A DNA stretch of 64,000 nucleotides from Pseudomonas bijieensis (lineage in GTDB: Bacteria; Pseudomonadota; Gammaproteobacteria; Pseudomonadales; Pseudomonadaceae). The stretch lies in assembly GCF_013347965.1 (NCBI RefSeq), contig NZ_CP048810.1:4153501-4217500 (forward strand). Reading direction: 5' to 3'. Below, in pieces: positions 1 to 64,000 of the stretch; position 1 is the first letter of the stretch, and each line of letters opens with the position of its first letter. A program made the position numbers and the translations under genes. Under the pieces are notes generated by a model that saw nothing but the letters and a program-made list of their open reading frames with translations, was not told the origin of the DNA and ran no database searches.

Positions 1-1046
1 GGCTCCAGCGTGCCGCCGGCCAGCTCCACCAGGGTCGGCAGCAAGTCGGCGGTGGACACGGCTGCGCTCACCCGGCCGCTGGCGAACTGCCCCGGCGCAC
101 TGATCAGCAACGGTACGCGGGCAGCCATTTCGAACCAGTGCATTTTGTACCAGAGGCCCTTTTCGCCGAGCATGTCCCCATGATCGCCGGAGAACACGAT
201 GATGGTGTCGTCCAGCAAACCGGTGTCTTCCAGGGTTTGCAGGAGTTTGCCGACGTTGCTGTCGATGTAGTTGCAGGCGCCGAAGTAGGCACGACGGGCA
301 TCACGAATCTTATCCACAGGCAGTGGCTTGTCCCACAGGTCATAGACCTTCAGCAGTCGCTGGGAATGTGGATCGAGTTCTGTTTGCGCCGGGGTCTGCG
401 GCAAAGGGATGTCGTTGTCGTCATACAAATCCCAGAACGCCTTGGGAATCGTGTACGGGTCGTGTGGGTGGGTCATCGATACGGTGAGGCAAAACGGCTG
501 GTCACCGTCCTCGCGGATGTGGTCGAACAGGTACTGCTGGGCCTTGAACACCACTTCTTCATCGAAATCCAGCTGGTTGGTGCGCACGCACGGCCCGGCC
601 TGCAACACCGACGACATGTTGTGGTACCAACTCGGCCGCACATCCGGCTCGTCCCAGTTCACCGCCCAGCCGTAGTCGGCCGGGTAAATGTCACTGGTCA
701 AGCGCTCTTCGTAGCCGTGCAACTGGTCCGGCCCGCAAAAGTGCATCTTGCCGGACAGCGCCGTGCGATAGCCAAGGCGCCGCAGGTAATGGGCGTAGGT
801 CGGCACGTCCGCCGGGAAATCCGCCGCGTTGTCGTACGCACCGATCTTGCTCGGCAATTGGCCGCTCACCAGGGTAAAACGCGACGGGGCGCACAGCGGG
901 CTGTTGCAATAGGCAGCATCGAACACCACGCCCTCGGCGGCCAGACGCGACAGGTTGGGCAGCTTGATCGGCGAAGGACCGTAGATCGGCAACATTGGCG
1001 CGGCCATTTGATCGGCCATGATGAAAAGAATGTTCTTGCGCTTCAT
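1..1046 (-). CDS. betC: choline-sulfatase, 3' part missing
   Basis: Hydrolyses choline-O-sulfate to choline and sulfate, feeding the choline to glycine betaine route for osmoprotection or as carbon, nitrogen and sulfur source. Read on the minus strand, the protein begins MKRKNILFIMADQMAAP, the usual start of bacterial BetC. The sulfatase signature CAPSR is seen, with Cys52 as the residue converted to formylglycine. A second conserved block, SGDHGDMLGEKGLW, is the metal-binding region. About 348 codons are present and the C-terminus lies off the left edge. An in-frame ATG six codons upstream (1064) is possible; 1046 was chosen because it matches the family N-terminus. The gene is divergent from a LysR regulator at 1161, the arrangement known for choline sulfate regulons in Pseudomonas. 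Identification is firm. Confidence 0.93.
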   Translation of the reverse strand, partial: MKRKNILFIMADQMAAPMLPIYGPSPIKLPNLSRLAAEGVVFDAAYCNSPLCAPSRFTLVSGQLPSKIGAYDNAADFPADVPTYAHYLRRLGYRTALSGKMHFCGPDQLHGYEERLTSDIYPADYGWAVNWDEPDVRPSWYHNMSSVLQAGPCVRTNQLDFDEEVVFKAQQYLFDHIREDGDQPFCLTVSMTHPHDPYTIPKAFWDLYDDNDIPLPQTPAQTELDPHSQRLLKVYDLWDKPLPVDKIRDARRAYFGACNYIDSNVGKLLQTLEDTGLLDDTIIVFSGDHGDMLGEKGLWYKMHWFEMAARVPLLISAPGQFASGRVSAAVSTADLLPTLVELAGGTLE

Positions 1047-1160
1047 GTATTCGCGGCATTCCATAGTAGGCAGTTATGCGACATTGCTGCGATTGAGCAT
1101 GTAGCCCCCGGGTTTTGGGGTAAAGCCCATACAGGATAATGACTAGGATAAGCACAGCTT

Positions 1161-2111
1161 ATGTATGACGCCCTGGGTGACCTGTCTCTGGAACTGTTCC
1201 GCGCCTTTGAAGCCGCGGCGCGCCAGCAAAGCTTCACGGCGGCGGCGATTGAGCTGGGCACCACGCAACCGGCCATCAGCCAACAGATCAAACGCCTGGA
1301 AGAACAACTGGGTACGCGGCTGTTCGACCGCATCTACCGCGGCATCGAACTGACCGAGGCCGGGACGATCCTGTTCGAGCAGGTACAGGCCGGCTTGCAG
1401 AGCATCGATGCCGGGTTGAGCGCGATCACCGCCCAGCATCAACACGAAGTGCTGCAAGTCGCCACGGACTTCGCGTTCGCCGCCTATTGGCTGATGCCGC
1501 GCCTGCATCGCTTTCACGCGGCCAACCCGCAGGTGGACGTCAGCCTGGTGACCAGCGAGCGCAACCACAACATGCTCCGGACCGATATCGACGTTGCCGT
1601 GCTATTCGGCGATGGTCGCTTCAAACAAGGCGAAAGTCGCTGGCTGTTCAGCGAAGAAGTCTTTCCCGTGTGTAGCCCGCTGCTGCTCAAGGAACGCCCT
1701 CTGCCCTTGCCTGCCCAGGCCTTGGCGGAATTTCCGTTGCTGCACCTGCGCGCGGGCAACAGCAGCAGTTGGTTCGATTGGAGTGGCGTATTTCGCGAGC
1801 TGGGCATCACTTCACCGCCGGCGCCAGGGCAGTTGCGCTTCGATAACTACACGCTGCTGATCCAGGCGGCGATTGGCGGCCAGGGCGTGGCCATCGGCTG
1901 GCGTCACCTTGTGGATAACTTATTGGCACAGGGGCTGCTGTGTCGTCCGATCGCTGAAACGGTGCTGTCGCGGCTGGGGTATTACGTGGTCCTGCCCCAG
2001 CGCAAACGGCGCGGCGTATTGATCAGGCAATTCGTCGATTGGCTGATGGAAGAACAGGCCAACAGTGCCGAATCGCTCACCGGACTGCCGCTGCCTTCCA
2101 TTGCCGTTTAA
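1161..2111 (+). CDS. LysR-family regulator of choline sulfate use
   Basis: Transcription regulator of 316 residues with an N-terminal winged helix-turn-helix at about residues 10-68 (FRAFEAAARQQSFTAAA ... QPAISQQIKRLEEQLG) and a C-terminal periplasmic-binding-like effector domain. The short N-terminus and the divergent position to betC match the regulators annotated as choline sulfate utilization regulators. By family it would bind the 114-bp intergenic region and respond to choline sulfate or choline; that effector is inferred, not seen. The start ATG at 1161 is 114 bp from the betC start. No obvious alternative start lies upstream. Confidence 0.88.
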   Translation: MYDALGDLSLELFRAFEAAARQQSFTAAAIELGTTQPAISQQIKRLEEQLGTRLFDRIYRGIELTEAGTILFEQVQAGLQSIDAGLSAITAQHQHEVLQVATDFAFAAYWLMPRLHRFHAANPQVDVSLVTSERNHNMLRTDIDVAVLFGDGRFKQGESRWLFSEEVFPVCSPLLLKERPLPLPAQALAEFPLLHLRAGNSSSWFDWSGVFRELGITSPPAPGQLRFDNYTLLIQAAIGGQGVAIGWRHLVDNLLAQGLLCRPIAETVLSRLGYYVVLPQRKRRGVLIRQFVDWLMEEQANSAESLTGLPLPSIAV

Positions 2112-2116
2112 CGCGC

Positions 2117-2776
2117 CTACACGGCCGCGATAAAACTGACGTGCTCGCCCACATGCAGGTTCAGGCGCAGCTCATCGGCGATGCCGACCGCCACCCGGTT
2201 GAGCCGCTCCAGGGATTCGGCCATTCCAGGCTCCAGGCTCGTACTGACTTGGCTGAAATGCTCGATGCCCAAGCCTGGCGCGGCGTAAGGCGCATTGATC
2301 AAGGTCCACTGCAAGGTGCTGTTCTTCAACGCATCGAGTACTTCTTCGGCGGCATGGCGCTGCAAATCGTCATCCGTCGGCTCTTCGTCGAGCACGGCGA
2401 AGTCACCCACCAGGAACAGCCGTGGAATATTCACCGCCTGCATGCCGGCGATCAGTGAATCCACAGCCAATACTTGCTCTACGGGGCCGGGAATCAATGT
2501 GCGTTCCACTTGTTCGCTGTTCATCGGCAACCCTGGCGCATTCAACAGACACACCACGGCACTGGCGCCGGCCACACTCTGCTTGACCCGCTCGGGGTCG
2601 AAAAGATCACCGGTCTTGGTCCGCAAGCCCGGGCGTGGAGCCAGGGCGGTGAGATCGTCGAGAATGGCGATGACTTCGTGCTGGCGCCGTAGCATTTCAG
2701 CCATCAACGCACTGCCGAGACTACTCATGGCACCATAGAGCACCACTTTGATGACCGGGGTTTCGGCGTTTTTCAT
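2117..2776 (-). CDS. NAD(P)-binding Rossmann-fold protein (NmrA/SDR-like)
   Basis: A 219-residue protein whose N-terminus, IKVVLYGAMSSLGSALMAEML, carries a Rossmann dinucleotide loop in which the usual GxxGxxG is replaced by GAMSSLG, as in NmrA/YwnB-like atypical short-chain dehydrogenases. It lacks a clear YxxxK catalytic pair, so it may act as a redox sensor or an epimerase-like enzyme rather than a classical dehydrogenase. The start at 2776 was chosen over upstream starts because AGGAAAAA lies just before the ATG. The gene is divergent from the DOPA-dioxygenase-like gene at 2862 and ends 5 bp from the convergent LysR gene. Substrate is unknown. Confidence 0.75.
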   Translation of the reverse strand: MKNAETPVIKVVLYGAMSSLGSALMAEMLRRQHEVIAILDDLTALAPRPGLRTKTGDLFDPERVKQSVAGASAVVCLLNAPGLPMNSEQVERTLIPGPVEQVLAVDSLIAGMQAVNIPRLFLVGDFAVLDEEPTDDDLQRHAAEEVLDALKNSTLQWTLINAPYAAPGLGIEHFSQVSTSLEPGMAESLERLNRVAVGIADELRLNLHVGEHVSFIAAV

Positions 2777-2861
2777 GGCTGTTTTTCCTTTTTTTCCGCG
2801 TATAAGGCCTCTGACCCGCGGAAAACGGCGAGGGTTCGGCCTCTTTTTCAAGGAGTGACAG

Positions 2862-3200
2862 ATGCAGCGGATCAAGGGCTACCACGCCCACGTGTATTTC
2901 GACGCCAATACCCTCGACCAGGCCCGGGCCCTGTGCGAGGAAGCGGCGCAACTGTTCCCGCTGAAAATGGGCCGCGTCCACCAACGCCCGGTCGGCCCGC
3001 ACCCGGACTGGAGCTGTCAGCTGGCGCTCGATCCGCAGTACATCGGCGTGGTCCTGCCGTGGTTGGCGCTCAATCGCAAGGGGTTGGTGATTTTCATGCA
3101 CCCGGATACGGGCGATGACTTGATGGACCACACCGAGCACGCGATCTGGATGGGCGCGGTGCGGCCATTGGATCTTTCGGCCTTTAAAGCAAACCCCTGA
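2862..3200 (+). CDS. DOPA 4,5-dioxygenase family protein
   Basis: A 112-residue protein of the DOPA 4,5-dioxygenase-like family. Visible family features are the N-terminal GYHAHVYFD, a central VGPHPDWSCQLA, and FMHPDTGDDLMDHTEHAIWMG. The histidines in HAHVYF, GPHPDW and DHTEHA are the likely metal ligands and catalytic bases. The fungal member cleaves the catechol ring of DOPA; the bacterial substrate is generally not known. An AAGGAG ribosome site precedes the ATG at 2862. It stands alone between the divergent NmrA-like gene and a REPIN. Confidence 0.85.
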   Translation: MQRIKGYHAHVYFDANTLDQARALCEEAAQLFPLKMGRVHQRPVGPHPDWSCQLALDPQYIGVVLPWLALNRKGLVIFMHPDTGDDLMDHTEHAIWMGAVRPLDLSAFKANP

Positions 3201-3207
3201 GGTTTCT

Positions 3208-3336
3208 GTGGCGAGGGGATTTATCCCCGCTGGACTGCGCAGCAGGCCCAAAAGGACATTACGCATTTGAGCTGACACGGCGTGATCATTGATTAGGGCC
3301 GCTTCGCGCCCCAGCGGGGATAAATCCCCTCGCCAC
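3208..3336. repeat. REPIN (GTGGCGAGGGGATTTATCCCC type)
   Basis: Two inverted copies of a REP with core GTGGCGAGGGGATTTATCCC lie at the ends of this 129-bp block, forming a long imperfect hairpin. The same sequence recurs at 30612-30743 and 52364-52476. REPINs are non-autonomous and are mobilised by RAYT transposases; none is encoded in this window. Confidence 0.88.
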
Positions 3337-3394
3337 AAGAACACTGCTCGTCGCAGCATCATCACGACTCATCATTCCCTGGCGTTGCGAAAGC

Positions 3395-3409
3395 TGGCTG
3401 AAAGCTTGC
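3395..3409 (+). promoter_or_regulatory. candidate sigma-54 (-24/-12) promoter for the citrate transporter
   Basis: TGGCTGAAAGCTTGC has TGGC and TTGC with GG-N10-GC spacing, the sigma-54 signature. It lies about 220 bp upstream of the CitMHS gene, which implies a leader of roughly 200 nt starting near 3421. No enhancer was identified; the REPIN lies directly upstream. Confidence 0.55.
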
Positions 3410-3495
3410 GCGATTAGGATCGCCCCCACTACCGGCAAAAGACCGGTGGCCAGAGGCGAGCTCCAAAGGCTCGTTCGGCCCTTTTAACAACAACA

Positions 3496-3576
3496 ATGGT
3501 GATTCTGATGTCCGCTGCTACCCGTCCCGCTGCACCCACTCCATCCGTCCGTCCCGAGCCCTGCATCCTGCGCTGA
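3496..3576 (+). CDS. candidate 26-codon upstream ORF in the citM leader
   Basis: The ATG at 3496 overlaps the end of AACAACAACAATGG. That sequence matches the AAnAAnAA catabolite-activity motif bound by Hfq/Crc in Pseudomonas. The frame encodes 26 residues, rich in Pro, Ala and Arg, and stops with TGA at 3576, 53 bp before the CitMHS start. There is no good Shine-Dalgarno. A stem-loop (ACCGG/CCGGT, about 3430-3450) precedes it. This could be a leader peptide whose translation is blocked by Hfq/Crc when preferred carbon is present, or the CA motif alone may matter and the ORF be incidental. It is too short to judge by codon use. Confidence 0.4.
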   Translation: MVILMSAATRPAAPTPSVRPEPCILR

Positions 3577-3629
3577 CCCATCCGGTTCGCCTTTGCCCGC
3601 CGCGCCACGCCACGCCTGGAGTATTTCCT

Positions 3630-4937
3630 ATGCTGACTTTCCTTGGCTTCGCCATGGTCATCACGTTCATGTTCCTGATCATGACCAAGCGCCTGTCCGC
3701 GCTGATCGCCTTGATCATCATCCCGATCCTGTTCGCCCTGTTCGGTGGTTTTGCGCCGAAGATCGGCCCGATGATGCTCGAAGGCATCACCAAGCTCGCC
3801 CCGACCGGGGTGATGCTGATGTTCGCGATTCTGTATTTTGCCCTGATGATCGACTCCGGCCTGTTCGACCCGGCCGTGCGCAAGATCCTCAAGCTGGTCA
3901 AGGGCGACCCGTTGAAAGTTTCGGTCGGTACCGCCGTCCTGGCGCTCGTCGTTTCCCTCGATGGTGACGGCGCGACCACTTACATGATCTGCGTCGCCGC
4001 GATGCTGCCGCTCTACAGCCGCATCGGCATGAGCCCGCGCATCATGGCTGGCCTGATCATCCTCGCCGGTGGCGTGATGAACATGACCCCGTGGGGCGGT
4101 CCGACGGCCCGCGCGGCCAGTGCGCTGCACGTGGACCCGTCCGACATCTTCGTGCCGATGATTCCTGCGATGGCCGCCGGCGTGGTGGCGATCCTGGTGA
4201 TTGCCTACTTCTACGGCAAGCGTGAACGGGCGCGCCTGGGTGAATTGCACCTGGTCGGCGACGAGATCGATCACAGCGAAATCAGCGTTTCGCAGTTCCC
4301 GGATGCTCGCCGTCCGAAGCTGATCTGGTTCAACGGCCTGTTGACCCTGGCGTTGATGTGCACCCTGATCGCCGGCCTCCTGCCGCTCCCCGTGCTGTTC
4401 ATGGTGGCGTTCAGTATCGCGATGATCGTCAACTACCCTTGCCTGCAACAGCAGAAGGATCGCGTCGCGGCTCATGCCGGCAGCGTGTTGTCGGTGGTCA
4501 GTCTGATTTTCGCAGCAGGTATTTTCACTGGTATCCTGTCCGGCACCGGCATGGTCGATGCCATGTCGAAAAGCCTGCTGGCGGTGATCCCTGATTTCCT
4601 CGGCCCGTACCTGGCGGTGATCACGGCGCTGGTAAGCATGCCATTCACGTTCTTCATGTCGAACGACGCGTTTTACTATGGTGTGTTGCCAGTGCTCTCC
4701 GAAGCGGCCAGCCACTACGGCATCACCGCGGTGGAAATGGCCCGGGCCTCGATCGTCGGCCAACCGGTCCATCTGCTGAGCCCGCTCGTACCATCGACCT
4801 ACCTGCTGGTAGCGCTGGCCGGGATCGAGTTCGGCGATCACCAACGTTTCACCCTGAAGTGGGCAGTACTGGTCTGCCTGTGCATACTGGTTGCGGCATT
4901 GCTGTTGGGGACTTTCCCGCTGTTCAGCACTCTGTAA
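3630..4937 (+). CDS. CitMHS-family citrate/Mg2+:H+ symporter
   Basis: A 435-residue integral membrane protein with about 11-12 hydrophobic segments. Family landmarks are the N-terminal MLTFLGFAMVITFMFLIMTKRLSAL, the SLDGDGATTYMI block around residue 110 and GGVMNMTPWGGPTARA around residue 150. Members import citrate complexed with a divalent cation together with protons. The gene appears monocistronic: a REPIN and a probable sigma-54 leader lie upstream and a hairpin lies between it and terC. Leader features (CA motif, uORF) suggest catabolite repression. A bacterial paralogue transporting another tricarboxylate cannot be excluded. Confidence 0.88.
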   Translation: MLTFLGFAMVITFMFLIMTKRLSALIALIIIPILFALFGGFAPKIGPMMLEGITKLAPTGVMLMFAILYFALMIDSGLFDPAVRKILKLVKGDPLKVSVGTAVLALVVSLDGDGATTYMICVAAMLPLYSRIGMSPRIMAGLIILAGGVMNMTPWGGPTARAASALHVDPSDIFVPMIPAMAAGVVAILVIAYFYGKRERARLGELHLVGDEIDHSEISVSQFPDARRPKLIWFNGLLTLALMCTLIAGLLPLPVLFMVAFSIAMIVNYPCLQQQKDRVAAHAGSVLSVVSLIFAAGIFTGILSGTGMVDAMSKSLLAVIPDFLGPYLAVITALVSMPFTFFMSNDAFYYGVLPVLSEAASHYGITAVEMARASIVGQPVHLLSPLVPSTYLLVALAGIEFGDHQRFTLKWAVLVCLCILVAALLLGTFPLFSTL

Positions 4938-4952
4938 CTGTAACGGCATCAA

Positions 4953-4990
4953 ACGACTACGCCGCCAGCTCATCGCTGGCGTCGTGGTTT
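4953..4990 (+). terminator. hairpin between citM and terC
   Basis: GCCAGC-tcat-cGCTGGC forms a perfect short stem within a longer imperfect one (ACTACGCC... GGCGTCGT), followed by GGTTTAA. The U-tract is short, so this may be a weak terminator or part of the terC leader. It does not resemble the yybP-ykoY manganese riboswitch. Confidence 0.4.
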
Positions 4991-5013
4991 AACACTCGCT
5001 CAAAGGAACTCAC

Positions 5014-5781
5014 ATGGAATGGCTGACCAACCCGGAAATCTGGGTTGCCTTCTTTACCCTGACCGCCCTGGAAATTGTCCTGGGTATCGACAACATCATC
5101 ATGATCTCGATCCTGGTCAGCCGCATGCCCAAGCACATGCAGGCGCGCACCCGGATCTTCGGCCTGGCGCTGGCCATGGTCACGCGGATCCTGTTGCTGC
5201 TGTCCATCACCTGGGTCATGCGCCTGACCGCCGACTTGTTCGAAGTGTTCGGCCAGGGTATCTCCGGTCGTGACCTGATCCTGTTCTTCGGTGGCCTGTT
5301 CCTGCTGTGGAAAAGCTCCCAGGAGATGTACCACGCGCTGGAAGGCGAAGATGAAACCAACGACGAGCCTGCGGGCAAGGGCGGCAATTTCATCTACACC
5401 ATCATCCAGATCGCGATCATCGACATCGTGTTCTCCCTGGACTCGGTCATTACCGCCGTCGGCATGGTCTCCCACGTACCGGTGATGGTGGCGGCGATCA
5501 TCGTTGCCGTGCTGGTGATGATGCTGGCCTCGGCCACCATCAGTGAGTTCATCGACAAGCACCCGTCGCTGAAAATGCTGGCGCTGTCGTTCCTGCTGGT
5601 GGTCGGTACCGTGCTGATCGCCGAATCGTTCGACGTGCACGTACCAAAAGGCTACGTCTACTTCGCCATGGCCTTCTCCCTGGCGGTGGAAGCGATCAAC
5701 ATCAAGATGCGCACGGCGATTGCCCGCAAGCGCAAGCAGCAGGATCCGGTGAAACTGCGTAAGGATGTTCCGGGCCAGTAA
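5014..5781 (+). CDS. TerC-family integral membrane protein
   Basis: A 255-residue membrane protein of the TerC superfamily. It has the conserved LEIVLGIDNIIMI in the first helix and IDIVFSLDSVITAVG in a later helix; the paired acidic residues are the family hallmark. TerC proteins are linked to tellurite resistance and, in several bacteria, to Mn2+ export or metallation of secreted enzymes. The C-terminus is cationic (RKRKQQDPVK) and cytosolic. Seven hydrophobic segments can be counted. It is followed 22 bp later by a strong terminator, so it is transcribed alone or with the upstream gene by read-through. The metal transported is unknown. Confidence 0.88.
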   Translation: MEWLTNPEIWVAFFTLTALEIVLGIDNIIMISILVSRMPKHMQARTRIFGLALAMVTRILLLLSITWVMRLTADLFEVFGQGISGRDLILFFGGLFLLWKSSQEMYHALEGEDETNDEPAGKGGNFIYTIIQIAIIDIVFSLDSVITAVGMVSHVPVMVAAIIVAVLVMMLASATISEFIDKHPSLKMLALSFLLVVGTVLIAESFDVHVPKGYVYFAMAFSLAVEAINIKMRTAIARKRKQQDPVKLRKDVPGQ

Positions 5782-5802
5782 GGGTTGCGGGGCAATGAAT
5801 GA

Positions 5803-5825
5803 AGGGGCTTTCGAGCCCCTTTTTC
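5803..5825 (+). terminator. rho-independent terminator of terC
   Basis: AGGGGCTTTCGAGCCCCTTTTT: a GGGGCT/AGCCCC stem with a short loop and a U-tract, 22 bp after the terC stop. Confidence 0.88.
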
Positions 5826-5857
5826 ATGCCTGCCGGAAGGTAACCGGATGCAAAACC

Positions 5858-5947
5858 TGTGGGAGCGAGCCTGCTCGCGATGAGGCCGCAACATTCAATA
5901 TCTTCATTGGCTAACAGACCGCTATCGCGAGCAGGCTCGCTCCCACA
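5858..5947. repeat. REPIN (TGTGGGAGCGAGCCTGCTCGCGAT type)
   Basis: Inverted pair of REPs: TGTGGGAGCGAGCCTGCTCG at the left end and its complement at the right end, 90 bp in total. Other copies of this family lie at 15518, 38859 and 51481. Confidence 0.9.
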
Positions 5948-6118
5948 GGGTTTCGTGGTGTCTTTGGTGAATGGTTTTTTATGACAGTTTTGTTTCAAAG
6001 CCATCTTTAGCTGTGCAATGCTGGCGCTCGAACCGTTCGGCAACTACAGCTTAAGTACAAGAAAGAAGAATGTGGCATCGTCAATTTGTCCCTTTGGGAC
6101 GCTAACAGGGGGCTCCTC

Positions 6119-7777
6119 ATGCTGACCCTGCTGAATTTGCTCTCCGCCGTGGCCCTGCTGATCTGGGGCACGCATATCGTGCGTACCGGCATCTTGCGGG
6201 TCTATGGCTCGAACCTGCGCCATGTCATCGGCCAGAACATGTCCCGGCGCTGGCTGGCGTTTGTCGCCGGCATCATGGTCACGGCCATGGTCCAGAGCAG
6301 CAACGCCACGGCCATGCTCGTCACCTCGTTCGTTGGCCAGGGCCTGATGGCGCTGACCCCGGCCCTGGCGACGATGCTGGGCGCCGATGTCGGCACCGCG
6401 CTGATGGCACGGGTGCTGACCCTCGACCTTTCGTGGCTGTCGCCGCTGCTGATTTTCCTCGGGGTGATATTTTTCCTGTCGCGCAAACAGACCCGCGTCG
6501 GGCAAATGGGCCGGGTCGGCATCGGCCTGGGCCTGATCATCCTGGCCCTGCAATTGATCGTCGAAGCCGCCGCTCCCATCACCCATGCCCAGGGCGTGAA
6601 AGTGATCTTCGCCTCGCTGACCGGCGACATCCTGCTCGATGCCTTGGTCGGTGCGCTGTTCGCGATGATCTCCTATTCCAGCCTGGCCGCCGTGCTGTTG
6701 ACCGCGACATTGGCCGGCGCCGCGGTGATCAGCCTGCCAGTGGCCATCGGCCTGGTGATCGGCGCCAACATCGGCAGCGGCGTCCTGGCATTCCTCAGTA
6801 CCAGCATGCAGAACACCGCCGGGCGCCAGGTGGCGCTGGGCAGCCTGTTGTACAAGCTGATCGGGCTGTTGCTGATCATTCCAGTGCTCGATCCGCTGGT
6901 GGGCTGGCTGGACGGCCTGGATTTCAGCCCTCAGGAAACGGTCATCGGTTTCCATCTGCTCTATAACGCCGTGCGCTGCCTGGTGCTGCTGCCCAGCGTC
7001 GCGCCGATGGCCAGGCTCTGCACATGGTTGCTGCCGGAACGTCCGAACACCAACGGCACGGCCACGCCCCGGCATCTGGACCTCGCGGCCCTCGCCACGC
7101 CAAGCCTGGCGCTGGCGAACGCCGCCCGGGAAACCCTGCGCATCGGCGACCTGATTGAAAACATGCTCGAAGCCATGCTCGACGTGCTGCGCGGCGAGCA
7201 GACCGCGGTCACCCAGGAAGTACGGCGCATGAGTGATGACATTGAGGCGTTGTGCAGCGCCATCAAGTTGTACATGGCGCAAATGCCCCGCGAGGACCTT
7301 AGTGAACAGGACAGCCGTCGCTGGGCGGAAATCATCGAGCTGGCGATCAACCTCAAGCTGGCCAGCGATCTCATCGAGCGCATGTTGCGCAAGGTCCAGC
7401 AGCAGAAGACCTCGCAACGGCGCTCGTTTTCCGAGGTAGGCCTGGAGGAGCTGGCCGGGCTGCACAGCCACTTGATCGCCAACCTGCGGCTGGGCCTGTC
7501 GGTGTTCCTCAGTGCCGATCGGGAAAGCGCCCGCCAGTTGCTGCGTGAGAAACGGCGCTTTCGGGCGCAGGAACGGCGAATGGCCCATGCCCATGTCAGC
7601 CGCCTGCAGCGCAAGGTCGTGCAAAGCCTGGAGACCAGTTCCCTGCACCTGGAGCTGATCGCCGACATGAGACGCCTCAATTCGCTGTTTTGCGGCAGCG
7701 CCTATGTGGTGCTGGAGACGTCCGAGATCGGCGCGCTGGCGGCGGATGAAATTAGCGACATTACCCATTCGCCGTGA
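6119..7777 (+). CDS. Na/Pi cotransporter family protein with PhoU-like tail
   Basis: A 552-residue protein. Residues 1-310 carry two repeated Na/Pi-cotransport membrane modules with the QSSNATAMLVTSFV block near residue 60 and a paired SYSSLAAVLLTATLAG block near residue 190. After residue 330 the protein is cytosolic and helical (AARETLRIGDLIENMLEAML...), resembling PhoU. Bacterial members are assigned to sodium-driven phosphate uptake or homeostasis; the direction and role here are inferred. The start at 6119 was preferred over 6086 because AGGGGG sits a few bases upstream and the membrane module begins immediately. Monocistronic by context. Confidence 0.87.
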   Translation: MLTLLNLLSAVALLIWGTHIVRTGILRVYGSNLRHVIGQNMSRRWLAFVAGIMVTAMVQSSNATAMLVTSFVGQGLMALTPALATMLGADVGTALMARVLTLDLSWLSPLLIFLGVIFFLSRKQTRVGQMGRVGIGLGLIILALQLIVEAAAPITHAQGVKVIFASLTGDILLDALVGALFAMISYSSLAAVLLTATLAGAAVISLPVAIGLVIGANIGSGVLAFLSTSMQNTAGRQVALGSLLYKLIGLLLIIPVLDPLVGWLDGLDFSPQETVIGFHLLYNAVRCLVLLPSVAPMARLCTWLLPERPNTNGTATPRHLDLAALATPSLALANAARETLRIGDLIENMLEAMLDVLRGEQTAVTQEVRRMSDDIEALCSAIKLYMAQMPREDLSEQDSRRWAEIIELAINLKLASDLIERMLRKVQQQKTSQRRSFSEVGLEELAGLHSHLIANLRLGLSVFLSADRESARQLLREKRRFRAQERRMAHAHVSRLQRKVVQSLETSSLHLELIADMRRLNSLFCGSAYVVLETSEIGALAADEISDITHSP

Positions 7778-7963
7778 ACGACTGGCGCGTTGGTCAGTCA
7801 GTAACAATGGCTCGGGCCTGAAACCGTTCACCGGCCCGCCTGCTCCCGCTGTCATGAAAACCCCATAGATTCGATAGGAGGAGCGAGCCGACCCCGGGCG
7901 ACGATCCGCCGATGATGGCCTGCCCGGCACCATGGATCTCCACTCAGCCGCCAGGAAGCCCTT

Positions 7964-9355
7964 ATGCGTTGTCTGTTGCTCGCCTTTCTTTTGCTCGGCT
8001 CATTGCCCGTGGTTGCCCTGGACCGGTTCCAGGTCGAAGGTTATACGTTGCCCAACGGCATGCAACTGATGCTCAAGCCCGGCACCGAGCGCGGGCATGT
8101 GGCGATCCGCCTGGTGGTCGGCGTGGGCCTGGACGACTTCAGTTGCGCCGACAAGGAACTGCCCCATTTGCTCGAACACCTGCTGTTCAGCGGCGTCGAC
8201 GAGAGTGGCGAAGGCGGCCTGGAGGAGCGCATGCAGGCCTTGGGTGGCGAGTGGAACGCCTTCACCAGCAACGCCGACACCACGTTTGTCATCGAAGCGC
8301 CGGCGCGCAACCAACGCAAAGTCCTGGACCTGCTACTGGCGTTGTTGACCCGCACCCGCCTCGATGAAAAAGCCCTGGAGGCGGCCAAGCGGGTGGTGGA
8401 ACGCGAAGACGGCGGCCACTACACCCATCTGCAACGCTGGCTCGATCATCAGGACCTGGGCCACAAGGCCAGCAATCAGCTCGCAGTCGAGTTGGGCCTG
8501 CGCTGCGCGGAACGGGCCGAGGTCGAACACCTCACCCTTGCCCGGCTCAAGCAGGTGCGCAAGGACTGGTATGCGCCGAACAACATGACGCTGATCGTGG
8601 TCGGCGATCTCGACCGACTGCTGCCGGCCTACCTGGAACGCGCCTTTGGCGAACTCGAGCCAGTGGAACCCAGCGTGCACGAGGCACTGCCGCAGATCCG
8701 CTACAAAGCGGTCACCAAACGCAACCTGATCCGTGGCCTGGTGGGCAACAGCGCCAAGCTGCATTGGCTGTTCCCGGAGCCGGTGCTGGACGAGCAGCAT
8801 GACGAAACCTTCGACCTGCTCAAGGATTACCTGGACTGGGCGCTCTATCGCCAACTGCGCCTGGCCCGCGGCCTGTCCTACGGGCCGTGGACCGAGCGCG
8901 AGGTGTTCGGCGGCGTCGGCTTCTTCAGCCTGAATGCGGACCTGGCCCGCGAGGATCTACCCCAAGCGGAACAGGCGCTCGAGGAGCTGCGTAATACGCT
9001 GCTCAAGGATGGCCTCGATCCCGACAGTTTCATGCGCATCAAACGCGCGGCCATCGCGCATCAGACCTGGGCGGTTCAAGGTAACAGCGCCCTGGCCGAT
9101 TATTATTGGGGCGCCCTGGGTGATTATGAAGACGGTCGCTTCGCCAACCCGGCCGTGCGCTTGCAGGGGGTGAGCCTGGAACAGGCCAACGTGGCCCTGC
9201 GTGAACTGCTCAAGGACCCGGGTTACCTGCGTATCGAGAAGCCGTTGCTCAGTGACGATGAGCTCGTGTGGGGGCTGGGCGGTGTGCTGGGGTTGCTGTT
9301 GCTGGGGTTGGTGGTGTGGCAAGTGCGCCGCAGGGCCCGACCGAACGAAGAATGA
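7964..9355 (+). CDS. membrane-anchored M16-family zinc peptidase
   Basis: A 463-residue M16 (pitrilysin/insulinase-like) peptidase. A signal peptide at residues 1-18 (MRCLLLAFLLLGSLPVVA) leads to the inverted zinc motif HLLEH at residues 68-72. The downstream glutamate ligand lies in VVERED (146-148), about 76 residues later as expected. A single hydrophobic helix near the C-terminus (GGVLGLLLLGLVVWQVRRRAR) followed by positive charges would anchor the catalytic domain in the inner membrane facing the periplasm. It has one M16 catalytic half plus one inactive half, shorter than pitrilysin. The substrate is unknown. The gene stands alone between Na/Pi and DUF5924 genes. Confidence 0.88.
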   Translation: MRCLLLAFLLLGSLPVVALDRFQVEGYTLPNGMQLMLKPGTERGHVAIRLVVGVGLDDFSCADKELPHLLEHLLFSGVDESGEGGLEERMQALGGEWNAFTSNADTTFVIEAPARNQRKVLDLLLALLTRTRLDEKALEAAKRVVEREDGGHYTHLQRWLDHQDLGHKASNQLAVELGLRCAERAEVEHLTLARLKQVRKDWYAPNNMTLIVVGDLDRLLPAYLERAFGELEPVEPSVHEALPQIRYKAVTKRNLIRGLVGNSAKLHWLFPEPVLDEQHDETFDLLKDYLDWALYRQLRLARGLSYGPWTEREVFGGVGFFSLNADLAREDLPQAEQALEELRNTLLKDGLDPDSFMRIKRAAIAHQTWAVQGNSALADYYWGALGDYEDGRFANPAVRLQGVSLEQANVALRELLKDPGYLRIEKPLLSDDELVWGLGGVLGLLLLGLVVWQVRRRARPNEE

Positions 9356-9397
9356 TTCGTGGCGGCCCACATTTGTGGCGAGGGCATCTGTCTGCTG

Positions 9398-9485
9398 TGT
9401 GGGAGCAAGGCTTGCCCGCGATGGACGCGACGCGGTCTTTCCGAAACCGAGGCGTCTGTTTCACGAGCAAGCTTTGCTCCCACAG
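9398..9485. repeat. degenerate REPIN
   Basis: TGTGGGAGCAAGGCTTGCCCGCGAT at the left and AGCAAGCTTTGCTCCCACA at the right form an inverted pair related to, but diverged from, the TGTGGGAGCGAGC family. Confidence 0.8.
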
Positions 9486-9578
9486 CAAATCCCACTTGCC
9501 ACAAGAGCACTCGTCACATCGATGTCCTGACGATACTCTGTCAGGGATATTTCCTACGACTTACTGTGAAACCACCGA

Positions 9579-10604
9579 ATGCAAAACCTGACGCTCTACG
9601 TCCAGCGCATCCTTGAATTGATGAAGCGCTATCCCGGGGTCATTGCGCTCGGTGGTTTCATCTCCGGGGTCGGCAGTTTCATGTTGGTGGACCGCCAGCA
9701 GGGCCTGGCGACCTGGATCGCCATCATGATGCTGGTGAGCTGGCTCTGGCTGATGGTCGAGAACAGCATGACCCGGCTGTTCACGCGGATTTTCAAGCGG
9801 GAAATACCCCAGCCGCTGTTGCGCTACGCCACGCAGATGATTCACCAGGAGAGCCTGTTTTTCGTCTTGCCGTTTTTCTTCATCACGACCACCTGGAACA
9901 GCAGCCAGCTGATTTTCACCGGCCTGCTGACGGTCGCGGCGCTGATCTCGATCACCGACCCGCTCTACTACAAATGGCTGGCACCGCGGCGCTGGGCGTT
10001 CCTGGCGTTGCACACGCTGACGCTGTTCGCCGCCCTGCTCACCGCGTTGCCGGTCATCCTGCACCTGACCACCGACCAGAGTTTCAAGCTGGCGCTGGGC
10101 ATTGCCATGCTGCTGTCGTTTCCCAGCCTGGCCTCGATCTTCCCGATCCGCACCGTGCGCAACGCCCTGGCAATCCTGTGCATCACCTTGGGCATTGGCG
10201 CCGCCGGCTGGGTACTGCGCTCCTGGGTGCCGCCGGCCACGCTGTGGATGACCGAAGTGGCGATCAGCACCCAACTGGAGGACCGCACGCCGGGCGCCAG
10301 TCTCAAGGAAGTCAGCGCCGCCCAGATTCGCGGCAATGGCTTGTACGCCTACACGGCCATCAACGCGCCGCGTGGGCTCGATGAGCGGATTTATCATGTC
10401 TGGCAGTTCAACGGTAAAGAAGTCGACCGCATCGCCCTGGACATCCATGGCGGACGCAAGGAAGGCTATCGCGCCTGGACCCACAAACAGAACTTCCCGG
10501 ATGACCCGACCGGCAAATGGCAGGTGCGGGTGTTGACGGAAAATGGCCAGATGATCGGTGTGCTGCGTTTCAATGTGAGCGCCGCCACACCCGAAGCAAA
10601 ATGA
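9579..10604 (+). CDS. DUF5924/DUF2914 membrane protein
   Basis: A 341-residue protein of unknown function. The N-terminal 220 residues contain about six hydrophobic segments. The rest, beginning TPGASLKEVSAAQIRGNGLYAYTAI and including IYHVWQFNGKEVDRI and DDPTGKWQVRVLTENGQ, is the DUF2914 beta-sandwich-like domain, probably periplasmic. The DUF2914 motif resembles ligand-binding folds but no substrate is known. It ends 43 bp before the MCE-type operon, so co-transcription with it is possible. The assignment rests on recognising the C-terminal motif pattern. Confidence 0.78.
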   Translation: MQNLTLYVQRILELMKRYPGVIALGGFISGVGSFMLVDRQQGLATWIAIMMLVSWLWLMVENSMTRLFTRIFKREIPQPLLRYATQMIHQESLFFVLPFFFITTTWNSSQLIFTGLLTVAALISITDPLYYKWLAPRRWAFLALHTLTLFAALLTALPVILHLTTDQSFKLALGIAMLLSFPSLASIFPIRTVRNALAILCITLGIGAAGWVLRSWVPPATLWMTEVAISTQLEDRTPGASLKEVSAAQIRGNGLYAYTAINAPRGLDERIYHVWQFNGKEVDRIALDIHGGRKEGYRAWTHKQNFPDDPTGKWQVRVLTENGQMIGVLRFNVSAATPEAK

Positions 10605-10647
10605 CCGCGGCCGTGCTATTAGGTAGCGCTGTTCAAGTCGAACGAGC

Positions 10648-11805
10648 ATGGAGCTTATGACCCCAGGATCCCACACCGGCACTGCCCGACTGGATACGTC
10701 CGGCTCTGCGGCGAAGCTATGGGTCAGCGGCGACTGGACGCTGGCCCACTACCCGCAGCTCAAGCGCTTGAGCGATTCACTGCGCGGCCAATACGACGAA
10801 AACACCCTGATCGACCTCAACGGCCTCGGCGCCCTCGACACCGCCGGGGCTTCGTTGCTGGTGGAGTTGCTGGGCTCCGAACGGCTGGGCAAGACTGCCG
10901 AGCACCCCGATTGCAGCTTGCCGGCCGCCGAGCGGGCGCTGCTGCAGACGGTCTATTGCTCGCTGACGGACTTCTGTGTGCCGCTGAAAGAGCCCCAGGT
11001 CAGCGTGATGACACAGTTGCTGACGCGCATCGGCCGTGCCGTGGACAAAGTCTGGCAAGACACCCTGCAACTGCTGGGCTTTGTCGGCCTGATCCTGGAA
11101 ACCCTGGCCCGCAACCTGTTTCGCCCCAAGCGCTGGCGCATGACAGCGATGGTCGTTCACATCGAACAGACCGGCCTGGACGCAGCCCCCATCGTCGCCC
11201 TGCTGACGTTCCTGGTGGGCGCGGTGGTGGCGTTCCTCGGGGCGACCGTGCTGGCCGACTTCGGCGCCAGCATCTTTACCGTGGACCTGGTGGCGTTCTC
11301 ATTCCTGCGCGAATTCGGTGTGTTGCTCACGGCGATCCTCATGGCGGGCCGCACCGCCAGCGCGTTTACCGCACAGATCGGCTCGATGAAGGCCAACGAA
11401 GAAATCGACGCGATCCGCACCCTTGGCCTCGATCCGGTCGAGTTGCTGGTGGTACCACGGGTGCTGGCGCTGTTGGTGGCGCTGCCGATGCTGACCTTCC
11501 TGGCCATGCTCTCGGGCATTGTCGGCGGTGGAGTCGTGTGTGCCCTGTCGCTGGGTATTTCCCCGGCCATGTTCCTGTCGCTGCTGCAATCGGACATCGG
11601 CGTGCAGCATTTCCTGGTGGGGATGGTCAAGGCGCCGATCTTTGCCTTCCTGATCGCTGCCGTGGGCTGCCTGGAGGGCTTCAAGGTCAGGGGCAGCGCC
11701 GAGTCGGTCGGAGCCCACACCACGTCCAGCGTGGTGCAGTCGATTTTCGTGGTGATCGTGCTGGATGCCGTGGCCGCGCTGTTTTTCATGGAGATGAACT
11801 GGTGA
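10648..11805 (+). CDS. MlaE-type ABC transporter permease with N-terminal STAS-like domain
   Basis: A 385-residue permease. Residues 1-100 form a STAS-like domain (LWVSGDWTLAHYPQLKRL, DLNGLGALDTAGASLLVEL), equivalent to a fused MlaB. Residues 140-385 match the MlaE/YrbE permease: EFGVLLTAILMAGRTASAF, IGSMKANEEIDAIRTLGLDP, and five or so membrane helices. It would form the membrane channel of a lipid transport ABC complex bridging to an MCE protein. Its stop codon overlaps the GTG of the next gene (GTGA). A second ATG three codons in (10657) could be the true start. Confidence 0.9.
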   Translation: MELMTPGSHTGTARLDTSGSAAKLWVSGDWTLAHYPQLKRLSDSLRGQYDENTLIDLNGLGALDTAGASLLVELLGSERLGKTAEHPDCSLPAAERALLQTVYCSLTDFCVPLKEPQVSVMTQLLTRIGRAVDKVWQDTLQLLGFVGLILETLARNLFRPKRWRMTAMVVHIEQTGLDAAPIVALLTFLVGAVVAFLGATVLADFGASIFTVDLVAFSFLREFGVLLTAILMAGRTASAFTAQIGSMKANEEIDAIRTLGLDPVELLVVPRVLALLVALPMLTFLAMLSGIVGGGVVCALSLGISPAMFLSLLQSDIGVQHFLVGMVKAPIFAFLIAAVGCLEGFKVRGSAESVGAHTTSSVVQSIFVVIVLDAVAALFFMEMNW

Positions 11806-12605
11806 GCCAACCTTTACGGCCGCCCACCGAGGCGGTGATTCAAGTGCGGGGCCTGTGCAATCGCTTTGGTCGCCAGAGTGTGCATGAAAACCTCGACCTG
11901 GATGTGTACAGGGGCGAGATTCTCGCCGTGGTCGGCGGTTCCGGCAGCGGCAAATCGGTGTTGTTGCGCAGCATCGTCGGCTTGAACCAGCCCAGCGAGG
12001 GTTCCGTGCGGGTGTTCGGCGAGGACTTGCCGAGCCTGTCCCCGGAACGACGTTCGCGGGTGGAGCGGCGCTTTGGCGTGCTGTTCCAGAAAGGCGCGCT
12101 GTTTTCGTCCCTGACCGTGACAGAGAACGTCGCCCTGCCGCTGATCGAACACGCCGGCCTCAGCCGCGCCGACGCCGAGCACCTGGCGGCGGTGAAACTC
12201 GCCTTGGCCGGGCTGCCACTTTCTGCCGCAGACAAGTACCCCGCTTCGCTGTCCGGCGGCATGATCAAGCGCGCCGCCCTGGCCCGGGCGCTGGCCCTGG
12301 ACCCGGACATCCTGTTTCTCGACGAACCCACCGCCGGGCTCGACCCCATCGGTGCGGCGGCGTTCGACCAGTTGATCCTGACGCTGCGCGATGCCCTGGG
12401 CTTGAGTGTGTTCCTGGTCACCCATGACCTGGACACGCTCTACACCATCACCGACCGGGTGGCGGTGCTGGCGCAGAAAAAAGTACTGGTGGCCGATGTC
12501 ATCGACAAGGTGTCGGAAACCGACGACGCCTGGATTCACGAATACTTCCATGGCCCTCGCGGCCGCGCGGCGCTATCGGCCGCTATACAATCGAACGAGG
12601 TCTGA
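11802..12605 (+). CDS. MlaF-type ABC transporter ATPase
   Basis: A 267-residue ATPase starting with GTG in a 4-bp overlap with the permease stop. Walker A GGSGSGKS at about residues 44-51, signature LSGGMIKRAALARA, Walker B ILFLDEPTAGLDP and switch histidine in VFLVTHD are all present. The signature with MIKR in place of QRQR is characteristic of MlaF/Mkl-type ATPases. It powers the permease encoded immediately upstream. The next gene begins 1 bp after its stop. Confidence 0.92.
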   Translation: MSQPLRPPTEAVIQVRGLCNRFGRQSVHENLDLDVYRGEILAVVGGSGSGKSVLLRSIVGLNQPSEGSVRVFGEDLPSLSPERRSRVERRFGVLFQKGALFSSLTVTENVALPLIEHAGLSRADAEHLAAVKLALAGLPLSAADKYPASLSGGMIKRAALARALALDPDILFLDEPTAGLDPIGAAAFDQLILTLRDALGLSVFLVTHDLDTLYTITDRVAVLAQKKVLVADVIDKVSETDDAWIHEYFHGPRGRAALSAAIQSNEV

Positions 12606-12606
12606 C

Positions 12607-13545
12607 ATGGAAACCCGAGCCCATCATGTGCTGATCGGCCTGTTCACCGTCATTGTGGTGGCCGGCGCCCTGCTGTTTGGCCTATGGCTGGCCAAGTCCA
12701 GCGTGGACAGCGAGTTCAAGGATTACGAAGTAGTGTTCAACGAGGCGGTCAGCGGCTTGTCCCGGGGCAGTTCGGTGGAATACAGCGGCATCAAGGTCGG
12801 CGACGTCGTCAATCTGCGCCTGGACCCGAACGACCCGCGCCGGGTGCTGGCGCGGATACGCTTGAGCGGTGAAACACCGATCAAGCAGGACACCCAGGCC
12901 AAGCTGGCCCTGACCGGCATCACCGGCACCTCGATCATCCAGCTCAGCGGCGGCACGCCCCAGAGCCCGGCGCTGACGGGGCACGACGGTGAACCGCCGG
13001 TGATCATCGCCGCGCCCTCGCCTATTGCCCGCCTGCTCAACAACAGCGATGACTTGATGACCAGCATCAACCTGTTGCTGCACAACGCCAACGAGGTGTT
13101 TTCCCCGGACAACGTCCAACGCCTGGGCAACACCCTCGAACACTTGGAGCAAACCACCGGGGTCATCGCCGAGCAGCGCGGCGACATTCGCCAGGCCATG
13201 CAGCAACTGGCGTCCATCGGCAAACAGGCCAGCGCCACGCTGGAACAGACCACGGCGTTGATGCGCAACGCCAATGGCTTGCTCGACGATCAAGGCAAGG
13301 CAGCCGTGGGCAGTGCCGGGCAGGCCATGCAATCGCTGGCCCGCAGCACGGCAACCCTCGACAAATTGCTGAACGACAACCGCGACTCGCTGAACAACGG
13401 CATGCAGGGCCTCAATGCCCTGGCACCAGCCGTGCGCGAGCTACGCGAAACCCTCAGTGCCCTGCGCGGCATATCCCGGCGTCTGGACGCCAACCCCAGC
13501 GGCTATTTGCTGGGTAACGACAAGGACAAGGAGTTCACGCCATGA
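12607..13545 (+). CDS. MCE-domain (MlaD/PqiB-like) lipid transport protein
   Basis: A 312-residue protein with one N-terminal membrane helix (VLIGLFTVIVVAGALLFGLWLA) and a single MCE domain at about residues 38-115 (YEVVFNEAVSGLSRGSSVEYSGIKVGDV ... GTSIIQLSGG). From about 145 onward the sequence is long alpha-helical and coiled-coil-like. MCE proteins form hexameric rings in the periplasm that conduct lipids between membranes. The helical tail suggests a needle or tunnel longer than MlaD. Its stop overlaps the ATG of the lipoprotein gene by 4 bp. Confidence 0.9.
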   Translation: METRAHHVLIGLFTVIVVAGALLFGLWLAKSSVDSEFKDYEVVFNEAVSGLSRGSSVEYSGIKVGDVVNLRLDPNDPRRVLARIRLSGETPIKQDTQAKLALTGITGTSIIQLSGGTPQSPALTGHDGEPPVIIAAPSPIARLLNNSDDLMTSINLLLHNANEVFSPDNVQRLGNTLEHLEQTTGVIAEQRGDIRQAMQQLASIGKQASATLEQTTALMRNANGLLDDQGKAAVGSAGQAMQSLARSTATLDKLLNDNRDSLNNGMQGLNALAPAVRELRETLSALRGISRRLDANPSGYLLGNDKDKEFTP

Positions 13546-14174
13546 AGCCGACCCATCGACTCGTCCGCCCTGCCCTGTTGCTGGCCGGCTTTATCCTGCT
13601 GGGCGGTTGTTCGATCCTGCCCAAGAGTGAACCTGCGGACATCTATCGCCTGCCCGCCACTCAGGCGTCCAGTGCCCCTGGCGTTGCGGTCAACTGGTCG
13701 TTGCGCCTGGCCAGCCCGCAAGCCAGCGAAGTGCTCAACAGCCCGAAAATCGCGGTCATTCCCCAAGGCAATCTGTTCAGCAGTTATGCGGCCTCGCGCT
13801 GGAGCGACCCGGCCCCGGTGTTGTTGCGCAACCGCCTGCTCGATGGCTTTGCCCAGGACGGGCGCGTCAGGCTGTTGAGCGTCGCCGACAGTAACCTGCA
13901 AGCAGACCTGGAGCTGGGCGGGCAGTTGCAAGCGTTCCAGACCGAATACCAGGGCACGGCGGCCAGCGTGGTGATTCGCCTGGACGCCCTGCTGGTGCGC
14001 GGGTTCGACCAACGCATCCTGGCCAGCCGCCGTTTTGAAGTGCGCCAGCCGCTGGGCGATACAAAAGTGCCAGCGGTGGTGGACGGTTTTGGCCGGGCTG
14101 CTGATCGGCTGACCGCCGAGGTGGTGAACTGGACGTTGGAGCAGGGCCAGCGTTTCGCAACGCCGGCGCCCTGA
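13542..14174 (+). CDS. ABC-type transport auxiliary lipoprotein (PqiC-like)
   Basis: A 210-residue lipoprotein with lipobox LLGGC at Cys23 (FILLGGCSILPKSE). The following domain, with VNWSLRLASPQASEVLNSPKIAVI and SRWSDPAPVLLRNRLLDGF, is the ABC_trans_aux/PqiC fold. PqiC-type lipoproteins sit at the outer membrane and receive or dock the MCE tunnel. As the last gene of the four-gene operon it supplies the outer-membrane end of the system. No terminator is evident before the convergent gene 5 bp away. Confidence 0.88.
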   Translation: MKPTHRLVRPALLLAGFILLGGCSILPKSEPADIYRLPATQASSAPGVAVNWSLRLASPQASEVLNSPKIAVIPQGNLFSSYAASRWSDPAPVLLRNRLLDGFAQDGRVRLLSVADSNLQADLELGGQLQAFQTEYQGTAASVVIRLDALLVRGFDQRILASRRFEVRQPLGDTKVPAVVDGFGRAADRLTAEVVNWTLEQGQRFATPAP

Positions 14175-14179
14175 AGGCC

Positions 14180-15409
14180 TCAGCCAAAGAACCAGTAGCA
14201 GACCCCGATCGCCGACAGCACGCCCGCCAGTTCGGCCAGCAACGCGCAGCCCACGGCATGGCGCGCTCGCTGGATGCCCACGGCGCCGAAATACACCGCC
14301 AGCACGTAGAACGTCGTCTCGGTGCTGCCCTGGATGGTCGCTGCCACCAGGGCCGGGAAGCTGTCCACGCCGGAGGTCTTCATGGTCTCGATCAACATCG
14401 CCCGAGCGGCGCTGCCAGAGAACGGCTTGACCATGGCCGTCGGCAAGGCATCGACGAAACGCGTATCCCAGCCGGCCCACTGCACCAGGTGGCGAATGCC
14501 GTCCAGGCCGAAATCCAGCGCGCCCGAAGCCCGCAGCACACCCACGGCGCAGAGCATTGCCACCAGGTACGGCAGCAGGTTCTTGGCGACGTCGAAACCT
14601 TCCTTGGCGCCCTCGATGAAGGCTTCATACACCTTGACCTTGCGCAGCGCGCCCACCACCAGGAACAGGATGATCAGGCCAAACAGCGTCAAGTTGCCGA
14701 GGATCGATGACAACCCGGCCAGGGCCGTGGCCGAGAGCGTCGCCAGCAGAGCCATGAAACCGCCCAGCGCCAGCGCACCTGGAATCAGGTAGGCCAGCAC
14801 CACCGGATCCCACAGGCGCAGGCGCTGCATGAACGCCACGGACAGCAGCCCCATCAGGGTCGAGCCCGTGGTGGCGATCAGGATCGGCAGGAACACCAGC
14901 GTCGGGTCCGGCGCGCCCTGCTGGGCGCGGTACATGAAGATCGTCACCGGCAACAGCGTCAGTGACGAAGCGTTGAGCACCAGAAACAGGATCTGCGCAT
15001 TGCTGGCGATGGTCGGGCTGGGGTTGAGGTCCTGCAGGGCGCGCATGGCCTTGAGGCCGATGGGCGTGGCGGCGTTGTCCAGTCCCAGGCCGTTGGCGGC
15101 GAAGTTGAGGGTGATCAGGCCAATGGCCGGGTGGCCGGCGGGCACTTCCGGCATCAAGCGCAGGAACAGCGGGCCGAGGGCCTTGGCCAGCCAATCGACG
15201 ATGCCGGCCTTTTCGGCGATACGCAGAAAGCCCAGCCACAGGGTCAAGGTGCCGAACAGCAGGACCATCACCTCTACCGACAGCTTGGCCATGGCGAAAA
15301 TGCTTTCCACCATGGCCGCGAAGATCCCGGCATTGCCGCCGATCAGCCACTGCGCCAGCGCCGACACGGCTGCCACGATAAAGAAGCCAAGCCACAGGCC
15401 ATTGAGCAT
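14180..15409 (-). CDS. SpmA-SpmB fusion, nucleoside-recognition domain protein
   Basis: A 409-residue membrane protein with two Gate/nucleoside-recognition domains in tandem. The first half carries LPFLRL-like and HPAIGLITLNFAANGLGLDNAATPIGLKAM motifs typical of SpmA. The second half carries VKPFSGSAARAMLIETM and TIQGSTETTFYVLAVYFGAVG typical of SpmB. In Bacillus, SpmA and SpmB are needed for spore core dehydration. In non-sporulating Pseudomonas the fused version has no established role and may move a nucleoside-like solute or ion. Convergent with the MCE operon. Confidence 0.85.
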   Translation of the reverse strand: MLNGLWLGFFIVAAVSALAQWLIGGNAGIFAAMVESIFAMAKLSVEVMVLLFGTLTLWLGFLRIAEKAGIVDWLAKALGPLFLRLMPEVPAGHPAIGLITLNFAANGLGLDNAATPIGLKAMRALQDLNPSPTIASNAQILFLVLNASSLTLLPVTIFMYRAQQGAPDPTLVFLPILIATTGSTLMGLLSVAFMQRLRLWDPVVLAYLIPGALALGGFMALLATLSATALAGLSSILGNLTLFGLIILFLVVGALRKVKVYEAFIEGAKEGFDVAKNLLPYLVAMLCAVGVLRASGALDFGLDGIRHLVQWAGWDTRFVDALPTAMVKPFSGSAARAMLIETMKTSGVDSFPALVAATIQGSTETTFYVLAVYFGAVGIQRARHAVGCALLAELAGVLSAIGVCYWFFG

Positions 15410-15463
15410 CGGTTAAATCCCCCGGAAGATGCCGCGAATGATAGCGGGGCTGGCAGAAACGAC

Positions 15464-15487
15464 AAACCCCGGATTGCTCCGGGGTTT
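15464..15487 (-). terminator. terminator downstream of gltP
   Basis: AAACCCCGGA-ttgc-TCCGGGGTTT is a perfect 10-bp stem ending in T-rich arms on either strand. It lies 115 bp past the gltP stop and just upstream of the SpmAB gene, so it most likely ends gltP transcription and insulates the next gene. Confidence 0.8.
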
Positions 15488-15517
15488 GCTTGGCTTGATA
15501 TCGAAGGTGCCGCCGCC

Positions 15518-15586
15518 ATCGCGAGCAGGCTCACTCCCACAAGGGTTCTCAGTGATCGCGGCTGTGGGAGCGAGCCTGCTCGCGAT
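15518..15586. repeat. REP pair (TGTGGGAGCGAGC family, tail-to-tail)
   Basis: ATCGCGAGCAGGCTCACTCCCACA followed by TGTGGGAGCGAGCCTGCTCGCGAT with a 21-bp spacer. It is the mirror arrangement of the pair at 5858-5947. Confidence 0.85.
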
Positions 15587-15601
15587 AGCGGCCTCAAGGC
15601 A

Positions 15602-16933
15602 TCAATTACTGGACGTTTCCCCCGCCGGCAGCGGCTCTTTGCTGCGCCAGTGCGGCAGAGAGTTCCAGTAGCGCTGGCCCTTGGCATCGTCGTACATGCC
15701 TTCCCAACGGGCGATGACCAGCACGGCCAGGGCGTTGCCGATGACGTTCAGGGCAGTACGGGCCATGTCCATGATGCGGTCGACACCGGCGATGAAGGCC
15801 AGGCCTTCCAGGGGAATACCCACGCTGCCCAAGGTAGCCAGCAACACCACGAACGACACACCCGGCACACCGGCAATGCCTTTGGAGGTGACCATCAAGG
15901 TCAGCACCAGCAGCAATTGCTGGCTGATGGACAGGTCGATGCCATACAGCTGGGCAATGAAAATCGCCGCGATGCTCTGGTACAGGGTCGAGCCGTCGAG
16001 GTTGAACGAATAGCCGGTAGGCACCACAAAGCTGCAGATGGCTTTCGGCGCGCCGTAGGCTTCCATCTTCTCGATCACCCGTGGCAGCACGGTTTCGGAG
16101 CTGGCGGTGGAGTAGGCCAGTACCAGCTCATCCTTGAAGATGCGCATCAGCTTGAGCACCGAGAAACCGAACAGGCGGGCGATCAGGCCCAGCACCACAA
16201 AGGCGAAGAAGGCGATGGCGACGTAAACCAGGATCACCAGTTTCGCCAGCGGCAGCAGGGATGCGAAACCGAAGTTGGCGACCGTCACCGCGATCAGGGC
16301 GAATACGCCAATCGGGGCGTATTGCATGATCATGTGGGTGACCTTGAACATGCTTTCCGACACGCCCTGGAACATTTTCACCAGCGGCTCGCGCAGGTCC
16401 GATTGCAGGCTGGACAGACCCAGGCCGAACAGTACGGAGAAGAAAATGATCGGCAGCATCTCGCCACGGGCAACGGCGGCGAAGATGTTCGACGGGATCA
16501 GATTGAGGATGGTCTGGACAAACGCATGCTCATGCTGGACTTCAGCGGCGGTGGCCTGGTACTTGGAAATATCCACGGTACCCAGGGTGCTCATGTCGAT
16601 GCCGCTGCCGGGCTGGAAGAAGTTGGCCAGCAACAGGCCGACGACGATGGCGATGGTGGTGACGATTTCGAAGTAAAGGATGGTCTTCAGGCCAATGCGC
16701 CCGAGCTTCTTGGCATCACCGACCCCGGCAATGCCGACGATCAACGAGGAAATCACGATCGGGATCACGATCATCTTGATCAGACGGATAAAGATATCGC
16801 CCGCCGGTTGCAGAACGTTGCTGATCCACCAGGCCTTTTCGGCACTGAAATGGTTGAGCAGCGCGCCCAATGCAATCCCCAGCACCAGACCGATGAGGAT
16901 CTGCCAGGCGAGGCTTAGTCGTGCCTTCTTCAT
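15602..16933 (-). CDS. gltP: dicarboxylate/amino acid:cation symporter (GltP-like)
   Basis: A 443-residue member of the DAACS/SLC1 family that imports glutamate and aspartate, or C4-dicarboxylates, with protons. Seen are the N-terminal LAWQILIGLVLGIALGALLNH, FIRLIKMIVIPIVISSLIVGI, the serine-rich re-entrant loop AYSTASSETVLPRVIEKM, and the substrate motif around VDRIMDMARTALNVIGNALA, where Arg in MARTALNV favours an acidic amino acid or dicarboxylate. It resembles GltP more than DctA, in which the equivalent segment reads differently. The gene also occupies the PA5479 position next to the Ivy-like/algB cluster. The exact substrate is inferred. Confidence 0.85.
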   Translation of the reverse strand: MKKARLSLAWQILIGLVLGIALGALLNHFSAEKAWWISNVLQPAGDIFIRLIKMIVIPIVISSLIVGIAGVGDAKKLGRIGLKTILYFEIVTTIAIVVGLLLANFFQPGSGIDMSTLGTVDISKYQATAAEVQHEHAFVQTILNLIPSNIFAAVARGEMLPIIFFSVLFGLGLSSLQSDLREPLVKMFQGVSESMFKVTHMIMQYAPIGVFALIAVTVANFGFASLLPLAKLVILVYVAIAFFAFVVLGLIARLFGFSVLKLMRIFKDELVLAYSTASSETVLPRVIEKMEAYGAPKAICSFVVPTGYSFNLDGSTLYQSIAAIFIAQLYGIDLSISQQLLLVLTLMVTSKGIAGVPGVSFVVLLATLGSVGIPLEGLAFIAGVDRIMDMARTALNVIGNALAVLVIARWEGMYDDAKGQRYWNSLPHWRSKEPLPAGETSSN

Positions 16934-17120
16934 ATCGTTACCCTTACTTCAGTTGGTCTCGGACAGGGGTACGAACGGAATCGTCGATGACAAAACACAT
17001 TCGCGCCCCTGCCCCCGTATAAGGTCACCCCGAGCGCATTAGCGGCTTACTGGCAGGCGAAAAAAGGCGCAACTATTGCGACGCAAGGGGGGCTCGTCTA
17101 ATGCCGTAAACGCCTACCCT

Positions 17121-17135
17121 ATGCCGAATCGGCAT
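17121..17135. promoter_or_regulatory. perfect palindrome upstream of gltP
   Basis: ATGCCGA-A-TCGGCAT has 7-bp arms about one base. It lies 188 bp upstream of the gltP start, in a position compatible with an operator or activator site. The binding protein is unknown. Confidence 0.35.
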
Positions 17136-17435
17136 GAGATTTTTCAAACGAAACCCGCATCCCAACCGGTTCGAATAGGCCATTTATGCAGGCATAAGTG
17201 CCGTGAGCCGGCCATTTCAGCGTAGCTGCGCCTTCTCTCGCCAGCGGGGGCAACCAATAAAACGACTGCGAATCGAGACGTGTCCCGTGGGAGAAAACGC
17301 GCCGGCATTCTCCGATATACGGTCAGGGAAAGGGCAATAAATCGGCGGGAGGAGACAAAATGCCGCATCGCGCAGCAACCGGTGGCATCCAATCCATCAA
17401 CCGCTCTGGCACAGGTATTCTGCGTTATAAAGCGC

Positions 17436-17634
17436 TACGCAAGTTCGCCCAGCCGTAATGGCTTTGCGAACCTGCGTTGCAGCTTTTACCTGACCCGGCC
17501 CTTTCGCAGGCACTCCTTGTGCCCGTAGGTCACTCCGACTCTCATCAGTCAGAACGTCCCGGCCCCCTGGTCATGCACTGGCCCTCCTCGGGCCGTGCAG
17601 AAGGGAAAAGCAGGGCTGCTTTTCCCATTTTTCA
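17436..17634 (+). ncRNA. candidate small RNA with four stem-loops
   Basis: This is part of a 704-bp gap (16934-17637) without a convincing gene. On the plus strand four hairpins follow one another. H1 (17438-17476): CGCAAGTTCGC pairs with GCGAACCTGCG, with AGCC/GGCT inside. H2 (17509-17523): GGCAC-TCCTT-GTGCC. H3 (17574-17599): GCACtGGCCC-TCCTC-GGGCCGTGC. H4 (17605-17628): GGGAAAAGCAG/CTGCTTTTCCC, followed by ATTTTTC, which looks like an intrinsic terminator. TTATAA at 17424-17429 could be a -10 box, giving about 199 nt. Loops H2 and H3 expose UCCUU and UCCUC, complementary to ribosome binding sites. It is not a recognised tRNA, SRP, 6S, RNase P or tmRNA. Confidence 0.5.
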
Positions 17635-17637
17635 GAA

Positions 17638-18102
17638 TCAGTACCAGTTCGGATCTTTCTCGAGTTGTTCCATTAACAGTTTCTGCATACCTTCGTCGGG
17701 CTTGCCGAGGAAACGGTAGTCGGCATGCCGCGTCGGCGACTTGTCGGCCGGCAGCCCCGCAGGGACTTGTACCCACAAGGCGTAGGCTTCGTCCTTGTCG
17801 AAGCTGAAGGCGACGATCAGGCGCTGGCTGCGACACGTCGCCTGGGTTTCACACAGGGGTCCCACCAGATACTTGTCGCCATCTTCCTCGACAGCATTCA
17901 TCTGTTGCGAATCGCCTGACAGGTTCATCACCCATTCGGGCAGGCGTTCTTCTTTTTTCACGACGTGCTGCCAGGTCTCACGGTATTGCGGGTCTGACGC
18001 CAGCAACTCGTTGGCCCGCATCTGCCCGTCATTGGCAGCCATTGCCATGGCACTGCCGCCCAACAACAGGGCGGCGGCCAGTCCTTTAAAGGAAACGCTC
18101 AT
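17638..18102 (-). CDS. Ivy-family lysozyme inhibitor-like protein (PA5481 type)
   Basis: A 154-residue exported protein: signal peptide at residues 1-22 (LLLGGSAMAMA) followed by an Ivy-like domain. The family landmarks DPQYRETWQHVV, LPEWVM and CRSQRLIVAFSFDKDEAYALWV are visible. In canonical Ivy the inhibitory loop is CKPHDC; here the corresponding segment is CETQATC, one residue longer and without His-Asp. It therefore may not block c-type lysozyme and could instead act on a lytic transglycosylase or another wall enzyme. Its place beside DUF1328, algB and kinB matches PA5481 of P. aeruginosa. The DUF1328 gene ends 2 bp upstream, so the two are probably co-transcribed. Confidence 0.82.
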   Translation of the reverse strand: MSVSFKGLAAALLLGGSAMAMAANDGQMRANELLASDPQYRETWQHVVKKEERLPEWVMNLSGDSQQMNAVEEDGDKYLVGPLCETQATCRSQRLIVAFSFDKDEAYALWVQVPAGLPADKSPTRHADYRFLGKPDEGMQKLLMEQLEKDPNWY

Positions 18103-18104
18103 GG

Positions 18105-18290
<186 letters not shown>

Positions 18291-18349
18291 CTATTTAGTG
18301 AGGGTCTGGCGATGATGGTTCCGGCGCGATGGACGACCGGTCCATCGGG

Positions 18350-18637
18350 TTAAAACACCCAGCGCTCTTCACGTGGCATATCGACCACTGGCTGAGCCTG
18401 ATCGACATCCATCATGCGCATTGAAGCGGAGGCTTCCGCGACACTGCTGACGGCGCTGAAATGGGTTTGTGGGGCACGATGAATCGACGTCTGTGGCGCC
18501 TCTGGCTGTTGCCGCTCTTGCCAGAGCATCCATTGCTGGCCTATCACGAGGGTGACCAGCAATGCCAGGGCAGCCCATAAGCCTTGCTGAATGTGCAGAG
18601 AAGAAAATCGAAATTGGGCGGCACTTTGACGATTCAT
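18350..18637 (-). CDS. small predicted membrane protein, divergent from algB
   Basis: A 95-residue protein I do not recognise. A basic N-terminus is followed by a hydrophobic helix (QQGLWAALALLVTLVIGQQWMLW, about residues 18-40) and a polar, Ala/Ser/Gln-rich tail ending MPREERWVF. This predicts a single-pass protein with a periplasmic tail. GAGGAATTC precedes the ATG at 18637; the longer frame upstream lacks a good start. A clear -24/-12 promoter (18708-18724, minus strand) drives it and a 17-bp inverted repeat lies about 100 bp further upstream. Because the neighbour encodes AlgB, an NtrC-family activator, it is a candidate AlgB target. Confidence 0.7.
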   Translation of the reverse strand: MNRQSAAQFRFSSLHIQQGLWAALALLVTLVIGQQWMLWQERQQPEAPQTSIHRAPQTHFSAVSSVAEASASMRMMDVDQAQPVVDMPREERWVF

Positions 18638-18707
18638 CCTGGAATTCCTCCCCACCCGGGTGCGGTGATCTGGTTGAGGCGCTCTAAACGCCACGTTGAT
18701 CAGGACA

Positions 18708-18724
18708 TTGCAGTCGGCGTGCCA
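18708..18724 (-). promoter_or_regulatory. sigma-54 (-24/-12) promoter
   Basis: Minus-strand TGGCACGCCGACTGCAA has GG-N10-GC spacing and differs from TGGCACG-N4-TTGCA at one core base. It lies 70 bp upstream of the small membrane protein start at 18637. Confidence 0.7.
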
Positions 18725-18797
18725 GGATTTTTTATATAAAAAACTCTTTAAAATCATATATTTACAAAATAGTTATCGGAGGCGGGGAGCGCATCCT

Positions 18798-18835
18798 GCA
18801 CGATGGCCCGCGTGGCAGTCGTGCGTATTGCACGA
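18798..18835. promoter_or_regulatory. candidate enhancer for an NtrC-type activator
   Basis: TCGTGC-gtatt-GCACGA (18819-18835) is a perfect 17-bp inverted repeat, and a third half-site GCACGA lies at 18798-18803. The distance of about 75-125 bp upstream of the sigma-54 promoter at 18708-18724 is right for an activator site. AlgB is the obvious candidate protein; this is inference. Confidence 0.5.
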
Positions 18836-19075
18836 ATGAGGGAGAAAAGACGCTAGATTGTTTTTGAATTGCCCGTCAGACGTAGCTGTCGGAATGAGCA
18901 ATGCGAACCGTCCGAACCACACGAATCATAAAAAAAGGAACTCAAATCAGTCTTTTAGGAGTCAGACGTCCACAGGGGCATACTGCGTGGGTAATATCCC
19001 CTCAGAATCGACCATGCAACTTGCCCGATTTTTCTGACACTAATCATCATCATTCATTAAAGGAGCGTAGGAAAA

Positions 19076-20422
19076 ATGGAATCCGCCACTGAGCATCAAG
19101 GCCGCATTCTGCTGGTAGACGATGAGTCCGCCATCCTGCGTACGTTCCGATACTGCCTGGAAGACGAAGGCTACAGCGTTGCCACCGCCAACAGCGCCGC
19201 GCAAGCCGACGCTCTGCTGCAACGCCAGGTGTTCGACCTGTGTTTCCTCGACCTGCGCCTGGGCGAAGACAACGGCCTGGATGTGTTGGCGCAAATGCGT
19301 ATCCAGGCCCCCTGGATGCGCGTGGTCATCGTCACCGCCCACTCGGCGGTCGATACGGCAGTGGATGCGATCCAGGCCGGGGCCGCCGACTACCTGGTCA
19401 AGCCTTGCAGCCCCGATCAATTGCGCCTGGCGACCGCCAAGCAACTGGAAGTACGCCAGTTGTCGGCCAGGCTCGAAGCCCTTGAAGGGGAGGTGCGCAA
19501 GCCCAAGGACGGCCTCGACTCCCACAGCCCGGCGATGAAAGTCGTCCTGGAAACCGCACGCCAGGTTGCCAGCACCGATGCCAATATCCTGATCCTCGGC
19601 GAATCGGGCACCGGTAAAGGCGAATTGGCCAGGGCGATCCATGGCTGGAGCAAGCGCGCGAAAAAGTCCTGCGTCACCATCAACTGCCCGTCACTGACCG
19701 CCGAACTGATGGAAAGCGAACTGTTCGGCCATAGCCGCGGGGCCTTCACCGGTGCCAGCGAAAGTACGCTGGGGCGCGTCAATCAAGCCGACGGTGGTAC
19801 GCTGTTTCTCGACGAGATCGGCGATTTTCCACTGACATTGCAACCCAAGTTACTGCGTTTCATCCAGGACAAGGAATATGAGCGGGTAGGGGACCCCGTC
19901 ACCCGTCGTGCCGACGTGCGGATTCTCGCGGCGACCAACCTCAACCTCGAGGACATGGTGCGCGACGGGCGTTTTCGCGAAGACCTGCTGTATCGCTTGA
20001 ACGTCATTACCTTGCATCTACCGCCGCTGCGCGAGCGCGCCGAAGACATCCTGACGCTGGCCGACCGCTTCCTGGCCCGCTTCGTCAAGGAATACGCACG
20101 CCCGGCCCGGGGCTTCAGCGACGAAGCACGCGAAGCGCTGCTAGGCTATCGTTGGCCAGGCAACATCCGGGAACTACGTAACGTGGTCGAACGCGCCAGC
20201 ATCATCTGCCCCCAGGAAAAAGTCGAAATCAGTCACTTGGGCATGGCCGAGCAGCCAGTCAACAATGCGCCGCGCATCGGCGCCGCCCTGAGCCTGGACG
20301 AACTGGAAAAAGCCCACATCGGCGCGGTGCTGGCCACGGCCGACACCCTCGACCAGGCGGCCAAGACCCTGGGGATCGATGCTTCCACGCTGTATCGCAA
20401 ACGCAAGCAGTACAACTTGTGA
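19076..20422 (+). CDS. algB: sigma-54-dependent response regulator AlgB
   Basis: A 448-residue NtrC-family regulator. The receiver domain (residues 8-125) has phosphoacceptor Asp59 in LCFLDLRLG. The AAA+ domain has Walker A GESGTGKG, the sigma-54 contact loop GAFTGA and Walker [12 protein letters not shown]. The C-terminal Fis-type helix-turn-helix is [24 protein letters not shown]. In P. aeruginosa AlgB activates alginate genes and represses quorum-sensing outputs, and it is dephosphorylated by KinB. kinB follows 10 bp downstream. The gene order with the Ivy-like and DUF1328 genes matches the PA5481-PA5484 region. Assignment is firm. Confidence 0.96.
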
Positions 20423-20432
20423 GCAGCACCTC

Positions 20433-22223
20433 ATGAAACTGGCGATGAAGCTGCGCACACGACTGTTTCTCAGTATCTCGGCCCTGATCACGGTGGCCTT
20501 GCTGGGACTGGTGCTTGGCCTGGTCAGCGTGATGCAGATGGCCAACACCCAGGAACAATCGGTACGCGACAACTTCATCCTGCTGGACCTGGGCCTCAAG
20601 CTGCGCCAGACCCTGGGCGATCAGTTGATTATCATGCTCGACGACAAGCCCGACCTCGCGGCGCTGGAGGCATCCAAACAGCAATACCTGGCGTTGATCG
20701 ACGAGGGGATCGCCCACGAACGGGAACTGGATGAGTCGACGAACAGCTTCAGTAAGGCCAAGGCCGATTACATTGAGTTTCTCGAGGCCTTCACCGCATC
20801 TCGCCAGCAGCCGAGCCAGCTCTCGGGCATCAAGGACCTTACCGAAAAATTCAACGTACTGCGCAATGGGCTGATCGAGGGCTATCGCCAGGCCCTGACC
20901 AACATCAGTGAAACCCAGGACCGTGCCCGTGAACGGGCGCTGTGGATTTCCGGACTGCTGGGGCTGGTGGGGTTTGCGGTGCTGATCATCGGGTTTATCA
21001 CCGCCCATGGCATTGCCCGGCGTTTCGGCGCGCCGATCGAGGCGCTGGCGGCAGCGGCGGACGACATCGGCCAGGGCAATTTCGAGGTCACGCTGCCCAT
21101 ATCCTCCGCCGCCGAGTTGAACCTTTTGACCCGTCGTTTCGGGGTCATGGCCCAGGCCTTGCGCGAGCACCAGGCCACCAATGTCGATGAACTGCTCGCC
21201 GGCCAGCAACGCTTGCAAGCCGTGCTCGACAGCATCGATGACGGCTTGCTGATGATCGACCGCCAAGGCCGGCTGGAACACCTCAACCCGGTGGCCCAAC
21301 GGCAATTGGGTTGGGATGAGGCGCGCCTGGGCCAAGGACTCGGCGAGGCGCTGGGACGCCTTGAGCTGGATGAAGAGCTGCACCTGGTCCTGCGCGGCGG
21401 AAGCCTGGAGCGCGTGCCGGAGGACCTGAGCATCGAAGTCGATGGCGAGTCGCGGGTGCTGACTTACAGCCTCACGCCGGTCAGCCACACCCAGGGCCAC
21501 ATCCTCGGCGCGGTCATGGTGCTGCATGACGTGACCGAACAACGCGCCTTCGAACGGGTGCGCAGCGAGTTCGTCCTGCGTGCCTCCCATGAACTGCGCA
21601 CGCCAGTGACGGGCATGCACATGGCGTTCGGCCTGTTGCAGGAGCGCTTGCATTTTCCAGAGGAGTCACGCGAGGCGGACCTGCTCAACACCGTCACGGA
21701 AGAAATGCAGCGGCTGATGCAACTGATCAATGACCTGCTGAACTTCTCTCGCTACCAGAACGGCCTGCAAAAGCTGACCCTGGCGCCTTGCTCCATCGAC
21801 GATCTGCTGGAAGCCGCCCGGCTGCGCTTTACCGAACAGGCCCAAGCCAAGGGCATCGAGCTGCTCGTGGCGATCCAGGGCCCGCTCCCGCGACTGCATG
21901 CCGACGCCGCGCAACTGGATCGAGTGCTCGATAACCTGATCGACAACGCCATGCGCCACACCGCCGAAAACGGCCAGATTCGCTTGCAGGCCCGACGCCA
22001 TGGCGAGCGGGTGATCATCAGCGTCGAAGACAACGGTGAAGGCATTGCCTACGGCCAGCAAGGACGGATCTTCGAGCCTTTCGTCCAGGTCGGACGCAAG
22101 AAGGGTGGCGCGGGCCTCGGCCTGGCGCTGTGCAAGGAGATCGTCCAGCTCCACGGCGGACGCATGGGCGTTTATTCAAGGCCGGGGCAGGGCACGCAGT
22201 TCTACATGGCGCTGGCGGTCTGA
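20433..22223 (+). CDS. kinB: sensor histidine kinase/phosphatase KinB
   Basis: A 596-residue membrane kinase. It has a first transmembrane helix at about residues 10-34, a periplasmic helical sensor region (to about 168), and a second helix (LLGLVGFAVLIIGFITAHGIA). A HAMP domain, a PAS domain (VLDSIDDGLLMIDRQGRLEHL), a HisKA domain with His386 in RASHELRTP, and an ATPase domain with NLIDNAMRH and GAGLGLALCKEIV follow. It pairs with AlgB; in P. aeruginosa the phosphatase activity of KinB keeps AlgB inactive. The start at 20433 is 10 bp after the algB stop and gives the expected N-terminus. Confidence 0.96.
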   Translation: MKLAMKLRTRLFLSISALITVALLGLVLGLVSVMQMANTQEQSVRDNFILLDLGLKLRQTLGDQLIIMLDDKPDLAALEASKQQYLALIDEGIAHERELDESTNSFSKAKADYIEFLEAFTASRQQPSQLSGIKDLTEKFNVLRNGLIEGYRQALTNISETQDRARERALWISGLLGLVGFAVLIIGFITAHGIARRFGAPIEALAAAADDIGQGNFEVTLPISSAAELNLLTRRFGVMAQALREHQATNVDELLAGQQRLQAVLDSIDDGLLMIDRQGRLEHLNPVAQRQLGWDEARLGQGLGEALGRLELDEELHLVLRGGSLERVPEDLSIEVDGESRVLTYSLTPVSHTQGHILGAVMVLHDVTEQRAFERVRSEFVLRASHELRTPVTGMHMAFGLLQERLHFPEESREADLLNTVTEEMQRLMQLINDLLNFSRYQNGLQKLTLAPCSIDDLLEAARLRFTEQAQAKGIELLVAIQGPLPRLHADAAQLDRVLDNLIDNAMRHTAENGQIRLQARRHGERVIISVEDNGEGIAYGQQGRIFEPFVQVGRKKGGAGLGLALCKEIVQLHGGRMGVYSRPGQGTQFYMALAV

Positions 22224-22229
22224 GCAGAC

Positions 22230-23846
22230 TCAGGCTTCGTCATCGAAACGGCGCCCAAGCAGGCGGCGGCCACGGGTAATCAGTTCGATGAGCTGCACCG
22301 CACTGAGAGCATGGGCGAACAACCAGCCCTGACCGAACCTCACCCCTTCGCTGCTCAAGTAAGAGGCCTGGGCTTCATGCTCGATGCCTTCGGCGATCAC
22401 CTTGAGTTCCAGCGCATGGGCCATGCGAATGATGTGCGGAGCCACGCCGCTGCTGGCGGCATCGTGGCCCAAGGCATCGATGAAGGCCTTGTCGATTTTC
22501 AGGCAGTCCACCGGCAGGGTTTGCAGGTAGGCCAGGCTGCAATAACCGGTGCCGAAATCGTCGATCAACACCTGATGCCCGACATCGCGCAGCGATTGCA
22601 GGTTATCCCGGGCGACCAACACATCGATCAGCCCGCGCTCGGTCACTTCGAAGGCGATCTGATGGGCCGACACGCGATGCAGCGCCAGCAGGCGGGCGAT
22701 CACTTCGCCGATACGCGGCACCATCACATCGCAGGCCGCCAGATTCACCGAGATGTACAACTGCGGATTGGCCCGCAGCAACTGGCCCAATTGATCGAAC
22801 AGCCGCTGCAAGACGAAATCGGTGATCTGACGGATCTGTCCGGTGTTCTCGGCCATCGGGATAAACAAGTCCGGGCTGGTCAGGGTGCCGTCGGGTCGGC
22901 GCCAGCGCAGCAAGGCTTCGGCACCGACGCAATTGCGGCTGTTGAGGTCGAAAATCGGTTGGTAAAGCACCTGCAACTCACCGCGGCGAATGGCCCCGTG
23001 CAGTTCGGCATCCATGGATTGGCGCTGGCGCGCCAGCAGAAACACCTGAAAACCAATCCCCAGGCCCAACATCAGGCTGATGGGCAACATCCACCAGGCG
23101 TTGGCCGGAACCGTGAAACCGTTGCGCTGGGCAATCAATACCAGTTGATATTCCGGGCTGTCGGTGGGCATCCGATAGATCAGCCGGGTTTGCGTCGCTT
23201 GCAAGGCATTGTGGCTTTTGGGTGGCCAAGGCTCCGTGGGCGGCCAGTGTTGAGGGGGGCCCAACACGGGAATGGCTCGCTCGCCATGATCCAGGACCAC
23301 CAGCAGGCTGCTGCCCGGAGGCAGATCGACCACGTCGGCCAGATGCCCGCGGGAAGTGGCGACCCGAAAATTGCCGCGCCCCAGCATCAATGCCGCGCGG
23401 TCTTCGTTGGGTTCGGTGGTGGTATTGAGCCAGTAACTGTAGGTCGGACCCCGGAGATCGGGTGGGCGGGTCACCGACAATCCGCTCTGGCGCGGACGAT
23501 TGGAACAGACGCCGCTGCCATCGATATACACCGCCTCATAAACGAAACGGTAATTGAAACTGACCTCTCGCAAGGTCGCGATCATGTCATCGTCACACCC
23601 ACGCAACGGCTGGTTTTGCAGGTCGTCGAGGCTTTCGCGCAGTTGCCCGAAAAGCTGTTCCAGCCGTTGCAGAAAGCGCTCGCCCTGGGCATTCATCTGG
23701 TCGCTTTCGCGTTGCTGGATCTGTTGCATGACCACGAACAGACTTCCCGCCAGCAGCAGGACGGTACTCAGGGCAGCCGCTATCATCGCCAAAAAAAGCG
23801 GGCGATGGAGCCAGCTCTGCAGGGTTTCACGGGCAGCCGTCATCAT
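22230..23846 (-). CDS. EAL-domain c-di-GMP phosphodiesterase with CSS-motif sensor
   Basis: A 538-residue membrane protein. Two transmembrane helices (ALSTVLLLAGSLFVVM and WWMLPISLMLGLGIGFQVFLLA) flank a periplasmic domain. That domain carries the redox CSS-like motif as CSN in DGSGVCSNRPRQ and the partner cysteine in LRGCDDD. The cytosolic EAL domain is intact: GAEALLRW, NLAACD, EVTERGLI, DDFGTGYCS, LKIDKAF and EGIEHEAQ are all present. In the CSS family, disulfide state in the periplasm controls c-di-GMP hydrolysis. The start is uncertain among 23846, 23843 and an upstream TTG at 23867. Convergent with kinB, 6 bp apart. Confidence 0.9.
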   Translation of the reverse strand: MMTAARETLQSWLHRPLFLAMIAAALSTVLLLAGSLFVVMQQIQQRESDQMNAQGERFLQRLEQLFGQLRESLDDLQNQPLRGCDDDMIATLREVSFNYRFVYEAVYIDGSGVCSNRPRQSGLSVTRPPDLRGPTYSYWLNTTTEPNEDRAALMLGRGNFRVATSRGHLADVVDLPPGSSLLVVLDHGERAIPVLGPPQHWPPTEPWPPKSHNALQATQTRLIYRMPTDSPEYQLVLIAQRNGFTVPANAWWMLPISLMLGLGIGFQVFLLARQRQSMDAELHGAIRRGELQVLYQPIFDLNSRNCVGAEALLRWRRPDGTLTSPDLFIPMAENTGQIRQITDFVLQRLFDQLGQLLRANPQLYISVNLAACDVMVPRIGEVIARLLALHRVSAHQIAFEVTERGLIDVLVARDNLQSLRDVGHQVLIDDFGTGYCSLAYLQTLPVDCLKIDKAFIDALGHDAASSGVAPHIIRMAHALELKVIAEGIEHEAQASYLSSEGVRFGQGWLFAHALSAVQLIELITRGRRLLGRRFDDEA

Positions 23847-23918
23847 GGGTAATCCGAAAGTTACCAATGAGTTATAGCTTCTGATTTGGATTTGGCCCGA
23901 TTCGTCAGACGGGCGTCA

Positions 23919-24698
23919 TTATTTTGTCTGGTTGAGCACCTGCAGGATCGCCGCGCTTTGCGCGTCCGGCGTGCCATCGAAACGGGTGGGCCGATAATGC
24001 ATCTGGAAGGCGGCCAGCACATGGTGGGTGGCCACGTCCCATTCGCCGGTCTGCGGCGTCGGGTAACCCAGGCGGGCCAGCTCGGCCTGGAACCAACTGG
24101 CAGGCGGCAGCTGTGGCGCGAAGATGGCCTGCTGGCGAGCCACTGCCTGCTCGTCCGGCCAAACCCCCAAGCCGGCTTGCGCCAGGCGCTTCCAGGGAAA
24201 CAGCGGGCCGGGATCAAGCTTGCGCAGGGGCGCGATGTCGCTGTGGCCGATGATGCTGCGCGGGTTGATTCCGTTGCGCTGGATGATGTCCTTGAGCAAT
24301 ACGATCAAGGCCTGGACCTGGGCTTCGCTGTAGGGATACCAGAGGCGTCCGGTAGGCGTGTCGACGAAACCCGGATTGACGATTTCGATGCCGATGGAAC
24401 TGGAGTTGAGCCAGGTCCGGCCTTCCCACTCACTTTCCCCGGCGTGCCAGGCGCGTCGACTTTCATCCACCAGTTTGTAGACGGTCGCGCCTTTATCATC
24501 GCCGATCAGGTAATGGGCACTGACTTCGCCATGGGTCAGCAGGGCCAGTGAACGCTCCAGGGAAGCCGAGGTGTAATGCACCACCACGAATTGGATGCGG
24601 TTGTCATGGTTGACGGAAGGGTGACTGGTGTCGAGCCGCGGGCCGCTGGTGCAGCCGGCCAGGATAAATAAAGAAACAATGAGGGAAAGAAATTTCAT
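23919..24698 (-). CDS. ampDh2: N-acetylmuramoyl-L-alanine amidase, outer-membrane lipoprotein (AmpDh2-like)
   Basis: Zinc amidase that cleaves the lactyl-amide bond between MurNAc and the stem peptide. The 259-residue product has a lipobox ILAGC at about residue 16, then an amidase_2 domain with zinc ligands in VVVHYTSAS (His), RAWHAGESEW and IGHSDIAP. A C-terminal peptidoglycan-binding-like segment (QTGEWDVATHHVLAAFQMHYRPTRF, split here for reading) follows. The start at 24698 was chosen because it gives an immediate lipoprotein signal; an upstream ATG at 24710 is possible and no strong ribosome site distinguishes them. Position matches PA5485, the periplasm-facing AmpD paralogue that tempers AmpC beta-lactamase induction. 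Confidence 0.88.
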   Translation of the reverse strand: MKFLSLIVSLFILAGCTSGPRLDTSHPSVNHDNRIQFVVVHYTSASLERSLALLTHGEVSAHYLIGDDKGATVYKLVDESRRAWHAGESEWEGRTWLNSSSIGIEIVNPGFVDTPTGRLWYPYSEAQVQALIVLLKDIIQRNGINPRSIIGHSDIAPLRKLDPGPLFPWKRLAQAGLGVWPDEQAVARQQAIFAPQLPPASWFQAELARLGYPTPQTGEWDVATHHVLAAFQMHYRPTRFDGTPDAQSAAILQVLNQTK

Positions 24699-24802
24699 GG
24701 TGGAGGGCATTACGCGCTGGAAGTAATGCAACAGTGTAACGTATCGCCCCGCGATGATCCGATGCGCGCGCCGATATTAAACAAATTGGAACAATTAGCC
24801 TC

Positions 24803-26842
24803 TCAGCCCAGCTCTACACGGTTGCGCCCGGCATTTTTTGCCCGATAGAGCGCCTGATCGGCTCTTTTAAACACCGAATCACTGTGTTCGCCCGGTTTGA
24901 AGGCCGTCAGGCCAATGGATACCGTCACTGTCACCGGCTCGCCCTTGAAATGAAACGGGCAGGCTTCGATGGCCAGGCGCAGCGCCTCGGCCAGCTTCGC
25001 GCCGGCGGCCAGGGGCGTGTCGGGCACCAGCAGGACAAACTCCTCGCCCCCGAAACGCGCAATGAAATCACCGCCACGCAGGCGTTTGCGCAAGACCGAG
25101 GCAATGAGTTTCAACACCCGATCCCCGGCCAGATGGCCGTAGTTGTCATTGATGCGCTTGAAATGATCGAGATCGAGCATGGCCAGCAGCAAGCTGTTGC
25201 CGTGCTGCTGCCACTGGCCGACTTCATGCTCCAGGCGCTCGGACCAGGCCGCGCGATTGGGCAGCCCGGTGAGCGGATCGACCAGTGCTTTCTGCCGCTG
25301 CTCCTCGAGATTCTCCCGCACGACCTGGGCATCCTGCTCCATCAGCGCGACGCGATCGGCCAGGCTTTTCAGGCGCGCCGAGACTTCTTGCTCGCGTTGA
25401 TCACGTTGCTGGCGGTGTTGATCCATCGTGCCGAGCAAGCCTTCGAGGTGATTCTCGAGCACCTGCTTGAGGCCTTCCAGGTCATCGGCTTGTTGCACGC
25501 TGCTTTGCAGGCCGTCTACCTGTTCGCGAATCTGCGTGTCCATTTCCCTGGAGGCCGACAGGTTGTCGGCGTGGTCTTCACTGGCCGCCTGCAGGCTGCT
25601 CTGGAATGACTCGAGCCGGTCATTGAGCCGTTGCAGGTACGCTTCGAACTCATGCTGGCCGGTGTCGGTGATAGCCAACATCAATACTGCAAGATCGTCG
25701 AGGATCGGTAGCAGCTCGTACCAATTCAAGCCATTTCGCAACCGCTCACGCATGGCTTCGGCTTGTGGCCGATGCCGCTCGGGCAAGGTCAGGTCGCCCA
25801 ACAGGCCCAACAACGTGTCTTCGATGTGCTTGGCGACCGAACTGTAGGACGGTTCCGGCGAGTCGGGCAGGGCGTACTGGGCATCAGCCACATCGACGGC
25901 TTCCAGCGGCTCGGCAGGCTCCGCTGGAGGCTGCGAGGGGGCGGGCAGGGCCTGTGCTGGCTCCTCGGGCATCAGTTCGTCGGGGTTGTCGAGGGCAGGT
26001 GCCACTGCCGACAGTTCTTCGGCAACCGGCGTTGGCAATGGCGCGGGTTCGGTTGCTTCATCCGGCTCACTGATGGGCTGAACCACTTCGGCTTCAGGTA
26101 CGGGAGCGGGCTCAATCTTCGGTGCAGTCGGGACAACCGGTTCGGGCGCTGCCTCCAACGTGGGAGCTTGCTCCGCGACCGATGGCTGCGGTGCTGGTGC
26201 TAGCGCGACGGATTCTGCGTCGGTTGCCGGCTCCGCGACTACGCGCACGAACGTTTCTGCCTCAGGCGCTACGCCGGCCTGGGCATGCTCGTGGGGCTGG
26301 GGCGCCGCTTCTTCATGGCCTTGGCCACCAAACAGCCGTTGCAGCAGGCCAGGTCGACTCGGTTCGACAGGAGCGTCCAGGGCGCTCAGCGCCTTGCCTT
26401 GCAAACCGCTCAGTTCGCTGAGCAGCAGCGGAATCTCCCGGGCCTGGCCGACCCGCTCCTCCAACTGCTTGGAAAATTTCTTCAGTGGCCGGCTGACTTC
26501 CTTCGGCAGCGGCAGGCTCTGCAACTGGGCAACCAGGGCCGTCAACGCCGTGCTCATCTGCTCGATCCGGGTTTCGCGGCGCTGCTCGGAATCGAGTACG
26601 GCTTTCTCCAGGCGCGGCAGCAGGGCGGCGAGACCGGCGTCCATTTCATCGGTGCGCACCACCTCGCGCATCTCTTTCATGCATTGGTCGACAGCTCGGT
26701 CAGTGCCCTCGGCGGCCAGGGTACTGCGCACCAGGCCACGACGCAGCAAGTCGAGCCGAGCAGCCCAACGGCGCTCGAGCTTTTCCTGCTGTTCGATACT
26801 CTTGAGGTACTTCTCTCTCCAGCGTTCGGCGTCGTCGCTCAT
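24803..26842 (-). CDS. dgcH: diguanylate cyclase (DgcH-like)
   Basis: A 679-residue cytosolic protein. Residues 1-150 are helical (RWREKYLKSIEQQEKLERRW...). About 190-330 is a low-complexity linker very rich in Pro, Ala and Glu. About 335-500 is a second helical domain (DTLLGLLGDLTLPERHRPQ). Residues 520-679 are GGDEF with DPLTGLPNRAAW, DLDHFKRINDNYGHLAGD and the active site GGEEF. An inhibitory RxxD site (RGGD) lies five residues before it, so product inhibition is expected. No membrane helix is seen. Position matches PA5487 (DgcH). The EEP gene upstream overlaps its start by 4 bp (ATGA). Confidence 0.9.
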   Translation of the reverse strand: MSDDAERWREKYLKSIEQQEKLERRWAARLDLLRRGLVRSTLAAEGTDRAVDQCMKEMREVVRTDEMDAGLAALLPRLEKAVLDSEQRRETRIEQMSTALTALVAQLQSLPLPKEVSRPLKKFSKQLEERVGQAREIPLLLSELSGLQGKALSALDAPVEPSRPGLLQRLFGGQGHEEAAPQPHEHAQAGVAPEAETFVRVVAEPATDAESVALAPAPQPSVAEQAPTLEAAPEPVVPTAPKIEPAPVPEAEVVQPISEPDEATEPAPLPTPVAEELSAVAPALDNPDELMPEEPAQALPAPSQPPAEPAEPLEAVDVADAQYALPDSPEPSYSSVAKHIEDTLLGLLGDLTLPERHRPQAEAMRERLRNGLNWYELLPILDDLAVLMLAITDTGQHEFEAYLQRLNDRLESFQSSLQAASEDHADNLSASREMDTQIREQVDGLQSSVQQADDLEGLKQVLENHLEGLLGTMDQHRQQRDQREQEVSARLKSLADRVALMEQDAQVVRENLEEQRQKALVDPLTGLPNRAAWSERLEHEVGQWQQHGNSLLLAMLDLDHFKRINDNYGHLAGDRVLKLIASVLRKRLRGGDFIARFGGEEFVLLVPDTPLAAGAKLAEALRLAIEACPFHFKGEPVTVTVSIGLTAFKPGEHSDSVFKRADQALYRAKNAGRNRVELG

Positions 26843-27717
26843 TCATCGGATCCGCGAGGGGCAGGACTCAGCGCGGGAAAGGCATCAGCCGTGAGCGAAC
26901 CAGGCAAACGAATTTCTACCGCGACCGGCAGGTGATCGGAAATGGGTTGGGCCAGCACCTCGACGCGTTCGAGGGTCAGGGTCGGGCTCAACAGGATATG
27001 GTCCAGGCAACGCTGGGGACGCCAACTGGGGAACGTCGCTTCCAGCTGTGGAGCGAGCAGACCAAGATCGCGCAGGGGCGAGGTCTGCAGCAAATCGGAG
27101 GCATGGGTGTTCATGTCACCCATCAGTATCTGGTGCTTGTATCCACCGATCAGTTCGCGAATGTACGCCAACTGCATCGTCCGGGTACGCGCCCCGAGCG
27201 CCAGGTGCATCATGACCACCACCAGCGCTTCCGGACCTTCGCCGAACCGCGCGAGGATCGCCCCGCGCCCCTTGGGCCCGGGCAGCGGATGATCCTCGAT
27301 CGCCCAGGGGCGCAAACGACTCAACACGCCATTGCTGTGCTGGCCGAGCCGTCCGAGGTTGCGATTGAGTTGCTGGTACCAGTAGGGAAAGGCGCCCAGT
27401 TGGGCCAGGTGTTCCACCTGATTGACGTAACCTGATCTCAGGCTCCCGCCGTCAGCCTCTTGCAGGGCCACCAGGTCGAAATCTTTCAGCAGGTCGCCGA
27501 TTTTCTGCAGGTTACCGGCGCGTCCGGTGTGCGGCAGCAGATGCTGCCAGCCCCGGGTCAGGTAATGCCGGTAGCGCTCGGTGCTGATGCCCACCTGGAT
27601 ATTGAAGCTGAGCAGCCGCAAGCGGCTGTCGCCAGGCAGGCCCGTGGACGTGACATGGTGCTCGTTGACCCGCGGTTCATGCAGGCCAACGATGCGTTCG
27701 GTACTCCAGCGGGCCAT
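26839..27717 (-). CDS. endonuclease/exonuclease/phosphatase-fold protein
   Basis: A 292-residue EEP-superfamily protein. Visible motifs are LRLLSFNIQVG (metal Asn), FDLVALQEADGG (metal Glu), VVVMMHLALG, HQILMGDMNTH (Asp/Asn pair) and the C-terminal ISDHLPVAVEI (catalytic Asp-His). It could be a phosphodiesterase acting on nucleic acid, phospholipid or inositol phosphate; the substrate is not predictable. No signal peptide, so probably cytosolic. It overlaps dgcH by 4 bp, and dsbA ends upstream 15 bp away, implying a dsbA-EEP-dgcH transcript. Matches the PA5488 position. Confidence 0.88.
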   Translation of the reverse strand: MARWSTERIVGLHEPRVNEHHVTSTGLPGDSRLRLLSFNIQVGISTERYRHYLTRGWQHLLPHTGRAGNLQKIGDLLKDFDLVALQEADGGSLRSGYVNQVEHLAQLGAFPYWYQQLNRNLGRLGQHSNGVLSRLRPWAIEDHPLPGPKGRGAILARFGEGPEALVVVMMHLALGARTRTMQLAYIRELIGGYKHQILMGDMNTHASDLLQTSPLRDLGLLAPQLEATFPSWRPQRCLDHILLSPTLTLERVEVLAQPISDHLPVAVEIRLPGSLTADAFPALSPAPRGSDE

Positions 27718-27732
27718 GGGCGTGAGCCGCGC

Positions 27733-28377
27733 TTAGTTGGCGGCAGCCTTAGGGGCTGCTCGCTCTTTGGCGATCAGCTGGTCGGCCAGTTGCAGCGCTT
27801 GTTCGGCACCGCCGGCAGAGCCGATGTCAAAGCGATATTTGCCGTTGACGATCATGGTCGGTACGCCGGTGATTTCGTATTTCTTCGCCAGCTCCCGGGC
27901 CTTCTTGATCTGGCCCTGGATGGCAAAGGAGTCGAAGGTGGCGAGGAACTTATCCTTGTCGACGCCTTGGGTCGCGAGGAAGTCAGCCATGTCTTCTTTC
28001 TTGACCAGCTTCTTGCCTTCTTTCTGGATGGCGTTGAATACCGCCGCGTGAACCTGATGCTCGACGCCCATGGCTTCGAGGGTCAGGAACATCTGGCCGT
28101 GGGCGTCCCATGGGCCGCCGAACATGGCGGGGATGCGTACGAAGTTCACATCCTTAGGCAGCTTCTCGACCCATGGGTTGATAACGGGCTCGAAAGCGTA
28201 GCAATGCGGGCAGCCGTACCAGAACAGCTCCACCACTTCGATCTTGCCAGGCACGGCCACCGGAACCGGATTGGTCAATTCGACGTAAGGGGCCTTCGAT
28301 TCTTCCGCGTTGGCTTGGGCGGCCATGCCGAACAGGCTGGCGACGACGAGCGCGGCGCTGGTGATCAGATTACGCAT
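27733..28377 (-). CDS. dsbA: thiol:disulfide interchange protein DsbA
   Basis: Periplasmic oxidase that introduces disulfides into exported proteins and is reoxidised by DsbB. The 214-residue product has a signal peptide (residues 1-24, ending QANA) and the thioredoxin-fold active site WYGCPHCYAF with Cys56 and Cys59. The cis-proline segment is ITGVPTMIVNG. The length is typical. The cytochrome c4 gene lies upstream, separated by a terminator, so dsbA probably has its own promoter within 28378-28470. Confidence 0.96.
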   Translation of the reverse strand: MRNLITSAALVVASLFGMAAQANAEESKAPYVELTNPVPVAVPGKIEVVELFWYGCPHCYAFEPVINPWVEKLPKDVNFVRIPAMFGGPWDAHGQMFLTLEAMGVEHQVHAAVFNAIQKEGKKLVKKEDMADFLATQGVDKDKFLATFDSFAIQGQIKKARELAKKYEITGVPTMIVNGKYRFDIGSAGGAEQALQLADQLIAKERAAPKAAAN

Positions 28378-28472
28378 GCTTTACTCCTGGACAATGAGGG
28401 GACCTCGCGAGGCCTGTTTTTAAGACTGACCGTGGCGGGTTCTAGTTCGCTAGTGTAACGGCAGCGGCCACA

Positions 28473-28500
28473 AAAAAGGGCGGCCAAAGCCACCCTTTTG
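28473..28500 (-). terminator. terminator of cytochrome c4 gene
   Basis: Read on the minus strand, AAAAGGGTGGC-tttg-GCCGCCCTTTTTT is a stem with one mismatch and a clean U-tract, 75 bp after the cc4 stop. Confidence 0.82.
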
Positions 28501-28574
28501 ATGCTCGCATCGACAGATTAATCGAGCGTTAACGTTACAAGCGGTGTATCCCCTCGCAACGCTCGCCAATGGCC

Positions 28575-29186
28575 TTAGTGCAGGCCCTGGATGTAGCTCG
28601 ACACAGCTGCGATATCTTCGTCGCTCAGCTTCTTGGCGATGCTCTGCATGGGCTTGGTGTCGCCATCGTTGGTCCGGCCGCCTTCTTCTTTGCGGAAATC
28701 GGTCAGTTGCTTGCCGACGTACTGGGCATGCTGGCCGCCCAGGTGAGGGAAACCGGCAGCGGCGTTGCCCTTGCCGTCAGGCGAGTGGCAACCGGTGCAG
28801 GCTGGAAGCCCTTTGTCCAGGTTACCGCCGCGGAACAGCGCTTCACCACGGGCCACGAGTTTCGGATCGGCAGCGCCGACGCTACCTTTCTGGCTGGCGA
28901 AATACGCCGCGATGTCCGCCAGGTCCTGATCGCTCAGGTTGTTCAGCAGGCCGGTCATCTCCAGCACCGTGCGCTTGCCGGACTTGATGTCGTGCAGTTG
29001 CTTGTTCAGGTAACGCTCGCCCTGGCCCGCCAGTTTCGGAAAGTTGGGCGCCATGCTATTGCCATCCGGGCCATGGCAGGCCCCGCATACGGCCGCTTTC
29101 GCCTGACCGGCAGCGGCATCGCCAGCGGCGTGGGCTACGCCGGATATCCCCAAGGTCAACAGCAGACTCACGATCAGTTTGTTCAT
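28575..29186 (-). CDS. cc4: cytochrome c4, di-heme
   Basis: A 203-residue periplasmic di-heme cytochrome. A signal peptide (residues 1-20, GISGVAHA) is followed by two homologous cytochrome c domains with heme motifs CGACH and CTGCH. Axial methionines are likely in NSMAPNFPKLAGQ and PMQSIAKKLSDEDI. Cytochrome c4 passes electrons from the bc1 complex to cytochrome cbb3 or related oxidases. In Pseudomonas it is encoded next to a small c5-type cytochrome and dsbA, as here. The c5 gene is 46 bp upstream. Confidence 0.94.
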   Translation of the reverse strand: MNKLIVSLLLTLGISGVAHAAGDAAAGQAKAAVCGACHGPDGNSMAPNFPKLAGQGERYLNKQLHDIKSGKRTVLEMTGLLNNLSDQDLADIAAYFASQKGSVGAADPKLVARGEALFRGGNLDKGLPACTGCHSPDGKGNAAAGFPHLGGQHAQYVGKQLTDFRKEEGGRTNDGDTKPMQSIAKKLSDEDIAAVSSYIQGLH

Positions 29187-29232
29187 CAGCTAATCCAACT
29201 ACGGCTAAGGGTTAAAGAGTTATGGACCGGGT

Positions 29233-29523
29233 TCACTCGCTCATCCACTGGATGATGGCTCGGTAATCCTCGGCACTGCAGTCCATGCACAAACCACGCG
29301 GCGGCATCGCCTTGAAACCCTGGGTCACGTGTTGCACCAGCGTCTCCATACCTTTCGCCAACCTCGGCGTCCAAGCTTCCTGATCGCCCTTGCGGGGCGC
29401 CATGGGGAGTTGGCCGGAATGACAGGCACCACAAACACGGTTGTACACAGCTTCCGGATCCTGTGTAGCCTGAGCGCTGTAAAGCGGCATCAAGACACCG
29501 GCAGCTAGCAGCCATTTCGTCAT
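29233..29523 (-). CDS. cytochrome c5-family monoheme protein
   Basis: A 96-residue exported cytochrome. Signal peptide at residues 1-19, then heme motif CGACH in YNRVCGACHSGQ. An axial Met candidate is in KAMPPRGLCMDC, where two further cysteines are typical of the c5 type. It is likely a periplasmic electron carrier co-expressed with cytochrome c4 (46 bp downstream). Matches the gene between cc4 and engB in other pseudomonads. Confidence 0.9.
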   Translation of the reverse strand: MTKWLLAAGVLMPLYSAQATQDPEAVYNRVCGACHSGQLPMAPRKGDQEAWTPRLAKGMETLVQHVTQGFKAMPPRGLCMDCSAEDYRAIIQWMSE

Positions 29524-29714
29524 AAAACGACCTTTTCAGGGTTGGGAACGAGCTGCGTTCTAATGCGCAATTTCGGTCGGTCGCTCCCGTGTGCTTCATC
29601 CTACGCTGGGACAAAGCGCACACAAAATCTGCGGCATTATATACTGGCGTCACTGAAACGGAAACGACACAGCTTGCCGCGTCCATTCCCGACGCCGCCC
29701 ACATCGGAAATCCC

Positions 29715-30356
29715 ATGCAACTGAAGAACCCCATCCTTGGCCTGTGCCAACAGTCCACCTTCATGCTCAGCGCCGCCAAAGTCGATCAATGCCCCGACGA
29801 CGAAGGCTTTGAAGTGGCTTTTGCCGGGCGTTCCAATGCCGGCAAATCCAGCGCGCTGAACACCCTGACCCATGCCAGCCTGGCACGCACCTCGAAAACC
29901 CCGGGCCGCACGCAGCTCTTGAACTTCTTCAAGCTAGACGATGAACGCCGTTTGGTCGACCTGCCCGGCTACGGCTACGCGAAAGTGCCGATCCCGCTCA
30001 AGCAACACTGGCAGCGCCACCTGGAAGCCTACCTGGGCAGCCGCGAGAGCTTGAAAGGCCTGATCCTGATGATGGACATCCGCCATCCGATGACCGACTT
30101 CGACCTGCTGATGCTCGACTGGGCGGTCGCCAGTGGCATGCCGATGCACATCCTGCTGACCAAGGCCGACAAGCTCACCTACGGCGCGGCAAAAAATACG
30201 TTGCTCAAAGTGCAGTCGGAAATTCGCAAGGGCTGGGGCGATGCGGTCACCATCCAGCTGTTCTCGGCCCCCAAGCGCATGGGTCTGGAAGAGGCCTACA
30301 CTGTATTGGCCGACTGGATGGAATTGGCGGACAAGGGCAGCGAAACGGCGGAATAA
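29715..30356 (+). CDS. engB: ribosome biogenesis GTPase EngB/YsxC
   Basis: Essential GTPase (213 residues) that assists assembly of the large ribosomal subunit. It has G1 [14 protein letters not shown]2 [13 protein letters not shown]3 DLPGYGYA, G4 LTKADKL and G5 FSAPKRMG, the full set in the expected order. The start at 29715 gives the family N-terminus ([16 protein letters not shown]); longer upstream frames have no support. It is divergent from the cytochrome genes and convergent with the ErsA-like RNA and polA, the same neighbourhood as yihA-spf-polA of enterobacteria. Confidence 0.95.
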
Positions 30357-30371
30357 GCCAAATCGCAGGCA

Positions 30372-30504
30372 AAAAAAAAAACCCCGGACTTCTTATGGGG
30401 AGGGGGAAGTTCGGGGTCCAAGTTCCGGACCGCTAGGGCGGGGTCCAGATATCTGCCAACACTTAACACAACATAGGAGCATTGAAGGGCTTCACCAGCC
30501 ATTC
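30372..30504 (-). ncRNA. ersA: ErsA-like small RNA
   Basis: Lies between engB and polA, in the genomic niche of Spot 42 in enterobacteria and ErsA in Pseudomonas. On the minus strand a promoter-like GAACTA-N17-TCAGA (30538-30511) is followed by about 133 nt ending in a strong terminator. The terminator is CCCCGaACTTC ... GAAGTcCGGGG with a C-rich loop (CCCCCTCCCC) and eleven T residues (30381-30371). Length agrees with the 132 nt known for ErsA. The promoter agrees with the AlgT/sigma-22 consensus (GAACTT-N16/17-TCTGA). In P. aeruginosa ErsA base-pairs with algC and oprD mRNAs and acts in envelope stress and biofilm control. The exact 5' end is estimated. Confidence 0.83.
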
Positions 30505-30510
30505 AAAATC

Positions 30511-30538
30511 TCTGAGTGGCAATTCACGGGTTTAGTTC
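30511..30538 (-). promoter_or_regulatory. AlgT (sigma-22/RpoE)-like promoter of ersA
   Basis: GAACTA at 30538-30533 and TCAGA at 30515-30511 with a 17-bp spacer, matching GAACTT-N16/17-TCTGA at 9 of 11 positions. It places the start about 7 nt downstream near 30504. Confidence 0.65.
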
Positions 30539-30611
30539 AGATTATTTTTGGAAATAGCCCTAGGAATTTTCCGAACTAATGGCTCTGTCCCCGGATTTGC
30601 GGTGTTTCAAT

Positions 30612-30743
30612 GTGGCGAGGGGATTTATCCCCGCTGGGCTGCGCAGCAGCCCCCAAAAAAGCCGAATGTAATCAGCTGACACACTGAGGTGAAAGGTCTT
30701 AGGGCTGCTTCGCAGCCCAGCGGGGATAAATCCCCCTCGCCAC
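30612..30743. repeat. REPIN (GTGGCGAGGGGATTTATCCCC type)
   Basis: Inverted REP pair identical in core to that at 3208-3336; it separates ersA from polA. The rest of the 431-bp gap 30357-30787 holds ersA and no other gene. Confidence 0.88.
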
Positions 30744-30787
30744 AGGGCTCACCCTATCCCCAGTTCGTTCAGTCCAGCCGTTACGAC

Positions 30788-33556
30788 TCAGTGCGCCTCG
30801 TCCCAGTTATTGCCCACGCCCACCTCCACCAGCAGCGGCACGTCCAGGGTGGCGGCGGCGCTCATGTGCTGGCGGATTTCCTCGCGCACCTGGTCGACCA
30901 GGTCTTCCCTCACTTCCAGCACCAGTTCGTCGTGTACCTGCAGGATAACCTTGGCATCCAGCCCTGACGTGCTCAGCCAGCGATCCACCGCCACCATGGC
31001 TTTCTTGATGATGTCGGCCGCCGTGCCCTGCATCGGCGCGTTGATGGCGGTACGCTCGGCGCCTTTGCGCAGGGCCGGGTTTTTCGCGTTGATGTCCGGC
31101 AGGTACAACCGGCGGCCGAAAATGGTTTCGACAAAACCTTGCTCGGCCGCTTGGGCGCGGGTGCGCTCCATGTACGCCAGCACACCTGGGTAGCGGGCGA
31201 AGTAGCGGTCGATGTAGGCCTGGGACTGCTTGCGATCGACACCAATCTGCTTGGCCAGGCCGAACGCGCTCATGCCATAGATCAAACCGAAGTTGATTGC
31301 CTTGGCGCTGCGGCGCTGGTCATGGGTGACTGCCTCCAGATCGACACCAAAAACCTCGGCCGCCGTGGCCCGGTGCACATCCAGATCATTGCGGAAGGCA
31401 TGGAGCAGGCCTTCATCCTTGGCCAGGTGCGCCATGATCCGCAATTCGATCTGCGAGTAGTCCGCCGCCAACAGCTTGTAGCCTTTCGGCGCAATGAAGG
31501 CCTGGCGGATGCGTCGACCTTCGGCGGTGCGAATCGGGATGTTCTGCAGGTTCGGGTCGATGGACGACAGACGCCCGGTAGCGGCCACGGCCTGTTGATA
31601 ATTGGTATGAACGCGACCGGTGCGGCTGTTGATCTGTTCCGGCAGGCGATCGGTGTAGGTGCTCTTGAGCTTGCTCAGCGAGCGGTACTGCATCAGCACC
31701 TTGGGCAGCGGGTAATCCTGCTCCGCCAACTCGGCGAGCACCGCTTCGGCGGTGGACGCCTGGCCCTTGGCGGTTTTGCTGAGCACCGGCAAGCCGAGTT
31801 TTTCGTAGAGGATCACACCCAATTGCTTCGGCGAGCCCAGGTTGAATTCCTCGCCGGCGATGGCAAACGCCTCACGCTCCAGCGCCACCAGCTTCTCGCC
31901 CAACTCGACACTCTGCACGCCCAGCAGGTTGGCATCGACCAACGCACCCTGGCGCTCGATACGCGCCAGGACCGGCATCAACGGCATTTCGATTTCAGTG
32001 AGCACTTTACCCAGGCTCGGCGTGGCCGCCAGCTTCTCCTGCAAGGCCTGGTGCAGGCGCAAGGTCACGTCCGCATCCTCGGCGGCGTAAGGGCCGGCCA
32101 GTTCCAGGGAGATCTGGTCGAAGGTCAGCTGTTTGACGCCTTTGCCAGCGATATCCTGGAAATCGGTCTTGCTCTGGCCCAGGTACTTGAGCGCCAGGCT
32201 GTCCATGTCGTGGCGGGTCGCGGTGGAGTCCAGCACGTAGGATTCGAGCATGGTGTCGAAGGCGATGCCCTGGACCAGGATGCCATTGCCCTGGTCGCCA
32301 CCGATGGCGCAGTTGGCCAGGATATTGGTTTCGAACTTGGCGTGCTGGCCGACCTTGAGCTTGTTCGGGTTTTCCAGCAGTGGCTTGAGGGCCTTGAGCA
32401 CCGCATCGCGGTCCAGTTGCTCCGGCACGCCCATGTAGGAGTGGGTCAGCGGGATGTAGGCGGCCTCGAACGGCGCAACGGCGAACGACAATCCCACCAG
32501 TTGCGAATGCTGGGCGTCGCTACCGTTGGTTTCGGTGACGAACGCGAACAGCGGCGCTTTGTCGAGTTTGGCCAGCCAGGCATCGAAGCGCGCCTGATCG
32601 AGGATGACTTCGTACTTGGCCTCGGCGGCGCCGGGTTGTTCGTCGCTGACTTCAACGATCTCCTGGCCGGCACGCTTGGCGTCGCGCTGGTTTTCTTCGA
32701 ACCAGCTCTTGAACTCCAGCAACGTGTACAGCTCGGCCAGTTTCTCGTGATCTGGCGTGCCCATTTGCAGGTCGTCGAGACCGACGTCCAACGGCACGTC
32801 GGTCTTGATGGTTGCCAGCTCATAGGAAAGGAACGCCATTTCCTTGTGCTCTTCAAGCTTGGCGGCCAGGGTCTTGGCACCACGGATCGGCAAAGTGGCG
32901 ACGATGTCCAGTTGCGCATACAGCTCGGTCAGGCCGCCATTGACGCCCACCAGCAGGCCGGAAGCGGTCTTCGGTCCGATGCCCGGGACGCCCGGGATGT
33001 TGTCGGACGAATCGCCCATCAACGCCAGGTAATCGATGATCTGCTCGGGAGCGACGCCAAACTTCTCCTTCACGCCAGCCACGTCCAGGGCGCTACCAGT
33101 CATGGTATTGACCAAGGTAATGTGCCCATCGACCAACTGCGCCATGTCCTTGTCACCGGTGGAGATCACCACTGGGCGGTCGGCCGCGGCGCTGCTGCGG
33201 GCCAGGGTGCCGATTACGTCATCGGCCTCGACGTTGTCCACGCACAGCAGCGGGAAGCCCAGGGCCTTGACGCTGGCATGCAGCGGCTCGATCTGCACGC
33301 GCATGTCGTCGGGCATGCTCGGGCGGTTGGCCTTGTATTCGGCGTACAGCGCATCGCGAAATGTCCCACCCTTGGCGTCGAACACCACCGCGAACGGACT
33401 GTCCGGATACTGCTTGCGCAGGCTCTTGAGCATGTTCAGCACGCCCTTGACCGCACCGGTCGGCAGGCCTTTGGAGGTGGTCAGCGGTGGCAGCGCGTGA
33501 AAGGCGCGGTACAGATAAGAAGAACCGTCCACCAGGACGAGGGGGGCTTGGCTCAT
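30788..33556 (-). CDS. polA: DNA polymerase I
   Basis: Removes RNA primers and fills gaps in replication and repair. The 922-residue product contains, in order, the 5'-3' nuclease domain (VDGSSYLYRAFHALP, DGHIT and GDSSDNIPGVPGIGPKTAS), a 3'-5' exonuclease domain (about 310-510; LFAFVTETNG, LKVGQHAKFETNIL) and the polymerase domain. The polymerase motifs are motif A AADYSQIELRIMAH, motif B RRSAKAINFGLIYGMSAFGLA and motif C ILQVHDELVLEV. The start at 33556 gives the usual MSQAPLVLVDGSSYLYR; four extra codons upstream are possible. Monocistronic, followed by a REPIN. Confidence 0.97.
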   Translation of the reverse strand: MSQAPLVLVDGSSYLYRAFHALPPLTTSKGLPTGAVKGVLNMLKSLRKQYPDSPFAVVFDAKGGTFRDALYAEYKANRPSMPDDMRVQIEPLHASVKALGFPLLCVDNVEADDVIGTLARSSAAADRPVVISTGDKDMAQLVDGHITLVNTMTGSALDVAGVKEKFGVAPEQIIDYLALMGDSSDNIPGVPGIGPKTASGLLVGVNGGLTELYAQLDIVATLPIRGAKTLAAKLEEHKEMAFLSYELATIKTDVPLDVGLDDLQMGTPDHEKLAELYTLLEFKSWFEENQRDAKRAGQEIVEVSDEQPGAAEAKYEVILDQARFDAWLAKLDKAPLFAFVTETNGSDAQHSQLVGLSFAVAPFEAAYIPLTHSYMGVPEQLDRDAVLKALKPLLENPNKLKVGQHAKFETNILANCAIGGDQGNGILVQGIAFDTMLESYVLDSTATRHDMDSLALKYLGQSKTDFQDIAGKGVKQLTFDQISLELAGPYAAEDADVTLRLHQALQEKLAATPSLGKVLTEIEMPLMPVLARIERQGALVDANLLGVQSVELGEKLVALEREAFAIAGEEFNLGSPKQLGVILYEKLGLPVLSKTAKGQASTAEAVLAELAEQDYPLPKVLMQYRSLSKLKSTYTDRLPEQINSRTGRVHTNYQQAVAATGRLSSIDPNLQNIPIRTAEGRRIRQAFIAPKGYKLLAADYSQIELRIMAHLAKDEGLLHAFRNDLDVHRATAAEVFGVDLEAVTHDQRRSAKAINFGLIYGMSAFGLAKQIGVDRKQSQAYIDRYFARYPGVLAYMERTRAQAAEQGFVETIFGRRLYLPDINAKNPALRKGAERTAINAPMQGTAADIIKKAMVAVDRWLSTSGLDAKVILQVHDELVLEVREDLVDQVREEIRQHMSAAATLDVPLLVEVGVGNNWDEAH

Positions 33557-33630
33557 GAGCAGGATCAACCTTTTCGGCGGGTCCGGGGCTAGAATAGCGG
33601 GACCGTTGACGACAAAGGGACAAGGTTATC

Positions 33631-33918
33631 ATGCGTACACTAAATCGCCTGTTACTGGCTGGCTTGTTTGCAATTACACCGTTGGCCGTCATGGCAGCGG
33701 ATGACGCACCCTCCGCGGACCCGGACGTCACCATCCGCACCGAAGGTGATAGAACCATTCAGGAGTATCGGCAAAACGGATTTTTGTACGCGATCAAGGT
33801 CACGCCCAAGAACGGCAAGCCTTATTTCCTGGTACGCGCCGATGGCACTGATGCAAACTTCATCCGCTCGGACCAGCCGGATATGCTGATTCCGTCGTGG
33901 AAAATCTTTGAGTGGTAA
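33631..33918 (+). CDS. DUF2782 periplasmic protein
   Basis: A 95-residue exported protein with a signal peptide (residues 1-22, LLAGLFAITPLAVMA) and the DUF2782 core (VTIRTEGDRTIQEYRQNGFLY, KVTPKNGKPYFLVRAD). Function unknown. It lies between polA (divergent) and thrB, as PA5494 does in P. aeruginosa. A GGCGCCC/GGGCGCC inverted repeat follows the stop, but a U-tract is lacking. Probably co-transcribed with thrB 59 bp downstream. Confidence 0.88.
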   Translation: MRTLNRLLLAGLFAITPLAVMAADDAPSADPDVTIRTEGDRTIQEYRQNGFLYAIKVTPKNGKPYFLVRADGTDANFIRSDQPDMLIPSWKIFEW

Positions 33919-33977
33919 TACCGCTCGCGACTTCAACCGGCGCCCGCTGAAGGGCGCCCGTACTGGCAGTTTTAACC

Positions 33978-34928
33978 ATGTCTGTGTTCACCCCCCTGGC
34001 TCGGCCCGAGCTGGAAACCTTTCTCGCCCCTTACGGGCTTGGCCGTCTGCTTGATTTCCAAGGGATCGCCGCTGGCAGCGAAAACACCAACTTCTTCATC
34101 AGCCTGGAGCAGGGCGAGTTCGTCCTGACCCTGGTCGAGCGCGGCCCGGTGCAGGAAATGCCGTTCTTCATCGAACTGCTGGACGTGCTGCATGACGCCG
34201 ACCTGCCGGTGCCTTATGCCTTGCGCACCACCGACGGCGTGGCACTGCGGGAACTGGCGGGCAAACCGGCACTGTTGCAACCGCGCCTGGCAGGCAAGCA
34301 CATCAAGCAGGCCAACGCGCAACATTGCGCCCAGGTCGGCGAGTTGCTGGCCCATCTGCACCTGGCGACCCGGGACAAGATGATCAAGCGCAAGACCGAC
34401 CGCGGCCTGGACTGGATGCAGGAGGAGGGCGCCAAGCTGTTGTCGCACCTCGACGCTGAGCCGCGTCGGTTGCTGGAAGCGGCATTGGATGAAATCGTTT
34501 TGCAGAAGGTCGGCATCCTGGCGCTGCCGCGCGCCAACATCCATGCCGATCTGTTCCGCGACAATGCGATGTTCGAAGGCACGCACCTGACCGGGTTGAT
34601 CGACTTCTACAACGCTTGCTCCGGGCCGATGCTGTATGACGTTGCCATCGCCTTGAACGACTGGTGCTCGAATGACGACGGTGCGCTCGATGGCCCTCGG
34701 GCGCGGGCGTTGCTGGGCGCCTATGCGGCGCTGCGGCCGTTTACGGCTGCCGAGGCCGAGCTATGGCCGACCATGCTGCGCGTGGCGTGCGTGCGGTTCT
34801 GGCTGTCGCGGTTGATCGCCGCCGAATCGTTTGCCGGGCAGGATGTGTTGATTCACGATCCGATGGAGTTCCAGCAGCGGCTGGCGCAGCGGCAGACGAT
34901 TCACGCACAGTTGCCTTTCGCCTTGTAA
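33978..34928 (+). CDS. thrB: homoserine kinase
   Basis: Phosphorylates homoserine to O-phosphohomoserine in threonine synthesis. The 316-residue product belongs to the pseudomonad ThrB type, which has the aminoglycoside phosphotransferase/choline kinase fold rather than the GHMP fold of E. coli. Seen are the N-terminal MSVFTPLARPELETFLAPYGLG, the nucleotide-loop region GIAAGSENTNFF, the catalytic ANIHADLFRDNAMF (Brenner-type HxDLxxxN) and GLIDFYNACSGPMLYDVAI with the metal Asp. Length and neighbours (polA-DUF2782-thrB-znuA) agree with other pseudomonads. Confidence 0.95.
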   Translation: MSVFTPLARPELETFLAPYGLGRLLDFQGIAAGSENTNFFISLEQGEFVLTLVERGPVQEMPFFIELLDVLHDADLPVPYALRTTDGVALRELAGKPALLQPRLAGKHIKQANAQHCAQVGELLAHLHLATRDKMIKRKTDRGLDWMQEEGAKLLSHLDAEPRRLLEAALDEIVLQKVGILALPRANIHADLFRDNAMFEGTHLTGLIDFYNACSGPMLYDVAIALNDWCSNDDGALDGPRARALLGAYAALRPFTAAEAELWPTMLRVACVRFWLSRLIAAESFAGQDVLIHDPMEFQQRLAQRQTIHAQLPFAL

Positions 34929-34954
34929 CAGCCAGTCAATGCGCGAATGCTTTT

Positions 34955-35046
34955 GTGGCGAGGGAGCTTGCTCCCGCTGGGTTGCGTAGCGACCGCAAGA
35001 TGTTGGGGCCGCTTCGCAGCCCAGCGGGAGCAAGCTCCCTCACCAC
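34955..35046. repeat. REPIN (GTGGCGAGGGAGCTTGCTCCC type)
   Basis: Inverted REP pair with core GTGGCGAGGGAGCTTGCTCC; second arm has one change (CTCACCAC). It fills most of the thrB-znuA gap. Confidence 0.9.
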
Positions 35047-35060
35047 AACAGCGGAGGGGA

Positions 35061-35990
35061 TTACAGCGACTCCAGGCACCCCGCCAAATCATTGCCCAAC
35101 TTCTCCAACAACTGCTCATACCCCTGCGCCGTCGCCGGGGTATAGCCGCCCAGTGCATCCAGTTCCGCCAGCTTCACCGGCAACCCGGCCACCAGGGTTT
35201 CGGCCAGGCGCGGGCGCAGCGGTGGTTCGCTGAACACGCAGGTCTTGCCCACCGCCTGCAAGCGCGTGCGCATCGCCGCCACGTGCTGGGCACCGGGCTG
35301 GACTTCGGCAGCCACGGCGAACACCCCGGCGTGCTTGAGGCCGTAGTTGTCTTCGAAATAATCAAACGCTTCGTGGAACACGAAATACGGCTTGCCCGCG
35401 ACCCCGGCCAGGTGCGCCTTCAAGCGTGTATCCAGGGCGTCGAGACGCTGGTTGAAACCCTTGAGGTTGCTTTGATAGCGGGCAGCGTTGGCCGGATCCG
35501 CCGCGCTCAGGTCAGCCGCCATTTTCGCCGCGATCACCCGCGCATTGAGCGGCGAGAGCCACAAGTGGGCATCCACGCTGCCGGGGCGATGGTCGTGATC
35601 GTGTTCATCGCCGTCATGATCATCGTCCTCGTGGGAGGCGCTGTCCTGGGCGAAGTGACGCAACTTGAGCCCCGGCAGATCCTGCACCGCGACGGAGGGC
35701 AGGGTACGACCGTTCAACACTCGCGGCAGGAAACCTTCCATGTCGGGCCCAATCCAGTACAGCAAGTCCACTGACTGCACCTTCCGTACGTCGGATGGCC
35801 GCAAGGCATAGTGATGCGGCGAAGCACCGGGAGGCAGCAACACTTCCGGAACCGCCACGCCGTCCTGCACCGCAGCGGCAATCAGCTGTAACGGCTTGAT
35901 GCTGGTGAGCACCTTGACGTCGGCCTGGGCCGGGCCAATCAGTAGAAAACTTGCGACAAAAACGACAAAGAGCGAAAAAAATCGGGACAC
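35061..35990 (-). CDS. znuA: zinc ABC transporter substrate-binding protein ZnuA
   Basis: Periplasmic zinc-binding component of ZnuABC. The 309-residue product has a signal peptide (FVVFVASFLLIGPAQA) and the TroA-type fold. Zinc ligands are likely in GASPHHYALRPSD (His), DAHLWLSP (His), FVFHEAFDYF (His) and a C-terminal Asp/Glu. A His/Asp-rich flexible loop (ASHEDDDHDGDEHDHDH) between strands is typical of ZnuA and may capture zinc. The start was set to GTG at 35990 (MSRFFSLF); a GTG three codons upstream (35999) is possible. It is divergent from zur with a probable Zur box between. Confidence 0.94.
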   Translation of the reverse strand: MSRFFSLFVVFVASFLLIGPAQADVKVLTSIKPLQLIAAAVQDGVAVPEVLLPPGASPHHYALRPSDVRKVQSVDLLYWIGPDMEGFLPRVLNGRTLPSVAVQDLPGLKLRHFAQDSASHEDDDHDGDEHDHDHRPGSVDAHLWLSPLNARVIAAKMAADLSAADPANAARYQSNLKGFNQRLDALDTRLKAHLAGVAGKPYFVFHEAFDYFEDNYGLKHAGVFAVAAEVQPGAQHVAAMRTRLQAVGKTCVFSEPPLRPRLAETLVAGLPVKLAELDALGGYTPATAQGYEQLLEKLGNDLAGCLESL

Positions 35991-36016
35991 GATGACCACT
36001 CGTAGAGGCGAGAACG

Positions 36017-36032
36017 GGTAACATAATAACGT
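36017..36032. promoter_or_regulatory. probable Zur box
   Basis: GGTAACATAATAACGT matches the gammaproteobacterial Zur core TGTTATAWTATAACAT at 11 of 16 positions, is A/T-rich in a GC-rich background, and lies between divergent znuA and zur. It would give zinc-repression of both units. Confidence 0.6.
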
Positions 36033-36056
36033 CTCTCACTAAACTCGTCGCTGCCC

Positions 36057-36539
36057 ATGCCTATTACACCCCTTGCCAGTCGTCCCCACGATCACTCCCA
36101 CTGTGTGCACAGCGCGCTGTCCGAGGCCGATGCCATCTGCGCGCGCCAGGGGTTGCGCCTGACCGCCTTGCGTCGGCGCGTGTTGGAATTGGTCTGGCAG
36201 AGCCACAAGCCGCTGGGCGCCTACGACATCCTCGCCGTGCTCAGCGAGCAGGACGGCCGCCGCGCCGCGCCGCCGACGGTCTATCGGGCACTGGATTTCC
36301 TCCTGGAAAACGGCCTGGTGCATCGCATTTCGTCGCTGAACGCCTTCGTCGGCTGCAACCATCCGGAGCACGCCCACCAAGGCCAGTTCCTTATCTGCCG
36401 CGAATGCCATGCGGCCATCGAGCTGGAGCAGAAGTCCATCAGCGATGCGATCATCGCCAGCGCCAAAGAAGTCGGCTTCGTGGTCGATACCCAGACCGTC
36501 GAAGTGGTCGGTCTGTGCTCCGGCTGCCAGGGGGCCTGA
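36057..36539 (+). CDS. zur: zinc uptake regulator Zur (Np20)
   Basis: Fur-family repressor of 160 residues that shuts off znuABC when zinc is plentiful. The winged helix is [26 protein letters not shown] ... [20 protein letters not shown] (shown with a gap). The structural zinc site is formed by CRECH and CSGCQ near the end, and the regulatory site by histidines in [13 protein letters not shown] His-rich N-terminal extension ([11 protein letters not shown]) is typical. The znuC start codon overlaps its stop (TGATGA), so zur-znuC-znuB is one operon. Confidence 0.95.
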
Positions 36540-37321
36540 TGAGCAATGCGTTGATCCGCCTTGAGCAGGTGGCCGTGACGTTCGCCGGGCAGAGCGTGCT
36601 GGACAACATCCAACTGAGCGTCGAGCCGGGGCAGATCGTGACCCTGATCGGCCCCAACGGCGCCGGCAAGACCACACTGGTGCGCGCCGTGCTCGGTTTG
36701 CTCAAGCCCGACAGCGGCAGTGTCTGGCGCAAGCCAAAGCTGCGGGTCGGCTACATGCCGCAAAAACTCCACGTAGACCCGACGCTACCGCTGTCGGTGT
36801 TGCGCTTCCTGCGCCTGGTGCCTGGCGTGGACCGCGCACGGGCCTTGGCGGCGCTCAACGAAGTCGGCGCCGAACAGGTAATCGACAGCCCGGTGCAAAG
36901 TGTTTCCGGTGGCGAAATGCAGCGCGTGCTGCTGGCCCGCGCTCTGCTGCGCGAGCCTGAACTGCTGGTGCTCGACGAACCGGTGCAAGGTGTCGATGTA
37001 GCGGGGCAGGCCGAGCTGTACAGCCTGATCACGCGCTTGCGCGACCGTCATGGTTGCGGCGTGCTGATGGTGTCCCACGATCTGCACCTGGTGATGAGCA
37101 CCACCGACCAAGTGGTCTGCCTCAACCGCCACGTCTGCTGTTCCGGGCATCCCGAGCAGGTCAGCGGCGATCCGGCCTTCGTCGAGTTGTTCGGAAAGAA
37201 CGCACAAAGCCTGGCGATTTATCACCACCACCACGATCACGCCCACGACCTGCATGGTTCAGTGGTCAGTGCCCCTTCTGCTTCCAATCATGTTCATGGA
37301 GATGGCTGCAAGCATGGCTGA
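36539..37321 (+). CDS. znuC: zinc ABC transporter ATPase ZnuC
   Basis: A 260-residue ATPase energising zinc import. Walker [11 protein letters not shown]-loop [10 protein letters not shown], signature [17 protein letters not shown], Walker [13 protein letters not shown] and switch [12 protein letters not shown] are present. The C-terminus is His-rich ([23 protein letters not shown]), as in other ZnuC proteins, and may sense zinc. The start overlaps the zur stop and the end overlaps znuB by 8 bp. Confidence 0.96.
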
Positions 37322-38102
37322 TTTTCTGTTGTACGCCCTGCTCGCAGGCCTGGCCCTGGCGCTGGTGGCCGGCCCCTTGGGCTCGTTCGTGGTCTGGCGG
37401 CGCATGGCTTATTTTGGCGACACCTTGTCCCACGCGGCGTTGCTCGGCGTGGCCCTGGGGTTTCTGCTGGATGTCAGCCCCGCGGTGGCGGTGACCGTTG
37501 GCTGCCTGTTGTTGGCGGTGTTGTTGGTGACGTTGCAACAGCGCCAGCCGCTGGCGTCCGACACACTGTTGGGCATTCTGGCGCCGAGCACCCTGTCCCT
37601 CGGGCTGGTGGTACTAAGCTTCATGCATGACGTGCGAATTGACCTGATGGCCTATCTGTTCGGCGATCTGTTGGCGATCAGTCCGACAGACCTGTCGTGG
37701 ATCCTCGGCGGTAGCGCGGCGGTGCTGTTGTTGCTGGTGGCGCTCTGGCGGCCCTTGCTGGCCGTCACCGTGCACGAGGAACTGGCGCGCGTCGAAGGCT
37801 TGCCGGTGGTGGGTTTGCGTCTGGCACTGATGCTGCTGATTGCCGTAGTCATCGCGGTGGCGATGAAGATCGTCGGTGTCTTGCTGATCACTTCATTGCT
37901 GATCATCCCGGCGGCTGCGGCACAGCGTCACGCCCGCTCCCCGGAGCAAATGGCCCTGGGCGCGAGCCTGCTGGGCATGCTCGCGGTGTGCGGTGGATTG
38001 GCGTTGTCGTGGTTCAAGGACACCCCGGCCGGTCCGTCGATCGTGGTCAGCGCCGCTGCGTTGTTTCTGCTGAGTTTTGTCCTGCCTCGTAGAGGGGTGT
38101 AG
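37314..38102 (+). CDS. znuB: zinc ABC transporter permease ZnuB
   Basis: A 262-residue ABC-3 family permease with about eight membrane helices. Typical blocks are [68 protein letters not shown] and [18 protein letters not shown]. It forms the channel through which zinc delivered by ZnuA enters the cytosol. It overlaps znuC by 8 bp; a lipoprotein gene starts 37 bp downstream and may share the transcript. Confidence 0.96.
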
Positions 38103-38139
38103 ACTTGCTCGCTTTTTGCGCAAATAGAGAGTCGCAGGA

Positions 38140-38853
38140 ATGAAGCCGTTCGCCTCCCGTTATCTGCTCCTTGTCGCATTTTCCCTGCTGCTGGGCGCTT
38201 GCCAGAGTACACCGCCGGTCACCCAGGCCCCCGATACGCGGGGCCCGGCCATCGCGCAGCTCGAGCAAAGCCTGGCCAGCAATGAGCTGGCCACCGCTGA
38301 AGACCAGTTGGCCGCCTTGCAAGCCCAGTCGCCCGAAGACCCGTCGCTGGAACCCTACCAGCGGCTACTGGCCGAGGCGTACTTGCGTCGCAGCCAGATC
38401 GATCTGCAAAAAGGCGATGTCAACGCCGCCGCCACGGCCCTGAGCCGTGCCCGAGCCTTGATGCCCAAGGCCCCGGCGCTCACCGGCGAGGTCAACAGCG
38501 CCATTGCCGAAGCGCGCAAGGCCGAGCTGGATAAAGCCGAGGCAGCCCTCCAGGCCGCCGAAGCCAAACCGGTCGCCAAAGTGATCGATCCGAGCGCCGA
38601 AAGCACCACGGTGGCACTCAACATCGCCGATATCCAGCAACTGCGCCGTCAATTGGATGCCATCGCCGCTGATGTGGTGAATTTTCAATGTGACGTCAGC
38701 ATCCAGGCGCCACGCACCGATGATTATCCGTGGTTGGCGACGTTGCTGACCAAGCGGGTCAAGAAACTTGATCCTGGGTTTGACCTGAAGTTGCAAAAGC
38801 AGATTTTGCGCAGCGTGCCGGCGCAGATGGTTCTAACTCCGCGTAAGCCTTAA
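38140..38853 (+). CDS. PA5502-type lipoprotein with helical repeats
   Basis: A 237-residue lipoprotein, lipobox LLGAC at about residue 21. The mature part begins with a Pro-rich spacer (TPPVTQAPDTRGPA) and continues with TPR-like helical pairs (AQLEQSLASNELATAEDQLAAL, YLRRSQIDLQKGDVNAAATALS shown separately) and an Ala/Glu-rich coiled-coil. The C-terminal globular part has two features: FQCDVSIQAPRTDDYPW and VKKLDPGFDL. Function is unknown. Location downstream of znuB matches PA5502, so a link to zinc status is possible but unproven. Confidence 0.78.
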   Translation: MKPFASRYLLLVAFSLLLGACQSTPPVTQAPDTRGPAIAQLEQSLASNELATAEDQLAALQAQSPEDPSLEPYQRLLAEAYLRRSQIDLQKGDVNAAATALSRARALMPKAPALTGEVNSAIAEARKAELDKAEAALQAAEAKPVAKVIDPSAESTTVALNIADIQQLRRQLDAIAADVVNFQCDVSIQAPRTDDYPWLATLLTKRVKKLDPGFDLKLQKQILRSVPAQMVLTPRKP

Positions 38854-38858
38854 AAAGC

Positions 38859-38934
38859 ATCGCGAGCAGGCTCGCTCCCACAGTGATTTTGTGTCGATCA
38901 CAAAACCCCATGTGGGAGCGAGCCTGCTCGCGAT
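38859..38934. repeat. REP pair (TGTGGGAGCGAGC family)
   Basis: ATCGCGAGCAGGCTCGCTCCCACA and TGTGGGAGCGAGCCTGCTCGCGAT with a 28-bp spacer, between convergent genes. Confidence 0.9.
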
Positions 38935-38971
38935 AGCGTCCTACCAGCAAACAATCTCTTTCAGACAACCC

Positions 38972-41110
38972 TCAAGCCGGAACCGCCTTGGCCTTAGGCT
39001 CCCGCGCCCAAACCCGATGCTGAGCAATCGCCGCAAAAAACCGCGAAAAACCGCTCGCCTCCGCGTCTTCGATCAACCCCGCATCCACTTCCAGCTTCAA
39101 CTCCACCAGCAACTGCCGGGCCTCACCATGAAGCCCAATGGCTTTCAGATGCTTGTAGGCCTCCAGCACGTAATGCAACGCCACGCCGTCGCGACTCAAG
39201 GCCTTGATCGACTCCGCGCCACCCGGTACGAACACCGCGTCAAAGGCAATCGACGGCAAGCCTTCCATGGACGCATCCACCGCTAGCTTTTTCCCATCGG
39301 CCGTAGTCACTGGCGCCGAAGTCGGCCCAAGTACTTTGGCATGGGCGCCCTCAGCCTTCAGGGCTTGCTTGAGCGCATCGATGATCGCGCCATCGACACC
39401 GTCGGCCACCAGCACCGCCACCTTGCGGGTCTTGATGTCCCCGGACAGCAGGTTCGCCTGGCTCAAGGCCGGGGACTGCTCCAGCGAAGGCTTCGGTACA
39501 TCGACGGTGCCGGCGGTGGGTGCCGGCAAGCCGAGGTTCTTCGCGACCCGTCCGGCCAGTTCCAGATCGATGTTGGCGAGGATTTCGTTGACCTGCCGCG
39601 CCCGGATGAACTCCCGCTCCACCTTGCCCAGTTCGAAGCTGTAGGCGGCGATGATGTGCTCCTGCTCATGAGGGCTCATGCTCTTGTAGAACAACCGCGC
39701 TTGGGAAAAATGGTCGGCGAACGAATCGCTGCGTTGGCGAATCTTGTAGGCGTCGATGCGTTCTGGATAGCTTTCGAAGCCACCGTCCTCAGGTCCGGGC
39801 GGGGTTTCTTTCGGCCAACCGCCATCGATGGAGTTCGGCTCGTAGGAAGCGCGCCCCTTGTCGATGGTGCTGCGGTGCATGCCGTCACGCTGGCCGTTGT
39901 GCACCGGGGTAATCGCCCGGTTGATCGGCAGCTCATGAAAATTCGGCCCACCGAGTCGGCTGATTTGCGTATCGGTGTAGGAAAACAGCCGGCCCTGCAG
40001 CAACGGGTCGTTGGAAAAGTCGATGCCCGGCACGATATGCCCGGGGCAGAAGGCAACTTGCTCGACTTCGGCGAAGAAGTTGTCCGGGTTGCGGTTCAGC
40101 ACCATCTTGCCCAGGGGCGTGATGGGGACCAGTTCTTCAGGGATGATCTTGGTCGGGTCGAGCAGGTCGAAGTCGAACTTATGCTCGTCTTCCTCGGCGA
40201 CGATCTGTACGCCAAATTCCCATTCCGGGTAGTCGCCCATCTCGATCGATTCCCAGAGATCGCGACGGTGGTAGTCGGTATCTTTACCCGCCAGTTTCTG
40301 GGCTTCGTCCCACACCAATGAACAGGTGCCGACCGTAGGGCGCCAGTGGAATTTGACGAAGCTGCTTTTGCCTTCGGCGTTGATCATGCGGAAGGTGTGC
40401 ACGCCAAAGCCCTGCATGCTGCGCAGGCTTTTCGGAATGGCCCGGTCGGACATCGCCCAGATCACCATATGCGCCGACTCCGGCACCAGCGAGACGAAAT
40501 CCCAGAAGGTGTCGTGGGCCGAACCGCCGGTAGGTATTTCATTGTGCGGTTCGGGTTTCACCGCGTGGACGAAGTCTGGAAACTTCACCGCATCCTGGAT
40601 GAAAAACACCGGCATGTTGTTGCCCACCAGGTCGAAGTTGCCTTCGTCGGTAAAGAACTTCACCGCAAAGCCACGCACGTCCCGCACGGTATCGCCGGAA
40701 CCCCGCGGCCCTTGCACGGTGGAAAAACGCACGAACACCGGGGTTTTCTTACTCGGATCTTGTAGGAAACCGGCTTTGGTCAAGGCCGAGTGCGCATCAT
40801 AGCTCTGAAAATAACCATGGGCGCCGGTACCACGAGCGTGGACGATGCGCTCCGGGATTCGCTCATGGTCAAAGTGCGTGATTTTTTCACGCATGATGAA
40901 GTCTTCCAGCAGCGAAGGCCCGCGAGCGCCGACGCGAAGGGTGTTCTGGTTATCGGCGATCTTCACGCCCTGATTGGTGCGCAATGCTTGTTCGGTGGCG
41001 TCGGAGCGAAACCGTTCCAGGCTCTCGAGCTTGGCGTTGGTGTTGCCGCGATCCAGCGTGTCGGTCCCGGCCAGTTGGCTCTTGTTGACCGTGGGCTTTT
41101 CGGTACTCAT
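38972..41110 (-). CDS. katE: monofunctional large-subunit catalase (HPII)
   Basis: Heme catalase that degrades hydrogen peroxide. The 712-residue length is that of clade II large-subunit catalases. The catalytic His lies in [12 protein letters not shown], the Asn in [16 protein letters not shown], and the proximal heme Tyr in [15 protein letters not shown]. Beyond residue about 560 lies the extra flavodoxin/DJ-1-like domain ([28 protein letters not shown]) that marks HPII. Typically expressed under RpoS in stationary phase. Single gene between convergent znuB-side lipoprotein and divergent metN. Confidence 0.96.
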
Positions 41111-41374
41111 CAGGCATGACTCCTCTTTGCGATCCCCGCCGTGGCCAGGACTCTTGAGTTCGATGCCGCAGGTCGGTACCTGGGCATTTTCGAGTTGCTT
41201 AATGAGTGACCGATGCCGTTTGGCTGTGTTCCTTTTTTATGGCCTTTGATCGCGTTATTGCCAAATGACAGGTCCGATCGCAAATAAATGCTAAGAACCT
41301 CTATACGGACAGGCTAAAATGCGCGCCCGGCTAACCGCTGACCCTTTTCCAACGCGCCCCACAAGGTTCGCTAC

Positions 41375-42382
41375 GTGATCGAGTTTCAAAACGTCCATAA
41401 AACCTACCGGGTCGCCGGTAGGGATATCCCCGCCCTGCATCCGACCAGTCTGACGATTGAGAACGGTCAGGTCTTCGGCTTGATCGGCCATTCCGGTGCG
41501 GGAAAAAGTACCCTGCTGCGTCTGATCAATCGCCTGGAAGATTCCACAGGCGGCAAGATCATCGTCGACGGCGAAGAAGTCACCGCCCTGGACGCCAGCG
41601 GCCTGCGGCGTTTCCGGCAGCAGGTCGGGATGATTTTCCAGCACTTCAACCTGCTGGCGTCCAAGACCGTGGCCGACAACGTCGCGCTGCCACTGACGCT
41701 CGCGGGCGAACTGTCCCGCAGCGACATTGACCGCCGAGTGGCCGAGTTGCTGGCGCGGGTCGGGCTGTCCGACCACGCCCGCAAGTACCCGGCGCAATTG
41801 TCCGGCGGCCAGAAGCAGCGCGTCGGCATCGCCCGCGCCCTGGCGACCAAGCCGAAGATCTTGCTGTGCGACGAGGCCACCAGTGCCCTCGACCCGCAGA
41901 CCACCGCCTCGGTGCTGCAACTGCTGGCGGAAATCAACCGTGAGCTGAAGCTGACCATCGTGCTGATCACCCATGAAATGGACGTGATCCGCCGCGTCTG
42001 CGATCAAGTAGCGGTGATGGACGCTGGCGTGATCGTCGAGCAAGGCCCGGTGGCCGAGGTGTTCCTGCACCCCAAGCACCCGACCACCAAGCGTTTCGTC
42101 CAGGAAGACGAGCAAATCGACGAAAGCGAACAGCGCGACGATTTCGCCCACGTGCCCGGGCGCATCGTGCGTCTGACCTTCCAGGGCGACGCGACCTACG
42201 CGCCATTGCTCGGCACCATCGCCCGGGAAACCGGCGTGGACTACAGCATCCTGGCCGGCCGCATCGACCGCATCAAAGACACCCCCTACGGGCAACTGAC
42301 CCTCGCCATCACCGGCGGTGACATGGAGGCGGCGTTCGCCCGCTTCACCGCGGCCGATGTCCACATGGAGGTGCTGCGCTAA
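41375..42382 (+). CDS. metN: methionine ABC transporter ATPase MetN
   Basis: A 335-residue ATPase starting with GTG ([13 protein letters not shown]). Walker [11 protein letters not shown]-loop [10 protein letters not shown], signature [15 protein letters not shown], Walker [13 protein letters not shown] and switch [11 protein letters not shown] are all present. The C-terminal ACT-like NIL domain (from about residue 260, [15 protein letters not shown]) allows allosteric inhibition by intracellular methionine, as known for E. coli MetN. First gene of metNIQ. The stop overlaps the metI ATG by one base. No SAM riboswitch or S-box is visible upstream. Confidence 0.96.
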
Positions 42383-43056
42383 TGGAACTGTTGAGTTCGT
42401 TCTTCTCCAACATCGACTGGCTGGAAATCTGGCTGGCGACGGGCGACACCTTCCTGATGCTGTTCGGTTCGCTGTTGTTTACCGTGCTGCTCGGCCTGCC
42501 GCTGGGCGTGTTGCTGTTCCTGTGCAGCCCGCGCCAGTTGCTCGAAGCCCGCGGCGTTTATGCGCTGCTGTCGCTCATCGTCAACATCCTGCGTTCGCTG
42601 CCGTTCATCATCCTGTTGATCGTGATGATCCCGTTCACGGTATTGATCACCGGCACCTCCCTGGGCGTGGCCGGCGCGATCCCGCCGCTGGTGGTCGGCG
42701 CGACACCGTTCTTTGCGCGGTTGGTGGAAACCGCCTTGCGCGAAGTCGATCGCGGCATCATCGAAGCGACCCAGGCCATGGGCGCGACCACCCGGCAGAT
42801 CATCGTCAACGCCTTGCTGCCGGAAGCCCGTCCAGGCATTTTTGCAGCGATTACGGTGACAGCGATTACGCTGGTGTCTTACACGGCGATGGCCGGTGTG
42901 GTCGGCGCCGGTGGTTTGGGCGACCTGGCGATCCGTTTTGGTTACCAGCGTTTCCAGACCGATGTGATGGTGGTCACGGTGGTGTTGCTGCTGGTGCTGG
43001 TTCAGGTCCTGCAAACCGTGGGCGACAAACTGGTTGTGCATTTTTCTAGAAAATAA
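42382..43056 (+). CDS. metI: methionine ABC transporter permease MetI
   Basis: A 224-residue permease with five to six helices. The EAA loop that contacts MetN is EVDRGIIEATQAMGATTRQII, followed by LPEARPGIFAAITVTAITLV and the conserved GVVGAGGLGDLAIRFGYQRF. Works with MetN and MetQ to import D- and L-methionine. Overlaps metN by one base. Confidence 0.96.
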   Translation: MELLSSFFSNIDWLEIWLATGDTFLMLFGSLLFTVLLGLPLGVLLFLCSPRQLLEARGVYALLSLIVNILRSLPFIILLIVMIPFTVLITGTSLGVAGAIPPLVVGATPFFARLVETALREVDRGIIEATQAMGATTRQIIVNALLPEARPGIFAAITVTAITLVSYTAMAGVVGAGGLGDLAIRFGYQRFQTDVMVVTVVLLLVLVQVLQTVGDKLVVHFSRK

Positions 43057-43135
43057 GGCCTCGCGGCCAATAAACCATGAGCCGGCCATTCGCTGGCAGG
43101 CGCCGAGAGCAGGCGCTTCAAAAGGAGTTAGCTGA

Positions 43136-43909
43136 ATGAAGAAACTACTGGTTGCCTTCGCTGCCGCCGCAGCGTTTTCCGCCCACGCCGCCGACACCCT
43201 GACCGTCGCCGCCACCCCGGTGCCGCACGCGGAAATCCTCGAATTCGTCAAACCGGCCCTGGCCAAAGAAGGCGTGGACCTCAAGGTCAAAGTCTTCACC
43301 GACTACATCCAGCCGAACGTACAAGTCGCGGAAAAACGCCTGGACGCCAACTTCTTCCAGCACCAGCCGTACCTGGATGAGTTCAACAAGGCCAAGGGCA
43401 CGCACCTGGTAAGCGTGGCCGGTGTGCACCTGGAACCCCTGGGCGCGTACTCCAGCAAGTACAAGGCCCTTACCGAACTGCCGGGCGGCGCCAACGTGGT
43501 CATCCCGAACGACGCCACCAACGGCGGCCGTGCGCTGTTGCTGCTGGCGAAGGCTGGGGTGATCAAGTTGAAGGATTCGAACAACATCCTGTCCACCACC
43601 AAGGACATCACCGAGAACCCGAAGGATCTGAAATTCCGTGAGCTGGAAGCAGCGACCATTCCGCGGGTGCTGACTCAGGTGGATCTGGCGTTGATCAACA
43701 CCAACTATGCGTTGGAAGCCAAGCTTGATCCTTCCAAGGATGCGCTGGTGATTGAAGGTAACGACTCGCCTTATGTGAATATCCTGGTGGCTCGTGAGGA
43801 TGACAAGGACAGTGAGGCGATGAAGAAGCTGGTGGCGGCGCTGCATACGCCGGAAGTGAAGGCTTTTATTCTGGAGAAATACAAAGGGGCGGTTTTGCCG
43901 GCGTTTTGA
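43136..43909 (+). CDS. metQ: methionine-binding protein MetQ
   Basis: A 257-residue NlpA/MetQ family binding protein with a signal peptide (residues 1-18, FAAAAAFSAHA). No lipobox cysteine is present, so it appears to be soluble in the periplasm, or tethered otherwise, unlike E. coli MetQ. The ligand-site blocks AATPVPHAEILEFVKP, FQHQPYLDEFN, VVIPNDATNGGRALLLL and ALINTNYALEA are typical. AAGGAG precedes the ATG. A strong terminator follows 21 bp after the stop. Confidence 0.94.
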   Translation: MKKLLVAFAAAAAFSAHAADTLTVAATPVPHAEILEFVKPALAKEGVDLKVKVFTDYIQPNVQVAEKRLDANFFQHQPYLDEFNKAKGTHLVSVAGVHLEPLGAYSSKYKALTELPGGANVVIPNDATNGGRALLLLAKAGVIKLKDSNNILSTTKDITENPKDLKFRELEAATIPRVLTQVDLALINTNYALEAKLDPSKDALVIEGNDSPYVNILVAREDDKDSEAMKKLVAALHTPEVKAFILEKYKGAVLPAF

Positions 43910-43929
43910 GCTGATCAGATGGTGAAAAA

Positions 43930-43964
43930 ACGGGGCTGCGTGGGAATGCAGGCCCGTTTTTTTT
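43930..43964 (+). terminator. terminator of metNIQ
   Basis: ACGGGgCTGCgT-gggaa-TGCAGgCCCGT stem followed by eight T residues, just after metQ. The remaining stretch to 44146 shows no gene. Confidence 0.88.
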
Positions 43965-44146
43965 GCTCGGAAATATGCGCGTCCCGCAAAGATCTGCAAG
44001 CTCACGGACATTCATCAAATTTAATTGACCTAGTGATTGTCCCGCCGCAATACCTATCCCAACGCATGAGGGTTGACTCTCGTGCCTACCTCCGAGGCCT
44101 GCTTGAGAGAAATCTCTGCGGACTTGCGTGTTTCTAAAGCATTAAT

Positions 44147-44182
44147 AAAGCAAACCCAACACTAGATGTCGGGTTGCTTTTG
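44147..44182 (-). terminator. terminator of the DUF6124 gene
   Basis: AAAGCAACCCGAC ... GTTGGGTTTGCTTT, read on the minus strand, forms a long stem with T-rich end 18 bp past the stop at 44200; it can also work on the plus strand. Confidence 0.75.
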
Positions 44183-44199
44183 GGAAGGATGTTTATCTG

Positions 44200-44559
44200 C
44201 TATCGCGGATCAACGTTATCCAACACCCGATTCGCCAACAATGAACTCAGTTCAATCAGTTGCTGGACACCAAGGGCGATGTGACGACGGGGACCTTCCA
44301 GGTCGAAGGCCAGGTTGCTGACCATCGCGTCGGCTGCCGCCAGGGTTTCGCTGAGGTTGGCGAGGAGGGATTCGTTATCGGCGTTTTTTGCGACGGTGAA
44401 GAGCTGGCCCGGTTGGGACGCATCTTCGGACTTTTCCGATTTTGGTAGGAGGTAGTAATCCAAGACGCGATTGGTGGCTTCGTCGTGTTTCTTGGCTTTG
44501 GATTTGGTTCGCAGGGAAGCTTGGTCCGCCTCTGGCGGATTCGGCGTAGGTTTGATCAT
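44200..44559 (-). CDS. DUF6124 family protein
   Basis: A 119-residue protein of a family seen mainly in Pseudomonas, often in several copies per genome. The N-terminus KPTPNPP and the segment ESLLANLSETLAAADAMVSNLAF ... LEGPRRHIALGVQQLIELSSLLANRVLD are the family pattern. It is cytosolic by prediction, helical, with a charged N-terminal half. Function unknown. A long leader (44560 to about 44760) with repeated TTTAGTA heptamers lies upstream and may control it. The start ATG at 44559 follows TACAGGACTTAGCAC. Confidence 0.82.
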   Translation of the reverse strand: MIKPTPNPPEADQASLRTKSKAKKHDEATNRVLDYYLLPKSEKSEDASQPGQLFTVAKNADNESLLANLSETLAAADAMVSNLAFDLEGPRRHIALGVQQLIELSSLLANRVLDNVDPR

Positions 44560-44760
44560 GTGCTAAGTCCTGTAGGTGAAGCCGCAACCCTCCAGCTACT
44601 AAACAAGGGGTGGCAGCTGTACGCAGGTTAGTAGACCGGGGACTCAGCAAAGCCGGCGCGCCCGAGGGCGCCCTGCGCACAGCCGCCATCAAATACAGGC
44701 ATGGAAATACCTGACTGATAGAGCTTTGCACCTTACTAAATACCTCGGGCTACTAAACCC
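44560..44760 (-). promoter_or_regulatory. repeat-containing leader of the DUF6124 gene
   Basis: On the minus strand TTTAGTA occurs at 44757-44751, 44740-44734 and 44603-44597, and its inverse TACTAA at 44633-44628. GC-rich hairpin-forming blocks lie between (GGGCGCCCTCGGGCGCGCC around 44660-44675, GCGTACAGCTGC around 44612-44625). It resembles a conserved block I associate with DUF6124 loci in other pseudomonads, but that is recollection. It could be a structured cis-regulatory RNA or a small repeat element. The rest of the gap to 44974 shows no gene. Confidence 0.4.
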
Positions 44761-44974
44761 GACCACTGATGGGCAGTGGCAGGAAAACGATAGAACCCGG
44801 GGGCAAGGCGCACAAGCGGGCGGATTCTGGCGTAGTTGTAGGCAATGGCGCAAGGTTAGGTAGCCTGGTGGACGGGGAGTGGTGAGGAGGATAAACAGGG
44901 CTTGGTTTTGGCCCGTAAACTGGGGCGAGACGGGTTTACGGTTGAGGTTTGAAGTGGGTGGGGCTGCTTTGCAG

Positions 44975-45000
44975 CCAGCGGGAGCAAGCTCCCTCGCCAC
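44975..45000. repeat. single REP (GTGGCGAGGGAGCTTGCTCCC type)
   Basis: CCAGCGGGAGCAAGCTCCCTCGCCAC, one arm only. Confidence 0.85.
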
Positions 45001-45063
45001 GAATGTTTGACCGGCTTGGGGATGTTTGGGGATGCTGCAAAACCTTTTTATCCGAATGCACTC

Positions 45064-45621
45064 ATGAATTCATTACGCGAAAACAATCGAAAGCGCTTGA
45101 TACGACTCATCGACCAGATCCCTGTCGATGAGAATCCCGAGGGCTGGAGTCATATTGCCTCGATAGCCGTCGGCGGGCTGCTATCGGTAGGGTTTTCGCA
45201 AAAAGGCCCCTATTTGCTGGTCGTCTCAAGCTCGGGTCGAAGTGTTGTGCACTGCGACACAGGCGAAAAAATTGAGCGCGACTATGAAGAATATGCGGGC
45301 TTGAGCGAACTTGGGTTGCATTGCCAGGGCATTGGCGTGATCGCCGATGAAGTCATATCGCTGTGTGGCATAAACGGCGGTGGCTTGCCAACCGGCAACA
45401 TCGCCGGGGAAGGGCTGGAGCTGGTTTCCCCGGATTGGCCCGAGAACAGCCTTATTCTGAGCAAACCCTTCAAAAATGCGCTGATTGAGGGTCATCAAGC
45501 GGATTGCACGGTGATCTACAGGGACCATGTGAGGGCGTTCGGATTTTCTTGGTGTGGGAACTACATCGTTGCGGCGTGCGGCAGCGACCTCGATCTTTGG
45601 TCGAGAAAGTCAAAGTTGTAG
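45064..45621 (+). CDS. hypothetical protein, 185 residues
   Basis: I do not recognise this protein. The start at 45064 (MNSLRENNRKRLIRLIDQ) is preferred to 45007, whose first 19 codons overlap REP-adjacent sequence. The predicted protein is soluble: an N-terminal helix, then beta-rich sequence (SIAVGGLLSVGFSQKGPYLLVVSSSG, GIGVIADEVISLCGINGGG split for reading). A C-terminal VRAFGFSWCGNYIVAACGSDLDLWSR resembles a WD/beta-propeller blade pair. GC content is lower than in flanking core genes, suggesting an acquired gene. No linked gene explains its role. Confidence 0.62.
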   Translation: MNSLRENNRKRLIRLIDQIPVDENPEGWSHIASIAVGGLLSVGFSQKGPYLLVVSSSGRSVVHCDTGEKIERDYEEYAGLSELGLHCQGIGVIADEVISLCGINGGGLPTGNIAGEGLELVSPDWPENSLILSKPFKNALIEGHQADCTVIYRDHVRAFGFSWCGNYIVAACGSDLDLWSRKSKL

Positions 45622-45757
45622 CGCAAGGCAGTCGCGGCCGATCATGGGCCATGGAAAACATGAAGGCGGTAGGATCCGCTTCATTGTTCGACAACCCTCA
45701 TGATAAATTCCCCGCCGCGACCTCTAATCAATAGAGGGCATTCAGGGAGAGAAGTAA

Positions 45758-46132
45758 GTGATCAAGTCTTTGTTGGTTGGGGCATTGCTGGCAATGGCAT
45801 CAGCATCGGCATCTGCGATGAGTTGCGATAACCCTAGAAATGCCTATGACAGAACCTATTGCGCGTCGCTGAAAATGGTTCAGTCGGATCAGGAAATCAA
45901 CGAGCAATACAAGAAGACGATGGGTGCTCTGAACCCGGAGCAAAAGAAAAAAGTAAAAGCCGCTCAAATCCAGTGGATCAAAAATCGTGACAGCGCCTGT
46001 TCCAACGATGGCCTGCTCTACCTGGACTGTGCCAATGAGAAGACCGAGGCGCGTATCGTCATACTCAAGGCTGTCGAGCGCGAGTGCCGTGCTGCCGGTT
46101 GCGATGACGCCAAGCTGTCGCAAGTCGAGTAA
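45758..46132 (+). CDS. LprI/DUF1311-family exported protein
   Basis: A 124-residue exported protein starting with GTG, with signal peptide (residues 1-20, LLAMASASASA). The mature part has the LprI/DUF1311 pattern: CDNPRNAYDRTYCASLKM, DQEINEQYKKTMGAL, AAQIQWIKNRDSAC and DCANEKTEARIVIL. Paired cysteines indicate a disulfide-stabilised fold. LprI of Mycobacterium tuberculosis inhibits lysozyme, and related proteins are annotated as lysozyme inhibitors; activity here is inferred. GAGAGAAG precedes the start. Ends with a strong terminator about 100 bp downstream. Confidence 0.82.
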   Translation: MIKSLLVGALLAMASASASAMSCDNPRNAYDRTYCASLKMVQSDQEINEQYKKTMGALNPEQKKKVKAAQIQWIKNRDSACSNDGLLYLDCANEKTEARIVILKAVERECRAAGCDDAKLSQVE

Positions 46133-46231
46133 CCCGTAAACAATGAGCACGTCGGGCTTGCTCTCGCTCATTCAACATAGCGCTCCATCCCTTTTGCACC
46201 CGTGACTCACTTGCGGGTCGCAATACCCAGG

Positions 46232-46262
46232 AAAAACCCGACGTAACGCGTCGGGTTTTTCT
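46232..46262. terminator. bidirectional terminator
   Basis: AAAAACCCGACG-taa-CGCGTCGGGTTTTT between the LprI-like gene and the convergent GST gene; both strands carry a T-tract. Confidence 0.88.
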
Positions 46263-46278
46263 TTGTCGGGTTTACCCG

Positions 46279-46980
46279 CTATCGCGGCTCAACGCCACGC
46301 TCGACCATGGCACGCCATGCCTGGACGCTGGGGCGCTCCTGTATCCTGGCGTGCCAGGCTCGAAGCGCCACGCACTCTTCAGGCACGGGGAGCTGCACCA
46401 GCGAGGCGAAGATCATGCCGCCCAGCACCGCAATGTCGGCCATCGAGAACTTGTCACCCGCGACAAAGGGCTGGTCTTTGAGCAGGTTATCGAAATAGCC
46501 CATGCCCCTGATCGCCTTGTCGCCCATCCGGCGACCCCATTCCGCATTCTGATACAGCTCGACCTTGGGCCCGAGGCCCGGTGTAGCATGGTGGAAATAC
46601 ACGCTGACCGCATCGAGAAACTCGTTCTCGGCACGCTTGGTCATCATATGGATGAGGCCCTTTTCCAGAGGCGTTTCGCCCGTCAGCGTCGGTTCGCCGA
46701 CCAGGCTATCCAGGTACTGGGTAATCGCCGTGCATTCCGCAATTCGCGTCCCATCGTTCAGCTCCAGCACGGGCAAAGTCCCGGAGTAATTGATGGCCAG
46801 GAACTCGGGTTGCTTGTGTTCACCGGCCCAGAGATTCACCGACACGAATTCGATTTTCGGTAGCAAACCCTTTTCCGCCAGCGCAATGCGCACTCGGGCG
46901 GGGTAAGGGCCGTTGAACCAATCGTAGATTTTCATCGAAGGAACAGTGGAAACGTCAATGTGCTGCTGCGAAGAGGTCAT
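46279..46980 (-). CDS. glutathione S-transferase
   Basis: A 233-residue GST. The N-terminal thioredoxin-like domain begins MKIYDWFNGPYPARVRIALAEKG at residue 16, with the glutathione-binding SGTLPVLELNDGTRIAECTAI (cis-Pro and Glu-Ser/Cys equivalents). The C-terminal helical domain has KFSMADIAVLGGMIF, the capping-box region. The first 15 residues are an extension, so translation might start at 46935; 46980 was kept because AGGTGATC precedes it. It is divergent from a TetR gene with two matching palindromes between, suggesting inducible detoxification of an electrophile. Substrate unknown. Confidence 0.87.
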   Translation of the reverse strand: MTSSQQHIDVSTVPSMKIYDWFNGPYPARVRIALAEKGLLPKIEFVSVNLWAGEHKQPEFLAINYSGTLPVLELNDGTRIAECTAITQYLDSLVGEPTLTGETPLEKGLIHMMTKRAENEFLDAVSVYFHHATPGLGPKVELYQNAEWGRRMGDKAIRGMGYFDNLLKDQPFVAGDKFSMADIAVLGGMIFASLVQLPVPEECVALRAWHARIQERPSVQAWRAMVERGVEPR

Positions 46981-46993
46981 GATCCGATCACCT

Positions 46994-47011
46994 GCCTGTC
47001 AATTGGTAGGT
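46994..47011. promoter_or_regulatory. TetR operator, copy 1
   Basis: GCCTGTCAATTGGTAGGT, an imperfect palindrome with CAATTG at its centre, 14 bp upstream of the GST start. It shares CCTGTCAATTGG and the right arm AGGTAAA with copy 2. Confidence 0.7.
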
Positions 47012-47048
47012 AAAGACTGGGCCGATGTTTTTGCGCTGTCAACCCCCT

Positions 47049-47066
47049 ACCTGTCAATTGGCAGGT
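47049..47066. promoter_or_regulatory. TetR operator, copy 2
   Basis: ACCTGTCAATTGGCAGGT; with flanking T and A the arms are TACCTG and CAGGTA about CAATTG, mismatched at one symmetric pair only. Centre-to-centre distance from copy 1 is 55 bp. Confidence 0.75.
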
Positions 47067-47130
47067 AAACGGAACTGTGAGTAGAATCCGCGCGTATGAA
47101 TAAATCGAAGACTCGAAGCGAGGGGGCAAC

Positions 47131-47694
47131 GTGAACGAAAATGCTCGGGAAGCCATATTGGCGGCGGCAAAATCCGCCGCCCAATTGCACGGTTACAGCG
47201 GGATCAACTTCCGTAGCATTGCCGAAGAAGTGGGCATCAAGAATGCGAGTATTTACTACCACTTCCCGAGCAAGGCAGGCCTGGGTGCCGCAGTCGCCGA
47301 ACGCTACTGGCAGGACGCGCTGCGGGTGTTGGAAGGGATACGCTCCGCCAATACCGATCCGAAGCGGTGCCTGCAAGCGTACCCGTCGATTTTTCGAAAG
47401 TCGCTCGAGGACGGCAACAGGCTGTGTCTGTCCAGCTTCATGGCCGCCGAATACGAAGACCTTCCCGAAGAGGTGTCGCGAGAGATCAGGGCGTTTGCAG
47501 ACGTTAACGTGACGTGGCTCGCCCAGGTGTTGGCAGATGCCGGAGCGGCTAGCCCAGAACAATCCGAACGCCGAGCCCGCGCCATTTACACCGCTGTCGC
47601 GGGTGCTCAGTTGATCGCGCGAACACGGGCGGATATCCGTCTGTTCGATGATCTGATTTTGAGCTATCAGGAGACGGGATTGATTCCAGTCTGA
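47131..47694 (+). CDS. TetR/AcrR-family regulator
   Basis: A 187-residue repressor starting with GTG after GAGGGGG. The helix-turn-helix is ILAAAKSAAQLHGYSGINF ... SIAEEVGIKNASIYYHFPSKAGL at about residues 8-50. The C-terminal ligand domain resembles TetR_C groups that bind small organic molecules. It is divergent from the GST, and the twin palindromes between them (46994-47011 and 47049-47066) are the likely operators for both genes. Ligand unknown. Confidence 0.88.
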   Translation: MNENAREAILAAAKSAAQLHGYSGINFRSIAEEVGIKNASIYYHFPSKAGLGAAVAERYWQDALRVLEGIRSANTDPKRCLQAYPSIFRKSLEDGNRLCLSSFMAAEYEDLPEEVSREIRAFADVNVTWLAQVLADAGAASPEQSERRARAIYTAVAGAQLIARTRADIRLFDDLILSYQETGLIPV

Positions 47695-47730
47695 TTGCTT
47701 GTTCCTTGTAACACAGAAGATGCGCAATGC

Positions 47731-47755
47731 CCCGAGAGCAAGCTCCCTCGCCATG
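47731..47755. repeat. decayed REP remnant
   Basis: CCCGAGAGCAAGCTCCCTCGCCATG, one arm of the GTGGCGAGGGAGC family with two changes. Confidence 0.65.
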
Positions 47756-47875
47756 AGGTTCAATTTCAGCGGGGATATTGGAATCTGGTTGAGGCCAAGA
47801 GCGTAATTCAGTTGTTTGCGCTAATGGCAGGGTGCCACAATCGTTTTTTTGTTGCGTCATAACCAGGTGGTTCAA

Positions 47876-49000
47876 ATGGATGGCCCAAGATTGCGCAATG
47901 GCCAGGATTTTGTAATAGCCGAGCAAGTGCGAACTGACCGCTTGCAGCAACTGTTTCGCCAATCCGTTTCTGCGGTTTTCGGTAGCTACCTCGCAGCCAT
48001 CATGCTGAGCTGGCTGTGCTGGGATCGGTTTGAGCACAGCGTCATTCTTTGGTGGCTGGCCATCCTGACCGCTTCGACGCTGTTGCGTATCGCGCTATTT
48101 GTGGCCTATTTCCGCAGCGACGAAAGTCAGCGCACGCCTCAACGTTGGGAGCGCAAGTACTGGATCACGCTGGTGTCGTCCGCCAGCATCTGGGGCGGAG
48201 GCGCATTGGCTGTCATGCCGGCAGACGATCTTTTGACGCAGGCACTGGTCATGCTCTTTGCTGTCGGGATGTCTGTCAGCGCGGTGTCGTGCTACTCGGC
48301 CTACCGTGATATGACACTGGTCTCCATCGGCCTGGTGCTGTTGCCATGCACCGCCTGGCTGCTGTTTCAACCATCCCCGATCCAAGTCGGCATGGCCCTC
48401 TCGATCCTGGTGTTCGCGGCATTCGCTGCCCGCGCCACGCACAAAATGTCCCAGGCACTGGAAACCGCCTTCCGACTCACCCGTGAAATGGAACAGGCGA
48501 ACAGCATTTCAACCCGCGCCGCTCAAACCGATGAGCTGACTGGCTTGAAGAGTCGGCGAGCATTTTTCGAGCATGCCCAGCGACTTTACAACGAATGTAA
48601 GGCCAAGCGGCAAGGGTTGTGCGCGGTCATGTTGGATATGGATCACTTCAAGCACATCAACGACACCTACGGCCATCAGGTCGGGGATCAGGTTTTGCGC
48701 CAAATGGGGGAGGTCATCAGCTCGTCGTTTCGCACAACGGACATCCATGGCCGGCTAGGTGGGGAAGAATTCGCCATTCTGCTGCCCAACACCTCCATCG
48801 AAGTCGCCACCCAGATTGCAGAGCGGCTTATCGATACGCTCGCAGCCTTGGTGATCGAGCCTGTGCACTGCATATCAGCCAGCCTCGGCGTTGCATCGAC
48901 GGAGGCCTGTAATAAGGATCTCCACAGCTTGATGAACGATGCGGATAAAGCGCTGTATCGAGCGAAGGCGTTGGGGCGCAATCGAGTGGCTGTGGCTTAG
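47876..49000 (+). CDS. membrane-bound diguanylate cyclase
   Basis: A 374-residue protein with about six transmembrane helices in residues 35-190 (AIMLSWLCW, ILWWLAILTASTLLRIALFVAYF and others), resembling MASE-type sensors but not matched to a named one. The GGDEF domain follows (TDELTGLKSRRAFFEHA, DMDHFKHINDTYGHQVGD, active site GGEEF). The inhibitory RxxD (RTTD) lies five residues before the active site. It should make c-di-GMP subject to product inhibition. The start at 47876 has AGGTGG upstream; a longer frame from a TTG at 47849 is less likely. Confidence 0.88.
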   Translation: MDGPRLRNGQDFVIAEQVRTDRLQQLFRQSVSAVFGSYLAAIMLSWLCWDRFEHSVILWWLAILTASTLLRIALFVAYFRSDESQRTPQRWERKYWITLVSSASIWGGGALAVMPADDLLTQALVMLFAVGMSVSAVSCYSAYRDMTLVSIGLVLLPCTAWLLFQPSPIQVGMALSILVFAAFAARATHKMSQALETAFRLTREMEQANSISTRAAQTDELTGLKSRRAFFEHAQRLYNECKAKRQGLCAVMLDMDHFKHINDTYGHQVGDQVLRQMGEVISSSFRTTDIHGRLGGEEFAILLPNTSIEVATQIAERLIDTLAALVIEPVHCISASLGVASTEACNKDLHSLMNDADKALYRAKALGRNRVAVA

Positions 49001-49033
49001 TCAGGTTGGCTTTGCATCGTTAGTCGGGAGTTG

Positions 49034-49119
49034 ATCGTCCCCACGCTCCGCGTCATGTTCCAGAAGCGGAACGCGGAGCGTCCCCGGCGGCATTCCCACG
49101 CAGGAGCGCGGGAACGATT
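49034..49119. repeat. inverted-repeat element of another family
   Basis: CGTCCCCACGCTCCGCGT ... ACGCGGAGCGTCCCC, followed by GGCATTCCCACGCAGGAGCGCGGGAACGAT. The nested inverted repeats resemble a dispersed palindrome common in Pseudomonas intergenic DNA. The rest of the 429-bp gap to 49429 is AT-rich promoter DNA of ohr. Confidence 0.6.
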
Positions 49120-49317
49120 GAAAATCCCATGATTCTGCTTGTGGATTCCCCTCTCTTCGAAGGCCAGCTATTGCGCGGGCCCTGTTGATCCCCCAAACAC
49201 CTCCTTCGTCCTGGCTCACTTGCGACCCAAACAGGTTGGCGGTACTGCGACGAGAAAATTAATTTCCTTTCAGATCAATTGGTTAATTAAAAGTCGGAAA
49301 ATTTTCAAAAATTTATC

Positions 49318-49327
49318 TTGCGCGCAA
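49318..49327. promoter_or_regulatory. candidate operator upstream of ohr
   Basis: TTGCGCGCAA, a perfect 10-bp palindrome within AT-rich DNA 103 bp before the ohr start. It may be the site of an OhrR-type regulator, but no ohrR gene is adjacent. Confidence 0.4.
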
Positions 49328-49429
49328 ACTATTTGTTCGTTAATTTTATCGCAACTGGTTAGCGCACAAACATTTAGCGCAAGCCAAACCCGACACTCGA
49401 TCAAACCAATCAGCAAGAGAGGAAACACC

Positions 49430-49849
49430 ATGAACGTTCTCTATACCGCAGTCGCAACCTCCACCGGTGGCCGTGATGGCCGTGCTGTTTCCAGCGACAA
49501 GATTCTCGACGTGAAACTGGCCACTCCCAAAGCCTTGGGCGGCGCTGGTGGTGAAGCCACCAACCCTGAGCAGTTGTTTGCCGCCGGCTACTCGGCTTGC
49601 TTCATCGGCGCATTGAAGTTTGTCGCCAGCCAGAGCAAACGCAGCATCCCCGCTGACGCCTCGATCACGGCACACGTTGGCATCGGCCAGATCCCTGGTG
49701 GTTTCGGTCTGGACATCGACCTGCACATCAACCTGCCGGGTCTGGATCAAGCCGATGCTCAAGCGCTGGTCGACGCGGCTCACCAGGTTTGCCCTTACTC
49801 CAACGCGACCCGCGGCAACGTCGACGTCCGTTTGCACGTCACCGTCTAA
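49430..49849 (+). CDS. ohr: organic hydroperoxide reductase Ohr
   Basis: Thiol peroxidase of the Ohr/OsmC family that reduces organic hydroperoxides using lipoyl thiols. The 139-residue product has the two catalytic cysteines in AAGYSACFIGALKFVA and AHQVCPYSNATRGN, and the family N-terminus LYTAVATSTGGRDGRA. The length is standard. GAGAGGAAA precedes the ATG. It lies 33 bp upstream of the tandem-repeat protein gene with no terminator between, so the two are probably one transcript. Confidence 0.95.
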   Translation: MNVLYTAVATSTGGRDGRAVSSDKILDVKLATPKALGGAGGEATNPEQLFAAGYSACFIGALKFVASQSKRSIPADASITAHVGIGQIPGGFGLDIDLHINLPGLDQADAQALVDAAHQVCPYSNATRGNVDVRLHVTV

Positions 49850-49882
49850 CTCACTCCATCTACGAATAAAAAGGATCAGGAC

Positions 49883-50329
49883 ATGAACACTTTCAGCAAA
49901 ACTCTCGTTGGCTCGCTTCTGGCACTGTCCCTCGGCAATGCGTTCGCGACTTCTTCTGTTCAACCTACGTTCGCTGAGGGTGGTTCGGATCGCCTGATCG
50001 AAAAACGTGTGGCTGAAGGCGGCTCCGATCGACTGATCGAAAAACGCGTAGCCGAAGGCGGCTCGGATCGACTCATCGAAAACCGTGTAGCCGAAGGCGG
50101 CTCGGATCGACTCATCGAAAACCGTGTAGCTGAAGGTGGCTCGGATCGACTCATCGAAAACCGTGTAGCTGAAGGTGGCTCGGATCGACTCATCGAAAAC
50201 CGTGTAGCTGAAGGTGGCTCGGATCGACTGATCGAGAACCGCGTGGCCGAAGGCGGCTCGGATCGACTGATCGAGAACCGCGTGGCCGAAGGTGGCTCGG
50301 ATCGACTCATCGAAAACAGGGTGGGCTGA
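49883..50329 (+). CDS. secreted protein of nine 13-residue tandem repeats
   Basis: A 148-residue protein: a signal peptide (residues 1-22, MNTFSKTLVGSLLALSLGNA then FA) and a short spacer, then nine perfect-length repeats of consensus VAEGGSDRLIENR, ending VG. The first two repeats end KR, the others NR. The repeats are short, charged and probably disordered or beta-solenoid-like. No enzymatic motif is seen. AAGGATCAGGAC precedes the ATG. It follows ohr by 33 bp and ends at a strong terminator. Similar AEGGSDR repeat proteins in pseudomonads have, as I recall, been labelled 'phage infection protein' without functional proof. Expression is unambiguous from ribosome site and codon periodicity. 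Confidence 0.75.
   Translation: MNTFSKTLVGSLLALSLGNAFATSSVQPTFAEGGSDRLIEKRVAEGGSDRLIEKRVAEGGSDRLIENRVAEGGSDRLIENRVAEGGSDRLIENRVAEGGSDRLIENRVAEGGSDRLIENRVAEGGSDRLIENRVAEGGSDRLIENRVG
49970..50320 (+). repeat. nine 39-bp tandem repeats
   Basis: In-frame 39-bp units. Units 3 and 4 are identical in DNA, as are units 5 and 6; others differ mainly at synonymous positions. This implies recent unit duplication under protein-level constraint. Confidence 0.92.
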
Positions 50330-50388
50330 ACTGTCCCTTCACCGCTCCGAAAATCGGTTGAATCAACCCATGTTGCTTCCAAAAGAAA

Positions 50389-50425
50389 AAACGCCGCTTA
50401 TCTCTCATGAGAAAGCGGCGTTTTC
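50389..50425. terminator. bidirectional terminator
   Basis: AAAACGCCGCTT ... AAGCGGCGTTTT with T-tracts on both strands, between the repeat gene and the convergent SDR gene. Confidence 0.88.
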
Positions 50426-50445
50426 TTGCGACCTGTCATAGGACC

Positions 50446-51234
50446 CTAAACGATGCTGTCCACCACACCACCATCCACACGCAACGCCGCACCGGTGGTG
50501 GCCGAGGCCTGTTCCGAGCTGGCATAGATGATCATGTTGGCGACTTCCTCGACGCGTGCCGCACGCTGGATGATCGAGGTGCTGCGGTGCTGATTGACGA
50601 AATCCGCCGCGACTTTTTCCAGGCTTTCCCCGCTGCGCTCGACATCTGCCTGCAGCATCTGGGCAACACCTTCGGAAAGCGTCGGCCCAGGCAACACCGA
50701 GTTCACCGTCACGCCCGTGCCGGCGAGGCGCTTGGCCAGGCCGCGAGCGATTGAAAGTTGCGCGGTTTTGGTGAAGCCGTAGTGGATCATGTCAGCGGGA
50801 ATGTTTACGCCCGATTCCGACGAGACAAACACAATCCGCCCCCAACCGCGCTCGACCATGCCTTGGGCGTAAGCCCTGGAAACCCGCACGCCGGACATCA
50901 CGTTGGTTTCGAAGAAGCGCTGCCATTCGCTGTCCGGCGTTTCGAAAAAGTCTTCCAGTTTGAAAATGCCCAGGTTGTTGATGACGATATCGAAACTCGG
51001 GTGCTTGGCGATCAGTGCCTGGCAGCCAGGCGCGTTGCTCAGGTCGCCCACAAAACCGGTGGCATTTGAAGCAAGGGCGCCCAAGCGCTGCAACGCGTCC
51101 TCCACGCTGCTCTCGCTGCGACCGTTGATGACCACGTGGGCGCCGGATTCGAGGAAGCCTTTGGCTGTGGCAAAACCGATACCGCTGGTGGAGCCAGTGA
51201 CCAGGACGTGACGTCCGGTGAAGTCGATTTTCAT
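50446..51234 (-). CDS. short-chain dehydrogenase/reductase
   Basis: A 262-residue classical SDR. Cofactor motif TGSTSGIG at residues 14-21, structural motif with NNLG in place of NNAG, catalytic Ser in VFVSSESG and Tyr/Lys in YGFTK, then PGPT after strand 6. An Arg after strand 2 (INGRSE) suggests NADP(H) preference. Substrate unknown. Likely single-gene unit, convergent with the repeat-protein gene. Confidence 0.9.
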   Translation of the reverse strand: MKIDFTGRHVLVTGSTSGIGFATAKGFLESGAHVVINGRSESSVEDALQRLGALASNATGFVGDLSNAPGCQALIAKHPSFDIVINNLGIFKLEDFFETPDSEWQRFFETNVMSGVRVSRAYAQGMVERGWGRIVFVSSESGVNIPADMIHYGFTKTAQLSIARGLAKRLAGTGVTVNSVLPGPTLSEGVAQMLQADVERSGESLEKVAADFVNQHRSTSIIQRAARVEEVANMIIYASSEQASATTGAALRVDGGVVDSIV

Positions 51235-51396
51235 GAGGGGACTCCTTGATTAATGAACCAGAGGAAGTGCGATATGGCTGGCTGGACAGTCATCCGACGG
51301 GTTAAGAGATGACTTTGTCATGCCAACGTCGCCGATCGCAGGCCCTTAATCATGGACACGATTGAGGTTTTGCGCCTCTTTGTGATCAATCGACCA

Positions 51397-51480
51397 TCAG
51401 GAAGCCGACCACACGGCCAGTTCATAGCCATCCGGATCGACAAGCTCCAACCGGCATTCATGCGAATGTGCCGACTTCTT
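51397..51480 (-). pseudogene. C-terminal remnant of a VOC/glyoxalase-family gene
   Basis: On the minus strand a frame ending TGA at 51397 reads ECRLELVDPDGYELAVWSAS, the C-terminal signature of VOC (glyoxalase/bleomycin-resistance) proteins. It carries the metal-ligand Glu in LELVDPDG. Only about 27 codons remain; upstream is a REP arm (51481-51503) and then an unrelated gene. This looks like the stump of a deleted gene. Evidence is the short but distinctive motif. Confidence 0.55.
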
Positions 51481-51503
51481 CGCGAGCAGGCTCGCTCCTA
51501 CAG
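51481..51503. repeat. single REP (TGTAGGAGCGAGC variant)
   Basis: CGCGAGCAGGCTCGCTCCTACA, one arm, abutting the VOC remnant. Confidence 0.85.
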
Positions 51504-51507
51504 GTTT

Positions 51508-52233
51508 TCAGGCCTGCGCGCTGAATCGCTGGGCTGCACGCCGTTCAAACATCGCCGCTTCCGTCTCTCGCGTCGCGAGTTCGCCTTTGTATGCCAGCTG
51601 GTTGAAGAACAACCCGTCCGAAAACTCCTGGGGCGGTACCGAGCCGGGGCGCTTGAGCATCGGCGCCAGGTCGATGGTGTTAGCGAAGTTTTCCTTGGTC
51701 AGGTTGTAGCGGCCCAGGTAGCTGCCGGACCAGGGCGAGTCGGCGTCCACCATGTCGATAGAAGCATCGCGGAACGCCACGGCGGCGGCTTTCAGATCAG
51801 TGGATTCATTGAGCAGATCGGTCAACCGCTGGGTGTCCGAGCTGCTGAGCTGGCCGGCGGTGTTGAGCACCTTGAGCTTGCCATCGGCCTCGACGGTGAA
51901 GCCGTATTTCTTGCCGGCCAAATCCGGATGGGTGGCCGATAGCGTTGTCTGGAACGTCTCGAAAGAGCTTTTCAGGCTGTTTTTCGCGCTCTCGGTGATC
52001 GCGGCAAATCGAGGGAAATCTGGCGATTGGGAGCGACCGATCCAGGTTTCGATGACCACTGGCGACTCCACCATGATCTGGGCTTCTTCACTGGGGTGGT
52101 AGATAGCCGCTGGGCCGGCCTCTGCCAGCTGCTTTACCGCGTCCGCTGGAGGATTGCTCACCAACTTCTGGTCGGAGCGGGTGAGGTTGGTGTTGGCGGG
52201 CGGGATATTGGCAGCGTTCAGGGAGAGTTCCAT
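51508..52233 (-). CDS. hypothetical protein, 241 residues
   Basis: I do not recognise this protein. It has no signal peptide or membrane helix. The N-terminus is Asn/Pro-rich (SLNAANIPPANTNLTRSD), the middle is helical (AITESAKNSLKSSFETFQTTL), and KKYGFTVEADGKLKVLNTAGQLSS is reminiscent of flagellar/secreted-protein linker regions in pseudomonads. The C-terminus is charged (MFERRAAQRFSAQA). The start at 52233 is the first ATG after the REP-containing gap. Possibly a substrate or accessory of a secretion system, but nothing nearby supports that. Confidence 0.65.
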   Translation of the reverse strand: MELSLNAANIPPANTNLTRSDQKLVSNPPADAVKQLAEAGPAAIYHPSEEAQIMVESPVVIETWIGRSQSPDFPRFAAITESAKNSLKSSFETFQTTLSATHPDLAGKKYGFTVEADGKLKVLNTAGQLSSSDTQRLTDLLNESTDLKAAAVAFRDASIDMVDADSPWSGSYLGRYNLTKENFANTIDLAPMLKRPGSVPPQEFSDGLFFNQLAYKGELATRETEAAMFERRAAQRFSAQA

Positions 52234-52314
52234 TTCATCGGTCCATGATTGGCGGATACATTGGGTTATCGACAGCGGGGGACCAAGCTTTAGGAAGGGG
52301 CTGTTCTGCGCAGC

Positions 52315-52340
52315 CCAGCGGGAGCAAGCTCCCTCGCCGC
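52315..52340. repeat. single REP (GTGGCGAGGGAGC family)
   Basis: CCAGCGGGAGCAAGCTCCCTCGCCGC, one arm with one change. Confidence 0.82.
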
Positions 52341-52363
52341 AGAAGTTGGATCAGGTAATTATT

Positions 52364-52476
52364 GTGGCGAGGGGATTTATCCCCGTTCGAGTGCGAAGCG
52401 CTCGCCTGTGGATTGTGGCGCTGCGAGGAATAGGGGGGTTGCTGCGCAACCCAACGGGGATAAATCCCCTCGCCAC
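52364..52476. repeat. REPIN (GTGGCGAGGGGATTTATCCCC type)
   Basis: Inverted pair with 113 bp total length, same core as 3208-3336; sits between the unknown gene and the acyltransferase gene. Confidence 0.88.
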
Positions 52477-52510
52477 AATTAGGAGCCCTTGCAGAATTGA
52501 TTCCCGGCGT

Positions 52511-53398
52511 TCAGTACCACCGTGCCTCACCCGGCGGGCGTTTCTTGAAGCGTTTCATGCTCCACATGTACTGGCTCGGGTAGGCCCGCACGTAGCGTTC
52601 CACCACTTGGCTCATGGCGGCGCAGGCGGTTTCGGTGTCGGTGCTGTACATCGCGTCCGGGGCGGCTTCGAGGATGACTTTGTAGCCGGAGCCGTCCGGC
52701 AGGCGCAGGGCGTGAAGGAAGACGCCGACCGCCTTGCCGCCGGCGAGCATGTTCGGTACGAACTTGCTGGTCAGGGCCTGGGTGGCGAAAAAGGGCACGA
52801 AGATGCCGGCGGATTCGGCCGGTTCCGGGTCGGCGGGGATGCCCACCTGGCCGCCTTTGCGCACTTCCTTGATGACGCTGAGGATGCCTTCCTTGGTCGA
52901 TGCGGCGACTTTGTTGCCCAGTTGCACGCGTTGCTTTTGCAGCAATTCATCCACCGCCTTGAGCTTGGGCGGGCGGTAGAAAATGATCGGTTTGCACTGG
53001 CTGCAATAGAAGTGGTTGAGCACTTCCCAGTTGCCGAGGTGGCTGGTGATGCCCACCACGCCTTTGCCGGAGGCCAGCGCTTCTTTCAATACTTCCAGGC
53101 CTTCGACTTCACGCACCAGTTCGATGGAGCGCTGGGCCGGCCAGATCCAGGCACAGGCGCTTTCGGTCAGGGATTTGCCGATGTCCTTGAGGCTTTGGCC
53201 CACCAGGCGTTCGCGCTCGGCCGGGTCCATCTCGGGAAAACATTTGGCGAGGTTGATCCGCACCACATCGCGGGAGCGGTTGGGCAGCTTCCACATGAGC
53301 CAGCCAATGGCCGAACCCACCGCTTGCACCGCGCGCCAAGGCAGCAGCGCAAACAACCGCAGAGCGCCGACCAGCAAGGCGCCTTTCAACTTATCCAC
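52511..53398 (-). CDS. htrB1: lipid A late acyltransferase (HtrB1-like)
   Basis: A 295-residue LpxL/HtrB-family enzyme that transfers a secondary lauroyl or 2-hydroxylauroyl chain to lipid A at the inner membrane. One N-terminal helix (GALLVGALRLFALLPW) is followed by the HX4E catalytic motif HLGNWE in GVVGITSHLGNWEVL. Conserved GQVGIPADPEPAESAGIFVPFF is the acceptor-site region. The order htrB-tag-glyQ matches PA0011-PA0009; PA0011 is the known HtrB1. Convergent neighbours carry REPs, so it is probably monocistronic or read with tag upstream (43 bp). Confidence 0.9.
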   Translation of the reverse strand: MDKLKGALLVGALRLFALLPWRAVQAVGSAIGWLMWKLPNRSRDVVRINLAKCFPEMDPAERERLVGQSLKDIGKSLTESACAWIWPAQRSIELVREVEGLEVLKEALASGKGVVGITSHLGNWEVLNHFYCSQCKPIIFYRPPKLKAVDELLQKQRVQLGNKVAASTKEGILSVIKEVRKGGQVGIPADPEPAESAGIFVPFFATQALTSKFVPNMLAGGKAVGVFLHALRLPDGSGYKVILEAAPDAMYSTDTETACAAMSQVVERYVRAYPSQYMWSMKRFKKRPPGEARWY

Positions 53399-53441
53399 AG
53401 GTCACTCCTGAATATATGGGCCGTGTTGCGAGCCGGCTATT

Positions 53442-53999
53442 CTAACCACCGTTTGCCAGCTCGGCGTAGCGGTCGCAGTCCTGGGTGTGGTCCATGACCA
53501 TCCCCGAGGCCTGCATCAAGGCGTAGCAAATGGTCGGGCCGACGAAGGTGAAGCCGGCTTTTTTCAGGCCTTTGCTCATCGCCAGCGCCTCGGGCGTGAT
53601 GGCCGGCACTTCGGTACGGTCCTTGAAATGGTTGATGATGGGTTTGTCACCGACGAACGACCAGAGGAACGCCACCGGGTCTTCCAGGGCCAGCCAGGCC
53701 TGGGCATTGCGCCGGGCGGCCTTGAGCTTGAGGCGGTTGCGGATGATGCCGGGGTCGAGCATCAGGTCGTCGATTTCCGCATCGCTCATCTGCGCCACCC
53801 GCTGCACATCGAAGCCGTACAGCACTTCCCGGTAGCGCTCGCGTTTGCGCAAAACGGTGATCCAGGACAGCCCGGCCTGGAACCCTTCGAGCAAAAGCAA
53901 CTCGAACAAACCCTGCGCATCGCGCAGCGGCGTGCCCCACTCCTGGTCGTGATAAGCCATGTACAACGGATCTTCGGAACACCAAAAGCAGCGTGGCAT
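53442..53999 (-). CDS. tag: DNA-3-methyladenine glycosylase I
   Basis: Excises 3-methyladenine from alkylated DNA. The 185-residue product starts [18 protein letters not shown], with zinc ligands Cys4 and His17 and the C-terminal pair in [10 protein letters not shown]. The catalytic and fold motifs [25 protein letters not shown] and [18 protein letters not shown] are complete. It is divergent from glyQ with an 81-bp gap containing TATACT-like promoter sequence. Confidence 0.95.
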
Positions 54000-54080
54000 A
54001 AGGCTCCAGGGGGCGTGCGCACGAACGAATCGGGTATACTCCCGCTCTTTAAATCGCAGCCCAAGAAACAGGTGAATTTC

Positions 54081-55030
<950 letters not shown>

Positions 55031-55034
<4 letters not shown>

Positions 55035-57082
55035 GTGCTCAAGATTTTCTGGTTGAACTGGGCACCGAAGAACTGCCACCCAAAGCCCTGAACACCCTGG
55101 CCGATGCGTTCCTGGCCGGTATCGACAAAGGCCTGCAAGCCGCTGGCCTGAACTACGAAGCCAAGCACGTCTATGCCGCACCACGCCGCCTGGCCGTGCT
55201 GATCACCGCCCTGGCGACCCAGCAGCCGGACCGCAGCATCAACCTCGACGGCCCGCCACGCCAGGCCGCGTTCGATGCCGATGGCAATCCGACCCAGGCC
55301 GCCCTGGGCTTCGCCAAGAAGTGCGGCGTGGACCTGAGCGAAATCGATCAGAGCGGCCCCAAGCTGCGCTACAGCCAGAACATCAAGGGCAAGCCGACCG
55401 CCAGCCTGTTGCCGACCATCGTCGAAGACTCCCTCAATGACTTGCCGATTCCCAAGCGCATGCGCTGGGCTGCGCGCAAGGAAGAGTTCGTGCGTCCGAC
55501 CCAATGGCTGGTGATGCTGCTCGGTGACCAGGTCATCGACTGCACGATCCTGGCCCAGAAGGCCGGTCGCGATTCCCGCGGCCACCGCTTCCATCATCCG
55601 CAGAGCGTGCGCATCACCTCGCCGGCCAACTACCTGGCCGACCTGCGTGCCGCCTACGTGCTGGCCGACGCCAACGAGCGTCGCGAGCTGATCAGCAAGC
55701 GCACCGAGGAGCTGGCGACCCTGCAGGAAGGCACCGCCATCGTGCCCGCCAACCTGCTGGATGAAGTGACCGCGTTGGTGGAATGGCCAGTGCCGCTGGT
55801 GTGCTCGTTCGAGGAACGTTTCCTCGAAGTGCCCCAGGAAGCGCTGATCACCACCATGCAGGACAACCAGAAGTACTTCTGCCTGCTGGACGCCGAAGGC
55901 AAGTTGCTGCCGCGCTTCATCACAGTCGCCAACATCGAAAGCAAGGACCCGCAGCAGATCATCGCCGGTAACGAAAAAGTCGTTCGCCCGCGCCTGACCG
56001 ATGCCGAGTTCTTCTTCAAGCAGGACAAGAAACAGCCCCTGGAAAGCTTCAACGAGCGCCTGCGCAACGTGGTGTTCCAGGAAAAACTCGGCAGCGTCTA
56101 CGACAAGGCCGAGCGCGTATCGAAACTGGCGGCGTACATCGCCCCACGCATCGGCGGCGACGCCCAGCGCGCGGCCCGTGCCGGCATCCTGTCCAAATGC
56201 GACCTGTCCACCGAGATGGTCGGTGAGTTCCCGGAGATGCAAGGTGTCGCCGGTTACTACTACGCCCTCAACGATGGCGAGCCACAAGACGTGGCCCTGG
56301 CGCTGAACGAGCAGTACATGCCGCGCGGTGCCGGCGCTGAATTGCCGACCACCCTGACCGGTGCGGCCGTGGCCATCGCCGACAAGCTCGACACCCTGGT
56401 CGGCATCTTCGGCATCGGCATGCTGCCCACCGGCAGCAAGGACCCGTACGCTCTGCGTCGCGCGGCCCTGGGCGTGCTGCGGATCCTGATCGACAAGCAA
56501 CTGGACCTGGACCTGAACGACGCCGTGGCCTTCGCCGTCAACGCGTTCGGTAGCAAGGTCAAGGCTGTCGGCCTGGCCGAGGCGGTGCTGGAATTCATCT
56601 TTGACCGCCTGCGTGCGCGTTATGAAGATGAAGGCGTCGAGGTCGCGACCTACCTGTCGGTGCGTGCCCTGAAACCGGGTTCGGCCCTGGACTTCGACCA
56701 GCGCGTACAGGCGGTGCAGGCGTTCCGCAAATTGCCGGAAGCCGCAGCACTGGCGGCGGTGAACAAACGAGTGTCGAACCTGCTGAGCAAGGCCGAACCT
56801 TCGGTCAAGGCCGTTGAAGCACGCTACTTTGATAATGCCGCGGAGTTTTCGCTCCACTCGGCAATTCAACAGGCGTATGCGTCGGTACAACCGCTCATGG
56901 AGAAACGCGAGTATGCCGAAGCACTGGCCCGCTTGGCGGCACTGCGCGAGCCTGTCGATGCGTTCTTTGAAGCCGTGATGGTGAATGCGGACAACGAAGA
57001 CGTGCGCAAGAATCGCTATGCGTTGCTGGCACGTCTGCGCAGCCTGTTCCTCAATATTGCCGATATTTCCGTGCTGGGTTGA
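55031..57082 (+). CDS. glyS: glycyl-tRNA synthetase beta subunit
   Basis: Beta subunit, 683 residues, providing tRNA recognition. It begins [22 protein letters not shown], the family signature, and contains [16 protein letters not shown] and [15 protein letters not shown]; the C-terminal anticodon-binding part is [19 protein letters not shown]. Length is normal. Translationally coupled to glyQ by the 4-bp overlap; gmhB starts 10 bp downstream. Confidence 0.97.
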
Positions 57083-57092
57083 GGAGTTGCTG

Positions 57093-57626
57093 TTGAAACT
57101 GCTGATTCTCGATCGGGATGGCGTGATCAATCACGACTCCGACGCATATATCAAATCGGTGGAGGAGTGGTTGCCACTGCCCGGTTCGATCGAAGCCATC
57201 GCGCAGTTGAGCAAGGCCGGCTGGACGGTGGCAGTCGCCACCAACCAGTCGGGCATTGCCCGCGGTTATTATGACCTTGCCGTGCTCGAGGCCATGCATG
57301 AGCGCTTGCGCGAATTGGTGGCCGAACAGGGCGGGGAAGTCGGGCTGATCGTTTATTGCCCACATGGGCCGGATGACGGTTGCGATTGCCGCAAACCCAA
57401 GCCGGGCATGTTGAAGGCCATCGCCGGGCATTATGCTGTGCCGCTGGCGGGTGTGTGGTTCGTCGGCGACAGCCTCGGTGACCTGGAGGCAGCCAAGGCC
57501 GTCGACTGTCAGCCAGTTTTGGTTAAGACCGGGAAAGGCGAAAAGACCCTGGGCAAGACTCTTCCGGTGGGCACCTTGATTTTTGACGACCTGGCGGCCA
57601 TTGCCGCTGAACTTATCCACAATTAG
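57093..57626 (+). CDS. gmhB: D-glycero-beta-D-manno-heptose 1,7-bisphosphate 7-phosphatase
   Basis: HAD-family phosphatase in ADP-heptose synthesis for LPS core. The 177-residue product starts with TTG (MKLLILDRDGVIN); GAGGAG precedes it. The nucleophile and acid are in LDRDGVIN, the second motif is ATNQSGIARG, the zinc-binding loop is CPHGPDDGCDCRKPKPGM, and the last motif is FVGDSLGDLEAA. Lies in the glyQ-glyS-gmhB-lptA string as in PA0009-PA0005. Assignment is firm. Confidence 0.95.
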   Translation: MKLLILDRDGVINHDSDAYIKSVEEWLPLPGSIEAIAQLSKAGWTVAVATNQSGIARGYYDLAVLEAMHERLRELVAEQGGEVGLIVYCPHGPDDGCDCRKPKPGMLKAIAGHYAVPLAGVWFVGDSLGDLEAAKAVDCQPVLVKTGKGEKTLGKTLPVGTLIFDDLAAIAAELIHN

Positions 57627-57706
57627 AGCTCCCAAGACATCCTGATCAAGGATTGTTCGGGAAGCGCTTGAACAGGCGGGCATTGCCCGCAACGGTAAAC
57701 GCCGCT

Positions 57707-58486
57707 ATGTCGATATTGCAGGCCATCAGAACCTTTCTCTTTTACCTGCTGCTGGGCACCAGCTCCTTGCTGTGGTGCACCCTGAGTTTTTTTATCGCGC
57801 CGTTCATGTCATTCAAGGCGCGCTACCGCTTCATCAATGTGTACTGGTGCCGTTGCGCACTGTGGCTGAGCAAGGTGTTCCTGGGCATCAGCTATGAAGT
57901 GAAGGGCGCCGAGAACGTGCCGGACCGGCCCTGCGTGATCCAGTCCAACCACCAGAGCACCTGGGAGACATTCTTTCTCTCGGCCTATTTCGAGCCGTTG
58001 AGCCAAGTGCTCAAGCGTGAGCTGCTGTTCGTGCCGTTCTTCGGCTGGGCCATGGCGATGCTGCGTCCGATCGCCATCGATCGCGACAACCCCAAGGCTG
58101 CGCTCAAGCATGTGGCGAAGAAGGGTGACGAGTTGCTCAAGGACAATGTCTGGGTGTTGATCTTTCCCGAGGGCACTCGTGTTCCTTACGGAACGGTCGG
58201 CAAGTTTTCCCGGGGCGGTACCGCATTGGCCGTGAACGCCGACCTACCTGTGCTGCCAATTGCACACAATGCCGGCAAATTCTGGCCCAAGGCGGGCTGG
58301 ATCCGCACGCCAGGGGTCATCACCGTGGTGATCGGCGCGCCAATGTATGCCGAAGGCAGCGGGCCCCGCGCCATTGCCGAGCTTAACGATCGTGTCCAGG
58401 CCTGGAATGAACAGACACAACGGGAAATGGGTTCGCTGCCACCGGCACCGGCCACTCCGGCCAGCACCGATCAGATCGCTGTCTGA
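57707..58486 (+). CDS. lptA: 1-acylglycerol-3-phosphate O-acyltransferase (PlsC/LptA-like)
   Basis: Makes phosphatidic acid from lysophosphatidic acid. The 259-residue protein has an N-terminal membrane helix (TFLFYLLLGTSSLLWCTL), the acyltransferase motif NHQSTWET (HX4E variant of HX4D), motif II LFVPFFGWAMAML, and motif III FPEGTRVPYG. The start at 57707 gives the typical MSILQAIRTF; the frame extends upstream to a TTG at 57653. It is the homologue of PA0005. A C-terminal Pro/Ala tail is not conserved. Confidence 0.9.
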   Translation: MSILQAIRTFLFYLLLGTSSLLWCTLSFFIAPFMSFKARYRFINVYWCRCALWLSKVFLGISYEVKGAENVPDRPCVIQSNHQSTWETFFLSAYFEPLSQVLKRELLFVPFFGWAMAMLRPIAIDRDNPKAALKHVAKKGDELLKDNVWVLIFPEGTRVPYGTVGKFSRGGTALAVNADLPVLPIAHNAGKFWPKAGWIRTPGVITVVIGAPMYAEGSGPRAIAELNDRVQAWNEQTQREMGSLPPAPATPASTDQIAV

Positions 58487-58626
58487 CATCTGTGGATAAC
58501 CTGTGTACCGTTTTTTCGAAATCCGTTGCTTTTACGCTGTAGGTATATGTTTTTAATACATATTTCTTAAACACATAAAAGCCATTCCTAGGTGCATAAG
58601 TTTTTATAGCACCAAAAACTCACAGT

Positions 58627-58665
58627 CTTCGGTGGCCTCTACACGTATTGGTAGGAGCCGCCGAA
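58627..58665 (-). terminator. possible terminator of the histidine kinase gene
   Basis: On the minus strand TTCGGCGGCTCCTAC ... GTAGAGGCCACCGAA forms an imperfect long stem, followed by GTGAGTTTTTGG. It sits 12 bp past the kinase stop; the short T-tract makes it uncertain. The rest of 58487-58676 is AT-rich without a gene. Confidence 0.42.
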
Positions 58666-58676
58666 CGCTGTCATTT

Positions 58677-60194
58677 TTACTCTTCCAGCAACGGGAATTT
58701 CAGGCTAAACGTAGTTCCTTTACCTACCACGCTATGGCACTCGATTTTCCCCTCGTGATGGTCAACCACGGCCTTGACCATCGACAACCCCAAGCCAATG
58801 CCATCGACCCCTTGGGCCGATGAAAACCGTCGGTACTGACTGAACAGCTCGGGTAACTCTTCGGCGCCGATGCCCTTGCCTTGGTCAGCGACATTGCAGA
58901 TCAACCAGCCCGACGTGCAATGAACCTGCAGCGAAATGCAGGAGTCTGGCGAGCTGTACTTGATGGCATTTTCCAGCAGATTGAACAGAGCACGGGTCAG
59001 CAACGATTGATCCGCCCTCACCATCGCCTCTTCATCCTCTATTTCATGGACCAACTGGATACGCTTTGCCTGGGCGATGGGTAGTGCCTGGTCGAACACG
59101 TCCAGGACCAACATGGCGAACAACGTCGGCTGGAATTGATACGCCTCGGATTCGGCCTTGGCCAATTGCACGAAGCCTTCGGTCAGGTCCAGGGCGCGAC
59201 GCACCTGGCGCTCGATCTGGTCGAACAGCGGATTATCCCCACCAGTCTGGTGCCGCTGCACATCGAGCAGCGCAAGGATCGCCGAGTGCGGGGCGCGCAA
59301 ATCATGGGAGAGGAAACGCAGCATGACGCTGCGCTGTTCTTCCGCTTCACGTTCGGCGCTCAGGTCAGTGAGGCTCAATAACCAGCCAATCGGCGCATCG
59401 CCATCAACCGGCAACAGCGCCGCCCGTTCCAGGCGCAAGCTGCGCTCGCGAATGTCGCGAAACTCCACCAAGGGCAATGTGGATAACCGGTGATGCGCCC
59501 CATGCTCCAACCCTGGATAGCCCAATTGCCCGAGATGCTCCAGCACATCGCCGCCCGCCAGGCCATGGCCGAACAGCTCGCGCGCCTTGCGATTACCGAG
59601 CAACAGCTTGCCTTGAGGATCGCTGATCATGGTCGCCACGGGCAGGTATTCCAGGCCATCGGCAATGAAGCGCCGAGTGTCGCGGGTTCGGCTCATGGCT
59701 TGCTCCAGGGCCATGATCTGGCCCTGCAAACGGTCGCTACCGGTGTAGGAAGCACGACGACGTTCCGGAAAGACCTTGGGCTCCGCGTCCAGGCGGGCCA
59801 GCTCCCAGCCAAAATAAGCCAGCACTACGCTCAGGCGTCGCCAATTCCAGATCAGGTAGCCGAACATAATCCCCAGCACACTGGCCATGGGCGACCACCA
59901 CCAACCTCGCGCGCCCAGCACGGCGCTGATCAACAGGGCCAGGCTCATGCCACCCACCGTCGTCCACAGGGCCAGGCGCGGGCGCAACAGCAGCAAACCC
60001 AATACACAGGCCACCAGACACACCGACACCAGCGCAGCACCTGAACGGTTGCCTGTTGATTGGCTACTCAACGACAACAAGGCTGTCAGCGGCAACAGCA
60101 GCAGACTTATCCACAACCACTCTCGCACCAACTGTCGAAACAGCCGCTGGACCTGGGTTGGCTCACGACTTTCACGGCGACGCTGGTTACTCAT
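58677..60194 (-). CDS. membrane histidine kinase lacking a periplasmic sensor
   Basis: A 505-residue kinase. Four hydrophobic helices lie in residues 20-150. The loop between the first two (SSQSTGNRSG) is only about ten residues. They are followed by WRRLSVVLAYFGWELARLDAEP, a PAS domain (FIADGLEYLPVATMISDPQGKLLLGN), a HisKA domain with His297 in LRFLSHDLRAPHS, and an ATPase domain with NLLENAIKYSS, DQGKGIG and GIGLGLSMVKAVV. The helix-WRRL-ELARL pattern resembles CHASE2 kinases, but no CHASE2 domain is present. The start at 60194 was chosen for AGGATGCCT upstream. It is divergent from an OmpR-type regulator at 60436, its probable partner. Confidence 0.86.
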   Translation of the reverse strand: MSNQRRRESREPTQVQRLFRQLVREWLWISLLLLPLTALLSLSSQSTGNRSGAALVSVCLVACVLGLLLLRPRLALWTTVGGMSLALLISAVLGARGWWWSPMASVLGIMFGYLIWNWRRLSVVLAYFGWELARLDAEPKVFPERRRASYTGSDRLQGQIMALEQAMSRTRDTRRFIADGLEYLPVATMISDPQGKLLLGNRKARELFGHGLAGGDVLEHLGQLGYPGLEHGAHHRLSTLPLVEFRDIRERSLRLERAALLPVDGDAPIGWLLSLTDLSAEREAEEQRSVMLRFLSHDLRAPHSAILALLDVQRHQTGGDNPLFDQIERQVRRALDLTEGFVQLAKAESEAYQFQPTLFAMLVLDVFDQALPIAQAKRIQLVHEIEDEEAMVRADQSLLTRALFNLLENAIKYSSPDSCISLQVHCTSGWLICNVADQGKGIGAEELPELFSQYRRFSSAQGVDGIGLGLSMVKAVVDHHEGKIECHSVVGKGTTFSLKFPLLEE

Positions 60195-60435
60195 AGGCAT
60201 CCTGGCCGAATTCAAGGGTTGGGGGATTTCTTCGCAGGACTGCATCAAGCCCACAGCCGGAAAAGCCCACGACTATAGCGGACTCGATGGGTGGCGCGCT
60301 GCTGCCTTTCCCTCTGTGCCGCGAGCCGGTATTGTCGCAGCCAGCGACAGGTCAATGACAACAAATCAGCCGCTGGCTGCCTTTCATTGCCACCTGAAGA
60401 TGTCCGTTACTCTCGAGATCAAGGAATCGCATTGC

Positions 60436-61170
60436 ATGCGTGTCGCCATACTGGACGATGAACCGGCCGAGCTGCGCCGGGTAGAACAGACATTGCAACA
60501 AATCCCCGGCAGGGGCGAGCAAGCCTGGACCCTGCACAGCTTTGAACGAGGCGAGGACCTGTTGCGACAACTGCGCCGGGAAACTTTCGACCTGTTGATC
60601 CTCGACTGGCAACTGCCGGACATCAGCGGCCTTTCATTGTTGCGCTGGACCCGCGAGCACATGGATTCGCCACCGGCCGCCATCATGCTGACCAGCCGCG
60701 ATGGCGAGCATGACATCGTCCAGGCCCTCAACGGCGGTGCCGACGACTATGTGAGCAAACCCTTCAGGCCCAACGAACTCAAGGCCCGGGTCACCGCCGT
60801 GCTGCGCCGCCACAACCTGCAACGCGCGCCCGCCAGCGACGTGCTGGTGTTCAACGACCTGGCGTTCGACGACGCCGAACTGACCATCACCCGCGCCGGC
60901 ATTCCCATCAGCCTGACCGAACGGGAATATCGCCTTGCCCGATGCCTGTTCGCCAACCTGGGCCGGCCGCTGTCCCGGGAGTATTTCTACGAACGTTTCT
61001 GGACCCACGAGGAAATGACCTCGTCCCGACCGCTCGACACCCACATTTATCGCCTGCGCAACAAGCTCGGGCTGACGGCGGATCGCGGTTGGCAACTGCT
61101 GACGATCTACGGGTATGGGTATCGGTTGGAGAGTGTGGCGGCGGGAAGCGAGGCGTCTGTCGCGAGTTAG
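60436..61170 (+). CDS. OmpR-family response regulator
   Basis: A 244-residue regulator. The receiver domain has the acidic pair in ILDDEP, phosphoacceptor Asp57 in LILDWQLPD, Thr/Ser in MLTSRDG and Lys in YVSKPFRP. The C-terminal winged helix is LTEREYRLARCLFANLGRPLSREYFYERFW ... SRPLDTHIYRLRNKLGL, with GYGYRLE at the end (parts omitted). Divergent from the histidine kinase, with 241 bp between starts. Targets are unknown. AAGGAAT lies upstream of the ATG. Confidence 0.92.
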   Translation: MRVAILDDEPAELRRVEQTLQQIPGRGEQAWTLHSFERGEDLLRQLRRETFDLLILDWQLPDISGLSLLRWTREHMDSPPAAIMLTSRDGEHDIVQALNGGADDYVSKPFRPNELKARVTAVLRRHNLQRAPASDVLVFNDLAFDDAELTITRAGIPISLTEREYRLARCLFANLGRPLSREYFYERFWTHEEMTSSRPLDTHIYRLRNKLGLTADRGWQLLTIYGYGYRLESVAAGSEASVAS

Positions 61171-61180
61171 GGTTGCATCC

Positions 61181-61269
61181 GTGGCGAGGGAGCTTGCTCC
61201 CGCTTGAGTGCGCAGCACTCATCAAAAGGGGCCGCTACGCAGCCCAGCGGGAGCAAGCTCCCTCGCCAC
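61181..61269. repeat. REPIN (GTGGCGAGGGAGCTTGCTCCC type)
   Basis: Inverted pair, same core as 34955-35046, between the convergent response regulator and gabP genes. Confidence 0.9.
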
Positions 61270-61278
61270 AGATGGAGA

Positions 61279-62673
61279 TCACCCTATGGTCTGTACCAAG
61301 CTGCCTGTCTTTGTGATCCGGCGACGCTGTATCAGCACGCCGGACAGCACCACCAACACACTCAACAGCCCCGTCGCCAGGATCTCCACACGATGGGCTT
61401 CCTGGAACAGCATGATGGTCAGGGCCCCCACGATGAAGACAATCACCGCATAGGTCAGGCCGGGGAACAGCCACATGCTGAAGGCGATTTTTTCACCGCG
61501 AGCCATGCGCTGTTTGCGCATACGCAGCTGCGAAATCGCAATGACCAGGTACACCAGCAGCGCAATGGCGCCAGAGCTGGCCAACAGGAACTCGAAGACC
61601 GCTGCCGGGGCCACATAGTTGGCGAACACCGCGAGGAAGGCCGCCCCGGTCGACAACATCACGGCCCAGTAAGGCGTGCCGCTCTTGTTGGTGCGCTGGG
61701 AAACCGCTGGCGCATCACCGCGTTTGCCCAGCGAGAACATCATCCGCGAAGCCGTATACAGCGCCGAATTCAGGCAACTCGTAACCGCTACCAGAACCAC
61801 GATATCGACGATCAGCTTGGCGTTGGGGATGCCCATGCGTTCCAGCACCGTCTGGTAGGAACCCACGCTGGCCAGCAGCGGGTCGTTCCACGGCACCAGG
61901 GCTACGACGATGAAAATGGAGACAAGATAGAACAAGCCAATCCGCCAGATCACCGAGTTGGTTGCCTTGGAAATCTGCTGGCCAGGGTTCTTCGATTCGG
62001 CCGCCGCGATGGTCACGATCTCAGTGCCCATGAACGAAAACATAGTGGTCAGAATCGCGCCCAGCACTGCGCCCATGCCGTTCGGCAAGAAACCTTGCGT
62101 GTCGAACAGGTGCGAAACACCACTGACCTGGCTGGTAGGCAGCAAGCCGAAGATAGCCATGATGCCGAGGCCAATGAAACCAATGATCGCCACGACCTTG
62201 ACCAAGGCGAACCAAAATTCGAACTCCCCGTAATTCTTCACGCTGAACAGGTTAGTGACCGTCAGCAGCAGGGTGATGACCAGGGTGAAGGCCCAGATTG
62301 CCACGTTCGGGAACCAGGCGTGCAGGATAGTTGCGGCGGCGTTAGCCTCCAGCGGAATGACCAGGACCCAGAACCACCAGTAAAGCCAGCCGATGGTGAA
62401 ACCGGCCCAATGCCCAATCGCACGGTCAGCATAAGTCGAGAAGGAGCCGGTGTCCGGCGACGCCACTGCCATTTCGCCCAGCATCCGCATCACCAGCACC
62501 ACCAAGGCACCCGCGGCGGCGTAGGCCAGCAGCACAGCCGGACCCGCCGCTGCGATAGCGTGGCCGGAGCCAACGAAAAGGCCAGCGCCGATCACGCCGG
62601 CGATGGATAGCATCGTCACATGACGGGGCTTGAGCCCTTGCTCCAGATGATTGGAAGTTTGCGTACCGCTCAT
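61279..62673 (-). CDS. gabP: GABA permease
   Basis: A 464-residue APC-family amino acid transporter with 12 predicted helices. The N-terminus LKPRHVTMLSIAGVIGAGLFVGSGHAIAAAGPA and FSTYADRAIGHWAGFTIGWLYWWFWVLVIPLEANAAA (quoted in part) are typical of Pseudomonas GabP. Conserved SFMGTEIVTIAAAESKNPGQ is the APC helix 6 region. It imports gamma-aminobutyrate, and probably other omega-amino acids. A strong -24/-12 type promoter at 62766-62780 suggests nitrogen or carbon/nitrogen control by an RpoN activator (NtrC or CbrB). Substrate assignment is by similarity. Confidence 0.87.
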   Translation of the reverse strand: MSGTQTSNHLEQGLKPRHVTMLSIAGVIGAGLFVGSGHAIAAAGPAVLLAYAAAGALVVLVMRMLGEMAVASPDTGSFSTYADRAIGHWAGFTIGWLYWWFWVLVIPLEANAAATILHAWFPNVAIWAFTLVITLLLTVTNLFSVKNYGEFEFWFALVKVVAIIGFIGLGIMAIFGLLPTSQVSGVSHLFDTQGFLPNGMGAVLGAILTTMFSFMGTEIVTIAAAESKNPGQQISKATNSVIWRIGLFYLVSIFIVVALVPWNDPLLASVGSYQTVLERMGIPNAKLIVDIVVLVAVTSCLNSALYTASRMMFSLGKRGDAPAVSQRTNKSGTPYWAVMLSTGAAFLAVFANYVAPAAVFEFLLASSGAIALLVYLVIAISQLRMRKQRMARGEKIAFSMWLFPGLTYAVIVFIVGALTIMLFQEAHRVEILATGLLSVLVVLSGVLIQRRRITKTGSLVQTIG

Positions 62674-62765
62674 TGAGACTACCCTTGGTCTTTGGATTTA
62701 TTCGTACCGCCTCGTCCCATCGTTTTCTGTAAATTTAAAAAAACGATGTGTAAGTTATTTAACAC

Positions 62766-62780
62766 GCAAGTTTTGCGCCA
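62766..62780 (-). promoter_or_regulatory. sigma-54 (-24/-12) promoter of gabP
   Basis: Minus strand TGGCGCAAAACTTGC: TGGC and TTGC with GG-N10-GC spacing, about 95 bp upstream of the gabP start; the predicted start is near 62754. Confidence 0.62.
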
Positions 62781-62918
62781 AAAAACCGCAAGCCCCCGGT
62801 ATCCGCGGCTCTCGTCCAGTTCCTAACCTATTGAGCAGGAAGGCTTTGTTCCAAAGTGTTACCGAGCTACCCCATTTTCGACCACAGGGTCTGAAAGTGG
62901 GCATCGATTTTTGAGCGT

Positions 62919-62952
62919 AAAAAAAAGCCAACGCATGAGCGTTGGCTTTTTT
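62919..62952 (-). terminator. terminator of gyrB
   Basis: AAAAGCCAACGC-atga-GCGTTGGCTTTTTT, perfect stem with T-tracts on both strands, 22 bp past the gyrB stop. Confidence 0.9.
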
Positions 62953-62974
62953 GGATGTGAGGCGCGCTTAAGGA

Positions 62975-64000
62975 TCAGAAATCCAGGTTGGACACCGCCA
63001 ATGCATTGCTCTCGATGAAGTCACGACGAGGCTCGACCGCATCACCCATCAGGGTGTTGAAGATCTGGTCCGCGCCAATGGCGTCTTCAATGGTGACTTT
63101 CAGCATCCGGCGCGAGCCTGGGTCCATGGTAGTTTCCCACAGCTGATCCGGGTTCATTTCACCCAGACCTTTGTATCGCTGGATGGTGTGGCGCTTGGTG
63201 CTTTCGGCCATCAGCCATTCAAGGGCTTCCTTGAACTCGGTCACGGCTTTCTTGCGTTCGCCCCGTTGGATGTAGGCGCCTTCGTCCAGCAGCGTGCTCA
63301 GTTGCGCGCCAAGGGATACGACGGTCTTGTAGTCGTTGCTGCCGAAGAAGTCGCGGTTGAAGGTGACGTAGTTCGACAGGCCGTGAGAGATCAGTTCGAC
63401 CTCCGGCAGCCAGACGTTACGCTCACGGTCTTCGCGCAGGCTGGCTTTGTAGACCAGGCCGGATTTTTCGACGGTGCGCAGGCGAACTTCGTACTGAGCC
63501 AGCCAATCCTGCATCGCCGCGTGATCGGACAACTGTTCCATGCTGACCGCTGGCAGGTAGATGAAGTGCTCGGTCAGCTCCTGCGGGTACAGGCGCGACA
63601 GGCGCTTGAGGGTCTTCATCACCAGGCGGAAGTCGTTGACCAGGCGCTCAAGGGCTTCACCGGAAATGCCTGGGGCATCTTCGTTCAGGTGCAGGCTCGC
63701 GTCTTCCAGGGCCGACTGCGTCATGTACTCTTCCATGGCGTCGTCGTCTTTGATGTATTGCTCTTGCTTGCCTTTCTTGACCTTGTACAGCGGCGGTTGG
63801 GCGATGTAGATGTAGCCGCGCTCGATCAGCTCCGGCAACTGACGGAAGAAGAACGTCAGCAGCAGGGTACGGATGTGCGAACCGTCGACGTCAGCATCGG
63901 TCATGATGATGATGTTGTGATAGCGCAGCTTGTCGATGTTGTACTCTTCGCGGCCGATGCCACAGCCCAGCGCGGTGATCAGCGTACCGACCTCCTGCGA
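62975..64000 (-). CDS. gyrB: DNA gyrase subunit B, 5' part missing
   Basis: ATPase/TOPRIM subunit of DNA gyrase, which introduces negative supercoils. The visible 341 codons cover the distal TOPRIM segment and C-terminus: [38 protein letters not shown] (quoted in part; the DxD metal site is in DADVDG), AQPPLYK and [21 protein letters not shown] near the end. The reading frame continues off the right edge, so the N-terminal ATPase domain is not seen. Position confirms that oriC is near. Assignment is firm. Confidence 0.97.

Follow-up and report, generated by a model that had tools for sequence, protein, structure and literature searches.

The window analysed here is a stretch of 64,000 nucleotides of Pseudomonas bijieensis DNA, and all positions below count from its first letter unless stated otherwise. 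The locus of interest consists of a gene for an organic hydroperoxide resistance protein, here called ohr2, and a gene for a putatively exported repeat protein directly behind it, flanked by two conserved neighbours. The features are as follows.

47876–49000, plus strand: gene for a GGDEF-domain protein, the conserved left neighbour (PF00990, 149.6 bits)
49308–49333, plus strand: promoter element 1 (AAAATTTATCTTGCGCGCAAACTATT), common to ohr1, from alignment
49359–49380, plus strand: promoter element 2 (TTAGCGCACAAACATTTAGCGC), common to ohr1, presumed OhrR operator, from alignment
49430–49849, plus strand: ohr2, organic hydroperoxide resistance protein, the genome's second copy (TIGR03561)
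49850–49882, plus strand: 33-bp gap between ohr2 and the repeat gene, with a ribosome site and no terminator seen
49883–50329, plus strand: repeat gene, a chimera, 148 aa
49883–49948, plus strand: signal peptide MNTFSKTLVGSLLALSLGNAFA, a homologue of the one that the ohr-linked alpha/beta hydrolase carries
49949–49972, plus strand: linker TSSVQPTF, derived from the parental repeat gene (L144 has SSVQPVV)
49973–50323, plus strand: nine 13-residue units, AEGGSDRLIE[KN]RV
50383–50427, no strand assigned: intrinsic terminator hairpin between the convergent repeat and SDR genes (−24.6 kcal/mol, z −6.4)
50446–51234, minus strand: SDR (short-chain dehydrogenase) gene, the conserved right neighbour (PF00106, 141.6 bits)

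The product of ohr2 belongs to the Ohr family (TIGR03561, 187.1 bits against a cut-off of 88.85, residues 4–137). The product of the repeat gene is composed of a 22-residue signal-peptide-like start, called by eye, an 8-residue linker and nine 13-residue units. Specifically, F precedes unit 1, and units 1 and 2 end in EKR, so that only seven of the nine match VAEGGSDRLIENR exactly, a small correction to an earlier note on this DNA, which had described a signal peptide plus nine copies. The array is found independently by TRF (49973–50317, 39-bp period, 8.8 copies, 92% matches, score 508), and the sole other TRF array in the window has 2.5 copies of 24 bp.

The arrangement of the two genes is as the earlier note had described it. 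The repeat gene starts 33 bp behind ohr2 and has its own ribosome site (AAGGATCAGGAC), which is kept with at most one base change in all 12 ohr2 loci described below. The gap and its borders fold no better than shuffled sequences (z −0.34), in agreement with the claim that no terminator separates the genes, while the hairpin 3′ of the repeat gene folds far better than shuffles, as expected of the common terminator that had been placed there. A consensus scan also found no plus-strand terminator in the gap, but the same scan missed the real hairpin. Elsewhere in the window, inverted repeats (GGGGATAAATCCCCTCGCCACAA and its reverse), which we take to be REP-like, occupy intergenic space at 52280–52500.

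The genome of the window (one contig of 6,730,360 bases) carries a further full-length ohr, ohr1 (contig positions 2257671–2258087), with 91% protein identity to ohr2, and a third, distant match (31% over residues 39–131). Directly 3′ of ohr1 lies an alpha/beta hydrolase gene (2258118–2259134), which is 90% identical to the ohr-linked hydrolase gene of Pseudomonas sp. C1C7. Because an ohr1–hydrolase pair is thus present elsewhere in the same genome, we regard the ohr of the window as an accessory copy. The ohr-linked hydrolase matches Abhydrolase_3 (PF07859, 247.6 bits); its best NCBIfam match, LipP1, scores 315.8 bits, under the cut-off of 350. The two gene pairs are alike in having homologous ohr genes, the same position of the ribosome site and homologous signal peptides, but the repeat gene has repeats in place of the catalytic body, and its pair occupies another chromosomal place.

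As the earlier note had proposed, the regions downstream of ohr were surveyed for AEGGSDR repeat genes, in the best 80 of 581 confirmed stretches, a sample biased towards Pseudomonas. An alpha/beta hydrolase gene lies behind ohr in 37 of the 80 loci (tblastn), and an AEGGSDR repeat gene in one, that of Pseudomonas sp. Q11 (L010), which has two units (motif scan). The other motif-scan matches in these loci are isolated motifs that lie in a different frame or place, and a keyword match to 'repeat' at L088 was discarded as a chance string, a lone GGADR inside a long frame. Together with strain Q11, 11 of 298 Pseudomonas genomes bring the number of ohr2 loci with a repeat gene to 12. In all 12, the repeat gene lies 31–34 bp behind ohr, and the pair sits between the GGDEF gene to its left and the SDR gene to its right. 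The proposed coupling of ohr and repeat gene therefore holds as a conserved two-gene unit in one lineage, but not as a general system. Relatives that carry the repeat gene far from ohr, which had been named as an outcome that would speak against the coupling, are indeed found across the family, but not among the orthologues of the window gene, all of which lie beside ohr.

A tree was built from 90 ohr genes (L024, L060, L062, L066, L068, L073 and all of L075–L089 were left out for frame offset or distance, the long branches L074 and L070 were kept, and the bootstrap was not fully settled). The 12 repeat-linked ohr genes form one clade (100/96), and the repeat–ohr linkage arose once. The sister of this clade, with modest support (86/87), is a small accessory ohr–hydrolase clade (G100, P. 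batumici, BN417 and R37), whose signal peptides read MN[AV]L[NT]KTLVGSLLALSIGNAFA. Because ohr1 of the same genome groups with P. kilonensis, away from ohr2, whereas ohr2 groups with the accessory ohr–hydrolase clade, ohr2 looks foreign and was probably gained by horizontal transfer. A search for the ohr2-free site in six single-contig genomes without ohr2 found none of 11 query pieces at the guessed position. About 3 kb behind one ohr–hydrolase pair of this accessory sister clade (L027:7490–7849, minus strand), there is a protein with the single motif AEGGGDRLIQ after a possible signal peptide.

Alignment of DNA across the join points to the origin of the repeat gene. A query made of ohr2 and the signal peptide, searched against the 298 Pseudomonas genomes at E ≤ 1e-60, has a match in 235. 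The matches in the 11 genomes above are strong (91–100% identity) and cover essentially the whole query; apart from these, none among the matches listed extends beyond query position 522, many stop at 518–519, the last signal-peptide codon, and many stop earlier. Among 30 loci examined, the repeat gene is present in the 11 strong ones, and a hydrolase lies behind ohr in 18 of the remaining 19, the exception (L129) having neither gene there. Behind ohr2 itself, the encoded protein is signal peptide plus repeats at all 12 loci, none of which shows an alpha/beta hydrolase body in that place, and L010 gives no hydrolase match.

The signal peptide of the repeat gene belongs with those of the ohr-linked secreted hydrolases. 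Its DNA was compared with 46 hydrolase signal peptides, picked with a pattern that constrains start and length loosely; the mean identity is 0.723, against a mean of 0.327 (sd 0.050, maximum 0.523) in 2000 codon shuffles. Furthermore, four of the 12 ohr2 loci (L103, L010, L112 and L113) were compared with two close hydrolases and seven repeat paralogues, and the better-matching partner switches within the gene. The signal-peptide DNA is 0.74–0.82 identical to the hydrolases versus 0.53–0.65 to the paralogues. Over the first 51 mature bases the order is reversed, with an identity of 0.35–0.54 to the hydrolases versus 0.75–0.88 to the best paralogue (L144, genome G002). At the join, both parents encode NAFA, the likely recombination site. 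An origin by fusion is well supported by these alignments, and the fact that the gene is a fusion with a hydrolase-derived signal peptide lay beyond the view of the earlier note. The locus is a clean natural case in which everything behind a signal peptide has been swapped and both parent families can be identified, with one parent pair, ohr1–hydrolase, still present in the same genome. With the Pseudomonas repeat proteins of the MKRQ type, the window gene shares the mature linker and the 13-residue units, the DNA identity reaching 88% in the first 51 bases of the mature part; these proteins differ in their signal peptide, in the lack of an adjacent ohr at the copies examined, and in units that sometimes alternate or differ.

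The alignment of the promoter region covered the 12 ohr2 loci, ohr1 of the same genome and 10 further ohr loci. Two blocks are common to ohr2 and ohr1-type promoters, AAAATTTATCTTGCGC(G/A)C(A/T)AA and TTAGCGC(G/A)CAAAcATTTAGCGC, and the core TTAGCGCgCAA occurs once in each direction, with some variation among loci. From their position and conservation, we infer that the blocks are OhrR operators. Because these elements are common to the canonical ohr gene, peroxide-linked expression is likely, and so is control of both ohr2 and the repeat gene by OhrR. No OhrR gene adjoins ohr2; a MarR-family, OhrR-like frame lies upstream of ohr1 (L102:2274–2739, G000:C1:2256.8–2257.2 kb). Most of this frame matches the C1C7 relative in one reading frame but the final 30-odd residues do so in a different one, whereas the P. 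kilonensis counterpart matches in one frame. The genome's own ohrR may be damaged or misread near its end, through a real change or a sequencing error.

The number of units varies widely among the 12 ohr2 loci (15, 11, 9, 7, 7, 6, 5, 5, 4, 4, 3 and 2), and the unit core does not. EGGSDRL, at positions 2–8, is invariant in all 78 units; the first count used a pattern that fixes part of the motif, and a pattern-free recount, with the arrays tiled by length, gives the same result. Pooled comparisons of units within the 12 arrays give a pS of 0.345 and a pN of 0.038 (pN/pS 0.11). Because of this synonymous spread, recent copying alone does not explain why the units are alike, and they are under purifying selection. 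Because the array recurs in all 12 relatives of the locus and its differences are mainly synonymous, it is more than a chance repeat. The mature part of the window protein contains no C, H, M, W or Y, which speaks against thiol or thioether scavenging of peroxide and against the usual copper ligands. This redox-inert character is not general, as other ohr2 arrays hold some Met (position 9 is Met in 11 of the 78 units).

A protein search found at least 453 relatives of the repeat protein (7,997 best candidates scored), and the best 120 of the 453 are annotated as hypothetical or, where named, as 'phage infection protein'. The 634 units from 122 proteins, among them the query and the hydrolase, have the consensus A-[EA]-[GD]-G-[SA]-D-R-L-x-x-x-R-V, in which positions 3–7 were fixed or limited by the search pattern and the second G is 100% by construction. 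The window protein has tandem A-x-x-G-[SA]-D-R-L units behind a signal peptide and is thus a member of the AEGGSDR family. At E ≤ 1e-8, the family is present in 23 of 25 sampled Pseudomonas genomes and in none of 13 genomes of other families. Its neighbours vary between loci: ohr lies within the flanks of two of 34 repeat or PtrA-type loci, both of them ohr2 loci, and is absent from those of the other 32. Linkage to ohr is a property of the ohr2 lineage, not of the repeat family.

The genome of the window has four family matches, the window gene included, and the unit drifts between paralogues while G-x-D-R is kept. One paralogue (L090:5014–5526, G000:C1:1849813–1850325) has a 26-residue super-repeat, in which AEGGSDRLIENRV alternates with AEGGADRLLERRV, and adjoins what we take to be a PqiC-like lipoprotein gene and a glutathione-transferase-like gene. 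Another (L092:4777–5481, G000:C1:3466.3–3467.0 kb) uses a different unit, AADGSDRTPQGQTL. A PtrA-type gene (L093:4869–5201, G000:C1:2562.7–2563.0 kb) encodes the mature N-terminus AEGGGDR, scores 76.3 bits against NF041599, over its cut-off, and lies beside a gene presumably for a copper-type P-ATPase. In other genomes, repeat genes occur in a row (G023:C1:5435429–5439917, six matches listed, two of them overlapping), and matches to the PtrA N-terminal domain number 15 in G030 and 10 in G005, some near each other. Three repeat genes (L137, L148 and L157) lie near genes that we assume to be anti-sigma-factor-like, another possible stress link.

The N-terminal domain of PtrA (PA2808; NF041599) likewise carries AEGG(S/G/A)DR directly after a signal peptide, but PtrA has a single motif followed by a distinct C-terminal part. 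In P. aeruginosa, PtrA is reported to be periplasmic, copper-linked and induced by zinc, and its function is disputed (PMC7922089, PMC7744410). The window protein scores 84.1 bits against NF041599 (cut-off 31), with its best stretch at positions 12–31 of 46. We rejected membership in PtrA, as the match is to a partial domain, the score grows with the number of repeats, and the two-unit Q11 orthologue, at 27.8, falls under the cut-off. NCBIfam TIGR03620, an F420 oxidoreductase family, matches eight stretches of the repeats (E 8e-10, 38.5 bits, cut-off 219.8), probably by chance, and this could mislead annotation. RTX and other calcium repeats were also rejected, since they do not seem to agree with the array in period or in glycine–aspartate pattern.

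We propose that ohr2 and the fused gene form a peroxide-stress operon that adds an exported, redox-inert, multivalent motif array to peroxide defence, an explanation to which we give an even chance of being right. The horizontally gained ohr2 would have arrived together with its secreted hydrolase gene, and a single recombination where the signal peptide ends, at the NAFA that both parents encode, would have replaced the hydrolase body by an AEGGSDR mature part. The repeat domain would thereby have gained the ohr promoter along with the ribosome site and the signal peptide, a step for which the sequence evidence is strong. Ohr family proteins reduce organic peroxides, and Ohr2 would act in the cytoplasm. 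Under organic hydroperoxide stress, OhrR would release the common promoter elements, subject to the state of the genome's own ohrR; the repeat protein would be exported by Sec and remain, as an extended and redox-inert chain, either in the periplasm or beyond it. Its AEGGSDRL units could then bind one envelope partner as a multivalent ligand. Changes in the number of units, which come in steps of 39 bp and are always in frame, could tune avidity or length with the gene unbroken. That partner might, more speculatively, also interact with the AEGG(S/G/A)DR N-terminus of PtrA-type periplasmic proteins. We prefer the role of envelope ligand with low to moderate confidence.

The most serious competitor to a peroxide-linked role is that the fusion was accidental and has been kept near ohr by descent, the protein having the general envelope role of its family, unconnected with peroxides. 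The many ohr-free contexts of the family and the single origin of the linkage fit such a passenger, as does the weaker constraint between species on the signal peptide and linker (pN/pS 0.31 and 0.33) than on ohr2 (0.03). But the gene, its 31–34-bp gap and its ribosome site have been kept at all 12 loci while ohr2 itself diverged to a pS of 0.204, the units are under purifying selection and the promoter elements are conserved; we regard the passenger reading as doubtful, though with a real chance. The array could also be a precursor that an envelope protease cuts into 13-mers acting as signals or public goods, since it combines a signal peptide, regular units, an invariant EGGSDRL and, in most units, a basic residue close to the end (R at position 12 in 76 of 78). 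The adjacent genes, ohr2 and the SDR gene, encode neither a protease nor a transporter. Position 11 varies freely (N 58, K 14, S 5 and R 1 in 78 units), so that the dibasic site is not conserved, and relatives use other spacings besides 13 (13 in 458 of 514, 15 in 30), all of which counts against the proteolytic peptide release suggested in the earlier note and makes a precursor improbable.

Nor do we think it likely that the array, at the surface or within the biofilm matrix, forms a beta-solenoid or an amyloid-like fibre. The units are strongly regular, and the best of five single-sequence AlphaFold models has nine beta strands with a pTM of 0.65 and a pLDDT of 80.8, which also counts against our extended-chain reading. 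But only two of the five models exceed a pLDDT of 70 (80.8, 74.8, 49.1, 33.5 and 32.3), a run with a 33-sequence alignment gives 42.4, Foldseek finds no match in the PDB at E ≤ 0.001, and the gene is kept in Q11 with two units only, short for a solenoid. AlphaFold 2 is reported to give confident but unrealistic solenoids for repeats (PMC11795689), and because of this artefact we draw no fold from the models. A phage-related surface factor, as the earlier note had also suggested and as the database name 'phage infection protein' borne by several homologues hints, is very improbable: tblastn finds no match in 50,697 phage records, and the PHROG matches, with the repeat protein as query, are short, weak (best E for the window protein 2.5e-5) and to families of unknown function. 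We therefore rejected its membership among phage proteins.

Returning to the fused array as an envelope ligand, we tentatively suggest, as a possibility less probable than the operon reading itself, a genus-wide class of exported short-motif arrays (core A-E-G-G-S/A-D-R-L) that serve various envelope stresses, with new members wired into stress operons by recombination at the signal-peptide end. The ohr2 fusion would be an example caught in this way, linking a common envelope ligand to peroxide defence. If this is true, one such recombination supplies the promoter and the ribosome site together with the export signal. The locus ties a widespread Pseudomonas protein family to a defined stress operon, which makes its function testable by simple induction and deletion, and the invariant EGGSDRL core offers a precise target for a binding-partner search. 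Some members of the family bear a misleading database name.

Among plasmid proteins, the repeat protein has two distant matches only: one of 43% on pCC1524 of P. asturiensis, where the incomplete gene table lists hypothetical proteins, a heme utilization protein, a methyltransferase and glycosyltransferases as neighbours, and one of 31% in a pentapeptide-repeat protein of Yimella. A text search of the literature found, in the papers covered, neither AEGGSDR or AEGGADR nor a secreted 13-residue repeat. In P. fluorescens In5 confronted with Rhizoctonia solani, a 'Phage infection protein' gene is reported to be up 32.4-fold, in a list that also names two azoreductases, two quercetin 2,3-dioxygenases, pirin and a hydroquinone reductase, ohr not being among the genes named there (PMC5557065); judged by name only, this gene may be a member of the repeat family, and its induction would then speak for the proposed stress operon. 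A 'Phage infection protein' of strain 2P24, C0J56_00080, is reported as a predicted Sec/SPI substrate and InvF-dependent (PMC8490769). By rough gene calls, the repeat gene is the 15th and the 18th gene from the contig start in two single-contig relatives. That start presumably lies at dnaA. Because of this gene order, C0J56_00080 may be the ohr2-linked copy in 2P24.
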